The translations under genes were made by a program, and so were the position numbers. From positions 6,745,001-6,809,000 of the forward strand of contig NZ_CP159837.1 in the NCBI RefSeq assembly GCF_040564635.1: a stretch of DNA of 64,000 nt, in the 5' to 3' direction. Source of the stretch: Planktothricoides raciborskii GIHE-MW2 (GTDB lineage: Bacteria; Cyanobacteriota; Cyanobacteriia; Cyanobacteriales; Laspinemataceae). A model generated the notes under the pieces. That model did no database searches, was not told the DNA's origin, and saw only the letters and a program-made list of their open reading frames with translations. This document shows, piece after piece, positions 1 through 64,000 of this stretch (the first letter of the stretch is position 1; each line of letters opens with the position of its first letter).

Positions 1-2
1 GG

Positions 3-146
3 CTAGATGTGGATGGAACTAAGAATAATCGCGTGCAAGTGACGGCTAAGAATATAACGGAAAGCGGGTTTGTAGTGGAATACAAAACCTGGTATGATAC
101 GGTTCTGTATTCGGTCTGGACTAATTGGGTAGCTTACGGAGAGTAG
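3..146 (+). CDS. C-terminal end of an H-type-lectin-like protein (5' partial)
   Basis: The reading frame is open from the left edge and stops at TAG 144-146, giving 47 residues. The spacing of hydrophobic residues together with ITESGFVVEYKTWYDT and a terminal NWVAYGE resembles the last strands of the H-type lectin domain (PF09458), a small beta-sandwich sugar-binding domain often found at the ends of secreted or adhesive proteins. The rest of the gene is outside the window, so neither its length nor other domains can be judged. Family assignment is from pattern recognition on a short piece only. Confidence 0.5.
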   Translation, partial: LDVDGTKNNRVQVTAKNITESGFVVEYKTWYDTVLYSVWTNWVAYGE

Positions 147-180
147 GATACCTTTTCGCCAAGTAGAGCGATCGGCCAAG

Positions 181-214
181 GTTCAAAATATTTGAGTAGC
201 CAAATATTTTGAAC
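181..214. terminator. Hairpin downstream of the lectin-like gene
   Basis: A perfect 14-bp inverted repeat (GTTCAAAATATTTG and its complement) is separated by 6 bp and lies 35 bp after the stop codon. There is no clean T-run after it, so it may be a weak terminator or an mRNA 3' end stabiliser. Confidence 0.35.
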
Positions 215-310
215 TAGCCAGCCCAACGCCTACAGGAAACCTTTCTGCAACATCTGCTTTGGCCGTCGGGATGGCTTCGGGAAAAATCCCAGGGAAAGAA
301 GAGAAAGACC

Positions 311-407
311 GCCAGGGATTTTAATCCCTGGCGAATAGCGCAAGTCGGTTAAAACCGACTGTTATGAAGCATAAAAAATCGAATTTTCAGTCGGTTTCAA
401 CCGACTT
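311..407. repeat. Cluster of three short palindromes
   Basis: Three near-perfect palindromes follow one another: GCCAGGGATT/AATCCCTGGC (311-332), AGTCGGTTAAAACCGACT (343-360) and GTCGGTTTCAACCGAC (392-407). They lie in an intergenic stretch with no open frame and look like dispersed REP-type palindromes. Confidence 0.6.
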
Positions 408-571
408 TAGCTATGAGGCCGCCAACGTTTAAACCCCCGCCTTCTATTGGGCGGCGTTTACTTTAATTGGTGAAGCGAAATAAGGAGGATGGGGAGGATA
501 GGGAGGATGGGGGAATGTTTGATGAATTGGGTATTATGTTTTGGTAATTTTTTGTCAGTGAAACCTTAACA

Positions 572-647
572 GTTTACTGTTGACGGTTCACAGTAAACTG
601 TTAAGGGTTCACTGTTAACAGTTTACGGTGAACCGTCAACAGTAAAC
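572..647. repeat. Long nested inverted repeat downstream of desC
   Basis: The outer arms 572-591 and 628-647 are perfect 20-bp complements (GTTTACTGTTGACGGTTCAC). Inside them a second pair, built on GTAAACTGTTAA and TTAACAGTTTAC, forms another stem, so almost the whole 76 bp can fold. It sits 17 bp beyond the desC stop codon and could act as its terminator, although no T-run is present on the minus strand. Confidence 0.6.
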
Positions 648-663
648 AAAATCATTTTAATGA

Positions 664-1530
664 TTATGATTCTGTTTTAGGCAGTTTGATATTTTTGGCT
701 AGACCCACTGCACTAAGCAACTGAATTGTCATCCAGGTGATGTCAATTTCCCACCATTGCATACCATGACGGGCAGAGTATTGAAAAGCATGGTGATTGT
801 TATGCCAACCTTCGCCGTAAGTGGTCAAAGCCACCCACCAGCAATTGGTGGATAAATCCCCAGCATCATAAGTTTGATAACCAAATTTATGGGTAGCGCT
901 ATTGACAAACCAAGTGCAGTGATAAACCAGCACTAAACGCACGAAAATTCCCCAAACCACAAAAGACCATCCGAGTCCTGGTGAATAAGCTTCTCCGACA
1001 AAATAGAGCAGCACACCCAAGACAATTTGGATTGGTAGCATATAGGATTGACAAAATTGATAAAAACGGTCATCCGCAATATCTTTGGTGAACCGAGGGA
1101 TATCTTTTGAACCTGGATTTTTATAAAATAGCCAGCCGATATGACTCCACCAAAATCCTTTGTTGGCATCATGGGGATCGTTGGCTTGGTCTGAATATAA
1201 ATGGTGCATCCGGTGCAGTCCTACCCAGTCAATGGGCCCGCCTTGACAGGTGAGGGTGCCGAATAAAACCAGAAAATACTCCAACCATTTGGGCGCTTCA
1301 AAACTGCGGTGAGTAATCAGGCGATGAAATCCTAGGGTAATGCCCAAACCGCCAGTCACCCAGTGCAGAAATAAAGCTAACCCGACCCCAGCCCAGCTAA
1401 AAGTACCAGGAATGAAAGCTAAAAGCACACCGGCATGAACGATGAGCATAAAGATGATGATCGGCCAGTTGTAAGCTAAAGGTTCTGGGGTAGTCTGTTT
1501 TTCTGGGTTTGTTGCAGGAGCAATTGTCAT
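664..1530 (-). CDS. desC: Acyl-lipid delta-9 fatty acid desaturase
   Basis: DesC introduces the first double bond (delta-9) into acyl chains esterified to membrane glycerolipids, using ferredoxin as electron donor; it is an integral membrane di-iron enzyme. The 288-residue protein carries the three histidine boxes: HRLITH (H69/H74), HRMHH (106-110) and EGWHNNHH (H243, H246, H247), with hydrophobic segments between them. ATG 1530 is preferred over a start further upstream because AAAGG lies about 9 bp before it and desaturase homology begins soon after. The gene is transcribed divergently from the lyase gene starting at 1659, with about 130 bp between the starts. A delta-12 desaturase (desA) is found at 29.6 kb in the same window. 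Confidence 0.93.
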   Translation of the reverse strand: MTIAPATNPEKQTTPEPLAYNWPIIIFMLIVHAGVLLAFIPGTFSWAGVGLALFLHWVTGGLGITLGFHRLITHRSFEAPKWLEYFLVLFGTLTCQGGPIDWVGLHRMHHLYSDQANDPHDANKGFWWSHIGWLFYKNPGSKDIPRFTKDIADDRFYQFCQSYMLPIQIVLGVLLYFVGEAYSPGLGWSFVVWGIFVRLVLVYHCTWFVNSATHKFGYQTYDAGDLSTNCWWVALTTYGEGWHNNHHAFQYSARHGMQWWEIDITWMTIQLLSAVGLAKNIKLPKTES

Positions 1531-1658
1531 TAAATTAACCTTTCCACGAATAACTCGAAGATAATCAACCCGGAAAGACCTAGAGATTTCACCTCGGACT
1601 GTCACTATCTCGTGTACAATCCTTTTTGATCGTTTCCAAGGAAGAATTATCAACCGAA

Positions 1659-2888
1659 ATGAATAGCTCCGAAAAGCTGCGAGAAGCAGAGAAAGAGCTC
1701 TTACCTATTTTCTCTAGAATTGATGCTCAGGTCAAGCAAAATCTCAAACGAGTGCTGGATGCTTTGCGGCGTCATCGTGTGGGAGTCCACCATTTTGCTA
1801 GTGTTTCCGGCTATGGCCATGATGATTTGGGCCGCGATACTTTGGACCAAGTGTTTGCTGAGGTGATGGGGGCTGAAGCGGCAGCAGTCCGCGTCCAGTT
1901 TGTGTCCGGTACTCATGCGATCGCCTCTGCTTTGTTTGGGGTATTGCGTCCTGGGGATGAAATGCTGGCGGTAGCTGGTGCCCCCTACGATACTTTAGAG
2001 GAAGTGATTGGTTTGCGGGAACAAGGGCAAGGTTCCCTGATGGAATTTGGGATTCAATATCGACAACTGGAGTTAACAGATACGGGAGAAATTGACTGGG
2101 AAGGGTTAAAAACCGCCGTCCGGTCAAATACTCGGTTGGTGTTGATTCAACGGTCTTGCGGTTATTCTTGGCGGAGTTCTTTGTCGATCGCCGATATTGA
2201 AAAAATTGTCCAAATTGTCAAAGCCCAAAATTCCCAGACTATTTGTTTTGTGGATAACTGCTATGGAGAATTTATTGAAGACCGGGAACCGCCCGCAGTG
2301 GGGGCGGATTTAATTGCCGGTTCTTTGATTAAAAATCCCGGTGGAACAATTGTCACGGCTGGGGGCTATGTGGCAGGACGGGCTGATTTAGTCGAAGCGG
2401 CGGCTTGTCGGTTAACGGCGCCGGGAATTGGCAGTAGTGGGGGGGCAACTTTGGATCAAAATCGGCTATTATTTCAAGGCTTATTTTTAGCCCCCCAAAT
2501 GGTAGGAGAAGCCATGAAGGGTACTCATTTAACTGCTTATGTGTTTGACCAGTTAGGCTATCCGGTAAAACCCGATCCTTTTGCCCCTCGGCGTGATGTG
2601 ATTCAGGCGATTAAATTAGGTTCTCCAGATAAGTTAATTGCCTTTTGTCGGGCGATTCAAAAGTATTCGCCGATTGGTTCTTATTTAGATCCAATTCCCG
2701 CCCCCATGCCCGGATATGAGAGTGAGTTGGTGATGGCTGGAGGGACGTTTATTGATGGCAGTACGTCGGAGTTTTCTGCGGATGGGCCATTGCGTGAACC
2801 TTATGTGGTGTTTTGCCAAGGGGGCACTCATTGGACTCACGTCGCGATCGCTTTAGAAGCGGCGATTTCGGCGATCGGTTTTGCGTAA
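1659..2888 (+). CDS. Methionine gamma-lyase family PLP enzyme (aluminium-resistance-like)
   Basis: This 409-residue protein belongs to the fold-type I PLP family annotated as methionine gamma-lyase-like or aluminium resistance protein (PF06838), a relative of cystathionine gamma-synthase/lyase enzymes. Visible family features are FVSGTHAIASALFG near the N-terminus, the aspartate motif FVDNCYGEF, and SLIKNPGG with the likely PLP-binding lysine at K225. The C-terminal GGTHWTHVAIA is typical. ATG 1659 is preferred over TTG 1626 because AAGGAAG precedes it and TTG 1626 has no ribosome binding site. The physiological substrate is not established for the cyanobacterial members, so the name states the family, not the reaction. 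A hairpin with a T-run follows directly. Confidence 0.88.
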   Translation: MNSSEKLREAEKELLPIFSRIDAQVKQNLKRVLDALRRHRVGVHHFASVSGYGHDDLGRDTLDQVFAEVMGAEAAAVRVQFVSGTHAIASALFGVLRPGDEMLAVAGAPYDTLEEVIGLREQGQGSLMEFGIQYRQLELTDTGEIDWEGLKTAVRSNTRLVLIQRSCGYSWRSSLSIADIEKIVQIVKAQNSQTICFVDNCYGEFIEDREPPAVGADLIAGSLIKNPGGTIVTAGGYVAGRADLVEAAACRLTAPGIGSSGGATLDQNRLLFQGLFLAPQMVGEAMKGTHLTAYVFDQLGYPVKPDPFAPRRDVIQAIKLGSPDKLIAFCRAIQKYSPIGSYLDPIPAPMPGYESELVMAGGTFIDGSTSEFSADGPLREPYVVFCQGGTHWTHVAIALEAAISAIGFA

Positions 2889-2897
2889 CCAAAGCTA

Positions 2898-2946
2898 GAA
2901 ACCGGGTTTCTTGTTCTCATTCAACAACAGAAACCCGGTTTTTTTT
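2898..2946 (+). terminator. Rho-independent-type terminator built from the GAAACCGGGTTTC repeat
   Basis: Arms GAAACCGGGTTTC (2898-2910) and its complement near 2930-2942 are followed by eight T residues, 10 bp after the lyase stop codon. The arm is a copy of a palindrome dispersed through the window, here apparently used as a terminator. Confidence 0.65.
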
Positions 2947-2965
2947 CTGAGGATAGGTTATTGAA

Positions 2966-3589
2966 TTATTTAGAAAAGGTTAGTTCTTTAACCCCAGTAA
3001 AATCAGTGACAAATCCTCCGTGAAGTTCGCCCAAGTATCCTAAAGCGGCGGCAAATGCTTCGGCATTTTGGTGGCGATCGATCTGCGCGGATCTAGGATT
3101 ACCGAAATCGTCCTCATAAACTAAAGTGATCGCCCCTTCTGCTTTCCATTCCAAGGCACGAATTTTATCTTTATTAATTTGAATTAAATCGTCCCCATTC
3201 TTGACTAATATTGAATCCAAAATCAGCTTAGGGGCGTCGGAAGCGATCGCAATTTCTCCCCATTCTCCGATCAGGTGATATGTGCCATCATCAGCCAGAA
3301 AAAATTCATCAATATTGCCCCAATCAATGCTACCATCTGGATTGGGAATAGGATTCATCGGATTAGGAATTAAATGATAGCGTTGCGATCGGGGAAATTG
3401 GATTTTCATCCGTCGATAACAATAGACTTCCCCTGGTAATGGCTGACTATATAACGGATGCTTTTCCGTAATCACCGCTTCAATAAAGATTTCTACCGTG
3501 GCTTTTTTCGCCTCACAACCGAGAACATAGCTATCTTCTAAATAAATATTTTCAAATCCCGGAAACTGCCAATAATTTAAGTGTTGCAT
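2966..3589 (-). CDS. Protein of unknown function, possible immunity partner of the upstream gene
   Basis: The gene encodes 207 residues with no signal peptide or membrane segment, rather acidic and rich in aromatic residues, which suggests a soluble cytoplasmic protein. I do not recognise a named domain. ATG 3589 is chosen over the TTG 15 bp upstream. It starts 35 bp after the end of the small gene at 3624-3914 on the same strand. That order (short basic protein with a toxin-like C-terminal motif, then a soluble acidic protein) is the usual arrangement of polymorphic toxin C-termini and their immunity proteins. The immunity role is inference from position only. Confidence 0.6.
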   Translation of the reverse strand: MQHLNYWQFPGFENIYLEDSYVLGCEAKKATVEIFIEAVITEKHPLYSQPLPGEVYCYRRMKIQFPRSQRYHLIPNPMNPIPNPDGSIDWGNIDEFFLADDGTYHLIGEWGEIAIASDAPKLILDSILVKNGDDLIQINKDKIRALEWKAEGAITLVYEDDFGNPRSAQIDRHQNAEAFAAALGYLGELHGGFVTDFTGVKELTFSK

Positions 3590-3623
3590 GGTTAAATATC
3601 CCAATTAATCGGAGTATGATTAG

Positions 3624-3914
3624 CTATAGTCTGGAAACAAGATTTGCTTGTGGATCGATGCGCTGATTTTTAGCATTTCTTAGTTCAACATGGGGATGAT
3701 GGCTTCCAGGTGTTCGCTGACTTCCTTGTTTTAAAGTTAATCTGGTGACTCTATTTTGATCAACATATTTTAAAGGTCTGTTCGGGGTTTGAGTTGGCTG
3801 CCAGCCTTTTTGCGATTCAGCCCAAATGATAAAGTCACTGGCTTTTGGCTGATTACCTATAATCACAGCTTGCATGATGCGTTCCCATGCTTGCCTCCCG
3901 GCTAAACTTGCCAT
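3624..3914 (-). CDS. Small protein resembling a polymorphic-toxin C-terminal domain
   Basis: The 96-residue basic protein contains the stretch KYVDQNRVTRLTLKQGSQRT followed by PGSHHPHVELRN and RIDP. This pattern recalls short C-terminal domains of secreted polymorphic toxins, in which a compact beta domain with conserved His and Glu residues ends a long export polypeptide. Here there is no long N-terminal part or export signal: the frame begins at ATG 3914 (or TTG 3920), so the gene is either a detached toxin module or a fragment. Its downstream neighbour could be the immunity gene. The family link is from memory of the motif and should be treated as tentative. Confidence 0.5.
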   Translation of the reverse strand: MASLAGRQAWERIMQAVIIGNQPKASDFIIWAESQKGWQPTQTPNRPLKYVDQNRVTRLTLKQGSQRTPGSHHPHVELRNAKNQRIDPQANLVSRL

Positions 3915-3983
3915 ATCCAAATATTCATCTCAATATTATATCCCAAAAATTTTACCATTAGCGATCGCCTGTGAATGAACCTA

Positions 3984-4044
3984 GAAACCGGGTTTTTTTT
4001 CATCCCACAGATAACTGTTGATATTCACAGAAGAAACCCGGTTT
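3984..4044. repeat. Pair of GAAACCGGGTTT arms, terminator-like
   Basis: GAAACCGGGTTT (3984-3995, followed by more T residues) and GAAACCCGGTTT (4033-4044) can pair across a 37-bp loop. It is another copy of the dispersed palindrome, positioned at the 3' end of the short reading frame on the minus strand. Confidence 0.55.
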
Positions 4045-4186
4045 ATTTTTTGGGGCCAGAACGAGATTTTAGAAATAGTTCCACCGCCCAGAGAATTAAA
4101 GAAATAACCTGAACCAGTAGCCACACCCCTTGAACTACCACTTCCCATACCGCCCTTAACATCACCTGCAATTGCCACAAAAACAT
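4043..4186 (-). CDS. Possible 47-residue hydrophobic small protein
   Basis: From ATG 4186 a frame of 47 codons runs to TAA at 4043-4045. The product starts MFLWQLQVMLRAVWEVVVQG and is almost entirely Val, Leu, Trp and Ile with a charged tail (KSRSGPKK), compatible with one long membrane helix or a membrane-bound amphipathic helix. A GAGGTG lies about 16 bp upstream, too far for a good ribosome binding site. An overlapping frame on the same strand is glycine-rich and less protein-like. Expression is not shown; this is a candidate only. Confidence 0.35.
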   Translation of the reverse strand: MFLWQLQVMLRAVWEVVVQGVWLLVQVISLILWAVELFLKSRSGPKK

Positions 4187-4464
4187 CTTAATTTTTTTCT
4201 TTTTCACCTCTTTTTTTAGGACAATTAATCCGGATTTAATTCTAGTTTTAATTTCAGATATCGCCCAAATTAATAGTTCTAAAAAGTTATAAACTTTGGA
4301 TGATTAACCAAAAGGTTAAAACCAGCATTTATTTTCTCCTAATAATAGCCATTGGAGAACATTAACAAATGCAGAAAAATTTGCCTTCACGAAAAAATGA
4401 AAAAATTTTAACTTGATGCTTCAACGTGACTTTTGAACTTGACTAATGAAAGTGACTAAAAATT

Positions 4465-5106
4465 TTACGGTTGAATCTGACGCAAACTTTGTTGGGCGGG
4501 TTGATAATTAGGATTAATTTTCAAGGCTTGCTGAAATTCCGCGATGGCCTGAGATAATTGCCCTTGTTTTTGGTACAATAAACCCAAACCATAATGGGCT
4601 AAAGTATGAGAACTAGCCGGGATTCCCATCATATCTGGTAAATTTAGTGCCAGTTGATAGGCAGAAATTGCTTCTTCAACTCTGTCGAGTTTTCTGAGGA
4701 CATCACCCACATTTGTATAAGGGGCTGCTAAGTTAGGATTTAGCTTAATTCCTTCCATATAAATAGCCCCAGCATCATTCAATTTTCCCTGTTGAGCCAG
4801 TGCTAAACCTAAGTTATTATAGGCGGCTACTAGGGTGCGATCGCGCTGAATGGCTTGAGTAAATGAGGCGATCGCCTGATCCAATTTCCCTTGATTCATT
4901 AACGCCAAACCTAAATTATTATAAACCCCTGGATCCGTGGGACGACTTTGACCAATTTGACGCCAAATCAATTCCGCTTGAGCGTAATTTTGGGCATTAG
5001 CAGCTTCCAAACCCATTTGCCACAGTTGATCGAGAGATTGAGCACCGACCACAGAAGGGGTCAAGGTGAGGGATAAAGTTAGCAAAAATCGGTAGAGTTG
5101 TCGCAT
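4465..5106 (-). CDS. Secreted TPR-repeat protein
   Basis: The 213-residue protein begins with a signal peptide (MRQLYRFLLTLSLTLTPSVVGAQS, cleavage likely after the GAQ) and then holds four to five tetratricopeptide repeats, seen from the recurring patterns AYNNLGLAL, AIxxYQxAL and NPNxxxA. TPR proteins act as protein-protein interaction scaffolds; this one would be periplasmic or exported. It is similar in signal peptide and repeats to the larger TPR gene at 5377-6636 on the same strand, which suggests a local duplication. No catalytic domain is present. Confidence 0.8.
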   Translation of the reverse strand: MRQLYRFLLTLSLTLTPSVVGAQSLDQLWQMGLEAANAQNYAQAELIWRQIGQSRPTDPGVYNNLGLALMNQGKLDQAIASFTQAIQRDRTLVAAYNNLGLALAQQGKLNDAGAIYMEGIKLNPNLAAPYTNVGDVLRKLDRVEEAISAYQLALNLPDMMGIPASSHTLAHYGLGLLYQKQGQLSQAIAEFQQALKINPNYQPAQQSLRQIQP

Positions 5107-5290
5107 GATGAAAATTTTAACTTAATTTTAACTTAATTTTAACTTAATTTTAACTTGTTCAGGAGTTACCTATTGATTCTATATTGGGGGATATTGGGGG
5201 CAGGGGATGTTTGGGGCAACCACGGACGGATGTTTGGGGCAACCGGGGATGTTTGGGGCAACCACCGCCTTTAGGAATTGCCCCTACTTT
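5107..5290. repeat. Two tandem simple repeats between the TPR genes
   Basis: Four copies of an 11-nt unit (AATTTTAACTT) lie at about 5111-5155, directly upstream of the downstream TPR gene. From about 5180 to 5260 a second, longer unit containing GATGTTTGGGGCAACC recurs three times. No gene is visible here. Confidence 0.6.
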
Positions 5291-5376
5291 TCTACTGAAT
5301 ATAGAATAGATACTTTATTTTATAGCAAAATTTTGCCCACCCTACTACTTCCATGAATACTGACGATTACTGAAGA

Positions 5377-6636
5377 CTACTGAAGAGTACGAAGGTTTCT
5401 TTGGGCTGATTGAAAGTTCGGATCGATTTCTAAAGCTTGCTCAAACTGTGCCCTCGCTGCCGATAATTTACCTTGCAATTTCAGGGTTTCTCCCAAATCA
5501 TTGTAAGCTTGAGGTAAGTTGGGTCTGAGCAAAATTAGCTCTCGAAATGCCGCTTCTGCTTCCGCAAGATTGCCCTGTTTTCGCAGCAGCAAACCGAGAT
5601 TTCCATAAGCACCGGCATTATTGGGATTGATTTGGATGGCTTGACGATAAGCTGCGATCGCCTCGGTAATTTTTCCCTGTTCATTGTAAGCAATTCCTAA
5701 ATGATAATAGGCTAAACCTTCCTGGGGATCTAACTCAATTGCCCGTTGATAAGCGGCGATCGCCTCATTCAATTGCCCCTGATGTTTGAAAGTAATCCCC
5801 AACCCCACATAAGCTTGAGGTAAATCAGGATTCATCGCCAACATTTGCCGATAAGCGGCGATCGCTTCCGCAAAGTTCCCCTGGTGTCGTAAAGCATTGC
5901 CCAAATTATAATAAGCAGAGGTATGATTGGGGTCTAGTTTCAATCCTTCCTGGTAAGCCACAATTGCTTCTCTCATCCGATTGAGATTATAAAGGGCATT
6001 CCCCAAATTAAAATAAGCTGGGGCATTATTCGGTTCAAATTCTAAAGCTTTCTGGTAAGCAGCGATCGCCTCTTCAATTTTGGTTTGATTGTAAAGAGCA
6101 TTGCCCAGATTATAGTAAGCAGCAGCATAATTGGGCAGGCGTTCAATGGCTTGGCGATAAGTTGCGATCGCCTGATCTAATTCACCATTTTTTCTCAGGG
6201 CATTGCCTAAATTATTATAGGCTTGAGCATAATTTGCATCTTGGGAAATCGCTTGACGATAATTGGCGATCGCCTCATCCAACTCACCCAAATTATGCAG
6301 TGCATTGGCCAAATTATAATAACCTGGGGCATAATTAGGGTCTAATTTAATCGTTTCTCGATAAGCCGCGATCGCCTCATCTAATTTATTTTGGGCATAA
6401 AGACTATTGCCCAAATTATAATAAGCGATCGCATTATCTTGATCCAGGAAAATTGCTTTACGCCACAAAGACTCTGCCTGCTCATAATTACCTGCTTCTT
6501 GAGCCAACTTACCCGCTTCAAGCAAACTTTCCAGGGATAAAACTTCCCTGTAATTTTCAACGGATTGAGCCGTCACTATTTGGGGGGTTGCCCCCAAAGA
6601 TAGGGTTAATAACAGAATTAAACATCGACGAAACAT
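5377..6636 (-). CDS. Secreted TPR-repeat protein, about eleven repeats
   Basis: The 419-residue protein has a signal peptide (MFRRCLILLLTLSLGATPQI) and then a nearly uninterrupted array of 34-residue TPR units with the consensus AYYNLGNALxxxGxLDEAIA and xYxxAIxLDPNY. Such long solenoids bind other proteins or glycans-modifying enzymes; no fused enzyme is seen. HIP1 sites recur at the same place in most repeats because GCGATCGCC encodes part of the AIA motif. ATG 6636 is the only sensible start. Same orientation and signal type as the gene at 4465-5106. Confidence 0.85.
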   Translation of the reverse strand: MFRRCLILLLTLSLGATPQIVTAQSVENYREVLSLESLLEAGKLAQEAGNYEQAESLWRKAIFLDQDNAIAYYNLGNSLYAQNKLDEAIAAYRETIKLDPNYAPGYYNLANALHNLGELDEAIANYRQAISQDANYAQAYNNLGNALRKNGELDQAIATYRQAIERLPNYAAAYYNLGNALYNQTKIEEAIAAYQKALEFEPNNAPAYFNLGNALYNLNRMREAIVAYQEGLKLDPNHTSAYYNLGNALRHQGNFAEAIAAYRQMLAMNPDLPQAYVGLGITFKHQGQLNEAIAAYQRAIELDPQEGLAYYHLGIAYNEQGKITEAIAAYRQAIQINPNNAGAYGNLGLLLRKQGNLAEAEAAFRELILLRPNLPQAYNDLGETLKLQGKLSAARAQFEQALEIDPNFQSAQRNLRTLQ

Positions 6637-6941
6637 AACAATATTTTTGATTTATGTGTGAGAGAGGAACATATAAACGTAATCGGTGAAAAAACAGCGC
6701 GATCTGCTGCCTAATCTTTAGCATCTAATCTTTAGCATCTAACCTTTACCATCTAATCTTTAGAATAATCTACACCTGCTCCCCGTCAGATCGGGAAATC
6801 CTCTCGTCAAGTGTAGGGAAGGATCGGGGAACGGGGAACGGGGGCCAGCCAATAGGGACGCAAATAAAGTCCCCCAACCCCCCCTTCGCCTTTGAAGGAG
6901 GGGTTGGGGGATCGAGATGTATAGCAGAGTAAACTGCTGTC
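6637..6941. other. Intergenic spacer with a C/G-rich palindrome
   Basis: The spacer between glcD and the TPR gene holds tandem copies of ATCTAATCTTTAGC (about 6711-6765) and a palindrome with arms near 6870-6886 (CCCCCAACCCCCCCTTC) and 6894-6911. The latter belongs to the same C-tract/G-tract family that has expanded inside the protease gene at 54.5 kb. No open frame with support. Confidence 0.5.
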
Positions 6942-8429
6942 TTAAAATAAATCAACTCCTTCAAACTTTTTCTGGGCTTGAGCATTAGCAGACTCCCCAC
7001 AAGTGCGCGGAGTGGGGAACATTTTCCCTGGATTAGCCAAACCTTTGGGATTAAAAACTTCTCGCACCCATTGCATCGTTTCTAAATCCGTCTCCGTAAA
7101 CATATTCGGCATATAGCATTTTTTATCAGCCCCAATGCCATGTTCACCAGACAGACTGCCGCCAACTTTGACGCAAATTTTCAGAATTTCGCCCCCCACT
7201 TCTTCCACTTCTGCCAAAGCACCCGGCACGGAATTATCGTAAAGAATTAACGGATGCAAGTTGCCATCACCGGCATGAAACACATTGGCAATTTTATAAC
7301 CGGATTTTTCGCTGAGAGCTTCAATTTCTTTGAGGACATAAGACAGTTGCGTCCGAGGAATTACCCCATCTTGCACATAATAATCTGGACTGATATGCCC
7401 CGCCGCCGCAAAAGCCGCTTTCCTTCCTTTCCAAAGTTTTAAGCGTTGTTCCGGGTCGCTGGCAGTGGTGACATTACGCGCCCCATTTTTTTGACAAATT
7501 TCCGTAATCAGCTTTTTATTTGCATCTACTTCTACTTGCAAACCGTCCACTTCTACTAATAAAATACTGACCGCATCACGGGGATAACAGCCAGTGGCTA
7601 CTACGTCTTCTACGGCATTAATGCTCAGGTTATCCATGATTTCCATACCACCAGGAATAATGCCCGCACTAATAATATCAGAAACCGTCGCCCCCGCCGC
7701 TTCCATACTGGTAAAATCCGCTAATAAAACACAGATTGATTCTTGGGTTTTTAGGATGCGTAAAGTGATTTCTGTGGCAATACCGAGGGTGCCTTCGGAA
7801 CCGACAAATAAACCCGTTAGATCGTATCCGGGCATTTCGGGAATTTCGCCGCCCACATCGACAATTGAACCATCGGGGAGGACTAATTTTAACCCTAAAA
7901 CATGATTGGTGGTGACGCCGTATTTTAAACAGTGAACTCCACCAGAATTTTCGGCAATGTTGCCGCCAATGGAGCAAATAATTTGACTGGACGGGTCGGG
8001 AGCAAAATAAAATCCGGCACCGCTGACTGCTTGTGTGACCCAGTTGTTAATTACTCCCGGTTGTACCACCACCCGCTGGTTTTCTAGGTCAACGGAAAGG
8101 ATTTTCCGCATGAGGGCGGTGACAATAAGGACGCAGTTTTCTACGGGTAAGGCGCCTCCAGATAGTCCTGTTCCTGCCCCTCGCGCTACCCAGGGGATTT
8201 CGTAGCGATCGCAGATTTTCACTGCTGCGGCGACTTGTTCCGTAGTCCGGGGTAGGACTACCAGGGCTGGACGTTGCCGATAGCTGGTTAACCCATCACA
8301 TTCATAAGTCAGCAATTCTTCTTTCCGCTGGATCACCCCATCTTTACCGATCGCCCGTTCAAATTCTTGGATGATGGGTTTCCAGTTCCTTGGTGTCATC
8401 GTGGCTGTGGTTGTTTCTGAAGTCAGCAT
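6942..8429 (-). CDS. glcD: Glycolate oxidase/dehydrogenase FAD-linked subunit
   Basis: GlcD oxidises glycolate to glyoxylate, the entry step of the cyanobacterial photorespiratory salvage pathway; electrons pass from FAD to the respiratory chain. The 495-residue protein has the PCMH-type FAD-binding fold, seen in PWVARGAGTGLSGGALP and SIGGNIAENSGGVHCLKYG, and the C-terminal FAD-linked oxidase domain with NVFHAGDGNLHP and GEHGIG. Length fits full-length GlcD. No glcE or glcF lies next to it, as is common in cyanobacteria. D-lactate dehydrogenase activity cannot be excluded because the families overlap. ATG 8429 is used. Confidence 0.92.
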   Translation of the reverse strand: MLTSETTTATMTPRNWKPIIQEFERAIGKDGVIQRKEELLTYECDGLTSYRQRPALVVLPRTTEQVAAAVKICDRYEIPWVARGAGTGLSGGALPVENCVLIVTALMRKILSVDLENQRVVVQPGVINNWVTQAVSGAGFYFAPDPSSQIICSIGGNIAENSGGVHCLKYGVTTNHVLGLKLVLPDGSIVDVGGEIPEMPGYDLTGLFVGSEGTLGIATEITLRILKTQESICVLLADFTSMEAAGATVSDIISAGIIPGGMEIMDNLSINAVEDVVATGCYPRDAVSILLVEVDGLQVEVDANKKLITEICQKNGARNVTTASDPEQRLKLWKGRKAAFAAAGHISPDYYVQDGVIPRTQLSYVLKEIEALSEKSGYKIANVFHAGDGNLHPLILYDNSVPGALAEVEEVGGEILKICVKVGGSLSGEHGIGADKKCYMPNMFTETDLETMQWVREVFNPKGLANPGKMFPTPRTCGESANAQAQKKFEGVDLF

Positions 8430-8476
8430 GGTCAGGTATTTGAGAGGATATGATTTAATTTAATAGTACATCTAGT

Positions 8477-8547
8477 GTCCGCCGTCCGTCGTCCGTCGTC
8501 CGTCGTCCGTCGTCTGTTGTCCGTCGTCTGTTGTCCGTCGTTTGTCC
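8477..8547. repeat. Tandem GTCCGTC-type simple repeat
   Basis: About nine degenerate copies of a 7-nt unit (GTCCGTC, with variants GTCTGTT) lie in the short gap upstream of glcD. Length variation by slippage would be expected. Confidence 0.75.
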
Positions 8548-8575
8548 AGCCTTAGCAACCGTGGATAAATAAAAA

Positions 8576-9934
8576 TTAAATAATCGCCTTTAAATTACTC
8601 GCCACCTTTTCCAACTGCTCCATTTCTTTTTTCGCCTCACTCATACCCGCAGCACTTGCTTGGGCAGCGCGATTAATTTCTTGAATCGCGGCCAAGGCTT
8701 CTTGGACAATTGCCCCTTGCTGTCGGGCGATCGCGGTAATTTCTTCACTATTAAGAAACACTGCATTCATTGCCTCAACAATTTGCTCAAATTCATTGAG
8801 CATTTTCCTCGTTATCTTAAGTTTTTGCTGAAAAATTTGCCGACTATTATCGGTGAAACTCACCGTAGACTTAATATTTTGTTTAACTTGGGCAATCAAT
8901 AAGTAAATTTTTTCTCCAGCTTTTTGACTTTGATTGCTTAACTGACGAATTTCTTTAGCTACCAAGGCAAATTCTTTCCCCTTTTCCCCGGCACGAGTGG
9001 CTTCCATTGAAGCATTTAAAGCCAGCATATTCGTATGATTTGCCAGTTCACTGACTAACTCAGATATGGTGGCAATTTGTTTCGTTTGCTCCCGTATATC
9101 GACAATTTCCGTGTAAAATTTTTCTATGTTATCGCTTAAAAAAACCAGATCAGCCAAAATTTTTTCTTCGGTTTTATGACTATGTTCAACTAAATTTTTT
9201 ACTTCCTCCGCCCTATAATTTACTTGAATTACCTGCTCAATTGAATCTTGAGAAAAATGATTCAGCTTCCCCATGATTATTTTAGTTTGGTCAACCGCGA
9301 TCGCCTGTTTTTGGGTTAGCAATTCTTGGCCTATAATCGTGCTGGCAATTTCCGTAGAATAATTGGCCAAAGTCTTCAGGTTATTTTTTAAGTTATTTTG
9401 CAGATAAAAAATTATCCCGACCAGGGCGGATGCAACCACTAAGTTAAGGGCAAATATAATTAAGATATTGACTTGATACCGGAAAAGTTTAGTGCTAGAA
9501 TAATTTTCTACTGCCGTCACCCCGTCATTAGTAATCTCCCAATAATTCTCACTGTAATTTATCAAACTATCTTTGGCAGTGGGATTGGTGCGGAAATCAG
9601 CAATAAATCGTTTCAGGTTATGCCAAGATTTCGCGATCGCCTGGTATTGCTGCAAAACCTCTGGATCCTGAACCCGAGGCAACCCCAAACTGACATCCCC
9701 GTTAATCAGTCCAGCAGTCAGGCGATCGATTTCCGCAATTAACTCATCAGACCGTTGCCCAGCTAACTCTAACTTAACCAGTCGCTGCGTCCTACCTCTG
9801 ACAATTCCCGCTGTATTCACCCCTCGGACAACATTTCTGATCTGATTAAGAAAATAATACACAGAACCCAAACTGATCGTCGAAGAAATAAACAAAGCTG
9901 CGGCAGCTAATCTTAACTGAGCAGTGGTTTTCAT
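8576..9934 (-). CDS. Methyl-accepting chemotaxis protein-like sensor
   Basis: The 452-residue protein starts with a membrane helix (about residues 8-28), followed by a type-IV-pili-type methyl-accepting N-terminal region with the PilJ-like signature RGRTQRLVKLEL, a second membrane helix at about 154-178, a long coiled coil, and the chemoreceptor signalling tip LANHTNMLALNASMEATRAG. That tip contacts CheW/CheA-type proteins, so a role in phototaxis or pili-driven gliding is likely. There is no HAMP domain that I can see and no che genes nearby. ATG 9934. Confidence 0.85.
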   Translation of the reverse strand: MKTTAQLRLAAAALFISSTISLGSVYYFLNQIRNVVRGVNTAGIVRGRTQRLVKLELAGQRSDELIAEIDRLTAGLINGDVSLGLPRVQDPEVLQQYQAIAKSWHNLKRFIADFRTNPTAKDSLINYSENYWEITNDGVTAVENYSSTKLFRYQVNILIIFALNLVVASALVGIIFYLQNNLKNNLKTLANYSTEIASTIIGQELLTQKQAIAVDQTKIIMGKLNHFSQDSIEQVIQVNYRAEEVKNLVEHSHKTEEKILADLVFLSDNIEKFYTEIVDIREQTKQIATISELVSELANHTNMLALNASMEATRAGEKGKEFALVAKEIRQLSNQSQKAGEKIYLLIAQVKQNIKSTVSFTDNSRQIFQQKLKITRKMLNEFEQIVEAMNAVFLNSEEITAIARQQGAIVQEALAAIQEINRAAQASAAGMSEAKKEMEQLEKVASNLKAII

Positions 9935-10789
9935 TGCCTGTCTCGCTTATGGATCAAAGAAAATTAATGGTTAAAATACTGGTTAAAATTACTTGTTAGA
10001 CTTTGCTGAAGCATCCGCTTTTTCATCAGGGTTTGGTGTAATGGTTCGCTGTTCGCTGGTAATAGTCCGCTGATTTATAACCCAGCCCCCGTCAAGGTCG
10101 GTTTCTAGGGGCGTATTGCATACGCCCCTAAACAACCATTTTTCTTGATAGAACTTGCCACCAAGACCCGGATTGCTTCTGTATCATTCATATAGTCCCT
10201 CTCTGGTTGATGACGGACAATTCCCTATTGCCTTGTCCCTAATTCCCTCAATGTTTCCATCAAAGATTCAATTTTGTTCCTCAGTCAATTGAGAATCTTC
10301 TTCAATTGCCCCTGGAGTATCTCAATTGTGTGATTAACCAAAAACACTAATAAAATCCCCACTCTTGCCACCCCCCCCACCCTTCGCTACCCTGACTGTT
10401 CCCTAGTATTTTTGCTTTCTATGAGATGAAGTCATTCTCCTGACCTAAATGGATCAAAGGAAAAAATCACAAAATTTCCGTAAGTCCTAAGATCGACATA
10501 TGATCGACAGATGGACAACGGGATCTAATTCCCAACACCAATAGAGGTACTGTTTGTACCTCTATTGGTGCTTATGTGGATATTATGTTTAGACTTTTGA
10601 GTGATTTAGGAATCCGCATTCTCTGTTTACCTGTAGGCCATCGTCGAGTATTGGCCAAGAATAGTCCAGAAAATCCTTAAAACGCAACAAACCATGACAA
10701 CGGACTGAAAACACCTACAGGTATAACAGGCGATCGCAGCTTAAAAAACGGGAATCCCAGTTTAACAATTATTTAGCGCCACAACTAAA
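9935..10789. other. Long spacer with two hairpins and no supported gene
   Basis: The 855-bp stretch holds a 10-bp palindrome (TAGGGGCGTA...TACGCCCCTA, 10106-10130), a 15-bp perfect hairpin at 10536-10570 and only very short frames, the best being 31 codons at 10585-10680 without a convincing ribosome binding site. Confidence 0.6.
10536..10570. repeat. Perfect 15-bp hairpin
   Basis: CACCAATAGAGGTAC and its exact complement flank a 5-nt loop (TGTTT). No T-run follows on either strand, so it is not a classical terminator. It may be an RNA structure or a protein-binding palindrome. Confidence 0.6.
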
Positions 10790-11176
10790 TTATTTACTGT
10801 CTGAGGATGGCTCAACTTGTTTCAAGTGAATATGCTTACGTCCGACGGTAATTTCAAACTCATCTCCTGGGGTGAGATTCATCTGTTTGGTGTAAGCAGA
10901 GCCAATTAACAAGTTCCCATTGGACTGGACTGTAATCCGATAGCTGGCTTGACGGCCTCCCCGACGGCCTTCTCCAGTGCCGGTACTATCTAAAGTAATG
11001 CCCTCAGCATCAATTAGAGCATTCAGAAACGCCATCATATTCACCCGTTCCAGACCATTCTTGGTGACAGTGTAGTACCCGGCTGCTTTGGCTTTTTCCT
11101 CTTTGCTGGCTTTTTCTAACTCTTTAACTTTTTTGAGCAGTTCTTCTCCAGTAAGCGGGGTTGGTTGATTAGACAT
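10790..11176 (-). CDS. cyAbrB-type transcriptional regulator
   Basis: The 128-residue protein is a cyanobacterial AbrB-like regulator: N-terminal LTGEELLKKVKELE and GYYTVTKNGLERVN, then the C-terminal swapped-hairpin AbrB DNA-binding part with NLTPGDEFEITVGRKHIHL. cyAbrB proteins control carbon/nitrogen balance genes, hydrogenase and cell division in cyanobacteria. AGGAAAT lies 8-12 bp before ATG 11176. Two paralogues usually exist per genome; which one this is cannot be decided from sequence alone by eye. The gene is isolated, with long spacers on both sides. Confidence 0.9.
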   Translation of the reverse strand: MSNQPTPLTGEELLKKVKELEKASKEEKAKAAGYYTVTKNGLERVNMMAFLNALIDAEGITLDSTGTGEGRRGGRQASYRITVQSNGNLLIGSAYTKQMNLTPGDEFEITVGRKHIHLKQVEPSSDSK

Positions 11177-12824
11177 TTTTTGATTTCCTATTCGACAACT
11201 GAAAGTATTGTATCATTAATTCTGTAAAAATTTATCCAATTTATCCATCAATATTTTTTTGGAACAATTTAGCCCGGATGGAGTAAACCACCGAATCAGG
11301 CGAAACAACCCAGACGTGGAAAGCTAAAGAGAATCTGGGCAAAATCAGTCCAACGATCCAGTGATGGTTGGGCAATTCCCTGTCCGAGAGGTTCCAGTAG
11401 AGAAAAATAGCGATAGAAAGATATTTTCAGCGGCGGCATTTGAGGTGCGATCGCCTAGAAGGAGGCGTTACGCAGTTCCACATCATCCCCTGATTCAGTG
11501 GCAATGGTCAAGGGGCTGATTCAGTCGCAATCATCAAATCCCCGCAGAGAATTGTCCCATGCAAACCCAGGGGAGGAGGCTAATAAATCTCCGAGTAATG
11601 ATGGTCAGCCCTAAAACTTTTGCCGATGCAGACTGATGGGATCCAACCAAGACGACGGGCAAAACTATCGTCACAAACTGCTGACATTAACCGATAAGAT
11701 TTGAGGGGTTCGTCCTATAACGATCGCCCCTGGGCTGGATGATGATTGGGGAAAAATCAGACAGTTTCCTGGGTCAACCAAGATTTATGGTCTGGCGATC
11801 CATTTAATCACATCGGGTTAATCCGGTCGGCGCGATCGCATAACCCGGTTTATCATCGACAGTTGTTGCTAACTCAGTAAAAATACGGAAAAAACTTATC
11901 CAGGCTTCAACAACAAACGCCACATATATATCATATATATAGATTGGTAGATAGATTGATAGATTGATCTGGTTTTGACCATGACTCAGGGAGTGGACTT
12001 TTCATGGTGGGTTTAATCGGGGGGTGCGATCGCGCGTTGCTCAGGCGAGGGAATCGCGCGTTGCTCAGGCGAGGGAATCGCCCACTGGACTTTTACCTTG
12101 TTGCCGCACAATTCATCCCCTGACTCACGGGTCTTAGAAGATTTCACCACACAGAACTGCTGGAAAATCCTATTTGTTCGATCCATTTCACTTTTGGTTC
12201 AAACCTACCAAATGCCCCAACGTTCTTTCTCAGGAGTCAACCCCCACTGCTGCTTAAGAAAGAGGTGTCCCCTCCCTCCCCTAACTCCTCCCCTAACTCC
12301 TCTCCTAACTCCTCTCCTAACTGCTCTCCTAACTCCTCCCCTGCTAAGACCCGGAAAAATCAATCGATATAGGGAGGAGACATCACAAATTTATCCAGCG
12401 CCTTTACCCGGCTGGTTTGACCGTATTTAGTCTAATCAATTTGGGATTATTACTGATAGTATTTTTACGAATTAATTCGTGATTTTTATTGTTTTATTTA
12501 AATTTAATTGGTAAACATAACTTGTTTTTATCGGTAGATAAATATAATTATTATATCTATTTAATTTTTTAATAAAGTCTGGTAAATTAAGGTAAAAAAA
12601 AGAGAAAATACGTTCAATTAATATTGAATCAAAAAAAAGGATTAACCCAGCCAAATTGAGTTAGGGCGAATTCAGTAAAATTGACCAAATCCAGTGAAAC
12701 CCCAAAAATGCCCTAAATCACAACATCCAATCATCATCGATCTTCCATAATTCCCCAGAATTAAAAGTCAGGGGGAGTGAGGGACGATCAAAATGCCAGT
12801 AAGGGGTTGATCCCGGAGGACACT
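11177..12824. other. 1.6-kb stretch without intact genes, possibly decayed coding sequence
   Basis: Between about 11290 and 11750 the minus strand shows short protein-like frames separated by stops, for example one starting MPPLKISFYRYFSLLEPLGQ (11296-11439) and another containing LMSAVCDDSFARRLGW near 11600-11700. They suggest a degraded gene I cannot name. At 12000-12085 a 30-nt unit with GCGCGTTGCTCAGGCGAGGG is duplicated, and at about 12281-12350 a CCTAACTCCTC unit is repeated six times. 12430-12660 is AT-rich with no gene. Confidence 0.45.
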
Positions 12825-14276
12825 ATGTTAACAAATTCCAGCAAAATTTCTATTTATTCTGACTATGTATTGACTGATTTTGACCGCCAAAAAGATTATG
12901 ACTCAATCAAAATTTTATTGTTTGAAGATATTCCCATAAATCGAAAATTAACCCGAAATCAACTTAAACAACTAGGATAAGTAGATGTAATAAATTCACC
13001 ACAGACCCCATCAGAGGAAAGAGGAAAGAGGATGCATAGGAAAGAGGAAATATATTCTCTACTCTCTCTTCTCTATTCTCTTCTCTCTCCTTCCTACAGG
13101 CGGGAATCCAAGGATTTACGCCAGGGAGCGAAAAGTGCAATTAATTATGTTCACCTGCTTATGAAGTGGATGATGTGGAAAATGGACAAGCAGCCCTGGA
13201 TCGGTTAGCTTTACAAGCTTATGATCTGGTATTGATGGATTGTCATATGCCGGTGTTGGACGGATATGAAGCGACTCGGTTGCTGCGGCAACGGGAAGGA
13301 GAAAATGCCCCTAGGGTGGTGGTGGGTTTTACGGCTTATGCGATGAAAGGCGATCGCGAAAAATGCCTGGATGCGGGAATGGATGATTATCTGACTAAAC
13401 CTGTGACAACTCAAGAGCTTGGCTTTTGCAAAAATGGATTCCCCAACAATACCGGGAGAAAAATTAGCTTTGATTAATCCCCATCGTTGGGCAGAAATTA
13501 GCGGCGGGGATAAAGCTTTTGAAATCAAATTACTGGCAATTTATCTGGAACAAACTGAAGGATATTTGGCGGATTTAAAGAAAGGTTTGATAAATTATTA
13601 TGCGGTATTGGTGGCTAAACTGGCGCATCAAATTAAAGGGGCTAGTGCGAATGTTGGCATCGAAGATATTGCAGAAATTGCCAGAAGTTTGCAAGCAAAT
13701 GCTAAATCCCATCACATCAAAGTTGCCGATGGGTTAATCGGTGAGTTAAATCAGTTAAATAGTCTTTTACAGCAGTTAAAGAATTATGTGGCTGATTTAA
13801 AGTTACGGAATGGTTCATCGGCAGAATATAGGGAGCATTTAGGGAAAATTTCTCGGTGGCAAACAACCTAACCCCCAGGCGCTCGCTCGACAACGGCAAC
13901 GGCTGATGATTTAATCCTTGACAAAGTTACAGACAGCATTACAGACAACATTATAGACAGCGATCGCCTACAACAAATTAGCTTTGGAGATCGACAGTTC
14001 CTAGAAAAATTGCTGGGGGCATTTATCAGCAATACAGAAATGTATCTGGAACAAGCGATCGCCGCCTTTGCCAGTAACGATATGGAAACCTTAGCCCTTC
14101 GTACACACCAAATCAAGGGCAGTTCATCTACGGTCGGGGTGCGTTTCATGCCAGAAATTGCTGCCAAGGTACAAAAGTATGCTCAACAAAATAAACCGCA
14201 AGAGATTCCGCAATTACTCCAGCAATTAAAGGAACTACTGGCACGGGTTAAACATTGGCAAAGGAATAACTTTTAA
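12825..14276 (+). pseudogene. Broken receiver-Hpt-Hpt phosphorelay protein
   Basis: Four pieces of one gene can be read. GGAGGA precedes ATG 12825, and residues IKILLFEDIPINRKLTRNQL (first strand and helix of a receiver domain) run to TAA 12978-12980. After about 175 bp of foreign sequence the receiver resumes at about 13158 (YEVDDVENGQAALDRL, phospho-acceptor motif VLMDCHMP, TKPV). A frameshift near 13420 moves the frame to a first Hpt domain with AHQIKGASANVG; this ends at TAA 13869-13871, and the same frame continues without any start codon through a second Hpt domain with THQIKGSSSTVG to 14276. Intact, it would have been a multi-domain phosphorelay protein, probably the C-terminal part of a hybrid kinase or a stand-alone relay. 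Now it cannot give a complete receiver. Confidence 0.8.
13013..13094. repeat. Purine-rich/pyrimidine-rich inverted element interrupting the receiver
   Basis: GAGGAAAGAGGAAAGAGGATGC followed by pyrimidine-rich ATTCTCT/CTCTTCTCTC forms an imperfect hairpin. A closely similar element with GGATGCATAGGAAAGAGG repeated three times lies at about 29080-29165, so it is a dispersed element and the probable cause of the receiver break. Confidence 0.6.
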
Positions 14277-15103
14277 GAATCATAAGGATTCTTCGGTTTG
14301 GGGATGGGTGTAATCGAATTGGCTTGGATAGTTAATTGTCGGCGATCGCCAAATTTCTCGGTAATCATCACCCCTTTGACTTCTAACCAAGTATCTGGGG
14401 GATAAGCACTGCGATTTTCCTTCAGTTTCACCGGCAAACCGACGGGATAAACATCGGCGGCACAACAAGTAATAATAAATCGGGACAATAAAATATATCT
14501 TTCGGGCAGTTCCGGGGCATGAATCACAAACCCTTGAACATTCACCGGCTGACCCGTATAAGCATCGGGTTCGGGATAAACCGTCAGTGTCCTAACCCAG
14601 CCAATGAGCGATCGCTCTTCCGGCTTATTATTCCCATTAAAAGCTTGGGGTCTGAGTTTGGTAAGCGCCGTCAAATCACCACTGACAGTCTGACCCGCCA
14701 AAGGCACGAAATCCGTCACCTGTCGTTGCAGAGCTTTATCACTGGCAAAAACCGTCGGTTTGATCATAAAACCCACCAAAGCCGACACCAAAAACACCGC
14801 ACCACTCCAACCCAAGGCTTTTGAACTGAGATGTGGCATCGGACTTGGGGTGTTTAAACTCTGAGTCTTCTGCTTACGGCGACCCATAAGTACAAATTGC
14901 CATGCTTTGAAGCCAGCAATAGCGATTAACCCCAGACCCCCACACACCGTCAGGCCAAAGTAATTGGGATGGATCAGCATCGCTAACTCCCCAGTCACCC
15001 AGAGTTTAATCAGTAACACTCCCCAAGCGAAAATAGCTACAACGTCTAACCAAGGTTGGACTTGTTTCCAGAGAGCAGAGTTTGATTCATTAAATATAGC
15101 CAT
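14273..15103 (-). CDS. DUF1980/TIGR03943-type membrane protein
   Basis: The 276-residue protein has two to three hydrophobic helices in the first 130 residues (for example VVAIFAWGVLLIKLWV and FLVSALVGFMIKPTVFA) and a C-terminal globular domain with FIITCCAADVYPVGLPV. This is the TIGR03943 (DUF1980) family, which is regularly paired with the DUF318-type permease found just upstream here; the two are thought to form a membrane complex, often near metal-responsive genes. The double Cys in the globular part is conserved in the family. It starts 45 bp after the permease stop on the same strand, so the two probably form an operon. Substrate unknown. Confidence 0.82.
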   Translation of the reverse strand: MAIFNESNSALWKQVQPWLDVVAIFAWGVLLIKLWVTGELAMLIHPNYFGLTVCGGLGLIAIAGFKAWQFVLMGRRKQKTQSLNTPSPMPHLSSKALGWSGAVFLVSALVGFMIKPTVFASDKALQRQVTDFVPLAGQTVSGDLTALTKLRPQAFNGNNKPEERSLIGWVRTLTVYPEPDAYTGQPVNVQGFVIHAPELPERYILLSRFIITCCAADVYPVGLPVKLKENRSAYPPDTWLEVKGVMITEKFGDRRQLTIQANSITPIPKPKNPYDS

Positions 15104-15147
15104 GATGAAATTTGTTCTAGGGATTGTCTTACGGAGAGTTAGCTAAT

Positions 15148-16239
15148 TTAGCTAATATTCAGGTTATAGGCCAGACAGACCACAAAGGTGAGTTGCGCGG
15201 CGATAATCATTAAATAAGCCACGGTTTTCGGCTGGAAAATCCACAACAGCAAACCAATCGCTTTGATATCAATCATCGGCCCAAAAACCAAAAAGGCCAG
15301 TAAGGAACCAGTGGTAAAAGTAGAGGCAAATGATAGAGCAAAAAACGCATCAACCGTTGAACAAATGGACACCACTGTGGCCAAAATCAACATGGCAATA
15401 ATCGAACTGACGGGGCCTTGTCCCAAATTGATAATAATTTCACGGGGGACGAAAATCTGAACGATCGCCGCGATCGCGCTACCCAGAATCAACACCCCGC
15501 CCAGTTCCCGCAGTTCCAGCACCATATTATCCACCACCATCGGCAACTGCTGCACCCAACGGGGCCGACGAGACAATTTAGACCCGAAATTTTGACCGCT
15601 ATCGTTCACCGCAGTCCAGCCACTCTGCAAAATATTCGTTTCTAACCTTTGAGGACCGCCGGTTTCCCCCAGCAAAAAACTGCCAGACTGTAACAGAGGA
15701 GAAATCGGCTCGTCCTGAGATTCCTGAGATGCGCCACTGTCCGATTTAGCCCCGAATAAATCCGCCGGACTCATCGACTTTGGCATCGCCCGAATCACCG
15801 CTGGTTGGAGAAATGGTCGTAAATCTTGCTGCACACTAAACAACCAGCCCAACAGAGTGGCAATAGCCAAAGAAAAGCCCAACCGCAACACCACCATTTC
15901 CGGCAACTCCCGAAACGCAGTCCAAGTAGACCAAACCACAATCGGATTTACCGTCGGCGCCGCAAACAAAAACCCAATCGCCACCGGGGGTGGGACGCCC
16001 TGAACCAACAATCGACGGGCCACGGGTACATTCCCACATTCACACACCGGAAAGATACAGCCAATCAAGCTGCCCACAAACGCACCGAGGATCGGGTTGC
16101 GCGGCAACTTCGCGATCAGCTTGCGCTCTTCCACAAACAACAAAAGCACACTGGAGAAGATTACCCCCAGCAGCAAGAAAGGAATTGCTTCGACTAAAAG
16201 ACTCATCCACAGAGTAAAGGCGTAGTTTAATTGATTCAT
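15148..16239 (-). CDS. DUF318-family permease (ArsP-like)
   Basis: This 363-residue integral membrane protein belongs to the permease family PF03773, which includes ArsP and other putative metal or organoarsenical exporters. Visible signatures are PFLLLGVIFSSVLLLFV, the intramembrane cysteine motif CIFPVCECGNVPVARRL, FLFAAPTVNPIVVWSTW and, in the second half, CSTVDAFFALSFAS and VFGPMIDIK. A hydrophilic linker of about 80 residues separates the two membrane halves. ATG 16239 is preferred to starts upstream because the family begins there; the extra upstream codons look non-coding. Operon with the DUF1980 gene that follows. The transported substrate is not known. Confidence 0.85.
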   Translation of the reverse strand: MNQLNYAFTLWMSLLVEAIPFLLLGVIFSSVLLLFVEERKLIAKLPRNPILGAFVGSLIGCIFPVCECGNVPVARRLLVQGVPPPVAIGFLFAAPTVNPIVVWSTWTAFRELPEMVVLRLGFSLAIATLLGWLFSVQQDLRPFLQPAVIRAMPKSMSPADLFGAKSDSGASQESQDEPISPLLQSGSFLLGETGGPQRLETNILQSGWTAVNDSGQNFGSKLSRRPRWVQQLPMVVDNMVLELRELGGVLILGSAIAAIVQIFVPREIIINLGQGPVSSIIAMLILATVVSICSTVDAFFALSFASTFTTGSLLAFLVFGPMIDIKAIGLLLWIFQPKTVAYLMIIAAQLTFVVCLAYNLNIS

Positions 16240-16391
16240 CCGTTTGCCGTAATTTACCAATCTCCCCCAACAGGGTTTGCTTAGATATTCTATCGCCTGT
16301 AATTGTTTTGTTAAATATAATCCTATGAATAACCCCCTGAGAATTGCTATCCTAGAGTCTGCTACATTCAGCAATTTAGGATCTGAAAAGC

Positions 16392-18320
16392 ATGAGAATA
16401 TTAGTCACGGGTGGGGCGGGGTTTATTGGTTCCCACTTGATCGACCGATTAATGGAGCAAGGACACGATGTTATTTGCCTAGATAACTTTTTTACCGGCA
16501 ATAAGCGGAATATCCTCAAGTGGATGGATAATCCTTACTTTGAACTGATTCGCCATGATGTCACCGAACCGATTCGCCTGGAAGTAGATCAGATTTATCA
16601 TCTCGCTTGTCCCGCTTCCCCAGTTCACTATCAATACAATCCCGTCAAAACGATTAAAACCAACGTAATCGGGACGATGCATATGCTGGGGTTAGCCAAG
16701 CGGATTAAGGCGCGATTTCTCCTAGCGTCTACCTCTGAGGTCTATGGCGACCCGGATGTGCATCCCCAGACCGAAGAGTATCGGGGCAATGTGAACTGTA
16801 TTGGACCGAGATCATGTTACGACTCAAAAACCGAAATTTTAACAGAGGAAGGCTGGGTAGCTTTCCCGGATTTAAAACCGGGGGTTCGCGTAGCCACCCT
16901 AGATCCAAATAACCAAGTCGAATACCATATCCCGGACGAATATATCGAGCAGCCTTATATTGGCGAATTGCTACATTTTGCCAATGCCAAATTCGATTTT
17001 TGCGTCACCCCCAATCACTGGATGTACGTCCGTAGTAAAACCGGCGTTCTGAAGTTTGTCCGCGCTGATGAAGACAAACACTGGCATTCGTGGCGCGTGC
17101 TTACAGGTGGGGAGTTTGTCGGAGAAGAACCAGAATGGTTTGAGCTAGGTCAGCCTCCTCGAAATGCCAAAGTCAGCGTAGAACGCATTGCGATGGATGA
17201 CTGGCTGGAATTCTTCGGTTACTACATTTCTGAAGGATGCGTCCATGTCCGCCAACGGGGGCGCGTCGTCAATGGATCCGACTACGATGTGGCTGACTAC
17301 AACATCTTGATTGCTCAAGAAAACCCAGAAGGACGGGCAAAAATAGCGGCTTGTCTCAGTCGTCTGGGCTTCAAATTTTTCCAATCCGACGACGACCAGT
17401 TTAGAATTTGCAGCAAGCAACTGGCGGAAATTCTCTTGCCATTTGGCAAGTCAGGAGACAAATACATTCCGCGAGAACTGCTTCAGCTATCACCGCGACA
17501 GTCCTGGATTTTGCTAAAAGCGCTGATTCTCGGAGATGGCTCCCAAAGAGGCAATTGTTACACTTATTACACCAAGTCAAAGCAGCTTGCTGACGATGTG
17601 CAAGAGTTAGCGTTGCGTTGCGGATATGCGGCATCAGTAGTTTCCCACGCCGCAGGACGGGATATTTATCACGTTAATATTCGACCGGCTGTTGACGCTC
17701 ACCTGGTTTCCCCCGACCGCGTTCGCTATGTGGGCAAAGTGTATTGCGTGAATGTCCGTAATCATGTGATCTGCGTGCGTCGCAACGGACGGGCTGCTTG
17801 GTGCGGTAACTGTTATGACGAAGGGAAGCGAGTCGCAGAAACCCTGGCTTTTGACTATCATCATCAAAATAATGTGGATATTCGGGTAGCGCGAATCTTC
17901 AACACTTATGGCCCTCGAATGTTGGAAAATGACGGACGAGTGGTGAGTAATTTCGTGGTGCAAGCTTTGCAGGGAATTCCTCTGACGGTGTATGGGGATG
18001 GTTCCCAAACCCGCAGTTTCTGCTATGTGTCGGATTTAGTCGAAGGACTGATTCGGTTGATGAATGGGGATTATATTGGGCCGGTGAATCTGGGAAATCC
18101 GGGCGAATATACTATTTTAGAGTTGGCCGAGAAGATTCAAAAGATGATTAATCCCGATGCCCAAATTGAGTTTAAGCCCCTGCCCCAAGACGATCCTCGT
18201 CAGCGCCAACCGGATATTACTAAGGCCAAGCATTACCTAGGGTGGCAGCCGACGGTGCCTTTGGATCAAGGGTTAGAGTTGATGATTCAAGATTTCCGCG
18301 ATCGCCTTTCCTCGACTTAA
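16392..18320 (+). CDS. UDP-glucuronate decarboxylase interrupted by an in-frame intein
   Basis: The host protein is an extended short-chain dehydrogenase that turns UDP-glucuronate into UDP-xylose (UXS type): NAD-binding GGAGFIGSH at residues 7-15, [24 protein letters not shown], catalytic CYDEGKR and the C-terminal substrate motifs. The 642-codon frame contains a 332-residue intein (residues 142-473); without it the enzyme is 310 residues, the normal length. The insertion lies between Ser141 and the Cys474-Tyr475 of the Y-x3-K catalytic motif, so only the spliced protein can be active. UDP-glucose dehydrogenase follows 285 bp downstream and supplies the substrate. A related epimerase activity is possible, but the GPRSCYDEGKR motif favours UXS. 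Confidence 0.9.
16815..17810 (+). other. Intein with LAGLIDADG-type homing endonuclease
   Basis: The intein starts with Cys ([17 protein letters not shown], splicing block A), has block B with TPNH ([10 protein letters not shown]), two LAGLIDADG/DOD-like endonuclease motifs at residues about 272-282 ([11 protein letters not shown]) and 374-383 ([10 protein letters not shown]), and block F/G ([13 protein letters not shown]...AAWCGN) ending in Asn before the extein Cys474. The penultimate residue is Gly rather than the common His. At 332 residues it is large enough to include an endonuclease domain. Both DOD motifs retain an acidic residue in the expected position (Glu and Asp), so activity is conceivable. 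Boundaries follow from restoring the uninterrupted motif GPRS-CYDEGK. Confidence 0.9.
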
Positions 18321-18604
18321 TTTAACAATTGCTTTTTACGGCATCCTGAGTCATATAATAGCGACCAGTAAAGATGGTTTCTGGCAAAAAGTCACGATCC
18401 CTTCGCGAAGCGTCCCGGAAGGAATCGCTCATCTTCGGGAACTGTCCGGGAAACACCCTTGAAAATCAATAATTCGAGGGCTTGAGAATCACAGAAATAC
18501 AGGTGCATCGTTTTTTTCCACTTCATCAATCGTCAATAATCGGAAATCAGGCTTCTTTTCGCTTAAGAACCGCTCACTGATAATAAATGAGGAGTTACCC
18601 ATAT

Positions 18605-19984
18605 ATGCGCGTTTGCGTCATTGGTACAGGATATGTTGGTTTAGTCACAGGTGTTTGCTTGGCTCATACAGGGCATCATGTGATCTGTGTGGATAACAAC
18701 GAAGAAAAAGTCAAGATGATGAAATCTGGACTGTCCCCGATTTATGAACCGGGACTTTCAGAACTGATGCAGTCATCTACCAGTGCGGGAAGGCTGGAAT
18801 TTACCAGTGATTTAGCCGCTGGGGTAAATCACGGAGAAATTTTATTTATTGCCGTGGGAACTCCACCCTTACCCACGGGAGAAAGCGATACTCGCTATGT
18901 GGAAGCGGTAGCCCGTGGGATTGGTAGTCACCTGCAAAAAGGCTACAAGGTGATTGTGAATAAATCCACGGTGCCGATTGGTTCTGGGGACTGGGTGCGG
19001 ATGATTGTCCTCGATGGACTGGCCGAACGCGAAAAATCTGGCGCTAACGGGGATGAAATCGCCGCTAAATTGGGAATTGAATTTGATGTGGTGAGCAACC
19101 CCGAATTTTTGCGCGAAGGTTCAGCGATTTACGATACGTTTAATCCGGATCGAATTGTCCTCGGTGGCAATAGCCAGCGGGCGCTGAATCTGATGGAAGA
19201 ACTTTATCAACCCCTAATTCAGCGGGAGTTTGGCGAAGATCCTTCGTTGCCTCCAGTGCCGGTGGTGAAAACAGACCTGAGTTCGGCGGAGATGATTAAA
19301 TACGCGGCGAATTCCTTCCTGGCTACGAAGATTAGCTTTATTAATGAGATTGCCAATATTTGCGATCGCGTAGGCGCCGATGTGGTACAAGTCTCCAAAG
19401 GCATTGGCTTAGATTCTCGGATTGGCCCGAAATTCTTACAAGCGGGCATTGGTTGGGGTGGTTCCTGCTTCCCCAAAGATGTCTCGGCGATGATTCACAC
19501 TGCTGACGACTATGGCTATGATGCCAAGCTACTCAAGTCCGCTGTGGAAGTCAACAAACACCAGCGAGTGATTGCGATCGAAAAACTTCAGCATGAACTG
19601 AAAATCCTCAAAGGCAAAACTGTTGGTTTGTTAGGCTTGACCTTTAAACCCGATACCGATGATATGCGCGATGCCCCCGCGTTGAATATTATTGAACAAC
19701 TCAACCGCTTAGGGGCAAAAGTCAAAGCTTATGACCCAATTGTCTCTCAAAGTGGGATTGGTCAAGGACTTTCTGGGGTACTTGTGGAAACCAACGCCGA
19801 ACAACTGGCTTTTGGCTGTGATGCCCTAGTTTTAATTACTGACTGGAACCAGTTCCGGCATTTAGACTATGGGTCGATGGCTAAATCGATGAATAATCCG
19901 GTGATGATTGATGGCCGGAACTTCCTCGATCGCAAGGCCATTGAAGCCGCCGGTTTCCGTTATGTCGGTATTGGTCGATCATAA
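18605..19984 (+). CDS. UDP-glucose 6-dehydrogenase
   Basis: The enzyme oxidises UDP-glucose to UDP-glucuronate with two NAD+ in the cytoplasm, providing precursors for exopolysaccharide and for UDP-xylose. The 459-residue protein has the N-terminal Rossmann motif VCVIGTGYVGLVTG, the central helical region with SSAEMIKYAANSFLATKISF, the catalytic Cys288 in GGSCFPKD, and the C-terminal UDP-binding domain with GLTFKPDTDDMRDAP. ATG 18605 is preferred to ATG 18587 because GAGGAG lies 10 bp before it and the family starts at MRVCVIG. It is downstream of and co-directional with the decarboxylase gene and shares its pathway. A strong hairpin terminator follows. Confidence 0.94.
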   Translation: MRVCVIGTGYVGLVTGVCLAHTGHHVICVDNNEEKVKMMKSGLSPIYEPGLSELMQSSTSAGRLEFTSDLAAGVNHGEILFIAVGTPPLPTGESDTRYVEAVARGIGSHLQKGYKVIVNKSTVPIGSGDWVRMIVLDGLAEREKSGANGDEIAAKLGIEFDVVSNPEFLREGSAIYDTFNPDRIVLGGNSQRALNLMEELYQPLIQREFGEDPSLPPVPVVKTDLSSAEMIKYAANSFLATKISFINEIANICDRVGADVVQVSKGIGLDSRIGPKFLQAGIGWGGSCFPKDVSAMIHTADDYGYDAKLLKSAVEVNKHQRVIAIEKLQHELKILKGKTVGLLGLTFKPDTDDMRDAPALNIIEQLNRLGAKVKAYDPIVSQSGIGQGLSGVLVETNAEQLAFGCDALVLITDWNQFRHLDYGSMAKSMNNPVMIDGRNFLDRKAIEAAGFRYVGIGRS

Positions 19985-20598
19985 CTTTTCTATCCTAGTT
20001 GTGCGTATAGTTGTGAGTACATTTCATCCTAACCTAGAAATATCCAACTAAGAAAAAATGCGGTTAATTCATGTAATTTAATATGCATAAATTAACCGCA
20101 TTTTTATGCTACAATGTTTTCAGAATGATTTGTATGTTCAAAAAGCCATAGGACTTACGGCATAGGAATTACGACATATCGAACAATTAATTTATAGGGG
20201 TTATTTATCAATTATTTGTTAAGTTTATTTTAAAAAAATAAATATGTTTGAGTTAATAAAAAAAATCCATTCAATTATTTAAATTGAATTTAATTAAACA
20301 GGCAAAAATTAACGGGTAAATATTGACTTAACTTTACCTGGAAACATAAGCAAAATCACCAATCATGTCAAAAATTAAAAATTAAAAATTAACAATTAAC
20401 AATTAATAATTAACACTCGATTTTAGAACCAACGAACTTGTCAAAGCCTATAGGATCGGGCGATCGCTCTCGCGGCGCGGATGCGCTTTCGCCCCAGAAA
20501 AGAATCCGGTGGCAGACGCAATCAGGCAAAACTAGGTTACACTGGCTTCAGGAAAATTTTGATCACCTGTCAGGCAGACACTATCTCCACGGCAAGCA
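19985..20598. other. AT-rich spacer after the UDP-sugar genes
   Basis: Apart from the terminator at 20053-20106 the stretch shows only AT-rich sequence with AAAAATTAACAATTAAC-type simple repeats around 20368-20415 and no supported gene. Confidence 0.6.
20053..20106 (+). terminator. Terminator of the UDP-glucose dehydrogenase gene
   Basis: Perfect 16-bp arms AAAAATGCGGTTAATT (20054-20069) and its complement (20090-20105), ending in a T-run on the plus strand and, by symmetry, an A-run upstream, which makes it able to work in both directions. Confidence 0.75.
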
Positions 20599-22746
20599 AT
20601 GGATTACTGGGAATTTCTCATACAAAAAGAGGGCGATCGCTCCTGGCTACCTCTAGAAACCGCTGATGTGGAAATTTTAGAAGGTAGATATCGGCTGGTT
20701 GCGCGATCGAGTCGGCACAACGTGCCCGTAGAAATTAGGATTACCCATCAAACTCCCCCGGAAGAATTCCCGCCAAAACGTCGAGTCCAAAAACGAACCA
20801 ATCGCACCAGTCCCGAAGGATTAATGGTGGTCATTCCATTTATGCGCTTCAAACCGGGCATTTGGGAACTGCGCTGTGTCGGTGACGTAAACCCCGATGG
20901 CCAGGAAGAAACCTGGCAAGAATCCGTGCGTTTACAGGTCTTACCCATTGATGAAGATGCAGAACTGGACGTTCGCGGAGCGGTGCGGAAGCACTTAGAT
21001 TTAGAACCAACACAGCCCCCCACCTTCTTATCTGAACCGGCTCCCACCCAGGGGACAAATCAAACTATCCATCAGCCAGAAACAGCCCCAAGCAGCAACG
21101 GTGAAGACTCATCCTTTGATTCCACTGCCGATCCAGAACCCAGCCCATCATCTGGGAAACCTCCCGCGCCCCAAGTTCAAAATTTTTTGGCAGCCCCAGG
21201 AGTCAAATTGACCCTAGCGCGTCAGTCCTATATCGTCAATTGCGGCGAACGGTTTACCCTCTCTGGTCGAATTGAGGCCGATACCACCGAGCAAGGCGAG
21301 TTTGTGGTTACAGGTCAACTGCACATTGGTTTACGCAATCCGGAAACCGGCAAATGGTTAGCCGAAGTACAGCAACCCTTATTTGCCCAAAAGCTACCAG
21401 TACCCTTTTCCTGTGACGTGGATATTCCCTTAAAGTGCAACACCAGTTTACTTTTAGGAGAAGTCAACCTCTATGCACCCGCAGAATCAAATCAACAGGA
21501 TGCCCCTGTGTCCTTAGCCAGTGCATCGTTTTCCATTACAGCCGATGTCAATCAGTTGATGGAAGAAATTTCTGATAATTTAATCGAGGAAGAACTCTTA
21601 GACTTATCCAGAGAATCGACCATTAAACATAATTTAACGAGGATTGATGAAGCTTTTTTAAATATCGTAGAAACCCTGAAAAATCCTGAACCCATATCAT
21701 TTCAACGGGTGAAAAAACCGGCAATTCCCCCCAAAATAGACCTACCATTGCCGCCGGATCAACCTTCACCATTTAAATCGATTGAATTTCCGGTGTTTGC
21801 TCGTCAACCACAGTTTCCGGTGAAAAATCAGAATCCTCCAGAGGATCCGGCTCAGTCTCCTGACCCAGAACCGGAGCCGGAATTGCCCGCAGAGAAAACT
21901 GCCGAGGCGACCAATGTGATTGACTTTACGAAAAAAATTCAGCAAAAAGCCAAACAAAAAGATCAATCTCTTGAGTCTTTTTCGTCAGATAGTCTGACAA
22001 TTTCCCCGGAACCTTCTACCCCAGAACCTCGCAAACCTTCTTTGTTAGAAACAGCTTTTCAAAAGCTAAATTTACAACAAAGATTTTTCTCTCGCCTCAA
22101 TGCTTTGGCGAGTGATGATGAGTTATCTGAATGGTTAAAGAGTCATTTTTCTGAGCTAGAAAGTCCCCAAGCTGAGGAACATCCGGTGGCCGATCGAATG
22201 GGGGTGGAAAATCCGCCAGAAGAGGAGATCGACTCTGAAGTTGAAGAGGAGGAGATCGACTCTGAAGATCAAGAGATTGTGGTGGATGATGAACTGGAAA
22301 CGGAAGTCACTAGCCAAACTCAGCTTTCCGTGGGCGACAAGAAAGCCAATCTGTCGAGTGTGGGATTACTTTTGCCCGAAGATGAACCCGTACCCAACCC
22401 ACACCTGGAGTTGCCACCAGGGGAATTAATCGCCGGTCGTCCGGTAAAGTTGCTGGTGCTATTGCCAGAACTGGAACCCCGCATTTATGTGAAATTATGG
22501 CTGCATGACCGGCAAACTCGCACTCTGCTGGATGGCCCGCACTGGATTACGGATTTTTGGGCTACGGGAATGGGGGATATGGAGGCAACGATGCAGTTGC
22601 TGATTCCTTATGGGACAGTAGAAATTGAGCTTACGGCGATCGCGGTGGAAATGCAGACGGAACGAGAAAGCCATAAAGTCACATTATCTTGTCCCGTGGC
22701 CCCGCCAACTCCTCCGTCTTTACCATTGGATAATCCTCAGAATTAA
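20599..22746 (+). CDS. Large cyanobacterial protein of unknown function
   Basis: The gene codes for 715 residues. The N-terminal 115 residues form a beta-rich module (LETADVEILEGRYRLVARSS, FKPGIWELRCVGDV) that looks like an immunoglobulin-like or stress-sensing fold; residues about 200-320 look like a second beta domain; 320-560 is Pro/Glu-rich with low complexity and a short duplicated acidic stretch (EEIDSEVEEEEIDSEDQEI); and the C-terminal 110 residues form a third beta domain (PGELIAGRPVKLLVLLPELE). There is no signal peptide. I do not recognise a family with known function. ATG 20599 has no strong ribosome binding site. The downstream gene is convergent. Confidence 0.75.
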   Translation: MDYWEFLIQKEGDRSWLPLETADVEILEGRYRLVARSSRHNVPVEIRITHQTPPEEFPPKRRVQKRTNRTSPEGLMVVIPFMRFKPGIWELRCVGDVNPDGQEETWQESVRLQVLPIDEDAELDVRGAVRKHLDLEPTQPPTFLSEPAPTQGTNQTIHQPETAPSSNGEDSSFDSTADPEPSPSSGKPPAPQVQNFLAAPGVKLTLARQSYIVNCGERFTLSGRIEADTTEQGEFVVTGQLHIGLRNPETGKWLAEVQQPLFAQKLPVPFSCDVDIPLKCNTSLLLGEVNLYAPAESNQQDAPVSLASASFSITADVNQLMEEISDNLIEEELLDLSRESTIKHNLTRIDEAFLNIVETLKNPEPISFQRVKKPAIPPKIDLPLPPDQPSPFKSIEFPVFARQPQFPVKNQNPPEDPAQSPDPEPEPELPAEKTAEATNVIDFTKKIQQKAKQKDQSLESFSSDSLTISPEPSTPEPRKPSLLETAFQKLNLQQRFFSRLNALASDDELSEWLKSHFSELESPQAEEHPVADRMGVENPPEEEIDSEVEEEEIDSEDQEIVVDDELETEVTSQTQLSVGDKKANLSSVGLLLPEDEPVPNPHLELPPGELIAGRPVKLLVLLPELEPRIYVKLWLHDRQTRTLLDGPHWITDFWATGMGDMEATMQLLIPYGTVEIELTAIAVEMQTERESHKVTLSCPVAPPTPPSLPLDNPQN

Positions 22747-22898
22747 CCGTTCGCGGAGCGCTATCGCGGCGCGGATGCGCTTAGGATTACGGCAATTCCA
22801 AACAATATGGCGAGATTGCTACGCAACGCGCTCGCGATCGCTCCACATGGGCGATCGCTCTAAACAAATTTGCTCCCGGTAGATTTTAAAATATTGCT
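22747..22898. repeat. Repeat-rich gap with GCG palindromes
   Basis: The gap between convergent genes carries a copy of the repeat CGCGGCGCGGATGCGCTT, also present at about 20472-20490, plus three HIP1-like sites. No gene. Confidence 0.5.
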
Positions 22899-24167
22899 TT
22901 AGATCGCCCCATGCAACTGCAAAGTTTGGTGCAATTCCACTAACCGACGCCATTGGTCTTGTCTGAGCACTTCCCAATTATTGCCAAAACCGGATGCCTC
23001 GAGAACTCCGGTTTCGGGGTTAACAAAACTCATCACACGAGCTTCTAACACGGCATTAATTCCTTGATTACCCCTGGCGCGAGCCTTTTTTAAATTCTCC
23101 ACATAGCTCATCCCCGCTGCCGGTGCTTGGTTCAACAAATCCGCACCCGCAACCAACTCCAGGGCGGAAAGCTTAACATTCTGCTCTTGAGCTTGACCCA
23201 GGATCGTTTCCACCTGCCTCTGCAATCGTCTAAGCTGACGCCAATCAGCCTGTCTCGGTGTAGGTGCTCCATGTTGGTAACTGAAAGTCCCCAAATTATT
23301 TGCGCCATTCCCCGGATCTGTATGACCCCAATAGCTTGAATTTAACTGACCGCTGGCCGTGACTGTTCCTTCGGCTGTCCCAATCGCCAGCACCCCAGGA
23401 GCATCAGGAGTCGCAAATAACTCAAACAGCACATTATTTTCCGACCAATCTGTCGGAATAATTTCATGGGAATTTGTTTCTGAAGTGGCTTGTGGCTGCG
23501 GCATCGGAGGCAGTTCCCGATATGGAACCACAACAGGTGTGGTTTGTGGCTGCGGCATCGGAGGCAGTTCCCGATAGGGAACCACAACCGGGCTGCTTGC
23601 TGGTTTCTGGCTATCCAGAGAATTAGTTTCTGGTTGAGAATCTGAAACTGTATGGGGTTTTTCCACCGACCCAGATGGATTTGGGGACTCAGACTGCGGA
23701 GATTTTAGCGGGGTAGATTTTGGGGCATCTTTTTCTGGTAGAGGGTTTTTACCCGGTGTTAATTCCGGGAGTTCTGGTTTGGATCTATCGGCAACCGGGG
23801 TTGTTGCTGATGGAACTGCGGATAACTTTTGTCCGGGGTTCGTTGAACTCGTGGCACTGTTTTTTCCCGCCGATATCTCTGCCGAGGATAATTCTTGTTT
23901 TTGCTCAACTTTTGGCTCGACAGAATTATTTTTTTCCGCCGCAATTTTCACTGATGGTTGAATAATTGCCGATTCGGTTTGAGATTTATCCGAACCACGA
24001 GCAGTGGTCAAACTACTGAATACTTTAGTTTTTTCAACATTAGGCTGGCTGGCAGTCTGCCCATGTCCATCGGCTGATAAAGTTGTCAACCCTTGAGCCG
24101 TAGCCACAAGGGTGACGATCGCGATCGCTGGAATTAGACCAAATTTAAGTATATGACTTTGACTCAT
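22899..24167 (-). CDS. Membrane-anchored or exported protein of unknown function with a conserved C-terminal domain
   Basis: The 422-residue protein begins with a membrane/signal helix (FGLIPAIAIVTLVATAQGL), has about 200 residues of Ser/Pro/Glu-rich linker including a duplicated VVVPYRELPPMPQPQ, and ends in a globular domain of about 180 residues with VLAIGTAEGTVTASG, YWGHTDPGNGANNLGTF and SYQHGAPTPRQADWRQL. That C-terminal domain looks familiar from other cyanobacterial proteins but no function is known to me; the helical remainder could resemble a lysozyme-like or scaffold fold. ATG 24167 is chosen over an upstream TTG because the hydrophobic segment then sits near the N-terminus. Confidence 0.7.
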   Translation of the reverse strand: MSQSHILKFGLIPAIAIVTLVATAQGLTTLSADGHGQTASQPNVEKTKVFSSLTTARGSDKSQTESAIIQPSVKIAAEKNNSVEPKVEQKQELSSAEISAGKNSATSSTNPGQKLSAVPSATTPVADRSKPELPELTPGKNPLPEKDAPKSTPLKSPQSESPNPSGSVEKPHTVSDSQPETNSLDSQKPASSPVVVPYRELPPMPQPQTTPVVVPYRELPPMPQPQATSETNSHEIIPTDWSENNVLFELFATPDAPGVLAIGTAEGTVTASGQLNSSYWGHTDPGNGANNLGTFSYQHGAPTPRQADWRQLRRLQRQVETILGQAQEQNVKLSALELVAGADLLNQAPAAGMSYVENLKKARARGNQGINAVLEARVMSFVNPETGVLEASGFGNNWEVLRQDQWRRLVELHQTLQLHGAI

Positions 24168-24325
24168 TCGACTCAATTTAAATCTCCATTTCTTTTTTCT
24201 ATATAAAAGCAATTAGCTATTACTTAAGATTTAGAAAAATACATTCCGAATCCTCTCATTATGACTACGGAGAAAAACCATAAGGTTTCCTCAACCGCCA
24301 ATCCGGTATAGATAGTTAGGGCGAA

Positions 24326-25000
24326 TTATTTTTTAATTGTTGATGGTTTTTCTGCTCCTGATGTTTCTGTTCCTGATTTTTTGGCGCCGGATGGTTCTGA
24401 GGCTGGTGTTTCGGCATCAGTCACCGGATTGATAAATTTTTGTGCCGAGGATTCTTGGGGTGATGGATTCGAGATCGCACTCAAAGCACTGACTGCGGCA
24501 ATCAACAGGGCAATATAACTCAGGTATAAATGAAAACGGGTGAAGTAAAATCCCTGAAATGTCCAGAAATGGTTCCGTTGTGACACAGGGGCGATCGCCT
24601 CATCTGGAGGTAAAGAATCCGCCAGTTTAGCCCCATCGAAGCCCAGGTAATCGCCAATCCGCCGTACAAACCCTTGGACGTAGATTTTCTCCGGCAATCG
24701 CTTGAAGTCCCCTTTTTCCAAAGCTTGGATTGTATGCAATGGCACGAGGGTTTGGGCATGAAGCTGATAGACAGAAATTCCCTGGGCTGTGCGGATTTCC
24801 GCGAATTCTCGACCAATTTCACGGAGGCGATCTTCCCAGGTCATTGGTCCCCTGTGCCGAGGAATTTCCGTTTGACGATCATTGGTAGAATATACTTCAG
24901 TTTCCTCGGAGATGCTAGTTTGATTGACCGATGAGTCAACAAACGTTGTATCTGATAAGGAATTGGGTAATAAACTGAATCGGATATTTGCTTCTGACAT
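24326..25000 (-). CDS. RodZ-like helix-turn-helix membrane protein
   Basis: The 224-residue protein has an N-terminal cytoplasmic HTH of the RodZ type (residues about 57-130: LREIGREFAEIRTAQGISVY, QALEKGDFKRLPEKIYVQGF, VRRIGDYLGFDG), one transmembrane helix (YLSYIALLIAAVSALSAIS) and a short low-complexity Ser/Glu/Lys tail. RodZ links the MreB cytoskeleton to the membrane and sets rod shape; the cyanobacterial short forms lack the large periplasmic beta domain, as here. The start ATG 25000 is unambiguous. It may equally be annotated as a membrane-bound HTH regulator of unknown target. Confidence 0.75.
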   Translation of the reverse strand: MSEANIRFSLLPNSLSDTTFVDSSVNQTSISEETEVYSTNDRQTEIPRHRGPMTWEDRLREIGREFAEIRTAQGISVYQLHAQTLVPLHTIQALEKGDFKRLPEKIYVQGFVRRIGDYLGFDGAKLADSLPPDEAIAPVSQRNHFWTFQGFYFTRFHLYLSYIALLIAAVSALSAISNPSPQESSAQKFINPVTDAETPASEPSGAKKSGTETSGAEKPSTIKK

Positions 25001-25246
25001 AACTGGTCTATATATATTTTTAGATGACAGCGTTGCATGAAGTTATGTTAACTGTCAAGGGTGTAATCACTGATAACAAACAGCCAACTTTTTTCAGCAA
25101 ACCTTGACAGACATCAACAGATTTGCACAGATTTGCGTGGCTGGACTTAAGGTTCTTCAGGATCGCAAATCGTCAGAGATTGGAACGACCTCCAAGATTT
25201 AGTCATTTTTTTTGCTTGATTCTTGATCAGAAATTAGGGCGTGTCA

Positions 25247-25638
25247 TCAATTAAGCCAAATGACAGAAGCGATGAGATAAATTGCTCCTAAAAAATTACG
25301 AGCAGTCTTATCATAACGAGTTGCAATCGCTCTATATTGCTTCAGACGGGCAAAAAAGTTCTCAATTAAATGACGGGCTTTATAAAGCTCTTTGTCATAT
25401 GGGTAAGAGACTGTGCGATTCCCTTTTGAGGGAATCACCGCCTCACATTTTTTGGCGGAAGATATCGCTTTCGAACTCGCTCATCTGCATCATATGCTTT
25501 GTCTGCTAAAACTGCCTCCGCTTCTATCTCTGGTAACAAGACATCCGCTCCCTCTAAGTCATGGGCTTGCCCCGCAGTTAAATGAAATCCGGTCGGATTC
25601 CCCAGTGCATCACAAGTGGCATGAATCTTAGTGCTCAA
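25247..25638 (-). pseudogene. IS5-family transposase orfB, frameshifted
   Basis: This half holds the second and third DDE catalytic residues: LADKAYDADERVR (Asp) and ARHLIENFFARLKQYRAIAT (Glu). The frame GGLSTKIHATCDALGNPTGF continues from orfA after a -1 slip. Around 25470-25485 it shifts frame again: one frame ends RKRYLPPKNVRR at 25435, while the homologous continuation (CEAVIPSKGNRTVSYPYDKE) is in another frame down to 25247. Because functional relatives are continuous here, I read this as a disabling mutation. Confidence 0.75.
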
Positions 25639-26006
25639 CCCCCCTTTGCTACGTCCAATGGCTTGGTCTTCTCCCCCTTTTTTTCCGCCCCGGCACTGTG
25701 TTGATGGGCTCGCACAATCGTACTATCAATCATGGCATATTCATCATCCGCATCTTCTGCCAGTAACTGGAAGATATTCTCCCACACCCCAGAACGACAC
25801 CAACGACTAAATCGAGTGTGAATCACCCTAAAATCACCAAATCTGTCGGGTAAATCACGCCAAGGAATACCGGCACGATAGCGATAGAGAACTGCTTCAA
25901 CAAAGAGACGATTATCTTTGGCCGTAACTCCGACATGTCCTTTTCTGCCCGGAAGCAGAGGCTCAATTTTTTCCCATTGGTCGTCTCTGAGAGCGTAACG
26001 GCGCAT
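25635..26006 (-). CDS. IS5-family transposase orfA
   Basis: The 123-residue frame has the N-terminal DUF4096-type domain of IS5 transposases (MRRYALRDDQWEKIEPLLPG, YRYRAGIPWRDLPDRFG) and the first catalytic Asp in MIDSTIVRAHQHS. Near its end lies the heptamer A-AAA-AAG (complement of 25677-25683), followed by a G-run; a -1 slip there joins the frame to orfB, giving ...GGEDQAIGRSKGGLSTK. Without slippage the frame ends shortly after. Confidence 0.85.
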   Translation of the reverse strand: MRRYALRDDQWEKIEPLLPGRKGHVGVTAKDNRLFVEAVLYRYRAGIPWRDLPDRFGDFRVIHTRFSRWCRSGVWENIFQLLAEDADDEYAMIDSTIVRAHQHSAGAEKKGEKTKPLDVAKGG

Positions 26007-26331
26007 AATTCACCTGATGATCTAAAAAGTTTTCTGCTTCTACCTCTGCATTTCTCCTGCTTTTTGTCAAGTCTTCCAATTGATGACACGCCCTAGTTAT
26101 TACTAATTAGTTATTGGTTGTTTCGCTCCCATAACCACGAATCCATAACCAATCAAAGCGGATATATCGAATTTGCATCTCGATCGCCCACCGACGGCTG
26201 AGTCGCATCCCTGATTCATGCTCTATTGAAATATAACACTCTGGTTATCTTCATTATGCAACTGATTTGTATGCAAAAATCATAAAATATTCTGAAATTT
26301 ATCTTGACTCTAAAACCGACTATTTTGCCTT

Positions 26332-26529
26332 ATGACTCAATTTAACAAGTCTGAAACTTTCATTTGGTTTTGCTGGTTTGGTTGTTTACTGCTGATTACC
26401 CTGTTTGTTTGGGTGCTTCGGGGGTTACAAATTCTGCCTTTCCTCTCATCAGGGGTGATTTGGGTGTTGTTGCTGTTATCAATGGGTCTGGGAGCGATCG
26501 CTCTTTTTTCGGCCACCAAACGCTATTAA
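26332..26529 (+). CDS. Small membrane protein with two helices
   Basis: Sixty-five residues with two hydrophobic segments (FIWFCWFGCLLLITLFVWVL and SGVIWVLLLLSMGLGAIALF) separated by a short loop and ending in a basic ATKRY. It looks like one of the short two-helix membrane proteins common in cyanobacteria. No clear ribosome binding site lies before ATG 26332, and function is unknown. The helical-hairpin pattern and lack of interruption argue for a real gene. Confidence 0.5.
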   Translation: MTQFNKSETFIWFCWFGCLLLITLFVWVLRGLQILPFLSSGVIWVLLLLSMGLGAIALFSATKRY

Positions 26530-26597
26530 TATTTTTGGTTAATATTTTTTCCTGGGACTCATTCTTGGCTCTAAAATTGAGAAAATCATGGCACAAA

Positions 26598-26710
26598 TAA
26601 TGTGCATGATTGTTGATTGTTGATTGTTATTGGTTATTTGTTGATTGAAAAAATATTAATTATTAAATGTTGGCAATCAACAATCAACAATCAACAATCA
26701 ACAATCAACC
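26598..26710. repeat. Inverted arrays of a GATTGTT unit
   Basis: GATTGTT units (about 26608-26645) are followed by the complementary AACAATC units (about 26671-26710), so the whole can form a long hairpin. The same 7-nt unit is arrayed at 40858-40922 and 41174-41200. Confidence 0.7.
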
Positions 26711-26786
26711 ATTACTAATTTTCCATTCGTCTTTAAAGCGGTAAAATCTTTCTAAAAGCTCTTTAAACTCTTAAATTTCCCCGGTT

Positions 26787-27365
26787 ATGAGTCAGGATAT
26801 CGCCCAATGGTTAGCGGAAATTAAATCTTTACAACAACAAGTTGCTCAACTACAACAAGAGTATGAGGAGGCGCAATCGCGAATTGATCGCTGGAGAGAA
26901 TTGTATAACCAAGAAGCGGAACAGCGGCGGAAAGAAACTAAGGTCTACCAAGACAGGATCGATACTTTACAATCAGAAATCCAATTGTTGAAACAGGGGG
27001 GAAAATCTCCAGAGGAGCGAGCAGCCACTGAGCGGCAGCTTTGGCAGGAGTTAAACCGTCTGGAAACTGACGAAATTAAACAGAAACTCTTGGAGGCGAT
27101 CGCCCAAATCGACCAAGGCAAAGCAGAAGCGGAGCGACTGCGGGAAGCCCTCAGGCAAGAGCAAATCGCTCACGAGCAAACCCGCAAAAGTCTAACCACA
27201 GCCTTGGGTGATACGGTAGAACTGTTGACCCAAGCCACTGTTGCCGCAAAGAAGAAACGTCCAGAACCAACGCTCCCCGGATCTTCTGTTCCTGCCAGCG
27301 ATCGGCCTGCCACTGCTTTGGAGTCGGTTAAAAGCCCATTGCTTCAGCTACCGCCTTTAGATTAG
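26787..27365 (+). CDS. Coiled-coil protein of unknown function
   Basis: The 192-residue protein is a coiled coil over residues 1-75 and about 80-155, with heptads such as [19 protein letters not shown] and [15 protein letters not shown], and a Pro/Ser-rich tail. There is no signal or membrane segment. It belongs to a group of short coiled-coil proteins in cyanobacteria without known role. Its 3' end overlaps the 3' end of the convergent thrC by 38 bp. Confidence 0.7.
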
Positions 27366-28461
27366 GTTCAATACCTTGTTTAAAGGAATTGTTATTGCTG
27401 TGCTTGATGGCGGTATCAGGATCTTTGAGTCCGTTGCCCGTCAGGACACAAACAATGGTCGCCCCTTGAGGCACTTGGTCTTTGACTTTGAGTAAGCCAG
27501 CCACCGATGCCGCCGATGCGGGTTCGCAAAAGACTCCTTCTTGGCAAGCCAAGAGGCGATAAGCTTCTAAAATTTCGGCGTCCGTGACGATGTTAAATTC
27601 ACCTTTGCTTGATTGTTGCGCCGCCACAGCCTGTTGCCAACTGGCGGGGTTGCCAATCCGAATCGCCGTGGCGATGGTTTCTGGATGTGCTACGGGAGCC
27701 CCGTTGACAATGGGCGCTGCTCCTGCCGCTTGAAATCCCATCATTCGCGGGAGGCGATCGCTTTTCCCTAGTTGATGATATTGACAAAAACCCATCCAGT
27801 AGGCGGTGATGTTGCCTGCATTGCCCACGGGAATGCAAAGCCAGTCGGGAGCATCACCCAAAGCGTCCACCAATTCAAAAGCCCCTGTTTTCTGACCTTC
27901 CAGGCGATAGGGATTGACGGAATTAACCAGGGTGACTGGGTAATCATTGGCCATATCCCGCACAAATTGTAATGCTTGGTCAAAATTTCCTTTAATCGCG
28001 AGCACTTCAGCGCCATAAAGTAGAGCTTGGGCTAATTTTCCTAAAGCCACATAGCCATCGGGAATCACCACAAAAGCCCGCATTCCACCCCGTCGGGCGT
28101 AAGCGGCTGCGGCTGCGGAAGTATTGCCGGTACTGGCGCAGATGACTGCTTTGGCTCCGGCTTCTTTGGCTTTGGAAATGGCCATCGTCATGCCTCGGTC
28201 TTTGAAGCTGCCGGTGGGATTGAGGCCATCATATTTGACAAACACTTTTACTTGCTTGCCAATGATTTCGGCAATCGTTGGCACGGGAATCAGTGGGGTG
28301 TTGCCTTCTTTTAAGGTGACTACCGGCGTGTTTTCACTCACCGGCAGATACGGGCGATAGGCTTCAATTAAACCTGGCCATGCGGAATGCGCTGATGTGG
28401 CACCAGCGCCGGATTTAGAAGTAGATACGTTAGATTCAGTCGTAGATAAACTCAGGGTCAC
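27328..28461 (-). CDS. thrC: Threonine synthase
   Basis: ThrC converts O-phosphohomoserine to threonine with PLP, the last step of threonine synthesis. The 377-residue protein shows the short (class I-like) form typical of cyanobacteria: [12 protein letters not shown], the PLP lysine K87 in [30 protein letters not shown], and [17 protein letters not shown] that binds the PLP phosphate. The likely start is GTG 28461, as homology runs to the N-terminus and no in-frame ATG lies upstream. Confidence 0.93.
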
Positions 28462-28746
28462 TGTAGTTCATGTTGGGGGTCGAATTCACATAGACTTGGA
28501 TACAATCGAAGTCTATTTTTAGTGTACCGCGATCGCGGGCGTTCTCCCTTGGATCTGGCGTAAAAATTAGGATAAATTTTATAATTTACATTTTTGCAAC
28601 ATTTATTTTATATTTTTTTGCCCGGTTTCCCCTGAAGCCTGGGGCAAAGAATTTGGCAAAATGACAAATTTGTTGCACAATGTTTCGCGGATCGCTGTAG
28701 AATATTTAACTATTGTAAATAAGTAAAAATTACTATTAAAACGCAA

Positions 28747-28965
28747 ATGTCTACCGTTGTCTTATCAAGCCGAGAAACTTCACCCACCGTTAGCACACCG
28801 CAGCATCGTCACGGTTCTGGTCATGGCGCAGAGGGCGATCGCCTCATTCACTTGATGAGATCCGTTTACCAAGCCGATCATCAGGTTAAGTTGCTGCATC
28901 TCCACGTCGAAGCCGACACTTTGTTGCACCAGCTACAAGCGGCTCTAAAGCAACGGCAAAATTGA
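28747..28965 (+). CDS. Small conserved-looking cyanobacterial protein
   Basis: Seventy-two residues: a His/Ser-rich disordered N-terminus (STPQHRHGSGHGAEGDRLIH) followed by an amphipathic helical part (VYQADHQVKLLHLHVEADTL, LHQLQAALKQRQN). I believe similar short proteins occur in many cyanobacteria, but no function is known to me. An AT-rich promoter-like stretch with TAGAATATTTAACTATTG lies upstream. Confidence 0.6.
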   Translation: MSTVVLSSRETSPTVSTPQHRHGSGHGAEGDRLIHLMRSVYQADHQVKLLHLHVEADTLLHQLQAALKQRQN

Positions 28966-29574
28966 ATCATATTTTAAATGGGGAGCTTTCGGAGCTTTCG
29001 GGGCAGAGGTGCAGAGGGGCGGAGGGGATGAGGAGCTTCAGGAGCTTCAGGAGAGAGTGAATAGTGAATAGTGAAAGGGAGGATGCATAGGAAAGAGGAT
29101 GCATAGGAAAGAGGATGCATAGGAAAGATATTCTCTCCTCTCTTTTCTCTCCTCTCTTTTCTCTCTTGGCCATTCGCCCCTACGACTTTTCACTTTCCCC
29201 TGCCCCCCCGCTCCTCCGCTCCCCCGCTCCCCCGCTCCGGGGCAACCACCGCCTAGGGAAAAGCCCCTACTTGCCTTCAAAAGAAAAAAAATAAATTACC
29301 CGCTGGTTATCAAGTTATGGTATAAAAGTTAAACCTTGATAAACTGTTTCACTTTAGTTAAAAAACTTAAGTGAGTAAACTTGCCCAACCAATTTCTGAA
29401 CCAAGCATAAAAGGCTAAATCTATGATCTGTATTGCCTGCAACTAATTTTAATCTACAGAAAATTAAGGCAAATTGCCTAGTTTAAGTGAGATAAAACCA
29501 GCGGATTTGGCAGAATATAGATAGACTTAACCTTGGACTAATTTACAATTCTTAAGGAGAAGATTCCTTTATCC
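28966..29574. repeat. Low-complexity spacer upstream of desA
   Basis: Contains GGAGCTTCAGGAGCTTC and TTTCGGGGCAGAGGTGCAGA simple repeats, three copies of GGATGCATAGGAAAGA (about 29082-29127) followed by a pyrimidine tract TCTCTCCTCTCTTTTCTCTC (about 29130-29165), forming a purine/pyrimidine inverted element, and then GCTCCCCCGCTCCCCC repeats. 29290-29574 is AT-rich and probably holds the desA promoter; no gene is seen. Confidence 0.6.
29554..29569 (+). promoter_or_regulatory. Small hairpin over the desA ribosome binding site
   Basis: AAGGA (29554-29558) and TCCTT (29565-29569) are complementary across six bases just upstream of ATG 29575. The only Shine-Dalgarno-like sequence is thus within a possible stem. 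desA is classically cold-induced in cyanobacteria, so a temperature-dependent effect is conceivable, but the stem is short and this is inference. Confidence 0.35.
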
Positions 29575-30630
29575 ATGACAGCATCAACGTTAAAACCTCA
29601 GAATCTGGAATCATCCGCAAATCAGTTTAATTGGCGGATGCGAGATGTGATCAAAAGCTTGCCCCGCGAGGTTTTTATTAAAGATTCCCGGAAAGCCTGG
29701 ACAACCGTAGCCGTGAATGTGCTGATGGTGGGCTTAGGTTACTGGGGTTTAGCAATTTCACCCTGGTTTTTATTACCCGTCTTCTGGATTTTTACCGGCA
29801 CAGCGTTGACCGGATTTTTTGTGATTGGCCATGACTGCGGTCATCGTTCATTTGCTAATCGCAAATGGGTTAACGATTTGGTCGGGCATTTAGCGATGCT
29901 GCCGTTAATTTATCCGTTCCATGCTTGGCGAGTTGGCCATAATATTCACCACAAGCACACCAATAAGCTTGGGGTGGATAATGCCTGGGAACCTTGGCTA
30001 CCAGAAATCTATGGCGAGTTAAAAAATCCTTTGTTGGCCTGGTTTTATCGTCGTCTGCGCGGACGGTTTTGGTGGTTAGGTTCGATTACCCACTGGGCTG
30101 CGGTGCATTTTACTTGGTGGAATTTTGAGAAAAGATACCAAGCAAAGGTACGGTTATCGGTGATCGTGGTATTGGTGGGAGCGGCGATCGGTTTTCCCGT
30201 TCTGATTGCCACTACCGGCATCTGGGGTTTTGTCAAGTTTTGGCTTTTGCCCTGGCTGGTTTACCACTTCTGGATGAGTACCTTTACTATTGTTCACCAC
30301 ACTGACCCAGACATTCCTTTTCATTCCCCGGAAAATTGGAATGAAGCCGAATCACAGTTGACTGGAACCGTTCATTGTGATTATCCTCGGTGGGTGGAAT
30401 TTCTCTGTCACGATATTAATGTTCACGTCCCCCATCATATTTCGGCGGCAATTCCTCACTACAATCTCCGCAAAGCTCATCAAAGTCTGAAAGACAACTG
30501 GGGTGGTTATATCAAGGAAAGCAAATTCTCCTGGTCTTTGATGAAGAAGATTACCGATCTGTGCCATTTGTATGACGATCGCAAATACTATCAAAGCTTC
30601 CAAGAGTTCCACGGTCAAAATAAAGTCTAA
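29575..30630 (+). CDS. desA: Acyl-lipid delta-12 fatty acid desaturase
   Basis: DesA puts the second double bond (delta-12) into oleoyl chains of membrane lipids and is important for cold tolerance. The 351-residue membrane protein has histidine boxes HDCGH (H86, H90), HNIHHKH (122-128) and HVPHH (284-288), with two hydrophobic helical pairs between them. Length and the terminal YYQSFQEFHG-type ending match cyanobacterial DesA. Together with desC at 0.7 kb it supports at least di-unsaturated lipids; no desB or desD is in the window. Confidence 0.93.
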   Translation: MTASTLKPQNLESSANQFNWRMRDVIKSLPREVFIKDSRKAWTTVAVNVLMVGLGYWGLAISPWFLLPVFWIFTGTALTGFFVIGHDCGHRSFANRKWVNDLVGHLAMLPLIYPFHAWRVGHNIHHKHTNKLGVDNAWEPWLPEIYGELKNPLLAWFYRRLRGRFWWLGSITHWAAVHFTWWNFEKRYQAKVRLSVIVVLVGAAIGFPVLIATTGIWGFVKFWLLPWLVYHFWMSTFTIVHHTDPDIPFHSPENWNEAESQLTGTVHCDYPRWVEFLCHDINVHVPHHISAAIPHYNLRKAHQSLKDNWGGYIKESKFSWSLMKKITDLCHLYDDRKYYQSFQEFHGQNKV

Positions 30631-30821
30631 AAGGCTTGATTAGTAGAGACTAGATTGTTTTGCCAATTCCCGGCTATTTTTTAGCTGGGATTTTTTTTGA
30701 TGATTGATGATGATTGATATTTGGCGAGCGATAACTAGGGTGCGTGTTTCCTGGCGATTAAATTGGGGTGAAAAAAAACCATCCAATTCCCGCCGTAATG
30801 CACATAATTTGATATTTTGCA

Positions 30822-31955
30822 CTAGGTTTTTTCCCCATCAATAATATGAATATCAACGCCTTTTAAATATTTCAATAGCTGGTTGATGAGCGATCCTTTT
30901 AAAATCAGTTCCCAGCGAGATTTTCGAGTATGGCCTAGGACAATCTGAGTAATATGATATTGCTGAGAAATTTCCGCGATGCCCTCGGCAACATTATGGG
31001 TTTTAATTCTAATAAATTCGCCGCCAAACTCTTGAATTAAATGTTGACAGGTTTCTAAAACTAAACTTTCTTCTTTGGTTAAAAAACGTTCGGGATTTTC
31101 TACATATAATCCATATAACCGAGCTTTCATAAAATTAGCTAATCGCAATCCTCGCCTGACGAGTCTTGGGGAGTTTTGATAGGTAGAAAAACAGACTAAC
31201 ACTCGCTCATGGACATTACAAAATAAGGTTTTTTCTCGATTTTCTGCTGATTCTTCAATGTTATTCGCCACTTCTCGTAAGGCTAACTCTCGCAAGGCCA
31301 CTAAATGACGACGTTGAAAGAAATTTTGTAAGGATTTTTCAATTTTGTCAGGGGTATAGATTTTTCCTTCTTTTAGGCGTTCTTGTAAGGTTTCTGGGGT
31401 TACATCAATGACTACAACTTGGGTGGCTTCATCCAAGATGCGGTCAGGAATTCTTTCTCTAACAACCACCTTGGTAATTTTAGCCACGATATCATTCAAG
31501 CTTTCTAAATGTTGAATGTTGACGGTGGAATAGACATTAATCCCATGATTTAAAATCACTTCCACATCTTGATAACGTTTTTCTCGGCTAGAACCCGGTA
31601 CATTCGTATGCGCTAATTCATCAACTAACACTAATTGGGGTTTCCGGGATAAAATTGCATCGGTATGCATTTCCCATAAGGTGATTCCTTGATGGACTAT
31701 TGTTTGTTTAGGAATCTCTTCTAAACCTACGGCTTTTTTGGCGGTTTCTTCCCGTCCATGAGTTTCTAATAAGCCAATGACTACATCAATTCCTTCTTCT
31801 TTTAATTGATGAGCTTCTTCTAACATTTGATAAGTTTTACCGACCCCAGGACACATTCCAACAAAAATTTTATGTTTGCCCCGATCGCGAGATGAGGCAG
31901 GATAATCTCCTGGTAATGAAAAATTGCGATCGGTAATTTCAGTTTTACTAATCAT
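30822..31955 (-). CDS. kdpD: KdpD N-terminal domain protein without histidine kinase
   Basis: The 377-residue protein matches only the N-terminal half of the K+-sensing kinase KdpD: Walker A GMCPGVGKT (33-41), LVDELAHTNVPGSSREKR, STVNIQHLESLND, then a universal-stress-protein-like domain with VLVCFSTYQNSPRLVRRGLR and IVLGHTRKSRWE. The membrane and kinase domains are absent, as in other cyanobacteria, where this short protein is thought to affect Kdp expression or assembly. It follows kdpC by 17 bp and is the last gene of the kdp operon. Confidence 0.9.
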   Translation of the reverse strand: MISKTEITDRNFSLPGDYPASSRDRGKHKIFVGMCPGVGKTYQMLEEAHQLKEEGIDVVIGLLETHGREETAKKAVGLEEIPKQTIVHQGITLWEMHTDAILSRKPQLVLVDELAHTNVPGSSREKRYQDVEVILNHGINVYSTVNIQHLESLNDIVAKITKVVVRERIPDRILDEATQVVVIDVTPETLQERLKEGKIYTPDKIEKSLQNFFQRRHLVALRELALREVANNIEESAENREKTLFCNVHERVLVCFSTYQNSPRLVRRGLRLANFMKARLYGLYVENPERFLTKEESLVLETCQHLIQEFGGEFIRIKTHNVAEGIAEISQQYHITQIVLGHTRKSRWELILKGSLINQLLKYLKGVDIHIIDGEKT

Positions 31956-31972
31956 TGGTTTAGAAAAATTAT

Positions 31973-32542
31973 TTAGGATAAATTATCTAAAGCTAAATTA
32001 AGTTTTAGCACATTAACACCCGGTTCTCCAAAAATTTCTAAAAATCGATGTTCAGTATTTTTCTCAACTAATGCTTTTACTTGAGCAGCACTTAAACCCC
32101 GAACATTGGCAACGCGGGAAATTTGAGCATTAGCTGCGGCAATACTAATGTGAGGATCTAACCCTGACCCGGAAGCATAAATTAAATCGGCTGTGGGAGT
32201 AATTTGAGCCAGTTGGCTAATCCGGTTTTGCACATTTTCTAATAATTGAGGATTACTGGGTGCTAAGTTACTCGCACCAGAAATTCCGGTTTTTACGCCC
32301 AACTCAATGGGGCTATAATCTACGCTACTGGGACGGGATAAAAAATAACGCTCGGAGGTAAAATTTTGACCAATTAAGGCAGAACCGACTACCTCACCTT
32401 GAAGATTTTTGATGAAGCTGCCATTGGCTTGAAAGGGAAAAACAGTTTGACCGATCACCAGAATAATTATTGGGTATAAAATGGCGGTAATTAGCCATAA
32501 AATTAGGGTGTTTTTTAGGGCGATCACTATTTCTTTAAACAT
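31973..32542 (-). CDS. kdpC: K+-transporting ATPase subunit KdpC
   Basis: KdpC is the single-span subunit that stabilises the KdpFABC potassium pump. The 189-residue protein has one N-terminal membrane helix (LWLITAILYPIIILVIG), the periplasmic part with GSALIGQNF and FLSRPSS, and the conserved ASGSGLDPHISIAAANAQ. ATG 32542 is preferred over an upstream GTG-like start because the family starts MFKE/MxxE. Short gap to kdpF, same strand. Confidence 0.93.
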   Translation of the reverse strand: MFKEIVIALKNTLILWLITAILYPIIILVIGQTVFPFQANGSFIKNLQGEVVGSALIGQNFTSERYFLSRPSSVDYSPIELGVKTGISGASNLAPSNPQLLENVQNRISQLAQITPTADLIYASGSGLDPHISIAAANAQISRVANVRGLSAAQVKALVEKNTEHRFLEIFGEPGVNVLKLNLALDNLS

Positions 32543-32573
32543 TATGATTGACCAAGGGTAAAGTTGCAAGAAG

Positions 32574-32780
32574 TTAAAATCGTTCTGGTTGTAAGATGAC
32601 AATCAATAAGTAGATTGCCATCGCGATCGTCACTAACAATAAAAGTCCGATCGCCCCAGCGGTTGTCCGGGCGATCACTTGTCCGGTGGCGGCATAAATC
32701 ATCGGGGACAATAGCAAGTTTGAAGATAGCCACAAAAACAAAGAAAGGGGAAGTAAATGTTTTTTGCCTTGTTTTTGCAT
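32574..32780 (-). CDS. kdpF: KdpF-like small membrane subunit
   Basis: The C-terminal end AIYLLIVILQPERF is the KdpF signature, a short lipid-like peptide of the Kdp pump. The 68-residue version from ATG 32780 has two hydrophobic stretches (LPLSLFLWLSSNLLLSP and GAIGLLLLVTIAMAIYLLIV). The frame is open further upstream to 32945, but that part is encoded by a dispersed palindromic repeat (32813-32884), so I do not take it as the natural N-terminus. The extended forms of cyanobacterial KdpF make the exact start uncertain. Confidence 0.7.
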   Translation of the reverse strand: MQKQGKKHLLPLSLFLWLSSNLLLSPMIYAATGQVIARTTAGAIGLLLLVTIAMAIYLLIVILQPERF

Positions 32781-32812
32781 GAAAGCGATCGCGTTTTTCC
32801 AGGAATTTTCTA

Positions 32813-32884
32813 AGGGCAAAGCATTCCGGCAGATATGTGATTGATTAAAAGCCGAAAATTTCTCCCGTAATGCTTTGCCCCTAC
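32813..32884. repeat. GGGCAAAGCATT palindromic element upstream of kdpF
   Basis: Arms GGGCAAAGCATTCCGG and GTAATGCTTTGCCCCTA are near complements around a loop of about 40 bp. It is of the same general family as the GCAAAGCATT/GGGCGAAGCATT elements arrayed at 55.8-56.95 kb and scattered at 62.1-62.3 kb. It lies between kdpB and kdpF inside the operon. Confidence 0.7.
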
Positions 32885-32961
32885 ATCTGAAAAATGCTGT
32901 AAGTTTTAAAGGTGAACTTAAATAAAAATCGTTGATATTTTTCATCGGATTTTTCCAAAAA

Positions 32962-35034
32962 TTAAACTAAATTAATCAAAGCGATCAGGCTATCAATAAC
33001 TTTAATGCCAATAAACGGGGCAATTACTCCTCCTAATCCATAAATTAAAATATTTTCTTGGAGTAGTTGATTGGCACTAACTGGACGAAAGGCTACGCCT
33101 TTTAACGCTAAAGGAATTAACGCCGGAATAATTAAAGCGTTATAAATCAATGCGGATAAAATGGCTGATTGAATACTCGCCAAACCCATGATATTTAAAC
33201 TGCCAATTCCCGCTGCGAAAAACATCGCTGGGATAATGGCAAAATACTTGGCAATATCATTGGAAATGGAAAAGGTGGTTAAAGATCCACGAGTAATCAA
33301 CAATTGTTTACCAATGGTGATTAAATCAATCAACTTTGTCGGGTCTGAATCTAAGTCCACCATATTCGCTGCTTCTTTTGCCGCTTGAGTTCCAGAGTTC
33401 ATCGCTAATCCTACATTCGCTTGGGCTAAAGCAGGAGCATCATTGGTGCCATCTCCGGTCATGGCTACTAATTTACCCTGGGCTTGTTCCCGTTGAATCA
33501 CAGCAATTTTTTCCTCTGGAGTGGCTTCAGCAATAAAGTCATCAACCCCAGCTTCTTGGGCAATAACTTCAGCGGTAATTCGATTATCTCCGGTTAACAT
33601 CACGGTGCGGACTCCCATGCGTCGGAGTTGGTCAAAGCGATCGCGAATTCCGGGTTTAATAATATCTTTGAGGTAAATAATCCCATACAATTCACCATCT
33701 TTACAAACTCCTAAAGGAGTTCCACCTAACCGAGAAACTTGGTGATAAGCAATATCCAAATCATCGGTTAATTGGCCGCCACGAGAACGCACAAATCCCT
33801 TAATCGCATTCACAGCCCCTTTTCTAACTTCACTGTTATTCGGTAAATTTGTGCCACTCATCCGAGTGCGAGCGGAAAACTCAACTCCTGTGGCTAATTC
33901 CGGGTTAAAATTTAGGGCAGCGCCCATTTTTTCCGCCAGTCGAGCAATTGATTTTCCTTCCGGTGTCTCATCAAAAATACTGGCTTCTAGTGCTACTTGA
34001 GCCACGTCTTTAGGGCTATAATTATTCACCGGAATAAATTCTTCCGCGAGGCGATTTCCTAGGGTAATAGTTCCGGTTTTATCTAAAACCAATGTATTGA
34101 TATCACCACAAGCTTCCACAGCGCGTCCTGATGTCGCTACGACATTAAATTGAGCCACTCGATCCATTCCGGCAATCCCAATTGCACTTAATAAACCGCC
34201 AATAGTGGTGGGAATTAATGCAACTAAAAGAGCAACTAAAATGACAATACTGACGGGAGTTTGGACAAAGTTAGCTAGGGGAGGAATGGTCGCTACGACA
34301 ATGAGAAAAACCTCGGTTAATACTGCTAGTAAAACCGTTAAGGCAATTTCATTCGGGGTTTTAGTCCGTTCAGCCCCTTCCACTAAAGCAATCATGCGGT
34401 CTAAAAATCCTTTTCCCGGTTCCGCTGTCACCCGCAAGATTAATTCATCAGAAATAATGCGAGTTCCCCCTGTGACAGAACTGGCAACATCGCTACCGGG
34501 TTCTTTTAAAACTGGGGCTGATTCTCCAGTAATGGCTGATTCATCGACGGAAGCGACCCCAGAAATTGCTTCCGCATCAACGGGAATAATATCCCCAGCG
34601 ATTACCTTAATAAGGTCGCCTTTTTTTAAGGTGGTAGAATTAATTTCTTCTATGGAACCATCGGGTAATAATTTGCGGGCGGTGGTGTCTTTTTTGGTAG
34701 ACCGTAAAGAATCAGCTTGGGCTTTTCCTCTTCCTTCGGCGATCGCTTCAGCAAAATTTGCGAAAAGAAGAGTCAAAAATAAAGTCACTGTCACCAGAAA
34801 GTTAAATAAGCGATCGTTTTTATCGGCAACAGGGCCAAATAAGTTGGGATCCAGGACTAATAAAGCCGTAATCAGGGTTCCGATCGCCACCACAAACATC
34901 ACAGGATTTTTTATCAAATATCTGGGATCAAGTTTGCGGAAAGCATCCCAAAATGCTCTTTGATAAAGTCCTTTAGTTTTGACTTTATTTTGCTTTTTTT
35001 GCTGACGTTTATTTAGTCTATTTTTGCAGATCAT
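32962..35034 (-). CDS. kdpB: K+-transporting P-type ATPase subunit KdpB
   Basis: KdpB is the catalytic P-type ATPase of the high-affinity K+ pump. The 690-residue protein has the phosphorylation motif DKTGT in [14 protein letters not shown], the actuator TGES in [16 protein letters not shown] and the hinge [11 protein letters not shown]. Membrane segments and length fit. The N-terminus carries about 25 extra Lys/Gln-rich residues before the family start; ATG 35034 is chosen over TTG 35040. Operon with kdpA (60 bp upstream) and kdpF, kdpC, kdpD downstream. Confidence 0.94.
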
Positions 35035-35100
35035 ATTCAATAATAAAGTGATAGGTTTGTTAAAGGTGTAAAGGTTATTGCTGCAATCAGAACGCTGCCG

Positions 35101-36783
35101 TTATTTCTGACTAGCAATCTGGAAAGCTTCGGCGATTGGCCCTAATGCTAAAACAGGTAAAAAGGTTAAAGCCCCTAAAATCAGAATGACTCCGGCTGTG
35201 ATACTGGTGAACAAAATAGAATTGGTTTTTAAGGTGCCTGGATTTTCGGGAACGGGTTGTTTATTTAACATATTTTCTGCCAGAAACAATAAAGCCAAAA
35301 TCGGGATATAACGTCCGGCTAACAGCACCACACTGGTAGACAGATTCCACCAGAGAGTATTATCATTCAAGCCTTCAAAACCAGAGCCATTATTTGCCGC
35401 TGCCGAAGCATATTCATAAATCACTTGAGAAATGCCATGAAATCCTGGGTTAGAAACCCCAGAAAGCTGGGGATAGGCAAGGCTAATTGCCCCAGGAATT
35501 AAAATCCCCAGGGGGTGAACCAGTAAAATAACACTGGCGAGAATAATTTCTCGTTTTTCAATTTTTCGCCCTAAAAATTCTGGAGTTCTGCCGACCATTA
35601 ATCCCGTTAAAAACACGGTTAAAATTAGAAAAATAAATAAATATGCGGTTCCGGTTCCTTGTCCTCCCCAAACAATTTGTAAAAATAGATTAAATAAGGT
35701 AGCAAATCCGCCATTGGGCATTAAGGAATCATGCATTCCATTGACTGCTCCGCACATGGTTGCGGTTGTGGTGACTGCCCATAAAGCGGTTTCTGCCCAA
35801 CCAAATCGCACTTCTTTTCCTTCTAAGTTTGGTACAGTTTGACCGAGTAAATGGTTAACTATGTCATTGCCTTGAAATTCACCGATCGCGGTGAGGATGA
35901 TCGAAAACAAGTAAATCAAAAATACTAAGCAAAATAGAAGCAATGCTTGTTTTTTATCCTGGGTAAAAATGCCAAAGGTATAAATCAATGACGCGGGAAT
36001 AGAAACCATTAATAAGGTTTCCAGTAAATTAGAAAATCCATTGGGGTTTTCATAGGGGTGAGCCGAATTTATGCCAAAAAATCCGCCGCCATTTTCTCCC
36101 AATTGTTTTATCACTTCAAAATGAGCCACAGGCCCTAGGGCAATAATTTGTTTGCCTCCATCTAGGGTATTGACAATTTGTGGCCCAGCTAGGGTTTCTG
36201 GAACACCGAGTGCTAATAAAATAATCGCACCGATTAAGGAAATAGGGAGTAAAATTCTAGCGATCGCCCGAGTTAAGTCAACATAAAAGTTGCCTAATAG
36301 TCGTCCGGTTAATCCTCGAATAAAGGCGATCGCAACAGCTAATCCGGTGGCTGCTGAAGTAAACATTAAAAAGCCTAAACCTAGGGTTTGACTGGCATAA
36401 CTGAGGGTGGTTTCACCGGCATAATGTTGTTGATCGGTATTGGTTAAAAATGAAATAGTTGTATGGAGGGTTAAATCCCAACTGGGTGCAGTTAATCCCG
36501 TAGGATTTAAGGGTAAAAAACCCTGAAATGCGATCGATAAAAAGATCAAAATTCCCATGACTAAGTTGCTGAAAAGCACCGCTCGCCCATATTGCCAACC
36601 TGTCATGGTTAGTTGGTAACGAACCCCACTGAGTTGATAAATGATGCCTTCAATGGGTTGAAGTAAGGGATCGAGAAAAGTCTTGTTTCCCAAGAAAACA
36701 TCGGCGATATAGGTGCCTAAAATCGGCACAATTCCCACTAGGATGACTAGGGCGATCGCAATTTGAAATAATCCTTGCACCAT
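35101..36783 (-). CDS. kdpA: K+-transporting ATPase subunit KdpA
   Basis: KdpA is the K+ channel-like subunit with ten membrane spans. The 560-residue protein shows the P-loop like segments, e.g. [37 protein letters not shown] and [15 protein letters not shown], all typical. First gene of the operon kdpA-kdpB-kdpF-kdpC-kdpD; ATG 36783. Transcribed divergently from the histidine kinase gene, suggesting shared regulation. Confidence 0.95.
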
Positions 36784-37001
36784 AAAGATAATGAATTTAT
36801 CAAAGGTTAATTATATTGTCTGATGGTTTACCGAAAACAACATCTAACGTTGAGTATATTTTTGGCAAAAAATGCTATATTTAATTTATTTAAATTTGTT
36901 TATATCTTTGGATATAGGCTGATAATTTTAAGCATATACCTGAAGATATAGATCGCTCTAAACGTTTATAAACAAATCAACAATTATTGGGGGATAGGAA
37001 A
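36784..37001. promoter_or_regulatory. Divergent promoter region between kdp and the two-component genes
   Basis: The 218-bp AT-rich interval must hold promoters in both directions. At 36901-36916 TATATC and GATATA form a palindrome with 4-bp spacing, and two related motifs (GATATAGGC, GATATAGATC) recur at 36911 and 36945, a possible regulator-binding repeat. No experimental or family evidence is available. Confidence 0.4.
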
Positions 37002-38039
37002 ATGAAGAGAGAGTTACTACACCCTTTAAAAAACCCGGTCAATATTATTGAGCAGCCTAAACATATTTTTTGGTTGATTTTTGCTGTTTTTGGGTTTTTG
37101 ATTTTCTGGGAATATACCACCCCTGTAGAGTATGTTTTTGGTTATCTCTACATTATCCCTATTTTATTAGCTCATCCCCGGTTAAATCATCGGATGACAT
37201 TGGGGGTGACGGCAGCAGCTTGTTTATTAACTTTATGTAATGTAGTGCTGCCTAATCTTAAACTGATTGATTCAGCAACCATTGCTAATCGAATTATTGT
37301 TGTTTTCGCTTTGGTCGTTACGGGTTGGTTAAGCGATCGCAATCGTCGTTATGAAGAAGCGATTTCCCAACAGCAAGCTCAACTCCAGTCTCAGGCTAAA
37401 ATTGCTAGTGTTCGCGAGGACTTTACCTGGACTTTAACCCATGATTTAAAAACTCCACTGTTAGGAGCGATTGAAACGTTAAAATTTTTTCAAAATGGAC
37501 AATTTGGTGAGATTACTTCTCCGCAAGCTAAAGCGATCGAGATCATGTTGCGTTCTCACCAAATAAGTTTACAATTGGTGCAGACTTTGTTAGATATTTA
37601 TCGCAATGATACGGAGGGATTAAGGCTAAATTGGCAACCGATTAATTTAGTTCAGGTTGCCGAGGAAGCGATCGCCACCTTAACGGATTTAGCCTTAACC
37701 AGGCGAATTTATTTAGGGTTAAGTTATGGTAATTCAGATTTTCGGCAATTTTTCTGGGTAAAAGGGGATCAACTGCAACTTCAGCGGGTTTTTAGCAATT
37801 TATTGATTAATGGGATTAATCATTCACCTCGTGGGGGTCGAGTTCAAGTTATCTTGGAATCTAATTCTAATTTTCAAACGGTGAAAGTTGGCGACCAGGG
37901 TTTAGGGATTCCCCCCGGAGAACTCCAGAATTTATTTGAGCGCTTTTATCAGGTAAACAGCGAGCGCCAAGCGCAAGGATCTGGATTAGGATTGTATTTA
38001 ACTCAACAAATTATTGAAGCTCATGGCGGGATAATTTGA
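37002..38039 (+). CDS. Membrane sensor histidine kinase with a late nonsense codon
   Basis: 345 residues from ATG 37002 (GGGGGA 8 bp upstream). Three or four membrane helices occupy residues about 23-110 in a MASE-like arrangement, followed by a HisKA domain with the phospho-His in TLTHDLKTPLL (H147) and an HATPase domain with the N-box NLLINGINHS, GDQGLGIPP and GSGLGLYLTQQ. The frame ends at TGA 38037-38039 directly after EAHGGII, where homologous kinases have Trp (TGG). The same frame continues (AENRSPNGAIFCFRLPAL) to TAA 38115-38117, so 26 residues of the last strand are lost. Possible causes are a true nonsense mutation or a base error. Pairs with the response regulator downstream. Confidence 0.8.
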   Translation: MKRELLHPLKNPVNIIEQPKHIFWLIFAVFGFLIFWEYTTPVEYVFGYLYIIPILLAHPRLNHRMTLGVTAAACLLTLCNVVLPNLKLIDSATIANRIIVVFALVVTGWLSDRNRRYEEAISQQQAQLQSQAKIASVREDFTWTLTHDLKTPLLGAIETLKFFQNGQFGEITSPQAKAIEIMLRSHQISLQLVQTLLDIYRNDTEGLRLNWQPINLVQVAEEAIATLTDLALTRRIYLGLSYGNSDFRQFFWVKGDQLQLQRVFSNLLINGINHSPRGGRVQVILESNSNFQTVKVGDQGLGIPPGELQNLFERFYQVNSERQAQGSGLGLYLTQQIIEAHGGII

Positions 38040-38150
38040 GCAGAAAATCGCTCTCCCAATGGAGCAATATTTTGTTTTCGGCTTCCCGCTTTGACTCAAC
38101 AACAGATCCAAGAGTAAAACTAAAAATGATTTTAATTGATTGGTGAATCT

Positions 38151-38819
38151 ATGAAATCAGCCGAATTAAGAGTGTTATTAGTCGAAGATGATGAATTATT
38201 CCGTCTGGGACTGAATATTCGTTTACAGCAAGAAGCAGGAATTAAAATTATTGGGGAAGCCAGTGACGGAGAAACTGCCGTTGAATTAACTAATCAATAT
38301 TTACCAGATGTGGTTTTATTAGATATCGGATTGCCGGGAATTGGGGGGGTAGAAGCTTGTCGTCAAATCAAACAAAATCATCCAGATATGCCGATTTTAG
38401 TGTTAACTTCCCATTCTCAACCTAGTCTAATCCAGCGATTAATTGCGGCTGGAGCATCGGGCTATTGCTTAAAAGGCATTGAAGCAAATTTATTAATTTT
38501 AGGTTTACGTTCGGTTGTCGCGGGGGCTTCTTGGTGGGATCAAACGGTGACATCAGAAATTCGCACGGTCTTTGAAGACGTTGGAGAATCTGTGACGAAA
38601 CCCCCAATTTTGGAAAATAGTTTAACTGAACGAGAACAAGAAATTTTATGTTTAATTGCTGATGGTAAAAATAATCAAGAAATCGCTGATTTACTCCATA
38701 TTACAGCCGGAACCGTTCGGGTTCATGTTCACGCAATTCTGCAAAAATTAGAAGTGCGCGATCGCACCCAAGCCGCAATTTTAGCCCTGCAAAAAGGATT
38801 AATATCCCGACCAGATTAA
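38151..38819 (+). CDS. NarL/LuxR-type response regulator
   Basis: The 222-residue protein has a receiver domain (acidic pocket VEDDE, phospho-Asp58 in VVLLDIGLPG, switch Ser/Thr LTSH, Lys108 in CLKG) and a C-terminal LuxR HTH (LTEREQEILCLIADGKNNQE, AGTVRVHVHAILQKLEVRDR). ATG 38151 follows a GGTGA at a good distance. It lies just after the histidine kinase and is probably its partner; the position next to kdp suggests but does not prove control of K+ uptake. Confidence 0.88.
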   Translation: MKSAELRVLLVEDDELFRLGLNIRLQQEAGIKIIGEASDGETAVELTNQYLPDVVLLDIGLPGIGGVEACRQIKQNHPDMPILVLTSHSQPSLIQRLIAAGASGYCLKGIEANLLILGLRSVVAGASWWDQTVTSEIRTVFEDVGESVTKPPILENSLTEREQEILCLIADGKNNQEIADLLHITAGTVRVHVHAILQKLEVRDRTQAAILALQKGLISRPD

Positions 38820-38872
38820 TAGACTTATGGCAAAAATCTCAAAATTTGAGAATTTTGCCAGAATTGTCTAAG
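38819..38872. repeat. Short copy of the TAGACAATTCTGG-type element
   Basis: TAGACTTATGGCAAAAATCT and the exact terminus ATTTTGCCAGAATTGTCTA (to 38872) form an imperfect hairpin that starts on the response regulator stop codon. It shares its right terminus with the 118-bp element at 43565-43682. Confidence 0.55.
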
Positions 38873-39105
38873 ATAGATTTTTTCTGGAGATTGATTGCTT
38901 TGAGCAAACAGCAAAGGGACAGTATATCCTTTCCGCAGATGAAATGCCGGTTTTTGTCAGAAGCGGAAGCATCGCCCCAGCAGATCAATGATTTGATCGA
39001 CGATTTGATCTACCGACAAAAAGGTCAGTCCGGCTAAGGTTCGGCATCATCTAAGTCATGTTCTGTGTAAATTAGGCGCAGGCAACCGCACAGAGGCGGC
39101 AGGCA

Positions 39106-40845
39106 ATGATGGCGGTGCGATCGGATTTATTAAATAACCTGGGCAATTGGGCAAAATTAGTTATATTAGGGACGAACGACGAACGCGGTCAAAAATATCC
39201 GTTATCCCATTTATCAAATCGATTCTTTTTTTTTTCAATGAAACTTTATCCCAATTTATTTGCTTATCTCAACGATGCTCCGGTGGCTTCCCTGGATTTA
39301 CCTGTGAAAGCCAAGAATCGTCCCGTGGTGATTGATGATGGCAAATCCCATCGTGTTGTTGGTTTAATTCATCGATCCGCCCAAGTTTATGAGATTGGCT
39401 TTCCCTATCTTTTGCCAGAGGATATTGATAGTCATGCTACCCCCGGAGATGCTTTAGTCAAAAAGTGGCAGTTATCCTTGCATTCTCAAGATTCATCATC
39501 CCTTGGCCGCTTGTTGGTGGCTGATGAAGTGTTTGATGGAGCCGCATTAGAAGAGGAAAAACAGTGGCAGGAAAGCTGGAATCAGAAGTTAGGCGATCGC
39601 CTCGATGAAGGGGTTTCTCTGATGCTGAAAACCTTGGTGGGGTTATTTAACAGTTTGGGACAAAACTGCACCAGTCATCTCACCAGTCATCAGTTTGACA
39701 TTGATTTATCCCAACTGAATCAGCACCTTGATAATATTGATATTCGGGAAGCTACGTTACCCCTGGTGGTAAGCCTGAATCGTCGGTATAATTTGCATAA
39801 GAAATTACAGAAAATTACCCCAAATTTGCGCCATCAACTGAGACGACGCACGGAAACTATGCGAGTAAGCGATATTCAAGAAATGGATGCTTATTCTATG
39901 AGAGATTATATTCGCCGTCCGGGGAGAAGCGCGGCGGAAAAAGCTGGGGTAAAACAAGAGTTAACCGGGGTGAATCGCTATGCGGATTATAATACGGCGG
40001 AAAATAAATTTTTGCTGTATTTTGCCGGACGCTTGCTGCATGGGGAGTGCGATCGCTATGAAAAAAGTAATGCCCAGCAATATCGCTCGGAAGTTGTGCA
40101 GCTGCGAGCTTTAATCGCTCGCTTAAAACAACAATGCCGTCAAGAAAATACGCGAGTGTTTACGGAGAAAACATACCAATTTACTCAACCCAATCACGTT
40201 TTACTCAAAGATCCGATTTATCGCAGCTTTTACAAAGCTTATTTAGACTATATTAGCCATAAGCAAGAAAAAGAACAAGTTTGGCCATTTAGAAACCAAA
40301 TATTAGCCGACGCGTTTTATTTATTTATGACAGCGGCATTGCTCCGTTTTCCCGAAAATCAGATAGACTCGACCGTGATTGCTTGTCGGAGGAATCCCGA
40401 TCTCGGCCATTACTTAATTCTGGATAAATCCGTGCCGACTATTCGCGCTGCGATCGATCATCAACCTTATTTGATTCGGTTACACCGACCAGAAAAACAT
40501 CACCCTCAATGTGATTGGATGTTGACAGTTAAATCAGCCAAAGACACCGCCGAATTCGGGAAATTTCATTTACCGATTTGGGTCTTTTGGTATGCCCCAG
40601 ATGAATCGGCGATCGCCCACGCGGAAAAATATCTGAATCAATTTAATGATTCATCCATTGGCTTAATCTTTTATTTGCAAAGAACCGCCAAAAAATATTC
40701 TGCCAAAGGAGATGTGGGATATTCACCCACCGGCAAAATTTGGATGTTTCAACTGCCCGCTGCCATTGAATCATTCGGTTTTTCCACTTCCGTCGATTTC
40801 CTCACGGAATTTTTACAGCGGTTATTATTTTTGTCGATGAGATAA
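39106..40845 (+). CDS. Large protein with a DUF2357-like region
   Basis: The 579-residue protein is soluble and has no signal peptide. Its middle (NRYADYNTAENKFLLYFAGR, followed by a coiled region and PNHVLLKDPIYRSFYKAYLD) resembles DUF2357 proteins, which are often found with McrB-like AAA proteins in restriction or defence loci. No such partner is adjacent. Two starts are possible: ATG 39106 with weak context, or ATG 39238 (MKLYPNLFAYLNDAP), which would remove 44 residues including a phenylalanine-rich stretch. The family link is tentative and no nuclease motif has been checked by structure. Confidence 0.55.
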   Translation: MMAVRSDLLNNLGNWAKLVILGTNDERGQKYPLSHLSNRFFFFSMKLYPNLFAYLNDAPVASLDLPVKAKNRPVVIDDGKSHRVVGLIHRSAQVYEIGFPYLLPEDIDSHATPGDALVKKWQLSLHSQDSSSLGRLLVADEVFDGAALEEEKQWQESWNQKLGDRLDEGVSLMLKTLVGLFNSLGQNCTSHLTSHQFDIDLSQLNQHLDNIDIREATLPLVVSLNRRYNLHKKLQKITPNLRHQLRRRTETMRVSDIQEMDAYSMRDYIRRPGRSAAEKAGVKQELTGVNRYADYNTAENKFLLYFAGRLLHGECDRYEKSNAQQYRSEVVQLRALIARLKQQCRQENTRVFTEKTYQFTQPNHVLLKDPIYRSFYKAYLDYISHKQEKEQVWPFRNQILADAFYLFMTAALLRFPENQIDSTVIACRRNPDLGHYLILDKSVPTIRAAIDHQPYLIRLHRPEKHHPQCDWMLTVKSAKDTAEFGKFHLPIWVFWYAPDESAIAHAEKYLNQFNDSSIGLIFYLQRTAKKYSAKGDVGYSPTGKIWMFQLPAAIESFGFSTSVDFLTEFLQRLLFLSMR

Positions 40846-41439
40846 ATTAACTATGTGATTGTTGATTGTTGCCTGTTGTTGTTGATTGTTGATTGTTGAT
40901 TGTTGATTGTTGATTGTTGATTGGGGAAAGGGGAACAGTTATCAGGAGCCACTGCGATCTTGGGGTCTCCCCAAGTCTAGCAAGTGGCGTGGAACGGGGA
41001 AAGTGAAAAGTGAAAAGTGAAAAGTGAAAAGTGAAAAGTGAAAAGTGAAACTAAATATCACTATTCACTATTAACTATTCACTATTCACTATTCACTCTC
41101 TCCTGAAGCTCCTCTGCTTCCCTGTTCCCTCTGTTCCCTGTTCCCTGTTCCCTGTTCCCTGTTGCCTGTTGTTGTTGATTGTTGATTGTTGATTGTTTAT
41201 TTCTCCGCAGCCTGCCCCCGCGAAAGCGGGGTTTTTTGTCCGCTCATCTCTAACCAATAACAAATAACCAATAACTAACAACAAACCAAAAATAAGACAG
41301 AACAAAGGACAAAGGACAAAGGACAAAGGACAAAGAACAAAGGACAAAGAACAACCAATTGGCCATTAAGTATGGTAATCTCTAAATCATTCCAGAAAAT
41401 CGAGCAAAAACGCCACAATATTTGAGAAAGGGGGCATTC
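40846..41439. repeat. Spacer built almost wholly of simple repeats
   Basis: In order: GATTGTT units (40858-40922), GTGAAAA units (about 41000-41050), CTATTCA units (about 41060-41098), CTGTTCC units (about 41121-41166), GATTGTT units again (41174-41200), and GGACAAA units (about 41300-41350). Several of these 7-nt units also occur at 26.6 kb. No gene is supported. Confidence 0.75.
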
Positions 41440-43161
41440 ATGGACGGTATAGCAATACTTAGAGATCAACAAGCTGACTTTATTAAAAGACTCAGTTCAA
41501 ATGCAGCGGTCTTGCATCAAATGAAAGATTATAAACTCACCGGCTATCATAGTGAGTTAATGGTTATTTCGGGTAGTTTGTTAAATCGATTACAAAAATT
41601 TTATACTCGACAAAAAGCAGAAAACTTACCCGATAATTACCAAAAATATATCGAAAAAGATGATTTTAAGCAAAAGCTGAAAAGTAGTTTTAGTAAATTA
41701 ATTGTTAAACAGTATTTAGATGATTTGATCCAAATTATTGATAAAAATAACAATTTATATTCTGAATATCCGGGAGATTTTTGTCTAACCTATCGACCTA
41801 ATTATCCAATTATTGTCAAGGGAAATTTTGGCAATAGAAACACTGTATCATGGTCATTAATTCCCGATGAAGTTGAACGAGATGGCGTGGTAGTGTTTGT
41901 GTTAATTGAAGAAGATTTCGAGCGAGATAAGTATCAATATAATTTGATTTTAGCCGGTTTTTTGCCGACGGAAATGCTCGAAGGTGCTCCGCACCCCGGC
42001 GCAGGCCGCGATCGCACTCAGCCAATAATTAGAGTAACAATTCAGGATCTTCTTTATGGCGGTGGGTTGAAAAGTTATTTAACATCTTATGTAACATCTG
42101 GTGCAGGGGTGATGCCGAAAGTACCTTCCCTCAGCCTACCAAATGACCTAGAGAGTTCAACTTCACCAACCAAATGGATTTGCACCCAAACCCTGAGTGA
42201 TGAAAAATCTCTATTGTGTCTGGCAATTACCGGCGAAGGTGCTCCGCACTGCGGCATAGGCCGCGATCGCCTAGGGTCGGGGCAGTCACCAAAACTCGCT
42301 TGTGCGGGGTTAGATCAATGGTTGAAAATTTGGGATTTATCCACGGGACAAGTGGAACAAACGATTTCGGAACACCGTTATCCGGTTTTTTCCTTAGATT
42401 TTAGTCCTGACGGCCAAACCTTAGCCGTTGCTTCAATGCACGAAACCATTGAACTGTGGGATTTAGGCAATGGCGATCGCCCTCCCACTTTGCAAAATAT
42501 TCTCGAAGGTCATTCTCTGGGTGTATTTTCTCTGCATTTCACCCCTGATGGAGAAATGCTGATTAGTCGGTCTTTGGAAGAAAGCATCAAAATTTGGGAT
42601 CTGAAAACCGGCGAACTAATTCAAACCCTGGATAGCCATGCGGGTCCAGTATGGTCGGAAGCCATTAGTCCTGATGGCAAACTGTTGGCCACGGGAAATT
42701 TAGATGAAAGTATTAAAATCTGGCATCTAGAAAAGAATTCCGGAAAATTAAACGTTTCTGAAGTTTGCGTTCTTAATGGTCATTCAGATGTGGTGCGTTG
42801 TCTGGCTTTTAGTCCCAATGGAAAGTTCTTAGCCAGTGGCAGTGCCGATCACACAATTAATCTTTGGCGTCTGGATCAATCCCCCGAAAATCCTTCTATC
42901 TTTGCCACCCTGAAAGGTCATACGAATATCGTTTATTGTTTAGCTTTTAGTCCTGATGGCAAATTTCTCGCCAGTGGCAGTGAGGATCGCACGATTAATA
43001 TTTGGCGTCTGGGCGAACGCACTAACAATTATGTCACCGCTTTAGAAGCCACTTTAACCGAACATTCTGGATTAGTTTGGGGCTTACAATTTACCCCAAA
43101 TGGCAAAACTCTGGTCAGTGGTTCTCAGGACGGAACGATTAAAATTTGGGATCAGTGTTAA
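41440..43161 (+). CDS. WD40-repeat protein with an unknown N-terminal domain
   Basis: The 573-residue protein has an N-terminal domain of about 230 residues (LRDQQADFIKRLSSNAAVLH, GDFCLTYRPNYPIIVKGNFG, YQYNLILAGFLPTEM) that I do not recognise, followed by about seven WD40 repeats forming a propeller (LDFSPDGQTLAVASMHETIE, LAFSPDGKFLASGSEDRTIN, and a final VSGSQDGTIKIWDQC). AAAGGGGG lies before ATG 41440. WD40 propellers act as scaffolds. Two in-frame 36-bp DNA repeats interrupt the protein at residues about 181-192 and 266-277 (EGAPHPGAGRDR and EGAPHCGIGRDR). Confidence 0.8.
   Translation: MDGIAILRDQQADFIKRLSSNAAVLHQMKDYKLTGYHSELMVISGSLLNRLQKFYTRQKAENLPDNYQKYIEKDDFKQKLKSSFSKLIVKQYLDDLIQIIDKNNNLYSEYPGDFCLTYRPNYPIIVKGNFGNRNTVSWSLIPDEVERDGVVVFVLIEEDFERDKYQYNLILAGFLPTEMLEGAPHPGAGRDRTQPIIRVTIQDLLYGGGLKSYLTSYVTSGAGVMPKVPSLSLPNDLESSTSPTKWICTQTLSDEKSLLCLAITGEGAPHCGIGRDRLGSGQSPKLACAGLDQWLKIWDLSTGQVEQTISEHRYPVFSLDFSPDGQTLAVASMHETIELWDLGNGDRPPTLQNILEGHSLGVFSLHFTPDGEMLISRSLEESIKIWDLKTGELIQTLDSHAGPVWSEAISPDGKLLATGNLDESIKIWHLEKNSGKLNVSEVCVLNGHSDVVRCLAFSPNGKFLASGSADHTINLWRLDQSPENPSIFATLKGHTNIVYCLAFSPDGKFLASGSEDRTINIWRLGERTNNYVTALEATLTEHSGLVWGLQFTPNGKTLVSGSQDGTIKIWDQC
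41980..42015 (+). repeat. 36-bp in-frame repeat inside the WD40 gene, copy 1
   Basis: GAAGGTGCTCCGCACC and CGGCGCAGGCCGCGATCGC together form a GC-rich unit with an internal inverted element. Length 36 is a multiple of three, and codon phase is kept, giving EGAPHPGAGRDR. A second copy lies at 42235. Confidence 0.8.
42235..42270 (+). repeat. 36-bp in-frame repeat inside the WD40 gene, copy 2
   Basis: Differs from copy 1 at four positions (for example CACTGCGGCATAGG in place of CACCCCGGCGCAGG) and gives EGAPHCGIGRDR in the same phase, at the start of the first WD40 repeat. Confidence 0.8.
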
Positions 43162-43206
43162 ATCAGTGTTAAAATATTAACCAATAGAGAATAACCAAAA
43201 ATAATT

Positions 43207-43470
43207 ATGTCTGAGCGCGAAACTGGCCGGATGGCATTAGAAAAACCACTAAATCCTTGGCATTATAAACCGTGGTGGTGTCAGCCCTGGTCGATTTTAT
43301 TAACCGGCATTACCATTATTGCAGGCAGTTGGTTACTATTTCATCGCGTCTGGGTGAGTGCGATCGTGGCAGTGCCCATATTAATTTGGATGGGTTTTTT
43401 CCTCCTGATTTGGCCAAAACTGATGATTCAAAGTGGCATTTTGGAGCAGTATAAAGCCAATTTAAAATAA
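43207..43470 (+). CDS. Small membrane protein (DUF6737-like)
   Basis: Eighty-seven residues: a conserved NPWHYKPWWCQPWSILLTG before two membrane helices (ILLTGITIIAGSWLLF, AIVAVPILIWMGFFLLIW) and a short tail. This resembles a small cyanobacterial family (DUF6737). The first ten residues (SERETGRMALE) are encoded by DNA resembling the dispersed repeat GTGCCGGATGGCATTA, so the N-terminus may be recent. It starts 45 bp after the WD40 stop. Confidence 0.65.
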   Translation: MSERETGRMALEKPLNPWHYKPWWCQPWSILLTGITIIAGSWLLFHRVWVSAIVAVPILIWMGFFLLIWPKLMIQSGILEQYKANLK

Positions 43471-43564
43471 TTATTTATTGGTTGTTAGTTGTTGGTTGTT
43501 AGTTGTTGGTTATTTGTTATTGGTTATTTCTTTGGTTGTTTTACTCAGAATAACGAATAATCAA

Positions 43565-43682
43565 TAGACAATTCTGGCAAAATTCTTAAAAGCCGATCGC
43601 GGTTGATCCGCCATATTGCATCCGCAACGCTTTTCGCGAACGGTTGGGGGGATCGAGATATTTATTTTGCCAGAATTGTCTA
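43565..43682. mobile_element. MITE-like element with 19-bp perfect terminal inverted repeats
   Basis: TAGACAATTCTGGCAAAAT at 43565-43583 and its exact complement at 43664-43682 bound a 118-bp element with TA at both outer ends. The core contains a GTTGGGGGGATCGAGAT segment also seen in the related copy at 47526-47610. There is no coding capacity. The size, perfect ends and family of copies fit a miniature inverted-repeat transposable element. Confidence 0.7.
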
Positions 43683-43769
43683 ATAACTAAGAACAACAAA
43701 TAACCACATCCAGAAAACTTATTTTCGCCTGGAAAGTCTTTAATAGAAGAAGAATAAAAGGTGACGGTT

Positions 43770-45473
43770 ATGAAACCTATTTTTTGGCATTCTTTAATAA
43801 TTGGGCTGAGTTTACTCCTGTCGCCGACTTTGCCTCCCTGGTTGGCTTCTGCTGCGGAGAACGTTACGGAAACAACCTCTAATGTAGAAGTTGAGGCAGA
43901 AGTTGAGGCAGAAGTTGAGGCTAATCCGCAGAATCAGGATTCATCGGTGACAGAGGAAAAACAGGAGGAGAGTGAATCCATTGACGAAACGTGCCAGATG
44001 GTGACAACAGAGGATGTTTCCCAGGAAGCTGAGACAGAAGTTGAAGATGCAGAAGACGCGGCAGCAAAAGCGGCAGCCGTTAGCGAAGCGTGCCGGATGG
44101 CATTACAACGACGGCAGGTTTTGATTGCGGCAGATAAATTATATTTGGCGGGAGATTATGCAGGGGCTAAGGCATTGTATCAACAAGTGAAACCGCCTTT
44201 TTCTGGAAATACTTTGTCCGATGAGTTTGCCGATCGCCCTGAACCGATTTATGACCCGGAACTTTTAGCCCCTGCGGGACAAGTGTATTGGCGGGAAGGC
44301 AATGCGGGAATTGAGCAAAAATTAGAAACGCGAATTTTTATCCCCTTGGAGTTATTGGTAGAAAAATATCCCGAATTTATTCCCGGTCATTTACTATTAG
44401 CCCAGGCTTTGCAGGACTATGACAAATTGCCACAAGCGGTGGAAGTGTTGAATCGTGCCACTACTCTTTATCCCCAACAAACGGATCTGTTGCGATCGCA
44501 AATTGATGTTTTGGTGAAAAGCAGACAGTGGTTAGAAGCGTCGATCGCCGCCCGTCAATTTGCGTTACTTAACCCAGACCACCCAGAGGCGAAAGAATTC
44601 GCAATTTTGGCCGAAGAAAATTATGATAAGTTCCGGTCTTATCTGAAAAAAATGATTACCGGAAATGCGATCGCTAATGTGATTACTGGGGCGGCTACTG
44701 TCGCCCTCACCGGCAATCCTTTGGGTGCTCTTTCGGCGGTAGAAACTTTGATGCTATTAGCCCAAGGTGAATCCGGTCTGGGCGATCGCATCGCTAACAA
44801 TGCGATCGAAAATCTGGAAATGGTCGAAGATGAAGAAATCGTTGCCTATATTAATGAACTAGGCCAAAAACTCGCCAAAGTATCGGGGCGCGATGATTTT
44901 GAGTATGAATTTCATGTGGTCTTAGATCCCAACTTAAACGCCTTTGCCCTGCCCGGTGGCAAAGTCTTTGTCAATGCTGGGGCGATTTACCACACCGAGT
45001 CAGAAGCCGAACTCGCCGGTTTACTCACCCATGAATTAGCCCACGCGATTTTATCCCACGGATTTCAAATGGTGACTCATGGCAACTTGGTGGAAAGTAT
45101 GACCCGCTTTGTACCCTTTGGCGGCACCATTGGCAATTTATTAGTCTTAGACTATAGCCGAGATATGGAACAGCAGGCGGATCTTTTGGGGACTCGAATG
45201 CTGGCAGCAGCAGACTATGCGGCGGATGGCTTACGCAACCTGATGGTGACATTAAATGAGCAATATGACGACAACAGCCCGGTTTTGAAAGCCTTATCCT
45301 CTCACCCGCCGACGAAAGAACGAATTGCTTATTTGGAAAGTTTGATTACTCGCGGTGGCTATAATCGTTATGCTTACGAGGGAGTAGAACGCCATCAACA
45401 AATCCGCCAGCGGGTTGCCAAATTACTCAAAGAAAAAAAGACCGATGATGAGGATATCCTCGAAATTGAATAA
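43770..45473 (+). CDS. M48-family metalloprotease, secreted, with N-terminal TPR-like region
   Basis: The 567-residue protein starts with a signal peptide (PIFWHSLIIGLSLLLSPTLPPW), has an acidic low-complexity region (VEVEAEVEAEVEANP from a small tandem DNA repeat), a helical TPR-like part (LYLAGDYAGAKALYQQVKPP, PGHLLLAQALQDYDKLPQAV), and a zinc protease domain with HELAH at 421-425 and a downstream EQQADLLGTRMLAAADY, in which the Glu is the third ligand. M48 proteases of this kind act in envelope quality control. AAAGGTG is positioned for ATG 43770. A copy of the repeat GCGAAGCGTGCCGGATGGCATTA encodes SEACRMAL at residues about 108-115. Confidence 0.88.
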   Translation: MKPIFWHSLIIGLSLLLSPTLPPWLASAAENVTETTSNVEVEAEVEAEVEANPQNQDSSVTEEKQEESESIDETCQMVTTEDVSQEAETEVEDAEDAAAKAAAVSEACRMALQRRQVLIAADKLYLAGDYAGAKALYQQVKPPFSGNTLSDEFADRPEPIYDPELLAPAGQVYWREGNAGIEQKLETRIFIPLELLVEKYPEFIPGHLLLAQALQDYDKLPQAVEVLNRATTLYPQQTDLLRSQIDVLVKSRQWLEASIAARQFALLNPDHPEAKEFAILAEENYDKFRSYLKKMITGNAIANVITGAATVALTGNPLGALSAVETLMLLAQGESGLGDRIANNAIENLEMVEDEEIVAYINELGQKLAKVSGRDDFEYEFHVVLDPNLNAFALPGGKVFVNAGAIYHTESEAELAGLLTHELAHAILSHGFQMVTHGNLVESMTRFVPFGGTIGNLLVLDYSRDMEQQADLLGTRMLAAADYAADGLRNLMVTLNEQYDDNSPVLKALSSHPPTKERIAYLESLITRGGYNRYAYEGVERHQQIRQRVAKLLKEKKTDDEDILEIE

Positions 45474-45717
45474 TTTTGGTTATTTGTTGTTTGTTGTTGG
45501 TTGTTTGTTGATGGTTGTTGGTTGTTTGTTGATGGTTGTTAGTGGTTGTTAGTTATTGGTTGTTAGTTACTGGTTGTTAGTTATTGATTATTCAATCCGG
45601 AATCCCCCAAACAACTTGCCAACAACAAACCAACAACAACCAAAGAATCCCTACCCCACAACCAACAAACAACAAAAGAATCCCTACCCAACAACCAACA
45701 AACAACAAACAACAAAA
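45474..45717. repeat. Inverted arrays of GGTTGTT units
   Basis: GGTTGTTxGTTGTT-type units (45476-45580) are followed by AACAAC/CAACAAAC units (about 45615-45715), so the whole can form a long imperfect hairpin. No gene. Confidence 0.7.
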
Positions 45718-46398
45718 TTAATTAAGATTTGCTTGAATCATTTTCTGACATTCGGCCACGGAAGCCCGTTGTTCCATTGCGGTGACAAGGGCTTCATAAG
45801 CTTTTAAGTTAGCTTCAATTAGGGTACGCGCTTGTAAAGCCGCCCAACGCGCTTTTAATTGAGCATTTATCGGGGTGTTAATTTGACTTAAAACTGCTTG
45901 CAATTTCAGCCGGTCTTCAGCCCCTCCAGTGGCGTTATCATAGGCGATGGTTTCGGCGGCAATGCCAGCCATCCAAACGGTGCAATAGCGATCGAGCATC
46001 TGCGCCGTGATTTGCCCTTTTTGCAGTTGTTCGTTGAGTTGGCGATCGTCAAATTGTACCCCGCCTTGGGCTGCCTGTCCTTGTTGGAAAGCTTCCCAAG
46101 CATTCAGGGCATAGCTACTAATGGGAATATCTAATAAGTAAGCGACCAAAAAGTGACCGGCTTCGTGCTTGATAATGCGTTCGCGATGTTCTGCCGAAGT
46201 CATTCTTGCCAACCAATCTAAGATTAAAGTTCCCCCTTGACCTTGCCAAGTAAAGCTGTCTACGGTGGCAAGTCCCAACAGGGTAAAAGTAGCAACTGCC
46301 GGAATTGTGGGAGATAAATTGACCAGTGGGCTCAGCAGGACAGAAAAAGTAGTCACAAAGACAGCGATCGCCGCTAAATTTATTGAAAGTTGGCTCAT
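45718..46398 (-). CDS. M41/FtsH-like peptidase-domain protein lacking the AAA domain
   Basis: The 226-residue protein has two N-terminal hydrophobic helices (LAAIAVFVTTFSVLLSPLV, AVATFTLLGLATVDSF) and a C-terminal helical zinc-protease-like domain with HEAGH at residues 78-82 (RIIKHEAGHFLVAYLL) and a downstream GGAEDRLKL where FtsH peptidases have the third metal ligand. The AAA ATPase part of FtsH is missing. Similar AAA-less proteins occur in cyanobacteria and plastids; their role is not known to me. Start ATG 46398. Confidence 0.75.
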   Translation of the reverse strand: MSQLSINLAAIAVFVTTFSVLLSPLVNLSPTIPAVATFTLLGLATVDSFTWQGQGGTLILDWLARMTSAEHRERIIKHEAGHFLVAYLLDIPISSYALNAWEAFQQGQAAQGGVQFDDRQLNEQLQKGQITAQMLDRYCTVWMAGIAAETIAYDNATGGAEDRLKLQAVLSQINTPINAQLKARWAALQARTLIEANLKAYEALVTAMEQRASVAECQKMIQANLN

Positions 46399-46499
46399 TT
46401 TTGGATAATTTCAGAGTATTTGTTAACTTTTATAACATTTGCGCCTTTCCCCGACAAGGCTGAATGGCGATTAGTCTCCTTGTATCTTTGTATTTTTGT

Positions 46500-47367
46500 A
46501 TCTTTGTCCTGATGGGCAGTTGGCTGCCAGCGCTTCTGAAGATGGCACGGTGCGTCTGTGGAATGTACAAGGACAATTGTTGCAAGAATTTCAAGACCCT
46601 CAAGCAATAAACCCGGTTTCTCCAACAAACCGGGTTTCTGTGAGTCCAGCGTATAGTGTGGACTTTAGCGCTGACGGTCAGACTTTGGTTGCCGCTTATA
46701 TGAATGGAAGCTTAAAACTTTGGCAGCTTGATGGCAAATTGATTAAAACGGTTAAGGGAGATCAAGGGGCGATTTATCGAGTGCGTTTTAGCCCGGACGG
46801 TCAGACGATCGCTACAGGAAATTACCTGAATACAGTGACGCTTTGGAGTGCAACGGGGGAAAAATTGCATCTTCTAACGGGACATAAAGAATCGATTTAT
46901 AGTATTCAGTTTAGTGCCGATAGTTAGTCCCTTGTTTCTGCCAGTAAAGATGGCACGATTAAAATTTGGACTCGTGACGGGGAAGAACGACAAACTCTGA
47001 TTGGCCATAGCACGATTACTTGGGATGCTACTTTTAGTCCTTATGGCCAAATTATTGCTTTCGGGGATGATAACAATTTAATTAAACTGTGGAATCAAAA
47101 CGGGGAAGAATTACAAACTTGGGACATACCGCTAAAGTTAATGGGGTTCAATTTAGTGCCGATGGTCAGAAGATTATTTCTGCGAGTGCCGATAAATCAA
47201 TTATTATTTGGACTTTAGATTTAGACAAATTAGCCATTTTGCAAAGATTAAGTATTAATGACCTGATGGGGCAGGCTTGTGATTGGGTGGCGGATTATCT
47301 CAATTATAATCCATTCGTGACGGAGCGCGATCGCCAAATTTGTGAAGGAATCACCACGGATGGTTAG
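46500..47367 (+). pseudogene. WD40-repeat protein remnant
   Basis: Blades of a WD40 propeller can be read with no start codon (first recognisable LCPDGQLAASASEDGTVRLW at about 46502), a TAG stop at 46925-46927 where CAG/Gln or another residue is expected in ADSxSLVSASKDGTIKIW, and a frameshift near 47115. After the shift the frame is HTAKVNGVQFSADGQKIISA ending DLMGQACDWVADYL...ERDRQICEGI, the usual C-terminus of cyanobacterial nSTAND/NACHT-WD40 proteins. The N-terminal effector and NTPase parts are lost. A GAAACCGGGTTTC repeat is inserted in frame at 46607-46641. Confidence 0.8.
46607..46641. repeat. GAAACCGGGTTTC palindrome inside the WD40 pseudogene
   Basis: AAACCCGGTTTCTCC and AACAAACCGGGTTTCTG are inverted arms. 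The insertion keeps the WD40 reading frame (NPVSPTNRVSV between two blades). Confidence 0.7.
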
Positions 47368-47525
47368 CCCTTCGCGAAGCGTGCCGGATGGCATTAGAAA
47401 TCCGGCGATATTTAGCTATTTTAATTTAGTTGCAGAAACCACTAACTAGCGATGTCTTGCGTTAACCTTTGCTACCAACTAACAACTGTCATAGAAACCA
47501 GGTTTTTTGGCGGCGATCGGTTCAA

Positions 47526-47610
47526 TAGACAAGAATGCAAAATTCTGGCTTCCAAGCCTCTTTTTTAAGGGTGGTTGGGGGGATCAATATGGTATTTTGC
47601 AATAAATCTA
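47526..47610. repeat. Degenerate copy of the MITE-like element
   Basis: Ends TAGACAAGAATGCAAAAT and ATTTTGCAATAAATCTA are imperfect counterparts of the 43565-43682 termini. The core includes GGTTGGGGGGATCAATAT, which matches the core of that element. Confidence 0.55.
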
Positions 47611-48247
47611 TTACGGTAAATCGTACAAAAATTTAAACCAATTTACGAATAGTTGAGCTTTGGGATGTTGTGGATTTAAAATCTTTTGCTTAACTCCTTG
47701 ATGAAGCTGTCTTCCCGGAGGATCTTGCCAAGCTAACCAAGGATATTAGCTTTATCTCGATGAGTTGCTTTAAATTTTGCTCCTTTTGCGATCGCATCTT
47801 TTGTCACCTCCTGAGCAAATTGCCACAGCCCTTGATTTTCATCAGGAATCATATAAGCCAAATTTCTAACATTCCCCGCATTTGATTATCCGGCATCATC
47901 CAAATGCCAAAATTAATCTGATTAGTAGTCCGATGAATTAATCCCGTTTTTGGCACATTATTTGGTAAATTTGGAATACTTTTTAAGCAAGAATTTTTTA
48001 TACTTTGCCATCGAGATAATGGTTCTTTATCAGGATTAACGATAATTCCTAATGCCGATACTTAAGATGCTTTTAATTGAGTAAAAATCAGACCGATTTT
48101 AATTAAATTTTCTTACCCTTCACAATCTTCAATATAAACGATCTGATTTTTCTTATTTCCCCAGGGAATCCCATTCGCTTCCATTAATTGGGGAATCACT
48201 CTTAGGTCTTCGCTGCCTTCCACTAATAGCACATTTTTATGAACTGA
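47611..48247 (-). pseudogene. Decayed TOPRIM-like (DUF3226/DUF4435-type) protein
   Basis: Reading the minus strand from about 48235 gives NVLLVEGSEDLRVIPQLMEA, then NQIVYIEDCEG followed by a stop, then more recognisable sequence (GIIVNPDKEPLSRWQSIKNS, MMPDNQMRGMLEIW), a frameshift, YMIPDENQGLWQFAQEV and KGAKFKATHRDKANI, another stop, and PGRQLHQGVKQKIL ending at TAA 47611-47613. The VEGxxD start and the MMPDN motif fit TOPRIM-like proteins of the DUF3226 type, which are encoded next to AAA ATPases in anti-phage systems. At least three stops and one frameshift make it non-functional. Confidence 0.65.
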
Positions 48248-48255
48248 TGCTATCT

Positions 48256-49350
48256 TTAACGCACCTCAATATCTCGTTCAGCAGCAATCATCATTTCTTG
48301 TTCATCGAAAATAATACTCGCTGGTTTGCCTTTTTCGATGCGATGAATGGTGATGCCATTTTCTAAAGAATTATCTGAATTTGCCACAGCCGCAAAACTT
48401 TTCCAACAATCACTATTATGCGTGGTAGCAAAAACTTGCACATTCAATTTTTTGGCGACTTGACAAATAATCGTCCACATATCTACCATCACACTATAAT
48501 GGAGTCCAGTGTCAATTTCATCGACTAATAAAACCCCATCTTTTACATTCACAATTGCTAATATTAAACCTAATATGCGCCAAATACCATCGCCCATGCT
48601 ACCAATGGGAACACGCTGTTGACCAATCCGAACCACAAACCCACTTCTAGACCCTGAGTAATAAGATTGCTTAGAAGCGATCGGGGCAATGCGATCAATG
48701 CCCGGTTCAATTTTCCGAAGTGCTTCTATAATCACATCTTCTTCTGGAGTTAAAACAACTTGATCAAATAACTCCATCATCTTGTTTGCTGTCAAAGAAT
48801 ACGATTTCACAAATTCGGTTTTGATTCTAAATTATCGATGGTTTTTAATAATGTTATTATAGGGTGCGGATATCAATTCTTGATTTTCAGATAAATCAAT
48901 GATTAATTTTTATATTCTGGATCTGTCTTCAAACTATTCTAGAAATAATTAAAAATTTAATGATGTTTTTTTCGTGTTTTGTTTATCATAAAATCGCTTA
49001 GATTGCTTGACAAAAACAACTAGCTTATTCTTAGGGTTGTTTTTAGAGGCAACTACAGATATTTTTGATTTTTCGTTAATTTCGTGATTATAAAATAAAT
49101 GACGAATATCTATTGTTTTATGTTTTTCGTTTGGGTTGATTATCTGATCGTTTAAATTATATTCGCCTCTGTCTATCATTAGTTCACATAAAATCTCTAA
49201 GTCATCACGAGAATAAAATAGCTGAATAGCTTATAAAATTGAGGTTTTTCCGCTATTGTTGGAGCCAACTAATAAATTAACTTGACCCAGTTGCTCTAGG
49301 CGGAAAGATTCAAAACATCGAAAATTTTTGATTTCTAGGGACTTTAACAT
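48256..49350 (-). pseudogene. Decayed AAA/OLD-type ATPase
   Basis: From ATG 49350 the frame reads LKSLEIKNFRCFESFRLEQL and the Walker A VGSNNSGKTSIL, then TAA at 49231-49233 (GAA expected), then continues in the same frame (AIQLFYSRDDLEILCELMID) to TAA 48949-48951, further stops, and an intact C-terminal half 48810-48256 with SYYSGSRSGFVVRIGQQRVP, SMGDGIWRILGLILAI, Walker B VLLVDEIDTGLHYSV and FATTHNSDCW. This is the AAA_15/AAA_21 ATPase type of OLD and PARIS-like systems. The phase is kept throughout; the damage is nonsense mutations. It overlaps or abuts the TOPRIM-like gene downstream. Confidence 0.8.
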
Positions 49351-49567
49351 AATCGATCGAGAAGAGAACTAGAAAAAATGATAGCATTGATTAGGCGTAG
49401 CAGTAAAATGACGACTTGATTGGCGCGGTAAGCGAAGCTATTCCGAAGGAAATCGCCCATAAAACATCTACAAAAATCTTAACAAAATATTATCTTTTGA
49501 AATCTCCAGAATCAAATTATATGTTTTCAGCTAAAATAAAAGATTGCCGAAATCAATAATTAGCATT

Positions 49568-50974
49568 ATGAGCAAGGGAACACTTTTCGACAAAGTTTGG
49601 GATCTACATACCGTTGGCACATTGCCCTCTGGACAAACTCAACTATTAATTGGCTTACACCTGATCCACGAAGTCACCAGCCCGCAAGCCTTTGCCATGT
49701 TGCGGGAACGGGGACTCAAAGTGATGTTTCCAGAGCGAACCGTTGCCACTGTAGACCATATTGTACCCACAGAAAACCAGGCCCGTCCTTTTGCCGATAC
49801 CTTGGCAGAAGAGATGATGCAGGCATTAGAAAAAAGCGCCCAAGAACATGGGATCACTTTTTATAATGTCGGTTCTGGTCATCAAGGAATTGTCCATGTG
49901 ATCGCCCCGGAACAGGGCAGAACCCAACCGGGGATGACGATCGCCTGTGGAGATAGTCACACTTCCACCCACGGGGCTTTTGGCGCGATCGCCTTTGGCA
50001 TTGGCACCAGCCAAGTGCGGGATGTCCTCGCCTCCCAAACCCTAGCCTTAGATAAACTCAAAGTGCGGAAAATCGAAGTTAACGGCAACTTGCGACCGGG
50101 AGTTTATGCCAAAGATGTCATCCTGCACATTATCCGCAAACTCGGAGTAAAAGGCGGAGTCGGATACGCTTATGAATACGCGGGCAGCACATTTGAGCAA
50201 ATGTCGATGGAAGAACGGATGACCGTTTGCAATATGTCCATCGAAGGGGGTGCTCGCTGTGGCTACATCAACCCGGATCAAGTCACCTTTGACTATTTGC
50301 AAGGGCGACAATTTGCTCCCAAAGGGGCAGACTGGGATAAAGCCGTAGCCTGGTGGCAGAGTATTCGCTCTGACGCCGATGCGGAATATGATGATGTAGT
50401 AGTCTTCAATGCTGAAGAAATTTCCCCCACCGTCACCTGGGGCATCACTCCCGGACAAGGCATAGGCGTTGATGAAACCATCCCCACCCCCGACAGCTTG
50501 CCCGAAGACGAACGCTTAGTCGCCCAAGAAGCTTATGAATATATGAAACTGCAACCAGGGCAACCCATCAAAGGCACTCCTGTAGATGTCTGCTTTATTG
50601 GCAGTTGCACCAATGGACGGATTAGCGACTTGCGCGAAGCCGCCAAATATGCCCAAGGTCATAAAGTCGCCCCAGGAGTTAAAGCCTTTATTGTCCCCGG
50701 TTCTGAAGAAGTGAAACAGCAAGCGGAAGCGGAAGGACTGGATCGCATCTTTGAAGAAGCTGGGTTTGAATGGCGCAATGCCGGATGTTCCATGTGTCTA
50801 GCCATGAACCCAGATAAACTTCAGGGGGATCAACTCAGTGCTTCTTCTTCTAACCGCAATTTCAAAGGTCGTCAGGGGTCATCGTCAGGACGGACATTAT
50901 TAATGAGTCCGGCAATGGTCGTGGCAGCAGCAGTTAATGGCAAGGTTTCTGATGTGCGCGAGTTGTTGAATTAG
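49568..50974 (+). CDS. leuC: 3-isopropylmalate dehydratase large subunit
   Basis: LeuC with LeuD isomerises 2- to 3-isopropylmalate in leucine synthesis. The 468-residue protein has the aconitase fold with the 4Fe-4S ligands in FIGSCTNGR and [11 protein letters not shown], plus [23 protein letters not shown] 49568 ([16 protein letters not shown]) fits the family start. leuD is the next-but-one gene, separated by an Uma2-type gene. Standard function expected. Confidence 0.96.
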
Positions 50975-51066
50975 CGTTGAATTAGCATTAAGTTAATGGG
51001 TAATGGGTCTAAAATGCCATTACCCATCAATAAACTGCAATCATCAGCACAATTGAGGAATATCCC

Positions 51067-51900
51067 ATGACCCAAACTCCCCTAAAAATTGACAAACCTA
51101 GGGCTTTTCCCGACCATACTCAACTACCCGATGAAGATGGTACATTTCGGCAAAATTTTCAAGAACATCCTCAAAGTATAATTCTCACTGATTCCATTGG
51201 CCCAGTCTTACAAACAGTCCACCCCGAAGGAGACTATTGCATCGGACAAGACTGTGGTATTTATTGGCGAGAAACTGACCCGCCACGTTCAAAATTTTTT
51301 GTGGGGGGTGCCATTGCCCCGGACTGGTTTTATGTGGGTAATGTCCCTGCGTTATTAGATGGACAAATCCGCCGTTCTTATGTACTCTGGCGTGAGTTAA
51401 TGGCACCGTTAATTGTCCTAGAATTTGCCAGTGGAGATGGGGCAGAAGAAAGAGATAAAACTCCTTTATCTCTTTCTAATACTGAAACCGTGACCAATCC
51501 GGGAAAATTTTGGGTTTACGAGCGGATTATTCGAGTTCCTTACTATGGAATTTATGAAATAAAAACTGGTCGTTTGGAAGTTTATCATCTGAGAGATTTA
51601 ACTTACCAAAAATTAGCCCCCAACGATCGCGGACATTATCCTATTTACCCCCTGGGTATAGAACTAGGACTCTGGCAAGGTTCTTATCAAAATCAAGAAC
51701 AACTTTGGTTGCGTTGGTGGGACAACGAAGGCACTTTGTTATTAACAGGTCACGAACGCGCTGATTTAGCAGAATATCGGGCTGAACAGGAAAAACAACG
51801 GGCTGAACAGGAAAAACAACGGGCCGAATTAGCGGAACAAAAAGCCGCTAAACTTGCGGAACGTCTCCGAGAAATGGGCATTGACCCAGATATGGTTTAA
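51067..51900 (+). CDS. Uma2/DUF820-type nuclease-like protein with coiled-coil tail
   Basis: The 277-residue protein has the Uma2 (DUF820, PD-(D/E)XK-like) domain over residues about 30-210, with IAPDWFYVGNV, LIVLEFASGDG, GKFWVYERIIRVPYYGIYEI and the typical C-terminal coiled coil with duplicated AEQEKQR and ADLAEYRAEQ and a final LREMGIDPDMV. Uma2 proteins are very abundant in cyanobacteria and their cellular role is not established; the fold suggests DNA cleavage. It sits between leuC and leuD on the same strand and probably entered the operon. Confidence 0.85.
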   Translation: MTQTPLKIDKPRAFPDHTQLPDEDGTFRQNFQEHPQSIILTDSIGPVLQTVHPEGDYCIGQDCGIYWRETDPPRSKFFVGGAIAPDWFYVGNVPALLDGQIRRSYVLWRELMAPLIVLEFASGDGAEERDKTPLSLSNTETVTNPGKFWVYERIIRVPYYGIYEIKTGRLEVYHLRDLTYQKLAPNDRGHYPIYPLGIELGLWQGSYQNQEQLWLRWWDNEGTLLLTGHERADLAEYRAEQEKQRAEQEKQRAELAEQKAAKLAERLREMGIDPDMV

Positions 51901-52104
51901 AGTAAACTTTGGACTTGCCCAAAACATCCATATTAATTTGTAGGGGCAATCCGATGGCGGTGGTTGCCCCAATCCCCCCTAGTTTGAGTCCACGGGTAGG
52001 GTGGGCAAAATTTTGCCCACCCTACTACCAACAAACAACCAACAACAAACAACCAACAACGAACAACCAAGAACAAAGAACAACTAAAAAAAGGACAGAA
52101 AATT

Positions 52105-52698
52105 ATGAGTAGTGAAGTAATCAAAATTTCCGGTCGGGGAATTGCCTTGGTGGGCAATGATATTGATACAGACCGGATTATTCCTGCCCGGTTTTTACGC
52201 TGTGTCACCTTTGATGGATTAGGGGAACAAGTGTTTAAAGACGATCGCACCCAAACTCAGGGAAACCATTCATTTGACCAACCCCAATATCAAGGGGCAA
52301 ATCTATTAGTGGTTAACGGTAATTTTGGCTGTGGTTCTAGCCGGGAACACGCCCCACAAGCGATCGCCCGTTGGGGAATTCAAGCCTTAATTGGCGAAAG
52401 TTTTGCGGAAATTTTCTTTGGTAATTGTGTAGCAATGGGGATTCCTTGTGTCACCGCTGAACCAGCAATTGTCAAAGCATTACAAGAGGCGATCGCGGCT
52501 AACCCCCAAACTCCCATGACCTTGGATTTAGACACATTAGAAGTCACATTAGGCGATAAAAAATATCCCGTTTCCTTAGCTGCTGGCCCCCGGCAAATGT
52601 TTATCAGTGGCACATGGGACAGTTGCGGACAACTGATCCAATCAGCAGATAAAATCCGGGAAACTGCGGCTAAATTGCCATACTTATCTTTTGCTTAA
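52105..52698 (+). CDS. leuD: 3-isopropylmalate dehydratase small subunit
   Basis: The 197-residue small subunit with [30 protein letters not shown] and the swivel-domain C-terminus. Forms the heterodimer with LeuC. ATG 52105 follows a purine-rich AAAAAAGGACAG. Between the Uma2 stop and leuD lies a repeat-rich spacer of about 200 bp (AACAACCAAC units), so co-transcription with leuC is plausible but not certain. Confidence 0.94.
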
Positions 52699-52802
52699 AC
52701 AAAAGAAACCGGGTTTCTGGGTTTTCTAGGGAATAAGATACCCCCAACCCCCCTTAAAAAGGGGGGATTAAGAAATTAAAGAAACCCGGTTTCTGGGTTG
52801 TC
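52699..52802. repeat. GAAACCGGGTTTC arms around a C-tract palindrome
   Basis: GAAACCGGGTTTCTGGG at about 52706 and GAAACCCGGTTTCTGGG at about 52784 flank CCCCCAACCCCCCTTAAAAAGGGGGG (about 52741-52766), a nested arrangement of two repeat families downstream of leuD. It may also terminate the transcript. Confidence 0.65.
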
Positions 52803-52817
52803 TAGCGATCTCCCCTG

Positions 52818-52841
52818 TATAATATATATATGTGTTATAAT
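52818..52841 (+). promoter_or_regulatory. Two TATAAT boxes before the antitoxin gene
   Basis: TATAAT occurs at 52818-52823 and 52836-52841 within an AT alternation, 29 and 47 bp upstream of ATG 52870. They are good -10 candidates; no clear -35 is seen. Confidence 0.4.
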
Positions 52842-52869
52842 ATATTCCGATCATTTGTAGGAAATAATT

Positions 52870-53139
52870 ATGCTTAATATTGAACAAATCCAAAAAGATA
52901 TTAATGAATTACCGGAAGAAGCGCAAACATTACTCATCGATTTTATTGATGTATTAAAAAAACGCTATTCTTTAGCTGAAAAACAAGAGGTTAAATCTCA
53001 CCCAACTCTTAGCGTTCGATCTAGTACCTTAGACATTCTCAAAGAATCTGGATTAATCGGTTGTATTAGTGCAGAATCAGAACTTTATACGAATTATAAA
53101 TCTGTAATCCGAGAAGGATTAAACTGTAAATATGAATGA
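52870..53139 (+). CDS. Antitoxin-like protein (DUF2281/VapB-type)
   Basis: The 89-residue protein has a helical N-terminus (IEQIQKDINELPEEAQTLLI) typical of DUF2281-like antitoxins and a C-terminal part (SSTLDILKESGLIGCISA) that resembles antitoxin tails binding PIN domains. Its stop overlaps the start of the PIN gene (ATGA, 53136-53139), the usual layout. Since the toxin is truncated, this antitoxin may be without a working partner. Confidence 0.7.
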   Translation: MLNIEQIQKDINELPEEAQTLLIDFIDVLKKRYSLAEKQEVKSHPTLSVRSSTLDILKESGLIGCISAESELYTNYKSVIREGLNCKYE

Positions 53140-53369
53140 TCATCGTTGATACAGGATTTTGGGTTGCTTTGTTTAATAATAAAGACCAATATCATCAAAG
53201 CGCCCAAGACAGTTTAGCACAATATCCCCATGAACCTTTAATCACAACTTGGTGTGTTTTAACAGAAACTTGTCATTTACTTTTACAACGTTCTTCAAAT
53301 ACATACCAAGGAGTCCAAAAACAGATTAAATTAATCAATATTTTTAAACAATATCCCCAGCTTCGCTAA
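53136..53369 (+). pseudogene. PIN-domain toxin, C-terminally truncated
   Basis: Seventy-seven residues match the first half of a VapC-type PIN ribonuclease: MIIVDTGFWVALFNNKDQYH with the first Asp, and WCVLTETCHLLL with the Glu of the active site. The full domain is about 130 residues with two more acidic residues that are absent here. The frame ends at TAA 53367-53369; a dispersed palindromic element begins 23 bp later and probably displaced the 3' end. Activity is unlikely. Confidence 0.75.
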
Positions 53370-53391
53370 CACAATCAACCTGTTAGACAAT

Positions 53392-53462
53392 GGTAGGGTG
53401 CGTTAGGCGGCTGGTTTTTTCAGTAATTTTGATTAGACATTTAACGCCGCCGTAACGCACCT
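53392..53462. repeat. TAGGGTGCGTTAGGCG palindromic element
   Basis: TAGGGTGCGTTAGGCGGC and GCCGCCGTAACGCACCTA are near-complementary arms around a 35-bp AT-rich loop. Related copies lie at 59321-59489 and 60280-60336, always near toxin-antitoxin genes. Confidence 0.75.
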
Positions 53463-53639
53463 ATTTTGATTGAATTATTTCCCAATATTATCCCAATAAT
53501 TTAAATCTATTTCGGTGCGTTACGGTGAGCCAGTGCGGTCTTGGGGTCTCCCCAAGTACAGCAACTGACGAACCCGTAGGGCGAACCCGGAGGGCTCGAA
53601 TTTTAGTTCAGTAAAGCAAGAAACCGGGTTTCTGGGTTG

Positions 53640-53785
53640 TCTACTTCTTTCTTGCTTCCATCCGCTGCCACCATCCGTTAACCCATCCGTTGCCCATCCG
53701 TTGCCTATCCGTTAACCCATCCGTTGCCCATTCGTTGCCCATTCGTTGCCTATCCGTTAACCCATCCGTTGCCTACCACCAAAAA
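53640..53785. repeat. Tandem CCATCCGTTGC repeat
   Basis: Ten or so imperfect 11-nt units (CCATCCGTTAAC, CCATCCGTTGCC, CCATTCGTTGCC) lie upstream of the COP23 gene. The preceding part (53463-53639) also carries a GAAACCGGGTTTC copy at about 53614. No gene. Confidence 0.7.
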
Positions 53786-53907
53786 AAATAGCCAGCTTTT
53801 TCGTAAAGAAATAAAATCAAAGTGGAGTAATGATTAATACTTAGTACCCCTGTTTTGCTTTACATAACTTAATATTTTCGGGTTCATATTTTCAGGAGGC
53901 AGGTTCC

Positions 53908-54486
53908 ATGACGTTCCGAGGCAAATTATTCACCCAACTATTCGCAGGATTGACGGGATTCACCGTCGCCGTAGCCACTACAGTAAATCTGCCTACGGTG
54001 GCACAGCAAAACCGCCGCTTTTTTTGCGGCACCGATTTTAGTCCCACTCACGGTACCGTCCCAGCCACGATCGCCCGGACTGAACGCGGCCCAGTTCCAA
54101 TGATTCACTGGGTTTCTGATTGGATTAAAGATCCGAAGTGGACGCCACAAACCCGCTGCGAAGCAGTGGCCGATCGCTTTCAACGCTACCACGATAATGG
54201 CACTCTGAAATATATGCGAACCGGCAACAGCGGCAATTATCCAGTGATTTGCATTGCCAGTATCAAGGGGGGGAACTGTCTCCAAGAAGATATTCTCGTT
54301 ACTTTAGAACCTGGTACTAATGCCAGTGATGTTTTGCAGCAAATGACTGACTTGCGGCGGCGCGTGGGTAAGCCATTAGAATTGAGCGATGATTTATTCT
54401 TCTATGTTGATGGGGAAGCCTACATCAATATGGAAGTGTTTCTGGAACAAGGGCACACCCATGAAGAATTAGAAGAACTTTGGTAA
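53908..54486 (+). CDS. COP23-type secreted protein
   Basis: The 192-residue protein has a signal peptide (QLFAGLTGFTVAVATTVNLP, followed by AQQ) and the COP23 domain (FFCGTDFS, PMIHWVSDWI, RCEAVADRFQRYHDNGTLKY, YPVICIAS, LVTLEPGTNASDVLQQMTDL). COP23 was described as a membrane-linked protein with a daily rhythm in a cyanobacterium. Four cysteines could pair as disulfides. AGGAGG lies 8-13 bp before ATG 53908. The next gene, a secreted protease, starts 53 bp downstream; COP23-protease pairs make an operon likely. Confidence 0.85.
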   Translation: MTFRGKLFTQLFAGLTGFTVAVATTVNLPTVAQQNRRFFCGTDFSPTHGTVPATIARTERGPVPMIHWVSDWIKDPKWTPQTRCEAVADRFQRYHDNGTLKYMRTGNSGNYPVICIASIKGGNCLQEDILVTLEPGTNASDVLQQMTDLRRRVGKPLELSDDLFFYVDGEAYINMEVFLEQGHTHEELEELW

Positions 54487-54538
54487 TGGCAGTTTTAAAC
54501 GCAACGTGGCGATTTACTGGAAGGAGAAATTACCGCCC

Positions 54539-55813
54539 ATGAGTGCGATCGCCCTAATCACGAGTTTGCTGCTCACCTTGCCAGGAGATATGCCTCGGAA
54601 AACCCCAGAGTTGATATCCGTAAAAGCAGATCCTCCCTTGCTAGTAGTGGATCGATTGCAGCAGCAAGCCTGGGCTATTACCATCAGGGTGTTATCTACG
54701 AGTCCCCTGGGGTCGGGATTTGTGATTCAAAAGCAAGGGTCAGTTTATACCGTAGTCACAAATCAGCACGTCCTCCGAGGGGGCAAACCTCCCTATCGCG
54801 TCCAAATGCCCGATGGTCAGATATATCTTGCGGATGTGGTGACGGGGGTTGATTTATCGGCGTATGATTTGGCCTTATTGCAATTTCGCAGCCCGAATGT
54901 GGTCTATGCAGTGGCCCGGTTGCCTACCCCCCCAACCCCCCCTTATCAAGGGGGGGCGAGGGGGGGTTTGTCCGTCGGGGATGAGGTATTTGCGGCAGGG
55001 TTTCCGGCTAGGCAAATTCTTTCCGACCCTCTAACTCCCCCCTTATTAAGGGGGGTTGGGGGGGATCGGCAAGGTTGGGAAGAGATCCCCCCCAACCCCC
55101 CCTTTTTAAGGGGGGGCTTAAAACCAACTCCCCCCTTATTAAAGGGGGCCTTCCCTCTAACTCCCCCCTTATTAAGGGGGGGCTTAAAACCAACTCCCCC
55201 CTTATTAAAGGGGGGCTTCCCTCTAACTCCCCCCTTATTAAGGGGGGTTGGGGGGGATCGGCAAGGTTGGGAAGAGATCCCCCCCAACCCCCCCTTAAAA
55301 AGGGGGGGCTTAAAACCAACTCCCCCCTTATTAAAGGGGGCCTTCCCTCTAACTCCCCCCTTATTAAGGGGGGCTGGGGGGGATCTCCCAGGTTTTGCTT
55401 TCCGACCAGGGCGAATCACTCTAATATTAGATCGGCCCTTAGAAGATGGCTATCAAATTGGCTCAAATAATGATGTAGAAAAAGGGATGAGTGGTGGGCC
55501 ATTATTAAATAGTCGCGGGGAAGTAGTGGGAATTAACGGAATACACGCTTATCCTCTGTGGGATGCAACGGAATTATATGCGGATGGGTCGGAACCTTGC
55601 CCCCCGTTACAAGATTTTATTGCGCGATCGAGTTGGGCAATTCCCATTGAGGTATTATCCACCGTTGTTGCTAAAACCGCTGATAATTCGTTTCCTTTGT
55701 TATTAGAAGATTTGGCATTTCCCGCGATCGATGAAAGTCAACAGCGTTATACCCCCTATTTTATTTTGCAAATGCAATTAGCCGCCGAAGCCGCAAAAAA
55801 TTGTGTACCGTAG
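54539..55813 (+). CDS. Trypsin-like serine protease with a large in-frame repeat insertion
   Basis: 424 residues from ATG 54539 (AAGGAG upstream; GTG 54506 is the alternative). Short hydrophobic N-terminus, then an S1-type (HhoA/Deg-like, no PDZ) protease with the triad His77 (VVTNQHVLRG), Asp110 (SAYDLALLQF) and Ser318 (KGMSGGPLL). Between Asp and Ser two insertions, residues about 128-144 and 164-283, are encoded by palindromic C-tract/G-tract DNA and give the motif TPPLLRGG/TPPLLKGG over and over. Without them the protein is about 290 residues and its triad spacing like that of the protease at 56961. The frame is intact. Probably exported, and adjacent to COP23. Confidence 0.85.
   Translation: MSAIALITSLLLTLPGDMPRKTPELISVKADPPLLVVDRLQQQAWAITIRVLSTSPLGSGFVIQKQGSVYTVVTNQHVLRGGKPPYRVQMPDGQIYLADVVTGVDLSAYDLALLQFRSPNVVYAVARLPTPPTPPYQGGARGGLSVGDEVFAAGFPARQILSDPLTPPLLRGVGGDRQGWEEIPPNPPFLRGGLKPTPPLLKGAFPLTPPLLRGGLKPTPPLLKGGFPLTPPLLRGVGGDRQGWEEIPPNPPLKRGGLKPTPPLLKGAFPLTPPLLRGAGGDLPGFAFRPGRITLILDRPLEDGYQIGSNNDVEKGMSGGPLLNSRGEVVGINGIHAYPLWDATELYADGSEPCPPLQDFIARSSWAIPIEVLSTVVAKTADNSFPLLLEDLAFPAIDESQQRYTPYFILQMQLAAEAAKNCVP
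54922..55385. repeat. Expanded C-tract/G-tract palindromes inside the protease gene
   Basis: Units of the form CCCCCCTTATTAAGGGGGG, spaced by CTTAAAACCAACT or CTTCCCTCTAACT, recur about nine times between 55028 and 55385, plus one copy at 54922-54970. Two longer blocks (GGTTGGGGGGGATCGGCAAG through ...GAGATCCCCCCCAACCCCCC) are duplicated. All spacings keep the reading frame. The same palindrome occurs singly at 6870-6911 and 52741-52766. Confidence 0.85.
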
Positions 55814-56960
55814 GGGCCAAGCATTCGCGCCTTGATCTCAAGGAAAAAACAACCATACTTATACGCGAATGCTTTGCCCCTACCAGAAAAAAACGATTTA
55901 TATTATGTAGGGGCCAAGCATTCGCGCCTTTATCTCAAGGAAAAAACGACCATATTTATACGCGAATGCTTTGCCCTCACCCCCTAGAAAAAACGATTTA
56001 TATCATGTATGGGCCAAGCATTCGCGCCTTTATCTCAAGGAAAAAACAACCATATTTATACGCGAATGCTTCGCCCTCACCCCCTAGAAAAAAACGATTT
56101 ACATCATGTAGGGGCCAAGCATTCGCGCCTTTATCTCAAGGAAAAAACGACCATATTTATACGCGAATGCTTTGCCCTCACCCCCTAGAAAAAAACGATT
56201 TATATTATGTAGAGGCCAAGCATTCGCGCCTTGATTTCAAGGAAAAAACGACCATATTTATACGCGAATGCTTCGCCCCTTGATCTCAAGGAAAAAACGA
56301 CCATATTTATACGCTCTTGAGAAAGCCCTTCCTGAGCGTTAACGATCAATCCTTCATTGGTGGCGTCAGGGCGAAGCATTGGCGTATAGATATAGTCGTT
56401 TTTTCCTGGAGATAAAGGCGCCAATGCTTCGCCCCTACATTTTTTGCTGATTGGCGTTATAAAATAAATTTAAAATAAATTATCGGATCTCCTGTCGCCA
56501 ATAGACTCGGTGAGGGCGAAGCATTGGCGTATAGATATAGTCGTTTTTCCCTTGAGATAAAGGCGCCAATGCTTCGCCCCTACATTTTTTGCTGATTGGC
56601 GTTATAAAATAAATTTAAAATAAATTATCGGATCTCCTGTCGCCAATAGACTCGGTGAGGGCGAAGCATTGGCGTATAGATATAGTCGTTTTTTCCTGGA
56701 GATAATGACGCCAATGCTTCGCCCCTACATTTTTTCCTTAGACTCGGTGAGGGCGAAGCATTGGCGTATAGATATAGTCGTTTTTTCCTGGAGATAAAGG
56801 CGCCAATGGACTCGGTGAGGGCGAAGCATTGGCGGATAGATATAGTCGTTTTTTCCTGGAGATAAAGGCGCCAATGCTTCGCCCCTACATTTTTTGCTGA
56901 CTTGAGGTATAAAATAGGTTTAAAATAAATTATCGCCAACGAGAAATAACCAGCCAAATT
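55814..56960. repeat. 1.1-kb array of palindromic GCAAAGCATT/GCGAAGCATT elements in two orientations
   Basis: Left half (55814-56312): five to six units of about 70-105 bp, each starting GTAGGGGCCAAGCATTCGCG and ending CGCGAATGCTTTGCCC with a loop holding CAAGGAAAAAACGACCATA. Right half (about 56365-56900): five units with the reverse-complement layout, GGGCGAAGCATTGGCGTATA ... CGCCAATGCTTCGCCCCTAC, and loop GTCGTTTTTTCCTGGAGATA. Two 105-bp blocks also contain TTTTTTGCTGATTGGCGTTA. Units are near-identical and have no unique spacers. Reading frames across it are repeat-coded and not genes. Confidence 0.85.
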
Positions 56961-58571
56961 ATGAATTTTTCCCATCGATTCCCACCAGCTATCTTTGGCG
57001 CCGCAATGGTCAGCAGCACAATCGTAATGATGCAATTCGCGACACCCGTAGCCTTAGCCGCAGACGTGCAGCAAATTGCCAGAGAAATTACGGTGCGGAT
57101 TGATGGGCCTGGGGCCGGGGGTTCGGGATTTATTGTTAAACGAGAAGGTAATACCTATACAGTTGCGACAAACTGGCACGTTGTAGATCGCGAAGGGCAA
57201 TATACAGTTAAAACCGAGGATGGTCGAGAATATTCGGTTAGCCAAATCCAACAACTACCAGGGGCAGATTTGGCGGTGATGTATTTTACCAGTCCCCAGA
57301 GTTATCGAGTGGCAGAGTTGGGGAATTCAGATAATGTCAGTTTGACTCAGCCGATATATGTGTCAGGTTGGATGAATCCTTTGTCTGATGCAATTCGCCA
57401 ACCAGCTTATAGTTTGATTCAGGGACAAATTACGGCAATCCAGTCACAAAATGATGGCGGTTATACTTTGGTTTATAACACCACTGGTAACTATAAAGGC
57501 ATGAGTGGTGGCCCGGTATTGAATCAGGATGGTAAAGTCATCGGGGTGAATGGACAAGCGATATCGGATCCACGGATTGGCGTGGTGGGTTTATATCTGG
57601 GAATTCCGATTAATACTTTTGAACGGCTGCAAGCTAGGGTGTCTCGACCAAACCTTCAGCCAAGAGAAACGACTCAACCATCTAATACCCAAAGCGATCG
57701 GGCATTCTTAGAGCAGGGTAATGAACAGTATAATCGACAAGACTATGAAAGTGCTATTGCAAGTTACAACCAAGCGATTAGGATTAATCCTGAATTAGCC
57801 CTTGCTTACAACAACCGAGGTGCTGCCTACGCCGACCAAGGAAAATTAGACCAGGCGATCGCGGATTATAACCAAGCGATTAGGATTAATCCTGAAGATG
57901 CCGATGCTTACAACAACCGAGGTGCTGCCTACGCCGACCAAGGAAAATTAGACCAGGCGATCGCGGATTTTAACCAAGCGATTAGGATTAATCCTAATTA
58001 TGCCGATGCTTATCATAATCGAAGTGTTGCCTACGAAAAACAAGGAAAATTAGACCAGGCGATCGCGGATTATAACCAAGCGATTAGGATTAATCCTGAA
58101 GATGCCGATGCTTACAACAACCGAGGTCTTGCCTACTACAGGCAAGGAAAATTAGACCGGGCGATCGCGGATTTTAACGAAGCGATTAGGATTAATTCTG
58201 AATATGCCGAAGCTTACAACAACCGAGGTCTTGCCTACTACAGGCAAGGAAAATTACCTGAATATGCCTCAGCTTACTACAACCGAGGTCTTGCCTACTC
58301 CGACCAAGGAAAATTAGACCAGGCGATCGCGGATTACAACCAAGCGATTAGGATTAATCCTGAATTAGCCCTTGCTTACAACAACCGAGGTCTTGCCTAC
58401 TCCGACCAAGGAAAATTAGACCAGGCGATCGCGGATTTTAACCAAGCGATTAGGATTAATCCTGAATATGCCGATGCTTATCGTAATCGAGGTTTTGCCT
58501 ACTACAACCAAGGAAATAACCGTCAAGCCCAGGAGAACTTCCGCAAAGCTTCTGAACTATATCAACGGTAA
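56961..58571 (+). CDS. Secreted trypsin-like serine protease fused to TPR repeats
   Basis: The 536-residue protein has a signal peptide (IFGAAMVSSTIVMMQFATPV), an S1-type protease domain to about residue 215 with His73 (VATNWHVVDREG), Asp103 (LPGADLAVMYF) and Ser182 (YKGMSGGPVL), and, from about residue 246, nine TPR units encoded by nearly identical 102-nt DNA repeats (AYNNRGLAYSDQGKLDQAIA...YNQAIRINPE). One unit is truncated: QGKLPEYASAYYNRG lacks about 18 residues, yet the frame holds. The TPR part probably presents substrates or partners. The near identity of the DNA repeats means copy number is prone to change. Confidence 0.9.
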   Translation: MNFSHRFPPAIFGAAMVSSTIVMMQFATPVALAADVQQIAREITVRIDGPGAGGSGFIVKREGNTYTVATNWHVVDREGQYTVKTEDGREYSVSQIQQLPGADLAVMYFTSPQSYRVAELGNSDNVSLTQPIYVSGWMNPLSDAIRQPAYSLIQGQITAIQSQNDGGYTLVYNTTGNYKGMSGGPVLNQDGKVIGVNGQAISDPRIGVVGLYLGIPINTFERLQARVSRPNLQPRETTQPSNTQSDRAFLEQGNEQYNRQDYESAIASYNQAIRINPELALAYNNRGAAYADQGKLDQAIADYNQAIRINPEDADAYNNRGAAYADQGKLDQAIADFNQAIRINPNYADAYHNRSVAYEKQGKLDQAIADYNQAIRINPEDADAYNNRGLAYYRQGKLDRAIADFNEAIRINSEYAEAYNNRGLAYYRQGKLPEYASAYYNRGLAYSDQGKLDQAIADYNQAIRINPELALAYNNRGLAYSDQGKLDQAIADFNQAIRINPEYADAYRNRGFAYYNQGNNRQAQENFRKASELYQR

Positions 58572-58689
58572 GGAAACTAAGAATGGTATCAAAATGCTTT
58601 GGAGAGAATTCGGGAATTAGAGTAATTGTTGTTGGTTGTTTGTTTTTTGTTGGTGGTTGTTGGTTGGTGGTTGGTGGTTGGTGGGATTA

Positions 58690-58945
58690 AGAAACCGGGT
58701 TTCTTGTTGGCAGAAAACAGATAACTTTGATATCCACGACATAAACCCGGTTTCTGGGTTGTTTATAAGTTTACTGTGGGGGTAAAGAAACCGGGTTTCT
58801 TGTTGGCGAAAAACCGATAACTTTGATATCCCGAAAAGAAACCCGGTTTCTGGGTTTGCGGGTGGAGGTTGAGAAACCGGGTTTCTTGTTTGCTTGTCAC
58901 CGTTAACCCTTTGATTCACCACAGAAACCCGGTTTCTGGGCTTTA
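58690..58945. repeat. Cluster of six GAAACCGGGTTTC arms
   Basis: Three inverted pairs in tandem: arms at about 58691/58743, 58788/58839 and 58872/58924. Spacers contain TTGTTGGC and GATAACTTTGATATCC twice, showing that the pair itself duplicated as a unit of about 95 bp. It occupies the spacer between the protease-TPR gene and the antitoxin. The preceding 58617-58685 is a GGTTGGTGGTTGTT simple repeat. Confidence 0.8.
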
Positions 58946-59018
58946 GCAGGTTGTCACATCCCTTGCCACAAATGAGCTAAAATAGTCAAAATGTCCAAAA
59001 TAGTCAAAAACTATCACC

Positions 59019-59279
59019 ATGCAGACTTACACCCTTAGCGAAGCCCGAAACCGACACGGGGAAGTCTTCGACCAAGCGGCCGTAGAACCCGTATTACTGA
59101 CAAAACAATCTCGACCCAGCTATGTCCTCATGTCCGCAGAAAGCTATCAACAATTAATCGATCGCCTCACCCAACTAGAGGATATGCTGTTAGGTCAAAC
59201 AGCAGAAGAGGCACGAAATCAATCTCAAATGGTTGGTACTGAAACCTTTACCAAAACTCTCAGGGAATTAGCCAATTAG
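59019..59279 (+). CDS. Phd/YefM-family antitoxin without an adjacent toxin
   Basis: The 86-residue protein begins MQTYTLSEARNRHGEVFDQA and has SRPSYVLMSAESYQQLIDRL, the Phd/YefM DNA-binding fold. Such antitoxins normally precede a ParE/RelE or Doc toxin; here the following 230 bp are dispersed palindromes and no toxin frame remains. It may therefore be an orphan regulator or a leftover of a lost pair. Upstream a GTCAAAATxGTCAAAA direct repeat could be its operator. Confidence 0.8.
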   Translation: MQTYTLSEARNRHGEVFDQAAVEPVLLTKQSRPSYVLMSAESYQQLIDRLTQLEDMLLGQTAEEARNQSQMVGTETFTKTLRELAN

Positions 59280-59320
59280 CCAGCTAACACGATACAAACA
59301 GCATTGGTAGCATTGGTAGG

Positions 59321-59489
59321 TAGGGTGCGTTAGGCGCTAGAGTTATTTTTGCCGGAGATAGATAATTTTAAAAGCGCCGTAACGCACCAAACAATTAATA
59401 TATTTATCCACCTTGGTGCGTTACGGCGGCGATTTTCGGCAAAGTTTCCAGAAATTGCCAATTATTTTCGCCGCCTAACACACCCTACC
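59321..59489. repeat. Two TAGGGTGCGTTAGGCG elements in opposite orientation
   Basis: TAGGGTGCGTTAGGCGCT...AGCGCCGTAACGCACC (59321-59388) is followed by a second element GGTGCGTTACGGCGGC...GCCGCCTAACACACCCTA (59414-59489). Each is a hairpin and the two are mutual inversions. They fill the place where the toxin gene would be expected. Confidence 0.75.
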
Positions 59490-59508
59490 GCTACGATGGA
59501 TCTACGAT

Positions 59509-59898
59509 TTATTGAATATTTTTTTTCAGCCAATCCACAAAACCTACAAATGTCATTTCTTCGGTTAAGGTTAACTGAGTTTTATCTTCCCTATGAAGAT
59601 GAGGAACATATTCCCCGGCATGAGTTCCAATTTCGCCATATTTTAGCCGAATAGCACGAGGATCGGGACTATTATCAAACCCCGCTTCGACTCGTTCTCC
59701 GAGTAAAACATAATACCGATACTTCCTCACTTCATCGCTGAATAACTCTGTCACCAACACCCGATACAAACCATATTTACCTTGAATCCGTAAAATTGCC
59801 CTGGCTGGAGTCATATCAGTAATAAATTCCACGGATTCAAAGGTGGCTTTTGCCAAAACAATTACATCGTTAAAATAGTCTGCAATTTGATTGTCCAA
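59509..59898 (-). CDS. TumE-type toxin (DUF6516-like)
   Basis: The 129-residue protein shows AILRIQGKYGLYRVLVTELF, RKYRYYVLLGERVEAGFDNS, KYGEIG, and the HxH motif in EYVPHLHREDK, matching TumE/DUF6516-type proteins, toxins of small TA modules. TTG 59898 with AAAGGA upstream is a likely start; the 3' end of the partner gene overlaps it by 37 bp. The upstream 110-residue gene would be the antitoxin. Function is inferred from family memory and gene pairing. Confidence 0.65.
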   Translation of the reverse strand: MDNQIADYFNDVIVLAKATFESVEFITDMTPARAILRIQGKYGLYRVLVTELFSDEVRKYRYYVLLGERVEAGFDNSPDPRAIRLKYGEIGTHAGEYVPHLHREDKTQLTLTEEMTFVGFVDWLKKNIQ

Positions 59899-60194
59899 TC
59901 TTCGATTCCTTTGTAACAAAATTCCCAATCAGCCAAATCAATTTCCCATAGTTTATTTCCATCCGCCTCTATTTTCTCAATCCAGGCTTCATCTTGACCA
60001 ATGCGTTGGGCAAAAGTGGGATAATCAATGCCATATTTAGCGCGATATTTAGCCTCATTTTTCTTCAATTCGGCTACTTTTGCGGTAATCTGGGAAATCG
60101 CATAACATTGAACCGCTAAATCTATCGCTGCTTGCACATCACCCAAAGCCGTCAGTATCTCAATATATTCATCTTTAACTGATACGGTGGTCAT
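59862..60194 (-). CDS. Putative antitoxin of the TumE-like toxin
   Basis: The 110-residue protein is mostly helical (VQAAIDLAVQCYAISQITAK, VAELKKNEAKYRAKYGIDYP, AQRIGQDEAWIEKIE) and ends LADWEFCYKGIEDWTIKLQT. No HTH is evident. It comes first in a two-gene unit and overlaps the toxin-like gene, the usual TA arrangement. I believe similar proteins precede such toxins in other cyanobacteria. ATG 60194; the upstream TGCTATATCACAGTATAGCA palindrome (60241-60260) may be the operator. Confidence 0.6.
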   Translation of the reverse strand: MTTVSVKDEYIEILTALGDVQAAIDLAVQCYAISQITAKVAELKKNEAKYRAKYGIDYPTFAQRIGQDEAWIEKIEADGNKLWEIDLADWEFCYKGIEDWTIKLQTILTM

Positions 60195-60279
60195 AGTCCT
60201 TAATATTCAGTAAAATTGACCAAAATCATCTTGACCGCGTTGCTATATCACAGTATAGCATGAAACCAAAGATATCTGG

Positions 60280-60336
60280 TAGGGTGCGTTAGGCTCTAGA
60301 GTTATTTTTGCCGGAGACAGATATAAAAGCGTCGTA
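60280..60336. repeat. TAGGGTGCGTTAGGC half element
   Basis: TAGGGTGCGTTAGGCTCTAG and a decayed right arm AAAAGCGTCGTAAT around GTTATTTTTGCCGGAGACAG, which is identical to the loop of the 59321 element. Confidence 0.6.
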
Positions 60337-60343
60337 ATAAAAC

Positions 60344-60380
60344 CAGAAACCGGGTTTCTTGAAGAAACCCGGTTTCTCTG
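60344..60380 (-). terminator. GAAACCGGGTTTC hairpin at the 3' end of the kinase gene
   Basis: CAGAAACCGGGTTTCTTGAA followed by GAAACCCGGTTTCTCTG lies immediately after the kinase stop codon. A 13-bp stem with a 6-bp loop makes a good transcript end on the minus strand. Confidence 0.55.
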
Positions 60381-61889
60381 CTACAGCAAATCAAAACATT
60401 GCATCATTTCCCTCGCTGTGCTTTCAAATTTATTATATTGCCCATTTTCTGCCCCATAAATCACCACATAAGCTTTATCAGTCCTGACAATTCCCATCTC
60501 TATTTTCTTCACCATCACCCCATTTTCAACTCCCTGATAAGTCAACTCATAAGCGGGACTATTGGCTAAAGTGCCGTCTTGCCGATTCAAAATCGTAACT
60601 TGAGGAAAAAACTTGTTAATCTCCTCCATCGAAGCTTGAGAATATTCAGCTAAGGATAAAGTTTTCTGTAATTTTTCTACCTTAATCGTCACCTTAGCCC
60701 TAGCATCATCAGGTGCCATAAACTTAGTAATTTCCCCGGTCATGGGATCATCAATGGCTTGCCTCCTCCAAGTTGGGTGATATTTAATTTTAAACCCATA
60801 TTCATAATTATCATAAGGGGAAAATTTTTGACAGGGTAGTGGCGGTGGTGGCGGTGATGACGGTGGTGGTAACTGCTTGATTATCTCTGCCAGTAACGGA
60901 GACATGATTCCTGCGGCAGCTATGGGAATGAAAACCTTTTTTTTCATCCAAAAATTCTGTTTTTTCGGTTTATTTGGCTTTTTCCCTGAATGATTGTCCG
61001 GATTAGGCTGTGATACCACCTCTGGCGGAGTAGAAGTGGGCGAGTAAGTATTTTGATTGCTATTTTTCACTGCTTTGACTGCTGCTAAAGCTTCTACCGC
61101 TGATGGATAACGCTGATTAAAATCATAAAGCACCATTCGGGTTAAAACCGCAGCGAATAATGGAGCAATTTGCACCTGATTTTGCCAGATTAATTCTCCA
61201 TTAGCATCCTTTTTAAACTCCCCACTACGCGGGTCTGGATTTAACCCAGTCAGGGCTTGAATTGCAATTACCCCCACCGCATAAATATCGCTACTTAATT
61301 GAGGATTGCCATTCGCTTGTTCATTGGGCATATATCCGTGAGTTCCCACCATCACCGTCAATGGTTGCCCCTGGGGATTCACCGATAAATTAGAAATTTC
61401 TTTAACCGCCCCAAAGTCAATTAAACAAATTTTCCCATCACTATGACGCCGCATTAAATTCGCGGGTTTAATATCCCGGTGAATGATATTCTGCTGATGC
61501 ACATAAGCCAGCACTTCCAAGATTTCTATTAATAGATTAATTACCTCGGTTTCGCTTAACTTCTGACCAATCTTCAATTCAGTTTTACTCAGGTCATCCC
61601 CGTCAATAAAATCCTGAACTAAATAGAATTCGCTATGCTCCTGAAAATTAGCTTGCAATTTAGGAATCTGCGGATGACTGAGTTTATGCAGGGTTTCCGC
61701 TTCGGTGTTAAACATCCGTTTGGCTGTAGCCAAAACTGATGATTTCTTTGACTGAGGTTGCAGTCGCTTCACCACACAATGAGGATTTCTCGGTAAATCC
61801 CGATCTTCGGCTAAATAGGTTTCCCCACAGCCGCCACTGCCCAAACTCTTGATAATATGATAGCGTCCCCGTAATGTTGTCCCAATCAT
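60381..61889 (-). CDS. Ser/Thr protein kinase with a PsbP-like C-terminal domain
   Basis: The 502-residue protein has a Hanks-type kinase domain (residues about 10-270) with LGSGGCGETYLAEDRDL, the Lys41 in CVVKRL, HRDIKPANLMRR with Asp139, and LIDFGAVKEISN. A Pro/Asn-rich linker leads to a membrane helix (VFIPIAAAGIMSPLLAEIIK), a Pro-rich segment, and an outside domain of about 145 residues (YEYGFKIKYHPTWRRQAI, ITKFMAPDDARAKVTIKVEK, LANSPAYELTYQG) like the PsbP-like domains attached to cyanobacterial kinases. ATG 61889. It likely senses an extracytoplasmic signal; substrate unknown. Confidence 0.92.
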   Translation of the reverse strand: MIGTTLRGRYHIIKSLGSGGCGETYLAEDRDLPRNPHCVVKRLQPQSKKSSVLATAKRMFNTEAETLHKLSHPQIPKLQANFQEHSEFYLVQDFIDGDDLSKTELKIGQKLSETEVINLLIEILEVLAYVHQQNIIHRDIKPANLMRRHSDGKICLIDFGAVKEISNLSVNPQGQPLTVMVGTHGYMPNEQANGNPQLSSDIYAVGVIAIQALTGLNPDPRSGEFKKDANGELIWQNQVQIAPLFAAVLTRMVLYDFNQRYPSAVEALAAVKAVKNSNQNTYSPTSTPPEVVSQPNPDNHSGKKPNKPKKQNFWMKKKVFIPIAAAGIMSPLLAEIIKQLPPPSSPPPPPLPCQKFSPYDNYEYGFKIKYHPTWRRQAIDDPMTGEITKFMAPDDARAKVTIKVEKLQKTLSLAEYSQASMEEINKFFPQVTILNRQDGTLANSPAYELTYQGVENGVMVKKIEMGIVRTDKAYVVIYGAENGQYNKFESTAREMMQCFDLL

Positions 61890-62370
61890 TAGAGATATGC
61901 TGGATGGTGAATTGCGCTGACTATTTTGATTCTGCCATAAACAATTGGTTTTGATTCCCCCAAGTGGTGCTAAATTTCTGATGGATGATATTCAGCGTCT
62001 AATTTCTGGAAAATGGGCAAATCACCGTGAATTTATTAATTTATCCCATTAATTTATAGACAGCATACCCCTTTTGTAGGGGCGAAGCATATAGCCTACC
62101 CTACCCTACGGGAAGGCGTTCCGCCTACGGGAAGCCGCTCCGCGTCTACGGCATGGCTTCGCTTACCGGGCAGTGAATTTTCGGTTTTTACAGTTAAGAT
62201 AATTACCCGAATGCTTCGCCCTGGGTTAACCGAGTAAAGGGCGAAGCATTCCCGCCGATAAGTGATTAATTATAAGCATAAATTTCCGGCGGAAATGCTT
62301 CGCCCCTACGGAGATAATTTGCAATGGGAAAATAGGCGATCGCACTAAACCCTACAACTACAACTAAACC
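61890..62370. repeat. Spacer with GCGAAGCAT and CTACGG palindromes
   Basis: Contains GTAGGGGCGAAGCATATAGC (62075), a run of GGGAAGGCGTTCCGCC and GGGAAGCCGCTCCGCG palindromes (about 62109-62150), and two further GGGCGAAGCATT/AATGCTTCGCCC arms (about 62207-62310). These are copies of the family arrayed at 55.8-56.95 kb. No gene is seen. Confidence 0.7.
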
Positions 62371-63999
62371 CTAAAAAGCTAAGTCATCCTCAACCATTTT
62401 ATCCCCGATTTCTTGATAAGCATATTCACAAATTTCTGCATAGGGACAAATCTGACAATTGCTTGGCCAAGCATGGGCGCGATAATCTCCTTGTAAAATT
62501 TTTTGCACAATATTTTTCACTTCATCACCAACGGCTTGGAAATAGTCACGGGGATAAGTGAAAAGCTTGGGTTCTCTTAAGTAAGCAATGTGGGCTTGGG
62601 GGCGTTCCGTTGCTGCCGCATAAACCCATAATTGGCAGCGATGTAAATGAGGTTCGATGATTTGGTCTGTTTTATAATCTAAAACAAAATCATCACCTAA
62701 TAAATCAATCACCCCATTAAAAGTAATGCTATCTATTTTGAAAGTAATCTTGGTTTCTTTGCTAATGTTTCCTTGGCGATAGGGGGCATAGTCTGGGTAT
62801 TCATCCCAAGCTTGCACCAGAGATAATATTTCTTGGATTTGTGCCGGGAATAAGCTAGAGTTAAATCGAGATAAAGTTTCCGGGTTTCTGATGTTATTTT
62901 CCAAAGCTTTATGGACTAAAATGCCAATTTTTTGAGCGATCGCCATCCCTTCTCCTGTCCCTGGGTGTCCATCAATATAGCGAAATTTAAACCGTTTAGG
63001 ACAGCGAGTATATTCACTCAAAGCTGTCACCGGCAATTCAAATAATCCCGAACCAACAAAACCGATAATTTCTGGACGATCGCCCTCTAGTAAAGGGGGT
63101 AATGGCGGTTCGGGGGCGAATAAATCCTCGGCGGTTAAAGGAATTTTTTCTACAGAAATATTCGCCGCATTCAGTCCCGGACGCAGCAAATCTAACAAAC
63201 TGCCTTTCTCACTAGCTGCGGTTAAAATTAGGCGATCGCGACTCCGAGTAAAAGCCACATAAAGCAACCGCAAAGCTTCAGCATCTTCTCGTTGTTTCTG
63301 TAAATTTTCCAGCCAAACGTAAAGGACTGGCTTTTGTTTTTCTCCTTCCTCATTAGACAAGGAAACTGCCACACCCCACGCAGGGTCAAAATACACCGAT
63401 GGCGAATAATTGGGTTTACTTCTGGTTAAATCAGGCACTATTACCACCGGCCATTCTAAACCTTTAGCTGCATGAATCGTCATTAAAGTAACGGCATTTT
63501 CTGCCTCCAAAGGTAGCCGGGTAATTTTCACATCAGCGGCGGCAATTTGTCGTAACCGTCGCACCACATTAAATACATCATTATTTCCCGTTTCTAATTG
63601 TCGCACAAGTTCCATAAAACCTCGCCAGTCTGCCAGCCGACGGGGTGCTCCTGGTAGGTTATTAATCACTGCTGTATATCCGGTTAAACGGTCAGCAATT
63701 TGCAGTAAACGGGTGGGCGGTTCTACGGTGCGATCGCCTAAAAGTTGCTTTAATATTTCTACGGCAGAGAAACCGGGTTTCTCCAAGAAACCCGGTTTCT
63801 GTTCCATCTGAATTTTTTCCCACCAAGAAAGGTTTTTTCCCTCAACGGTTAACAGAGAACGACTAATCATAAATAAGGTGCGATCGCTAATAGCAAAAAA
63901 TGGGCTCCGTAACACCGCCACCAAAGCAATATCATCCGTAGGATCCGCCAAAAATCTTAATAAAGCCCAAGCATCTTTTGCTTCCCTAGTATCTAACAA
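62371..63999 (-). CDS. UvrD/RecB-type helicase-nuclease, C-terminal part (5' partial)
   Basis: The frame enters from the right edge and gives 542 residues. It contains the C-terminal helicase part (LMTIHAAKGLEWPVVIVPDL, LRLLYVAFTRSRDRLIL) and a PD-(D/E)XK nuclease of RecB/AddA type: ALSEYTRCPKRFKFRYIDG, GVIDLLGDDFVLDYKTD, QLWVYAAATERPQAHIAYL and the Cys cluster CQICPYAEICEYAYQ, which with the earlier Cys can bind an iron-sulfur cluster. It acts in double-strand break processing. At residues about 66-77 (MEQKPGFLEKPGFS) a GAAACCGGGTTTC palindrome pair is inserted in frame. Upstream domains lie outside the window. Confidence 0.9.
   Translation of the reverse strand: MLDTREAKDAWALLRFLADPTDDIALVAVLRSPFFAISDRTLFMISRSLLTVEGKNLSWWEKIQMEQKPGFLEKPGFSAVEILKQLLGDRTVEPPTRLLQIADRLTGYTAVINNLPGAPRRLADWRGFMELVRQLETGNNDVFNVVRRLRQIAAADVKITRLPLEAENAVTLMTIHAAKGLEWPVVIVPDLTRSKPNYSPSVYFDPAWGVAVSLSNEEGEKQKPVLYVWLENLQKQREDAEALRLLYVAFTRSRDRLILTAASEKGSLLDLLRPGLNAANISVEKIPLTAEDLFAPEPPLPPLLEGDRPEIIGFVGSGLFELPVTALSEYTRCPKRFKFRYIDGHPGTGEGMAIAQKIGILVHKALENNIRNPETLSRFNSSLFPAQIQEILSLVQAWDEYPDYAPYRQGNISKETKITFKIDSITFNGVIDLLGDDFVLDYKTDQIIEPHLHRCQLWVYAAATERPQAHIAYLREPKLFTYPRDYFQAVGDEVKNIVQKILQGDYRAHAWPSNCQICPYAEICEYAYQEIGDKMVEDDLAF
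63766..63802. repeat. GAAACCGGGTTTC palindrome inside the helicase gene
   Basis: GAGAAACCGGGTTTCTCC and AAGAAACCCGGTTTCTG are adjacent inverted arms within the coding region. On the minus strand the codons give QKPGFLEKPGFS, and the helicase frame continues on both sides. Confidence 0.85.
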
Positions 64000-64000
64000 A

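Follow-up and report, generated by a model that had tools for sequence, protein, structure and literature searches.

Two 30-bp segments in a WD40 gene of Planktothricoides raciborskii GIHE-MW2 as probable insertions of an SDR5-like mobile repeat at HIP1 sites

Two segments of a WD40 gene in the window (the whole 64-kb stretch of DNA that was analysed) were found to be best explained by two separate insertion events of a very small, SDR5-type mobile repeat (probability about 0.9), and the identity of the segments as a mobile SDR5-like insertion is regarded as hardly in doubt. They were gained without loss of target bases at a HIP1-like target, and the module to which they belong is dispersed on both strands of the genome and follows a pairing rule. 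The feature of the WD40 gene is real and its explanation is largely known, the longer variant of the repeat and the clean set of filled and empty sites being new to us.

The repeated segments of the WD40 gene and their empty counterparts

The host protein was found to contain a C-terminal WD40 propeller (Pfam WD40, E 3e-70), and its N-terminal region gave no Pfam match among the 25 families listed. As the initial annotation had described, the gene contained two 36-nt stretches, GAAGGTGCTCCGCACCCCGGCGCAGGCCGCGATCGC (41980-42015, residues 181-192) and GAAGGTGCTCCGCACTGCGGCATAGGCCGCGATCGC (42235-42270, residues 266-277), which share orientation and frame, stand 255 bp from each other and differ in four bases. 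A pattern for these stretches, with up to 3 mismatches allowed, matched at 2 places in the window and at none in 100 dinucleotide-preserving shuffles. Both stretches were found to be closed by the HIP1 sequence GCGATCGC (42008-42015 and 42263-42270). The single-sequence structure model of the protein had a mean pLDDT of 50.7, with residues 1-271 below 50, a value of about 25 near residue 181 at the first insert and values of 35-43 at the second insert, which lies just N-terminal of the WD40 part. The features were placed as follows.

41440..43161, + strand: host gene, open reading frame of 573 aa with its ATG at 41440
41979..41981, + strand: left half of target 1, CGA; the empty site in the orthologue L016 reads ATGCTCGATCGCACTC
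41982..42011, + strand: inserted element copy 1, 30 bp, AGGTGC...GCCGCGA, corresponding to a 30-bp gap against the relative's orthologue L016
41983..41995, + strand: hairpin 1 of copy 1, GGTGC-TCC-GCACC, from predicted folding and compensatory changes in the family
41996..42009, + strand: hairpin 2 of copy 1, CCGGC-GCAG-GCCGC, predicted fold, longer than in the 24-bp form
42012..42015, + strand: right half of target 1, TCGC, which with the insert end re-forms HIP1 at 42008-42015
42234..42236, + strand: left half of target 2, CGA of GGCGATCGC, from comparison with L016
42237..42266, + strand: inserted element copy 2, 30 bp, the removal of which gives a length equal to L016
42238..42250, + strand: hairpin 1 of copy 2, GGTGC-TCC-GCACT, predicted fold, with G-U as the last pair
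42251..42264, + strand: hairpin 2 of copy 2, GCGGC-ATAG-GCCGC, predicted fold
42267..42270, + strand: right half of target 2, TCGC, with HIP1 re-formed at 42263-42270

The ends of copy 1 are uncertain by 3 nt because CGA stands on both sides. L016, the orthologue in the congener G001 (hereafter the relative, and the sole congener in the orthologue search), was 81% identical and was found to be shorter by 30 bp at each of the two places, with CGATCGC left behind. The second empty site in this orthologue reads ACCGGCGATCGC, and after removal of 30 bp the two genes were of equal length there, reading GGCGATCGC, with 24 nt up to a shared CAG; the border of copy 2 was set by eye, the aligner's gap having fallen elsewhere. 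A near full-length homologue of another family, L039 (37% identity, residues 69-572), was also found to be without both segments, with a loose alignment at the second place. The residues in question were thus absent from both the same-genus orthologue and the distant homologue, which bears out the earlier view that the segments are foreign to their surroundings; distant orthologues carrying the same residues at both sites would have spoken against it.

Since the empty sites in the relative still read CTCGATCGC and GGCGATCGC, the DR codons, which lie within HIP1, predate the insertion. The repeat had first been taken for a unit of 12 codons belonging to the gene, whereas the real unit was found to be 30 bp or 10 codons and a member of a genome-wide DNA family. 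The HIP1 sites stand where the initial annotation had placed them, at the close of each copy, but they were found to be the pre-existing target and not the end of the repeat. With both the relative and the distant homologue empty, two gains of 10 codons are indicated, each into CGATCGC, and HIP1 is, judged from these alignments, the target of the 30-bp element and was in place beforehand. The added peptides were EGAPHPGAGR in copy 1 and EGAPHCGIGR in copy 2, with the common form EGAPHxGxGR. Planktothricoides sp. SR001 was found to contain a 573-residue WD40 orthologue with a rounded identity of 100%.

Other repeats were also found near the host gene. The WD40 gene and its neighbours are flanked by arrays of 7-bp tandem repeats (AAAGTGA, AACAAAG, TTGGTTG and others) at 41000-41354, 43470-43528 and 45476-45592, which resemble cyanobacterial heptamer repeats. 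Between two genes, at 43558-43689, there were inverted arms of 26 nt that are 88% complementary and stand 80 nt apart; their end, TTTTGCCAGAATTGTCTA, also adjoins the 30-bp copy found at 4341259 in the genome and would seem to belong to a larger, transposon-like repeat. In the gene that begins at 43761, a 12-bp unit (EVEA repeats) stands in three perfect copies at 43886-43921.

A dispersed family with filled and empty sites

A search of the 7.2-Mb genome for the repeat, which had been proposed along with the first description, found the 30-bp pattern at 7 places on both strands with up to 3 mismatches and at 0 for the reversed control; five of these copies lie outside the WD40 gene, and the seven were used to build a covariance model of the element. 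A looser pattern gave 39 matches in the window's genome, not all of them members (eight were left out as seemingly unrelated or as overlapping another match), 29 in the relative and 0 for the reversed pattern in both. The family was found to occupy 38 recognised places in this genome on both strands, seven of 30 bp and most of the others of 24 bp; this number was obtained from 43 candidate rows by removal of five without the family form by eye (1364146, 5176406, 4693108, 2363289 and 6759055), with the tandem array at 6630052 counted as one place. The common insert is 24 bp, CGA-AAGTGCTCCGCACCGCTNNCGCGA-TCGC and variants, and the module was near-identical between copies whose flanks are unrelated. 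SR001 contained all seven 30-bp copies in the same flanks as in the window's genome, which, with the WD40 orthologue, would place the window in that species or in one very close to it.

Nested or tandem copies were present at 6630052-6630156 in this genome, in L066 and L074 of the relative and in L247 of SR001. In L247 (1501-1555), two different 24-bp units stand head to tail in one HIP1 site; a 1,055-bp query from this locus found no orthologous stretch in the window's genome. At L126, L137, L146 and L151 (genome positions 1306052, 4343283, 6625747 and 4198918), a relative of the element of 25-29 bp was found within a larger intergenic repeat with the flanks CCAACC...CCTTAAAAC and CGAACGGCTTT, which is also present in the relative. 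The window contained 78 HIP1 sites in its 64 kb against 0.58 expected. At 5654-6375 and 57855-58432 the HIP1 sites were mostly 102 bp apart, as if one belonged to each 34-codon tandem unit, and there they may have been copied along with the repeats.

An exact pattern, in which the inner varying pair of hairpin 1 was fixed, gave 76 matches in one scan across named genomes, 43 of them cyanobacterial (several genomes more than once) and 33 other. The cyanobacterial matches came from Planktothricoides, the S07 MAG, Okeania, Hydrocoleum, Tychonema, Argonema, Roseofilum, Stenomitos, Pseudanabaena, Anabaena, Cyanomargarita and others, and N. punctiforme was absent from the matches of this single exact-pattern scan. 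The left arm contained CGA in 42 of the 43 cyanobacterial matches against 4 of the 33 others, and the outer varying pair of hairpin 1 was present in 39 of 43 against 10 of 33, so that the non-cyanobacterial matches look like chance. The model R1, applied to 59 genomes (the own genome and 58 relatives) at E <= 0.01, gave a match in 15 of the 59, and a score of more than 50 bits was reached only by matches in the own genome (7) and in its one congener there (1). Among the genomes searched, the strong 30-bp form was found only in the window's genome, in SR001 and at one place in G001. A plasmid search with a typed 32-nt consensus returned 35 records at E 0.2 or worse, with no cyanobacterium among the matches listed.

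The flanks of 18 further copies, joined after removal of the insert, were sought in the relative. Fifteen of the 18 sites were placed, 14 of them empty with no extra base at the junction and one filled (394964), a proportion that is not an overall rate, the 18 copies having been chosen partly as not already seen to be shared; the remaining three (4341259, 5741344 and 5811966) gave no match there. Ten of the 14 empty sites were gap-free within 25 nt of the junction, and gaps or poor flanks near it were present at the other four (1374, 1057537, 2706886 and 6841586). Five other loci were filled in both genomes, namely 2023046 (with two units in the relative), 4069497, 4343283, 4785808 and 2394694. 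The reciprocal case was also found, the 30-bp copy L046 of the relative facing the empty site CCCGAACGC in the window's genome. In SR001, the locus L266 contained a 24-bp copy that the window's genome lacks in a stretch (L273) of 91% identity, perhaps a paralogue. Filled and empty pairs, which speak for recent mobility as in SDR5, were thus found in both directions between two relatives and once against a near strain.

Among the 16 empty sites (the 14 with joined flanks and the two of the WD40 gene), ten read CGA/TCG or CGA/ACG, the slash marking the junction. The six that did not were TGA/TCC (1395971), TGA/ACG (3812874), CAA/TCG (1428939 and 2706886), CAA/ACG (2065276) and 1057537, at which the relative shows a gap of 9 nt. 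The insertion point was always at the centre of the site, in perfect and imperfect HIP1 alike, and the bases shared at the junctions numbered 1-5 nt, differing from site to site.

These comparisons bear on two other accounts of the WD40 segments. By the first, the segments are ancestral and the relative lost them by precise deletion between short shared flanking bases such as GCGA; the microhomology around the copies would allow such slippage, and the pair of L266 and L273 can be read in this way, but near-identical modules amid unrelated flanks tell against it, and loss in the relative was rejected on the distant homologue L039, which also lacks both segments, and on the empty cases found in both directions. 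We regard deletion as very improbable. By the second, which is a shade less probable still, one copy arose from the other within the gene by a local event such as unequal exchange. Their distance of 255 bp, shared orientation and frame and only 4 differences in 36 bases would suit this, but the likeness ends at the borders of the module and five other 30-bp copies lie elsewhere; two separate HIP1 targets, both empty in the relative, led to the rejection of a plain duplication. Within the reading of two separate insertions, one copy may have reached the other site of the WD40 gene by a short-range hop.

Pairing, reading frames and the base after the junction

Pairing was counted over 50 different 24-bp copies, which occupy 62 places in this genus and in other cyanobacteria, with kinship among the copies ignored and the 33 non-cyanobacterial loci left out; a GCGA-W-like right end was required, which biases that end and not hairpin 1. 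One inner variable pair of hairpin 1 was paired in 48 of the 50 copies (T-A 28, G-C 17, A-T 3), where shuffling gave 23.9 on average, and the other in 49 of 50 (T-A 45, A-T 3, C-G 1), where it gave 42.5; at neither pair did any of 10,000 partner shuffles reach the observed pairing. A third candidate pair (positions 4/16) was paired in 6 of 50 and indicated nothing. Hairpin 2 (CGC-NNNN-GCG) was nearly invariant and hence gives little information on pairing; in the 30-bp form the second stem is 5 bp. An unusual folding stability was considered and rejected, four single copies being ordinary against shuffles (z -1.16 to 0.65). As these single-copy free energies are ordinary, it is the covariation that carries the structure. 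The pairing of hairpin 1 is kept, as the covarying bases indicate, by the mechanism or by selection on movement, and the hairpin is not especially stable.

Twenty-three of the 38 copies, two of them in the WD40 gene of the window, were found in ORFs of at least 150 aa and 15 outside. The 23 copies used five of the six frames (7, 6, 5, 4 and 1 copies) on either strand, which argues that the peptide is not the selected unit. A selected peptide motif EGAPHxGxGRDR, for instance a linker or binding loop that spread among proteins, is accordingly the least probable of the accounts weighed. The same frame does recur in a pentapeptide-repeat protein at 736238 and in L046, and it is the commonest (7 of 23), but 15 of the 38 copies lie outside long ORFs and the varying bases preserve nucleic-acid pairs and not a peptide; the use of five frames led to its rejection.

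A Pfam match was found in all 10 host ORFs scanned, out of 22. In UvrA the insert falls within the match to the DNA-binding domain (333-442), at about residue 346 of the fetched fragment, and in cytochrome c oxidase subunit II it lies near residue 137, between two domain matches; the other scanned hosts included a CHAT protein, a GAF protein and the pentapeptide-repeat protein. The insert length was divisible by three in all 23 copies in long ORFs and in 9 of the 14 others (p = 0.005), a comparison that omitted the tandem array at 6630052 and in which the 25-nt length of three copies was taken by eye. Divisibility by three as a selected property of genes was set aside, four of the five exceptions lying in one larger intergenic repeat; counted as one event they leave 9 of 11, which is unconvincing.

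When filled sites were compared with empty ones, the base just past the junction was found to be T in one and A in the other in 6 of 18 cases. As a control, not matched, 78 uninterrupted CGAWCG-type sites of the relative were taken from aligned regions of the same loci, and at most 1 of them showed such a switch. The single control exception was a misaligned CGTTCG site, and the Fisher p was 1e-4 with this site counted and 2e-5 without. The switches were placed as follows.

736238, 1395971, 2399911, 2706886 and 2065276 (against the relative) and L266 (SR001): T/A switch loci

Two of the six are weaker, 2706886 having a gap 3 nt away and L266 lying in the 91% region that is perhaps a paralogue. 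The direction from empty to filled was mixed, four T to A and two A to T. At L128 (1395971-1396007), two of the three post-junction bases differ, the filled site reading ACG against TCC in the empty site, which is possibly a trace of donor sequence. In this small sample, the switches suggest that copying continues past the junction.

Relation to known small repeats and candidate routes of movement

SDR families of 21-27 nt are reportedly present in Nostoc punctiforme, and they are said to show compensatory changes, nesting, association with larger repeats and a suspected RNA intermediate. To our knowledge, their mechanism of movement was left open when they were described. The present family likewise contains nested copies and ties to larger repeats, and it shares with SDR5 the lack of coding capacity and the hairpins with compensatory change. 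The local 24-nt form fits the reported size range, whereas the two copies in the window measure 30 nt and have a second stem of 5 bp. SDR5 is further said to lie exclusively in HIP1, a wording that the present copies do not literally match, as they are also found in CGAACG and other imperfect sites. PMC4390886, which cites Elhai et al. 2008 (Genome Res 18:1484), states that SDR5 of Nostoc inserts precisely within HIP1 between nucleotides 3 and 4, and the junction of the present family at the HIP1 centre fits this position within the junction ambiguity. Judged by target, structure and mobility, the 24-bp copies are very probably SDR5-type, and the 30-bp copies are called a variant of SDR5, SDR5-like rather than plain SDR5. 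Among the matches listed for the open-licence PMC literature, no title on a 30-bp HIP1-inserted repeat was found, and PMC4390886 was the only one on SDR5 with Nostoc or HIP1.

Rickettsia palindromic elements are described in the review PMC10969869 as palindromic repeats of about 150 bp inserted in frame in unrelated protein genes. The present element is likewise inserted in frame in unrelated protein genes; unlike those elements, with their conserved encoded peptide, it is 24-30 bp long, targeted to HIP1 and read in five frames. According to PMC3116915 and PMC3733652, REPs are extragenic and bear GTAG or CGTC tags, and a REPIN is a doublet of REPs. An element of the REPIN type, which a RAYT (Y1 transposase) would move as single-stranded DNA, shares with the present family its tiny size, hairpins, dispersed copies and lack of genes or coding capacity, features that PMC3116915 gives for REPs, but no GTAG or CGTC end tag was seen by inspection in the consensus or the aligned copies, and 23 of the 38 copies lie in long ORFs; such an element is very unlikely here, about as unlikely as deletion in the relative. 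A MITE was rejected, no terminal inverted repeats being seen by inspection and only 1-5 nt, varying by site, being shared at the junctions.

The module is too small for a gene, and so something in the cell must move it. As RNA or as single-stranded DNA in the two-hairpin shape, it could enter the HIP1 centre at a break or nick, by joining or by copying, with help from annealing of its terminal GCGA to the target. Copying may run at least 1 base past the junction, and this would account for the frequent T/A switch of the following base. The lengths found in long ORFs were all divisible by three and give an addition of 8 or 10 residues, which the protein would tolerate. This single-stranded, template-copied route, through RNA or DNA, is put forward tentatively, at somewhat less than even odds. 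A less likely, though by no means negligible, route would be template switching between HIP1 sites at a double-strand break or replication fork, that is, a conversion driven by microhomology that needs neither RNA nor a dedicated enzyme. Dense HIP1 sites provide GCGA/TCGC homology on both sides for it, and the post-junction switch (6 of 18, with at most 1 of 78 in the control) resembles co-conversion, but taken alone it leaves the compensatory pairing of hairpin 1 unexplained. More speculative again is the proposal that the 30-bp form is a currently active gene-free unit, template-copied between HIP1 sites, which carries donor bases past the junction and adds frame-neutral inserts of 8 or 10 residues to working proteins (UvrA, cytochrome oxidase subunit II, GAF, CHAT and WD40).

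For the insertion reading itself, a size of 24-30 bp places the repeat near the lower limit of what counts as a mobile element. The related genome pair, with many clean filled and empty sites in recognisable genes, a possible junction signature and a measurable pairing rule, makes the mechanism testable. Through the family, HIP1 sites give rise to small protein insertions in frame, as in UvrA, where the insert falls within the match to the DNA-binding domain, and if the 30-bp unit is indeed active, HIP1 sites would be docking points for small protein changes.
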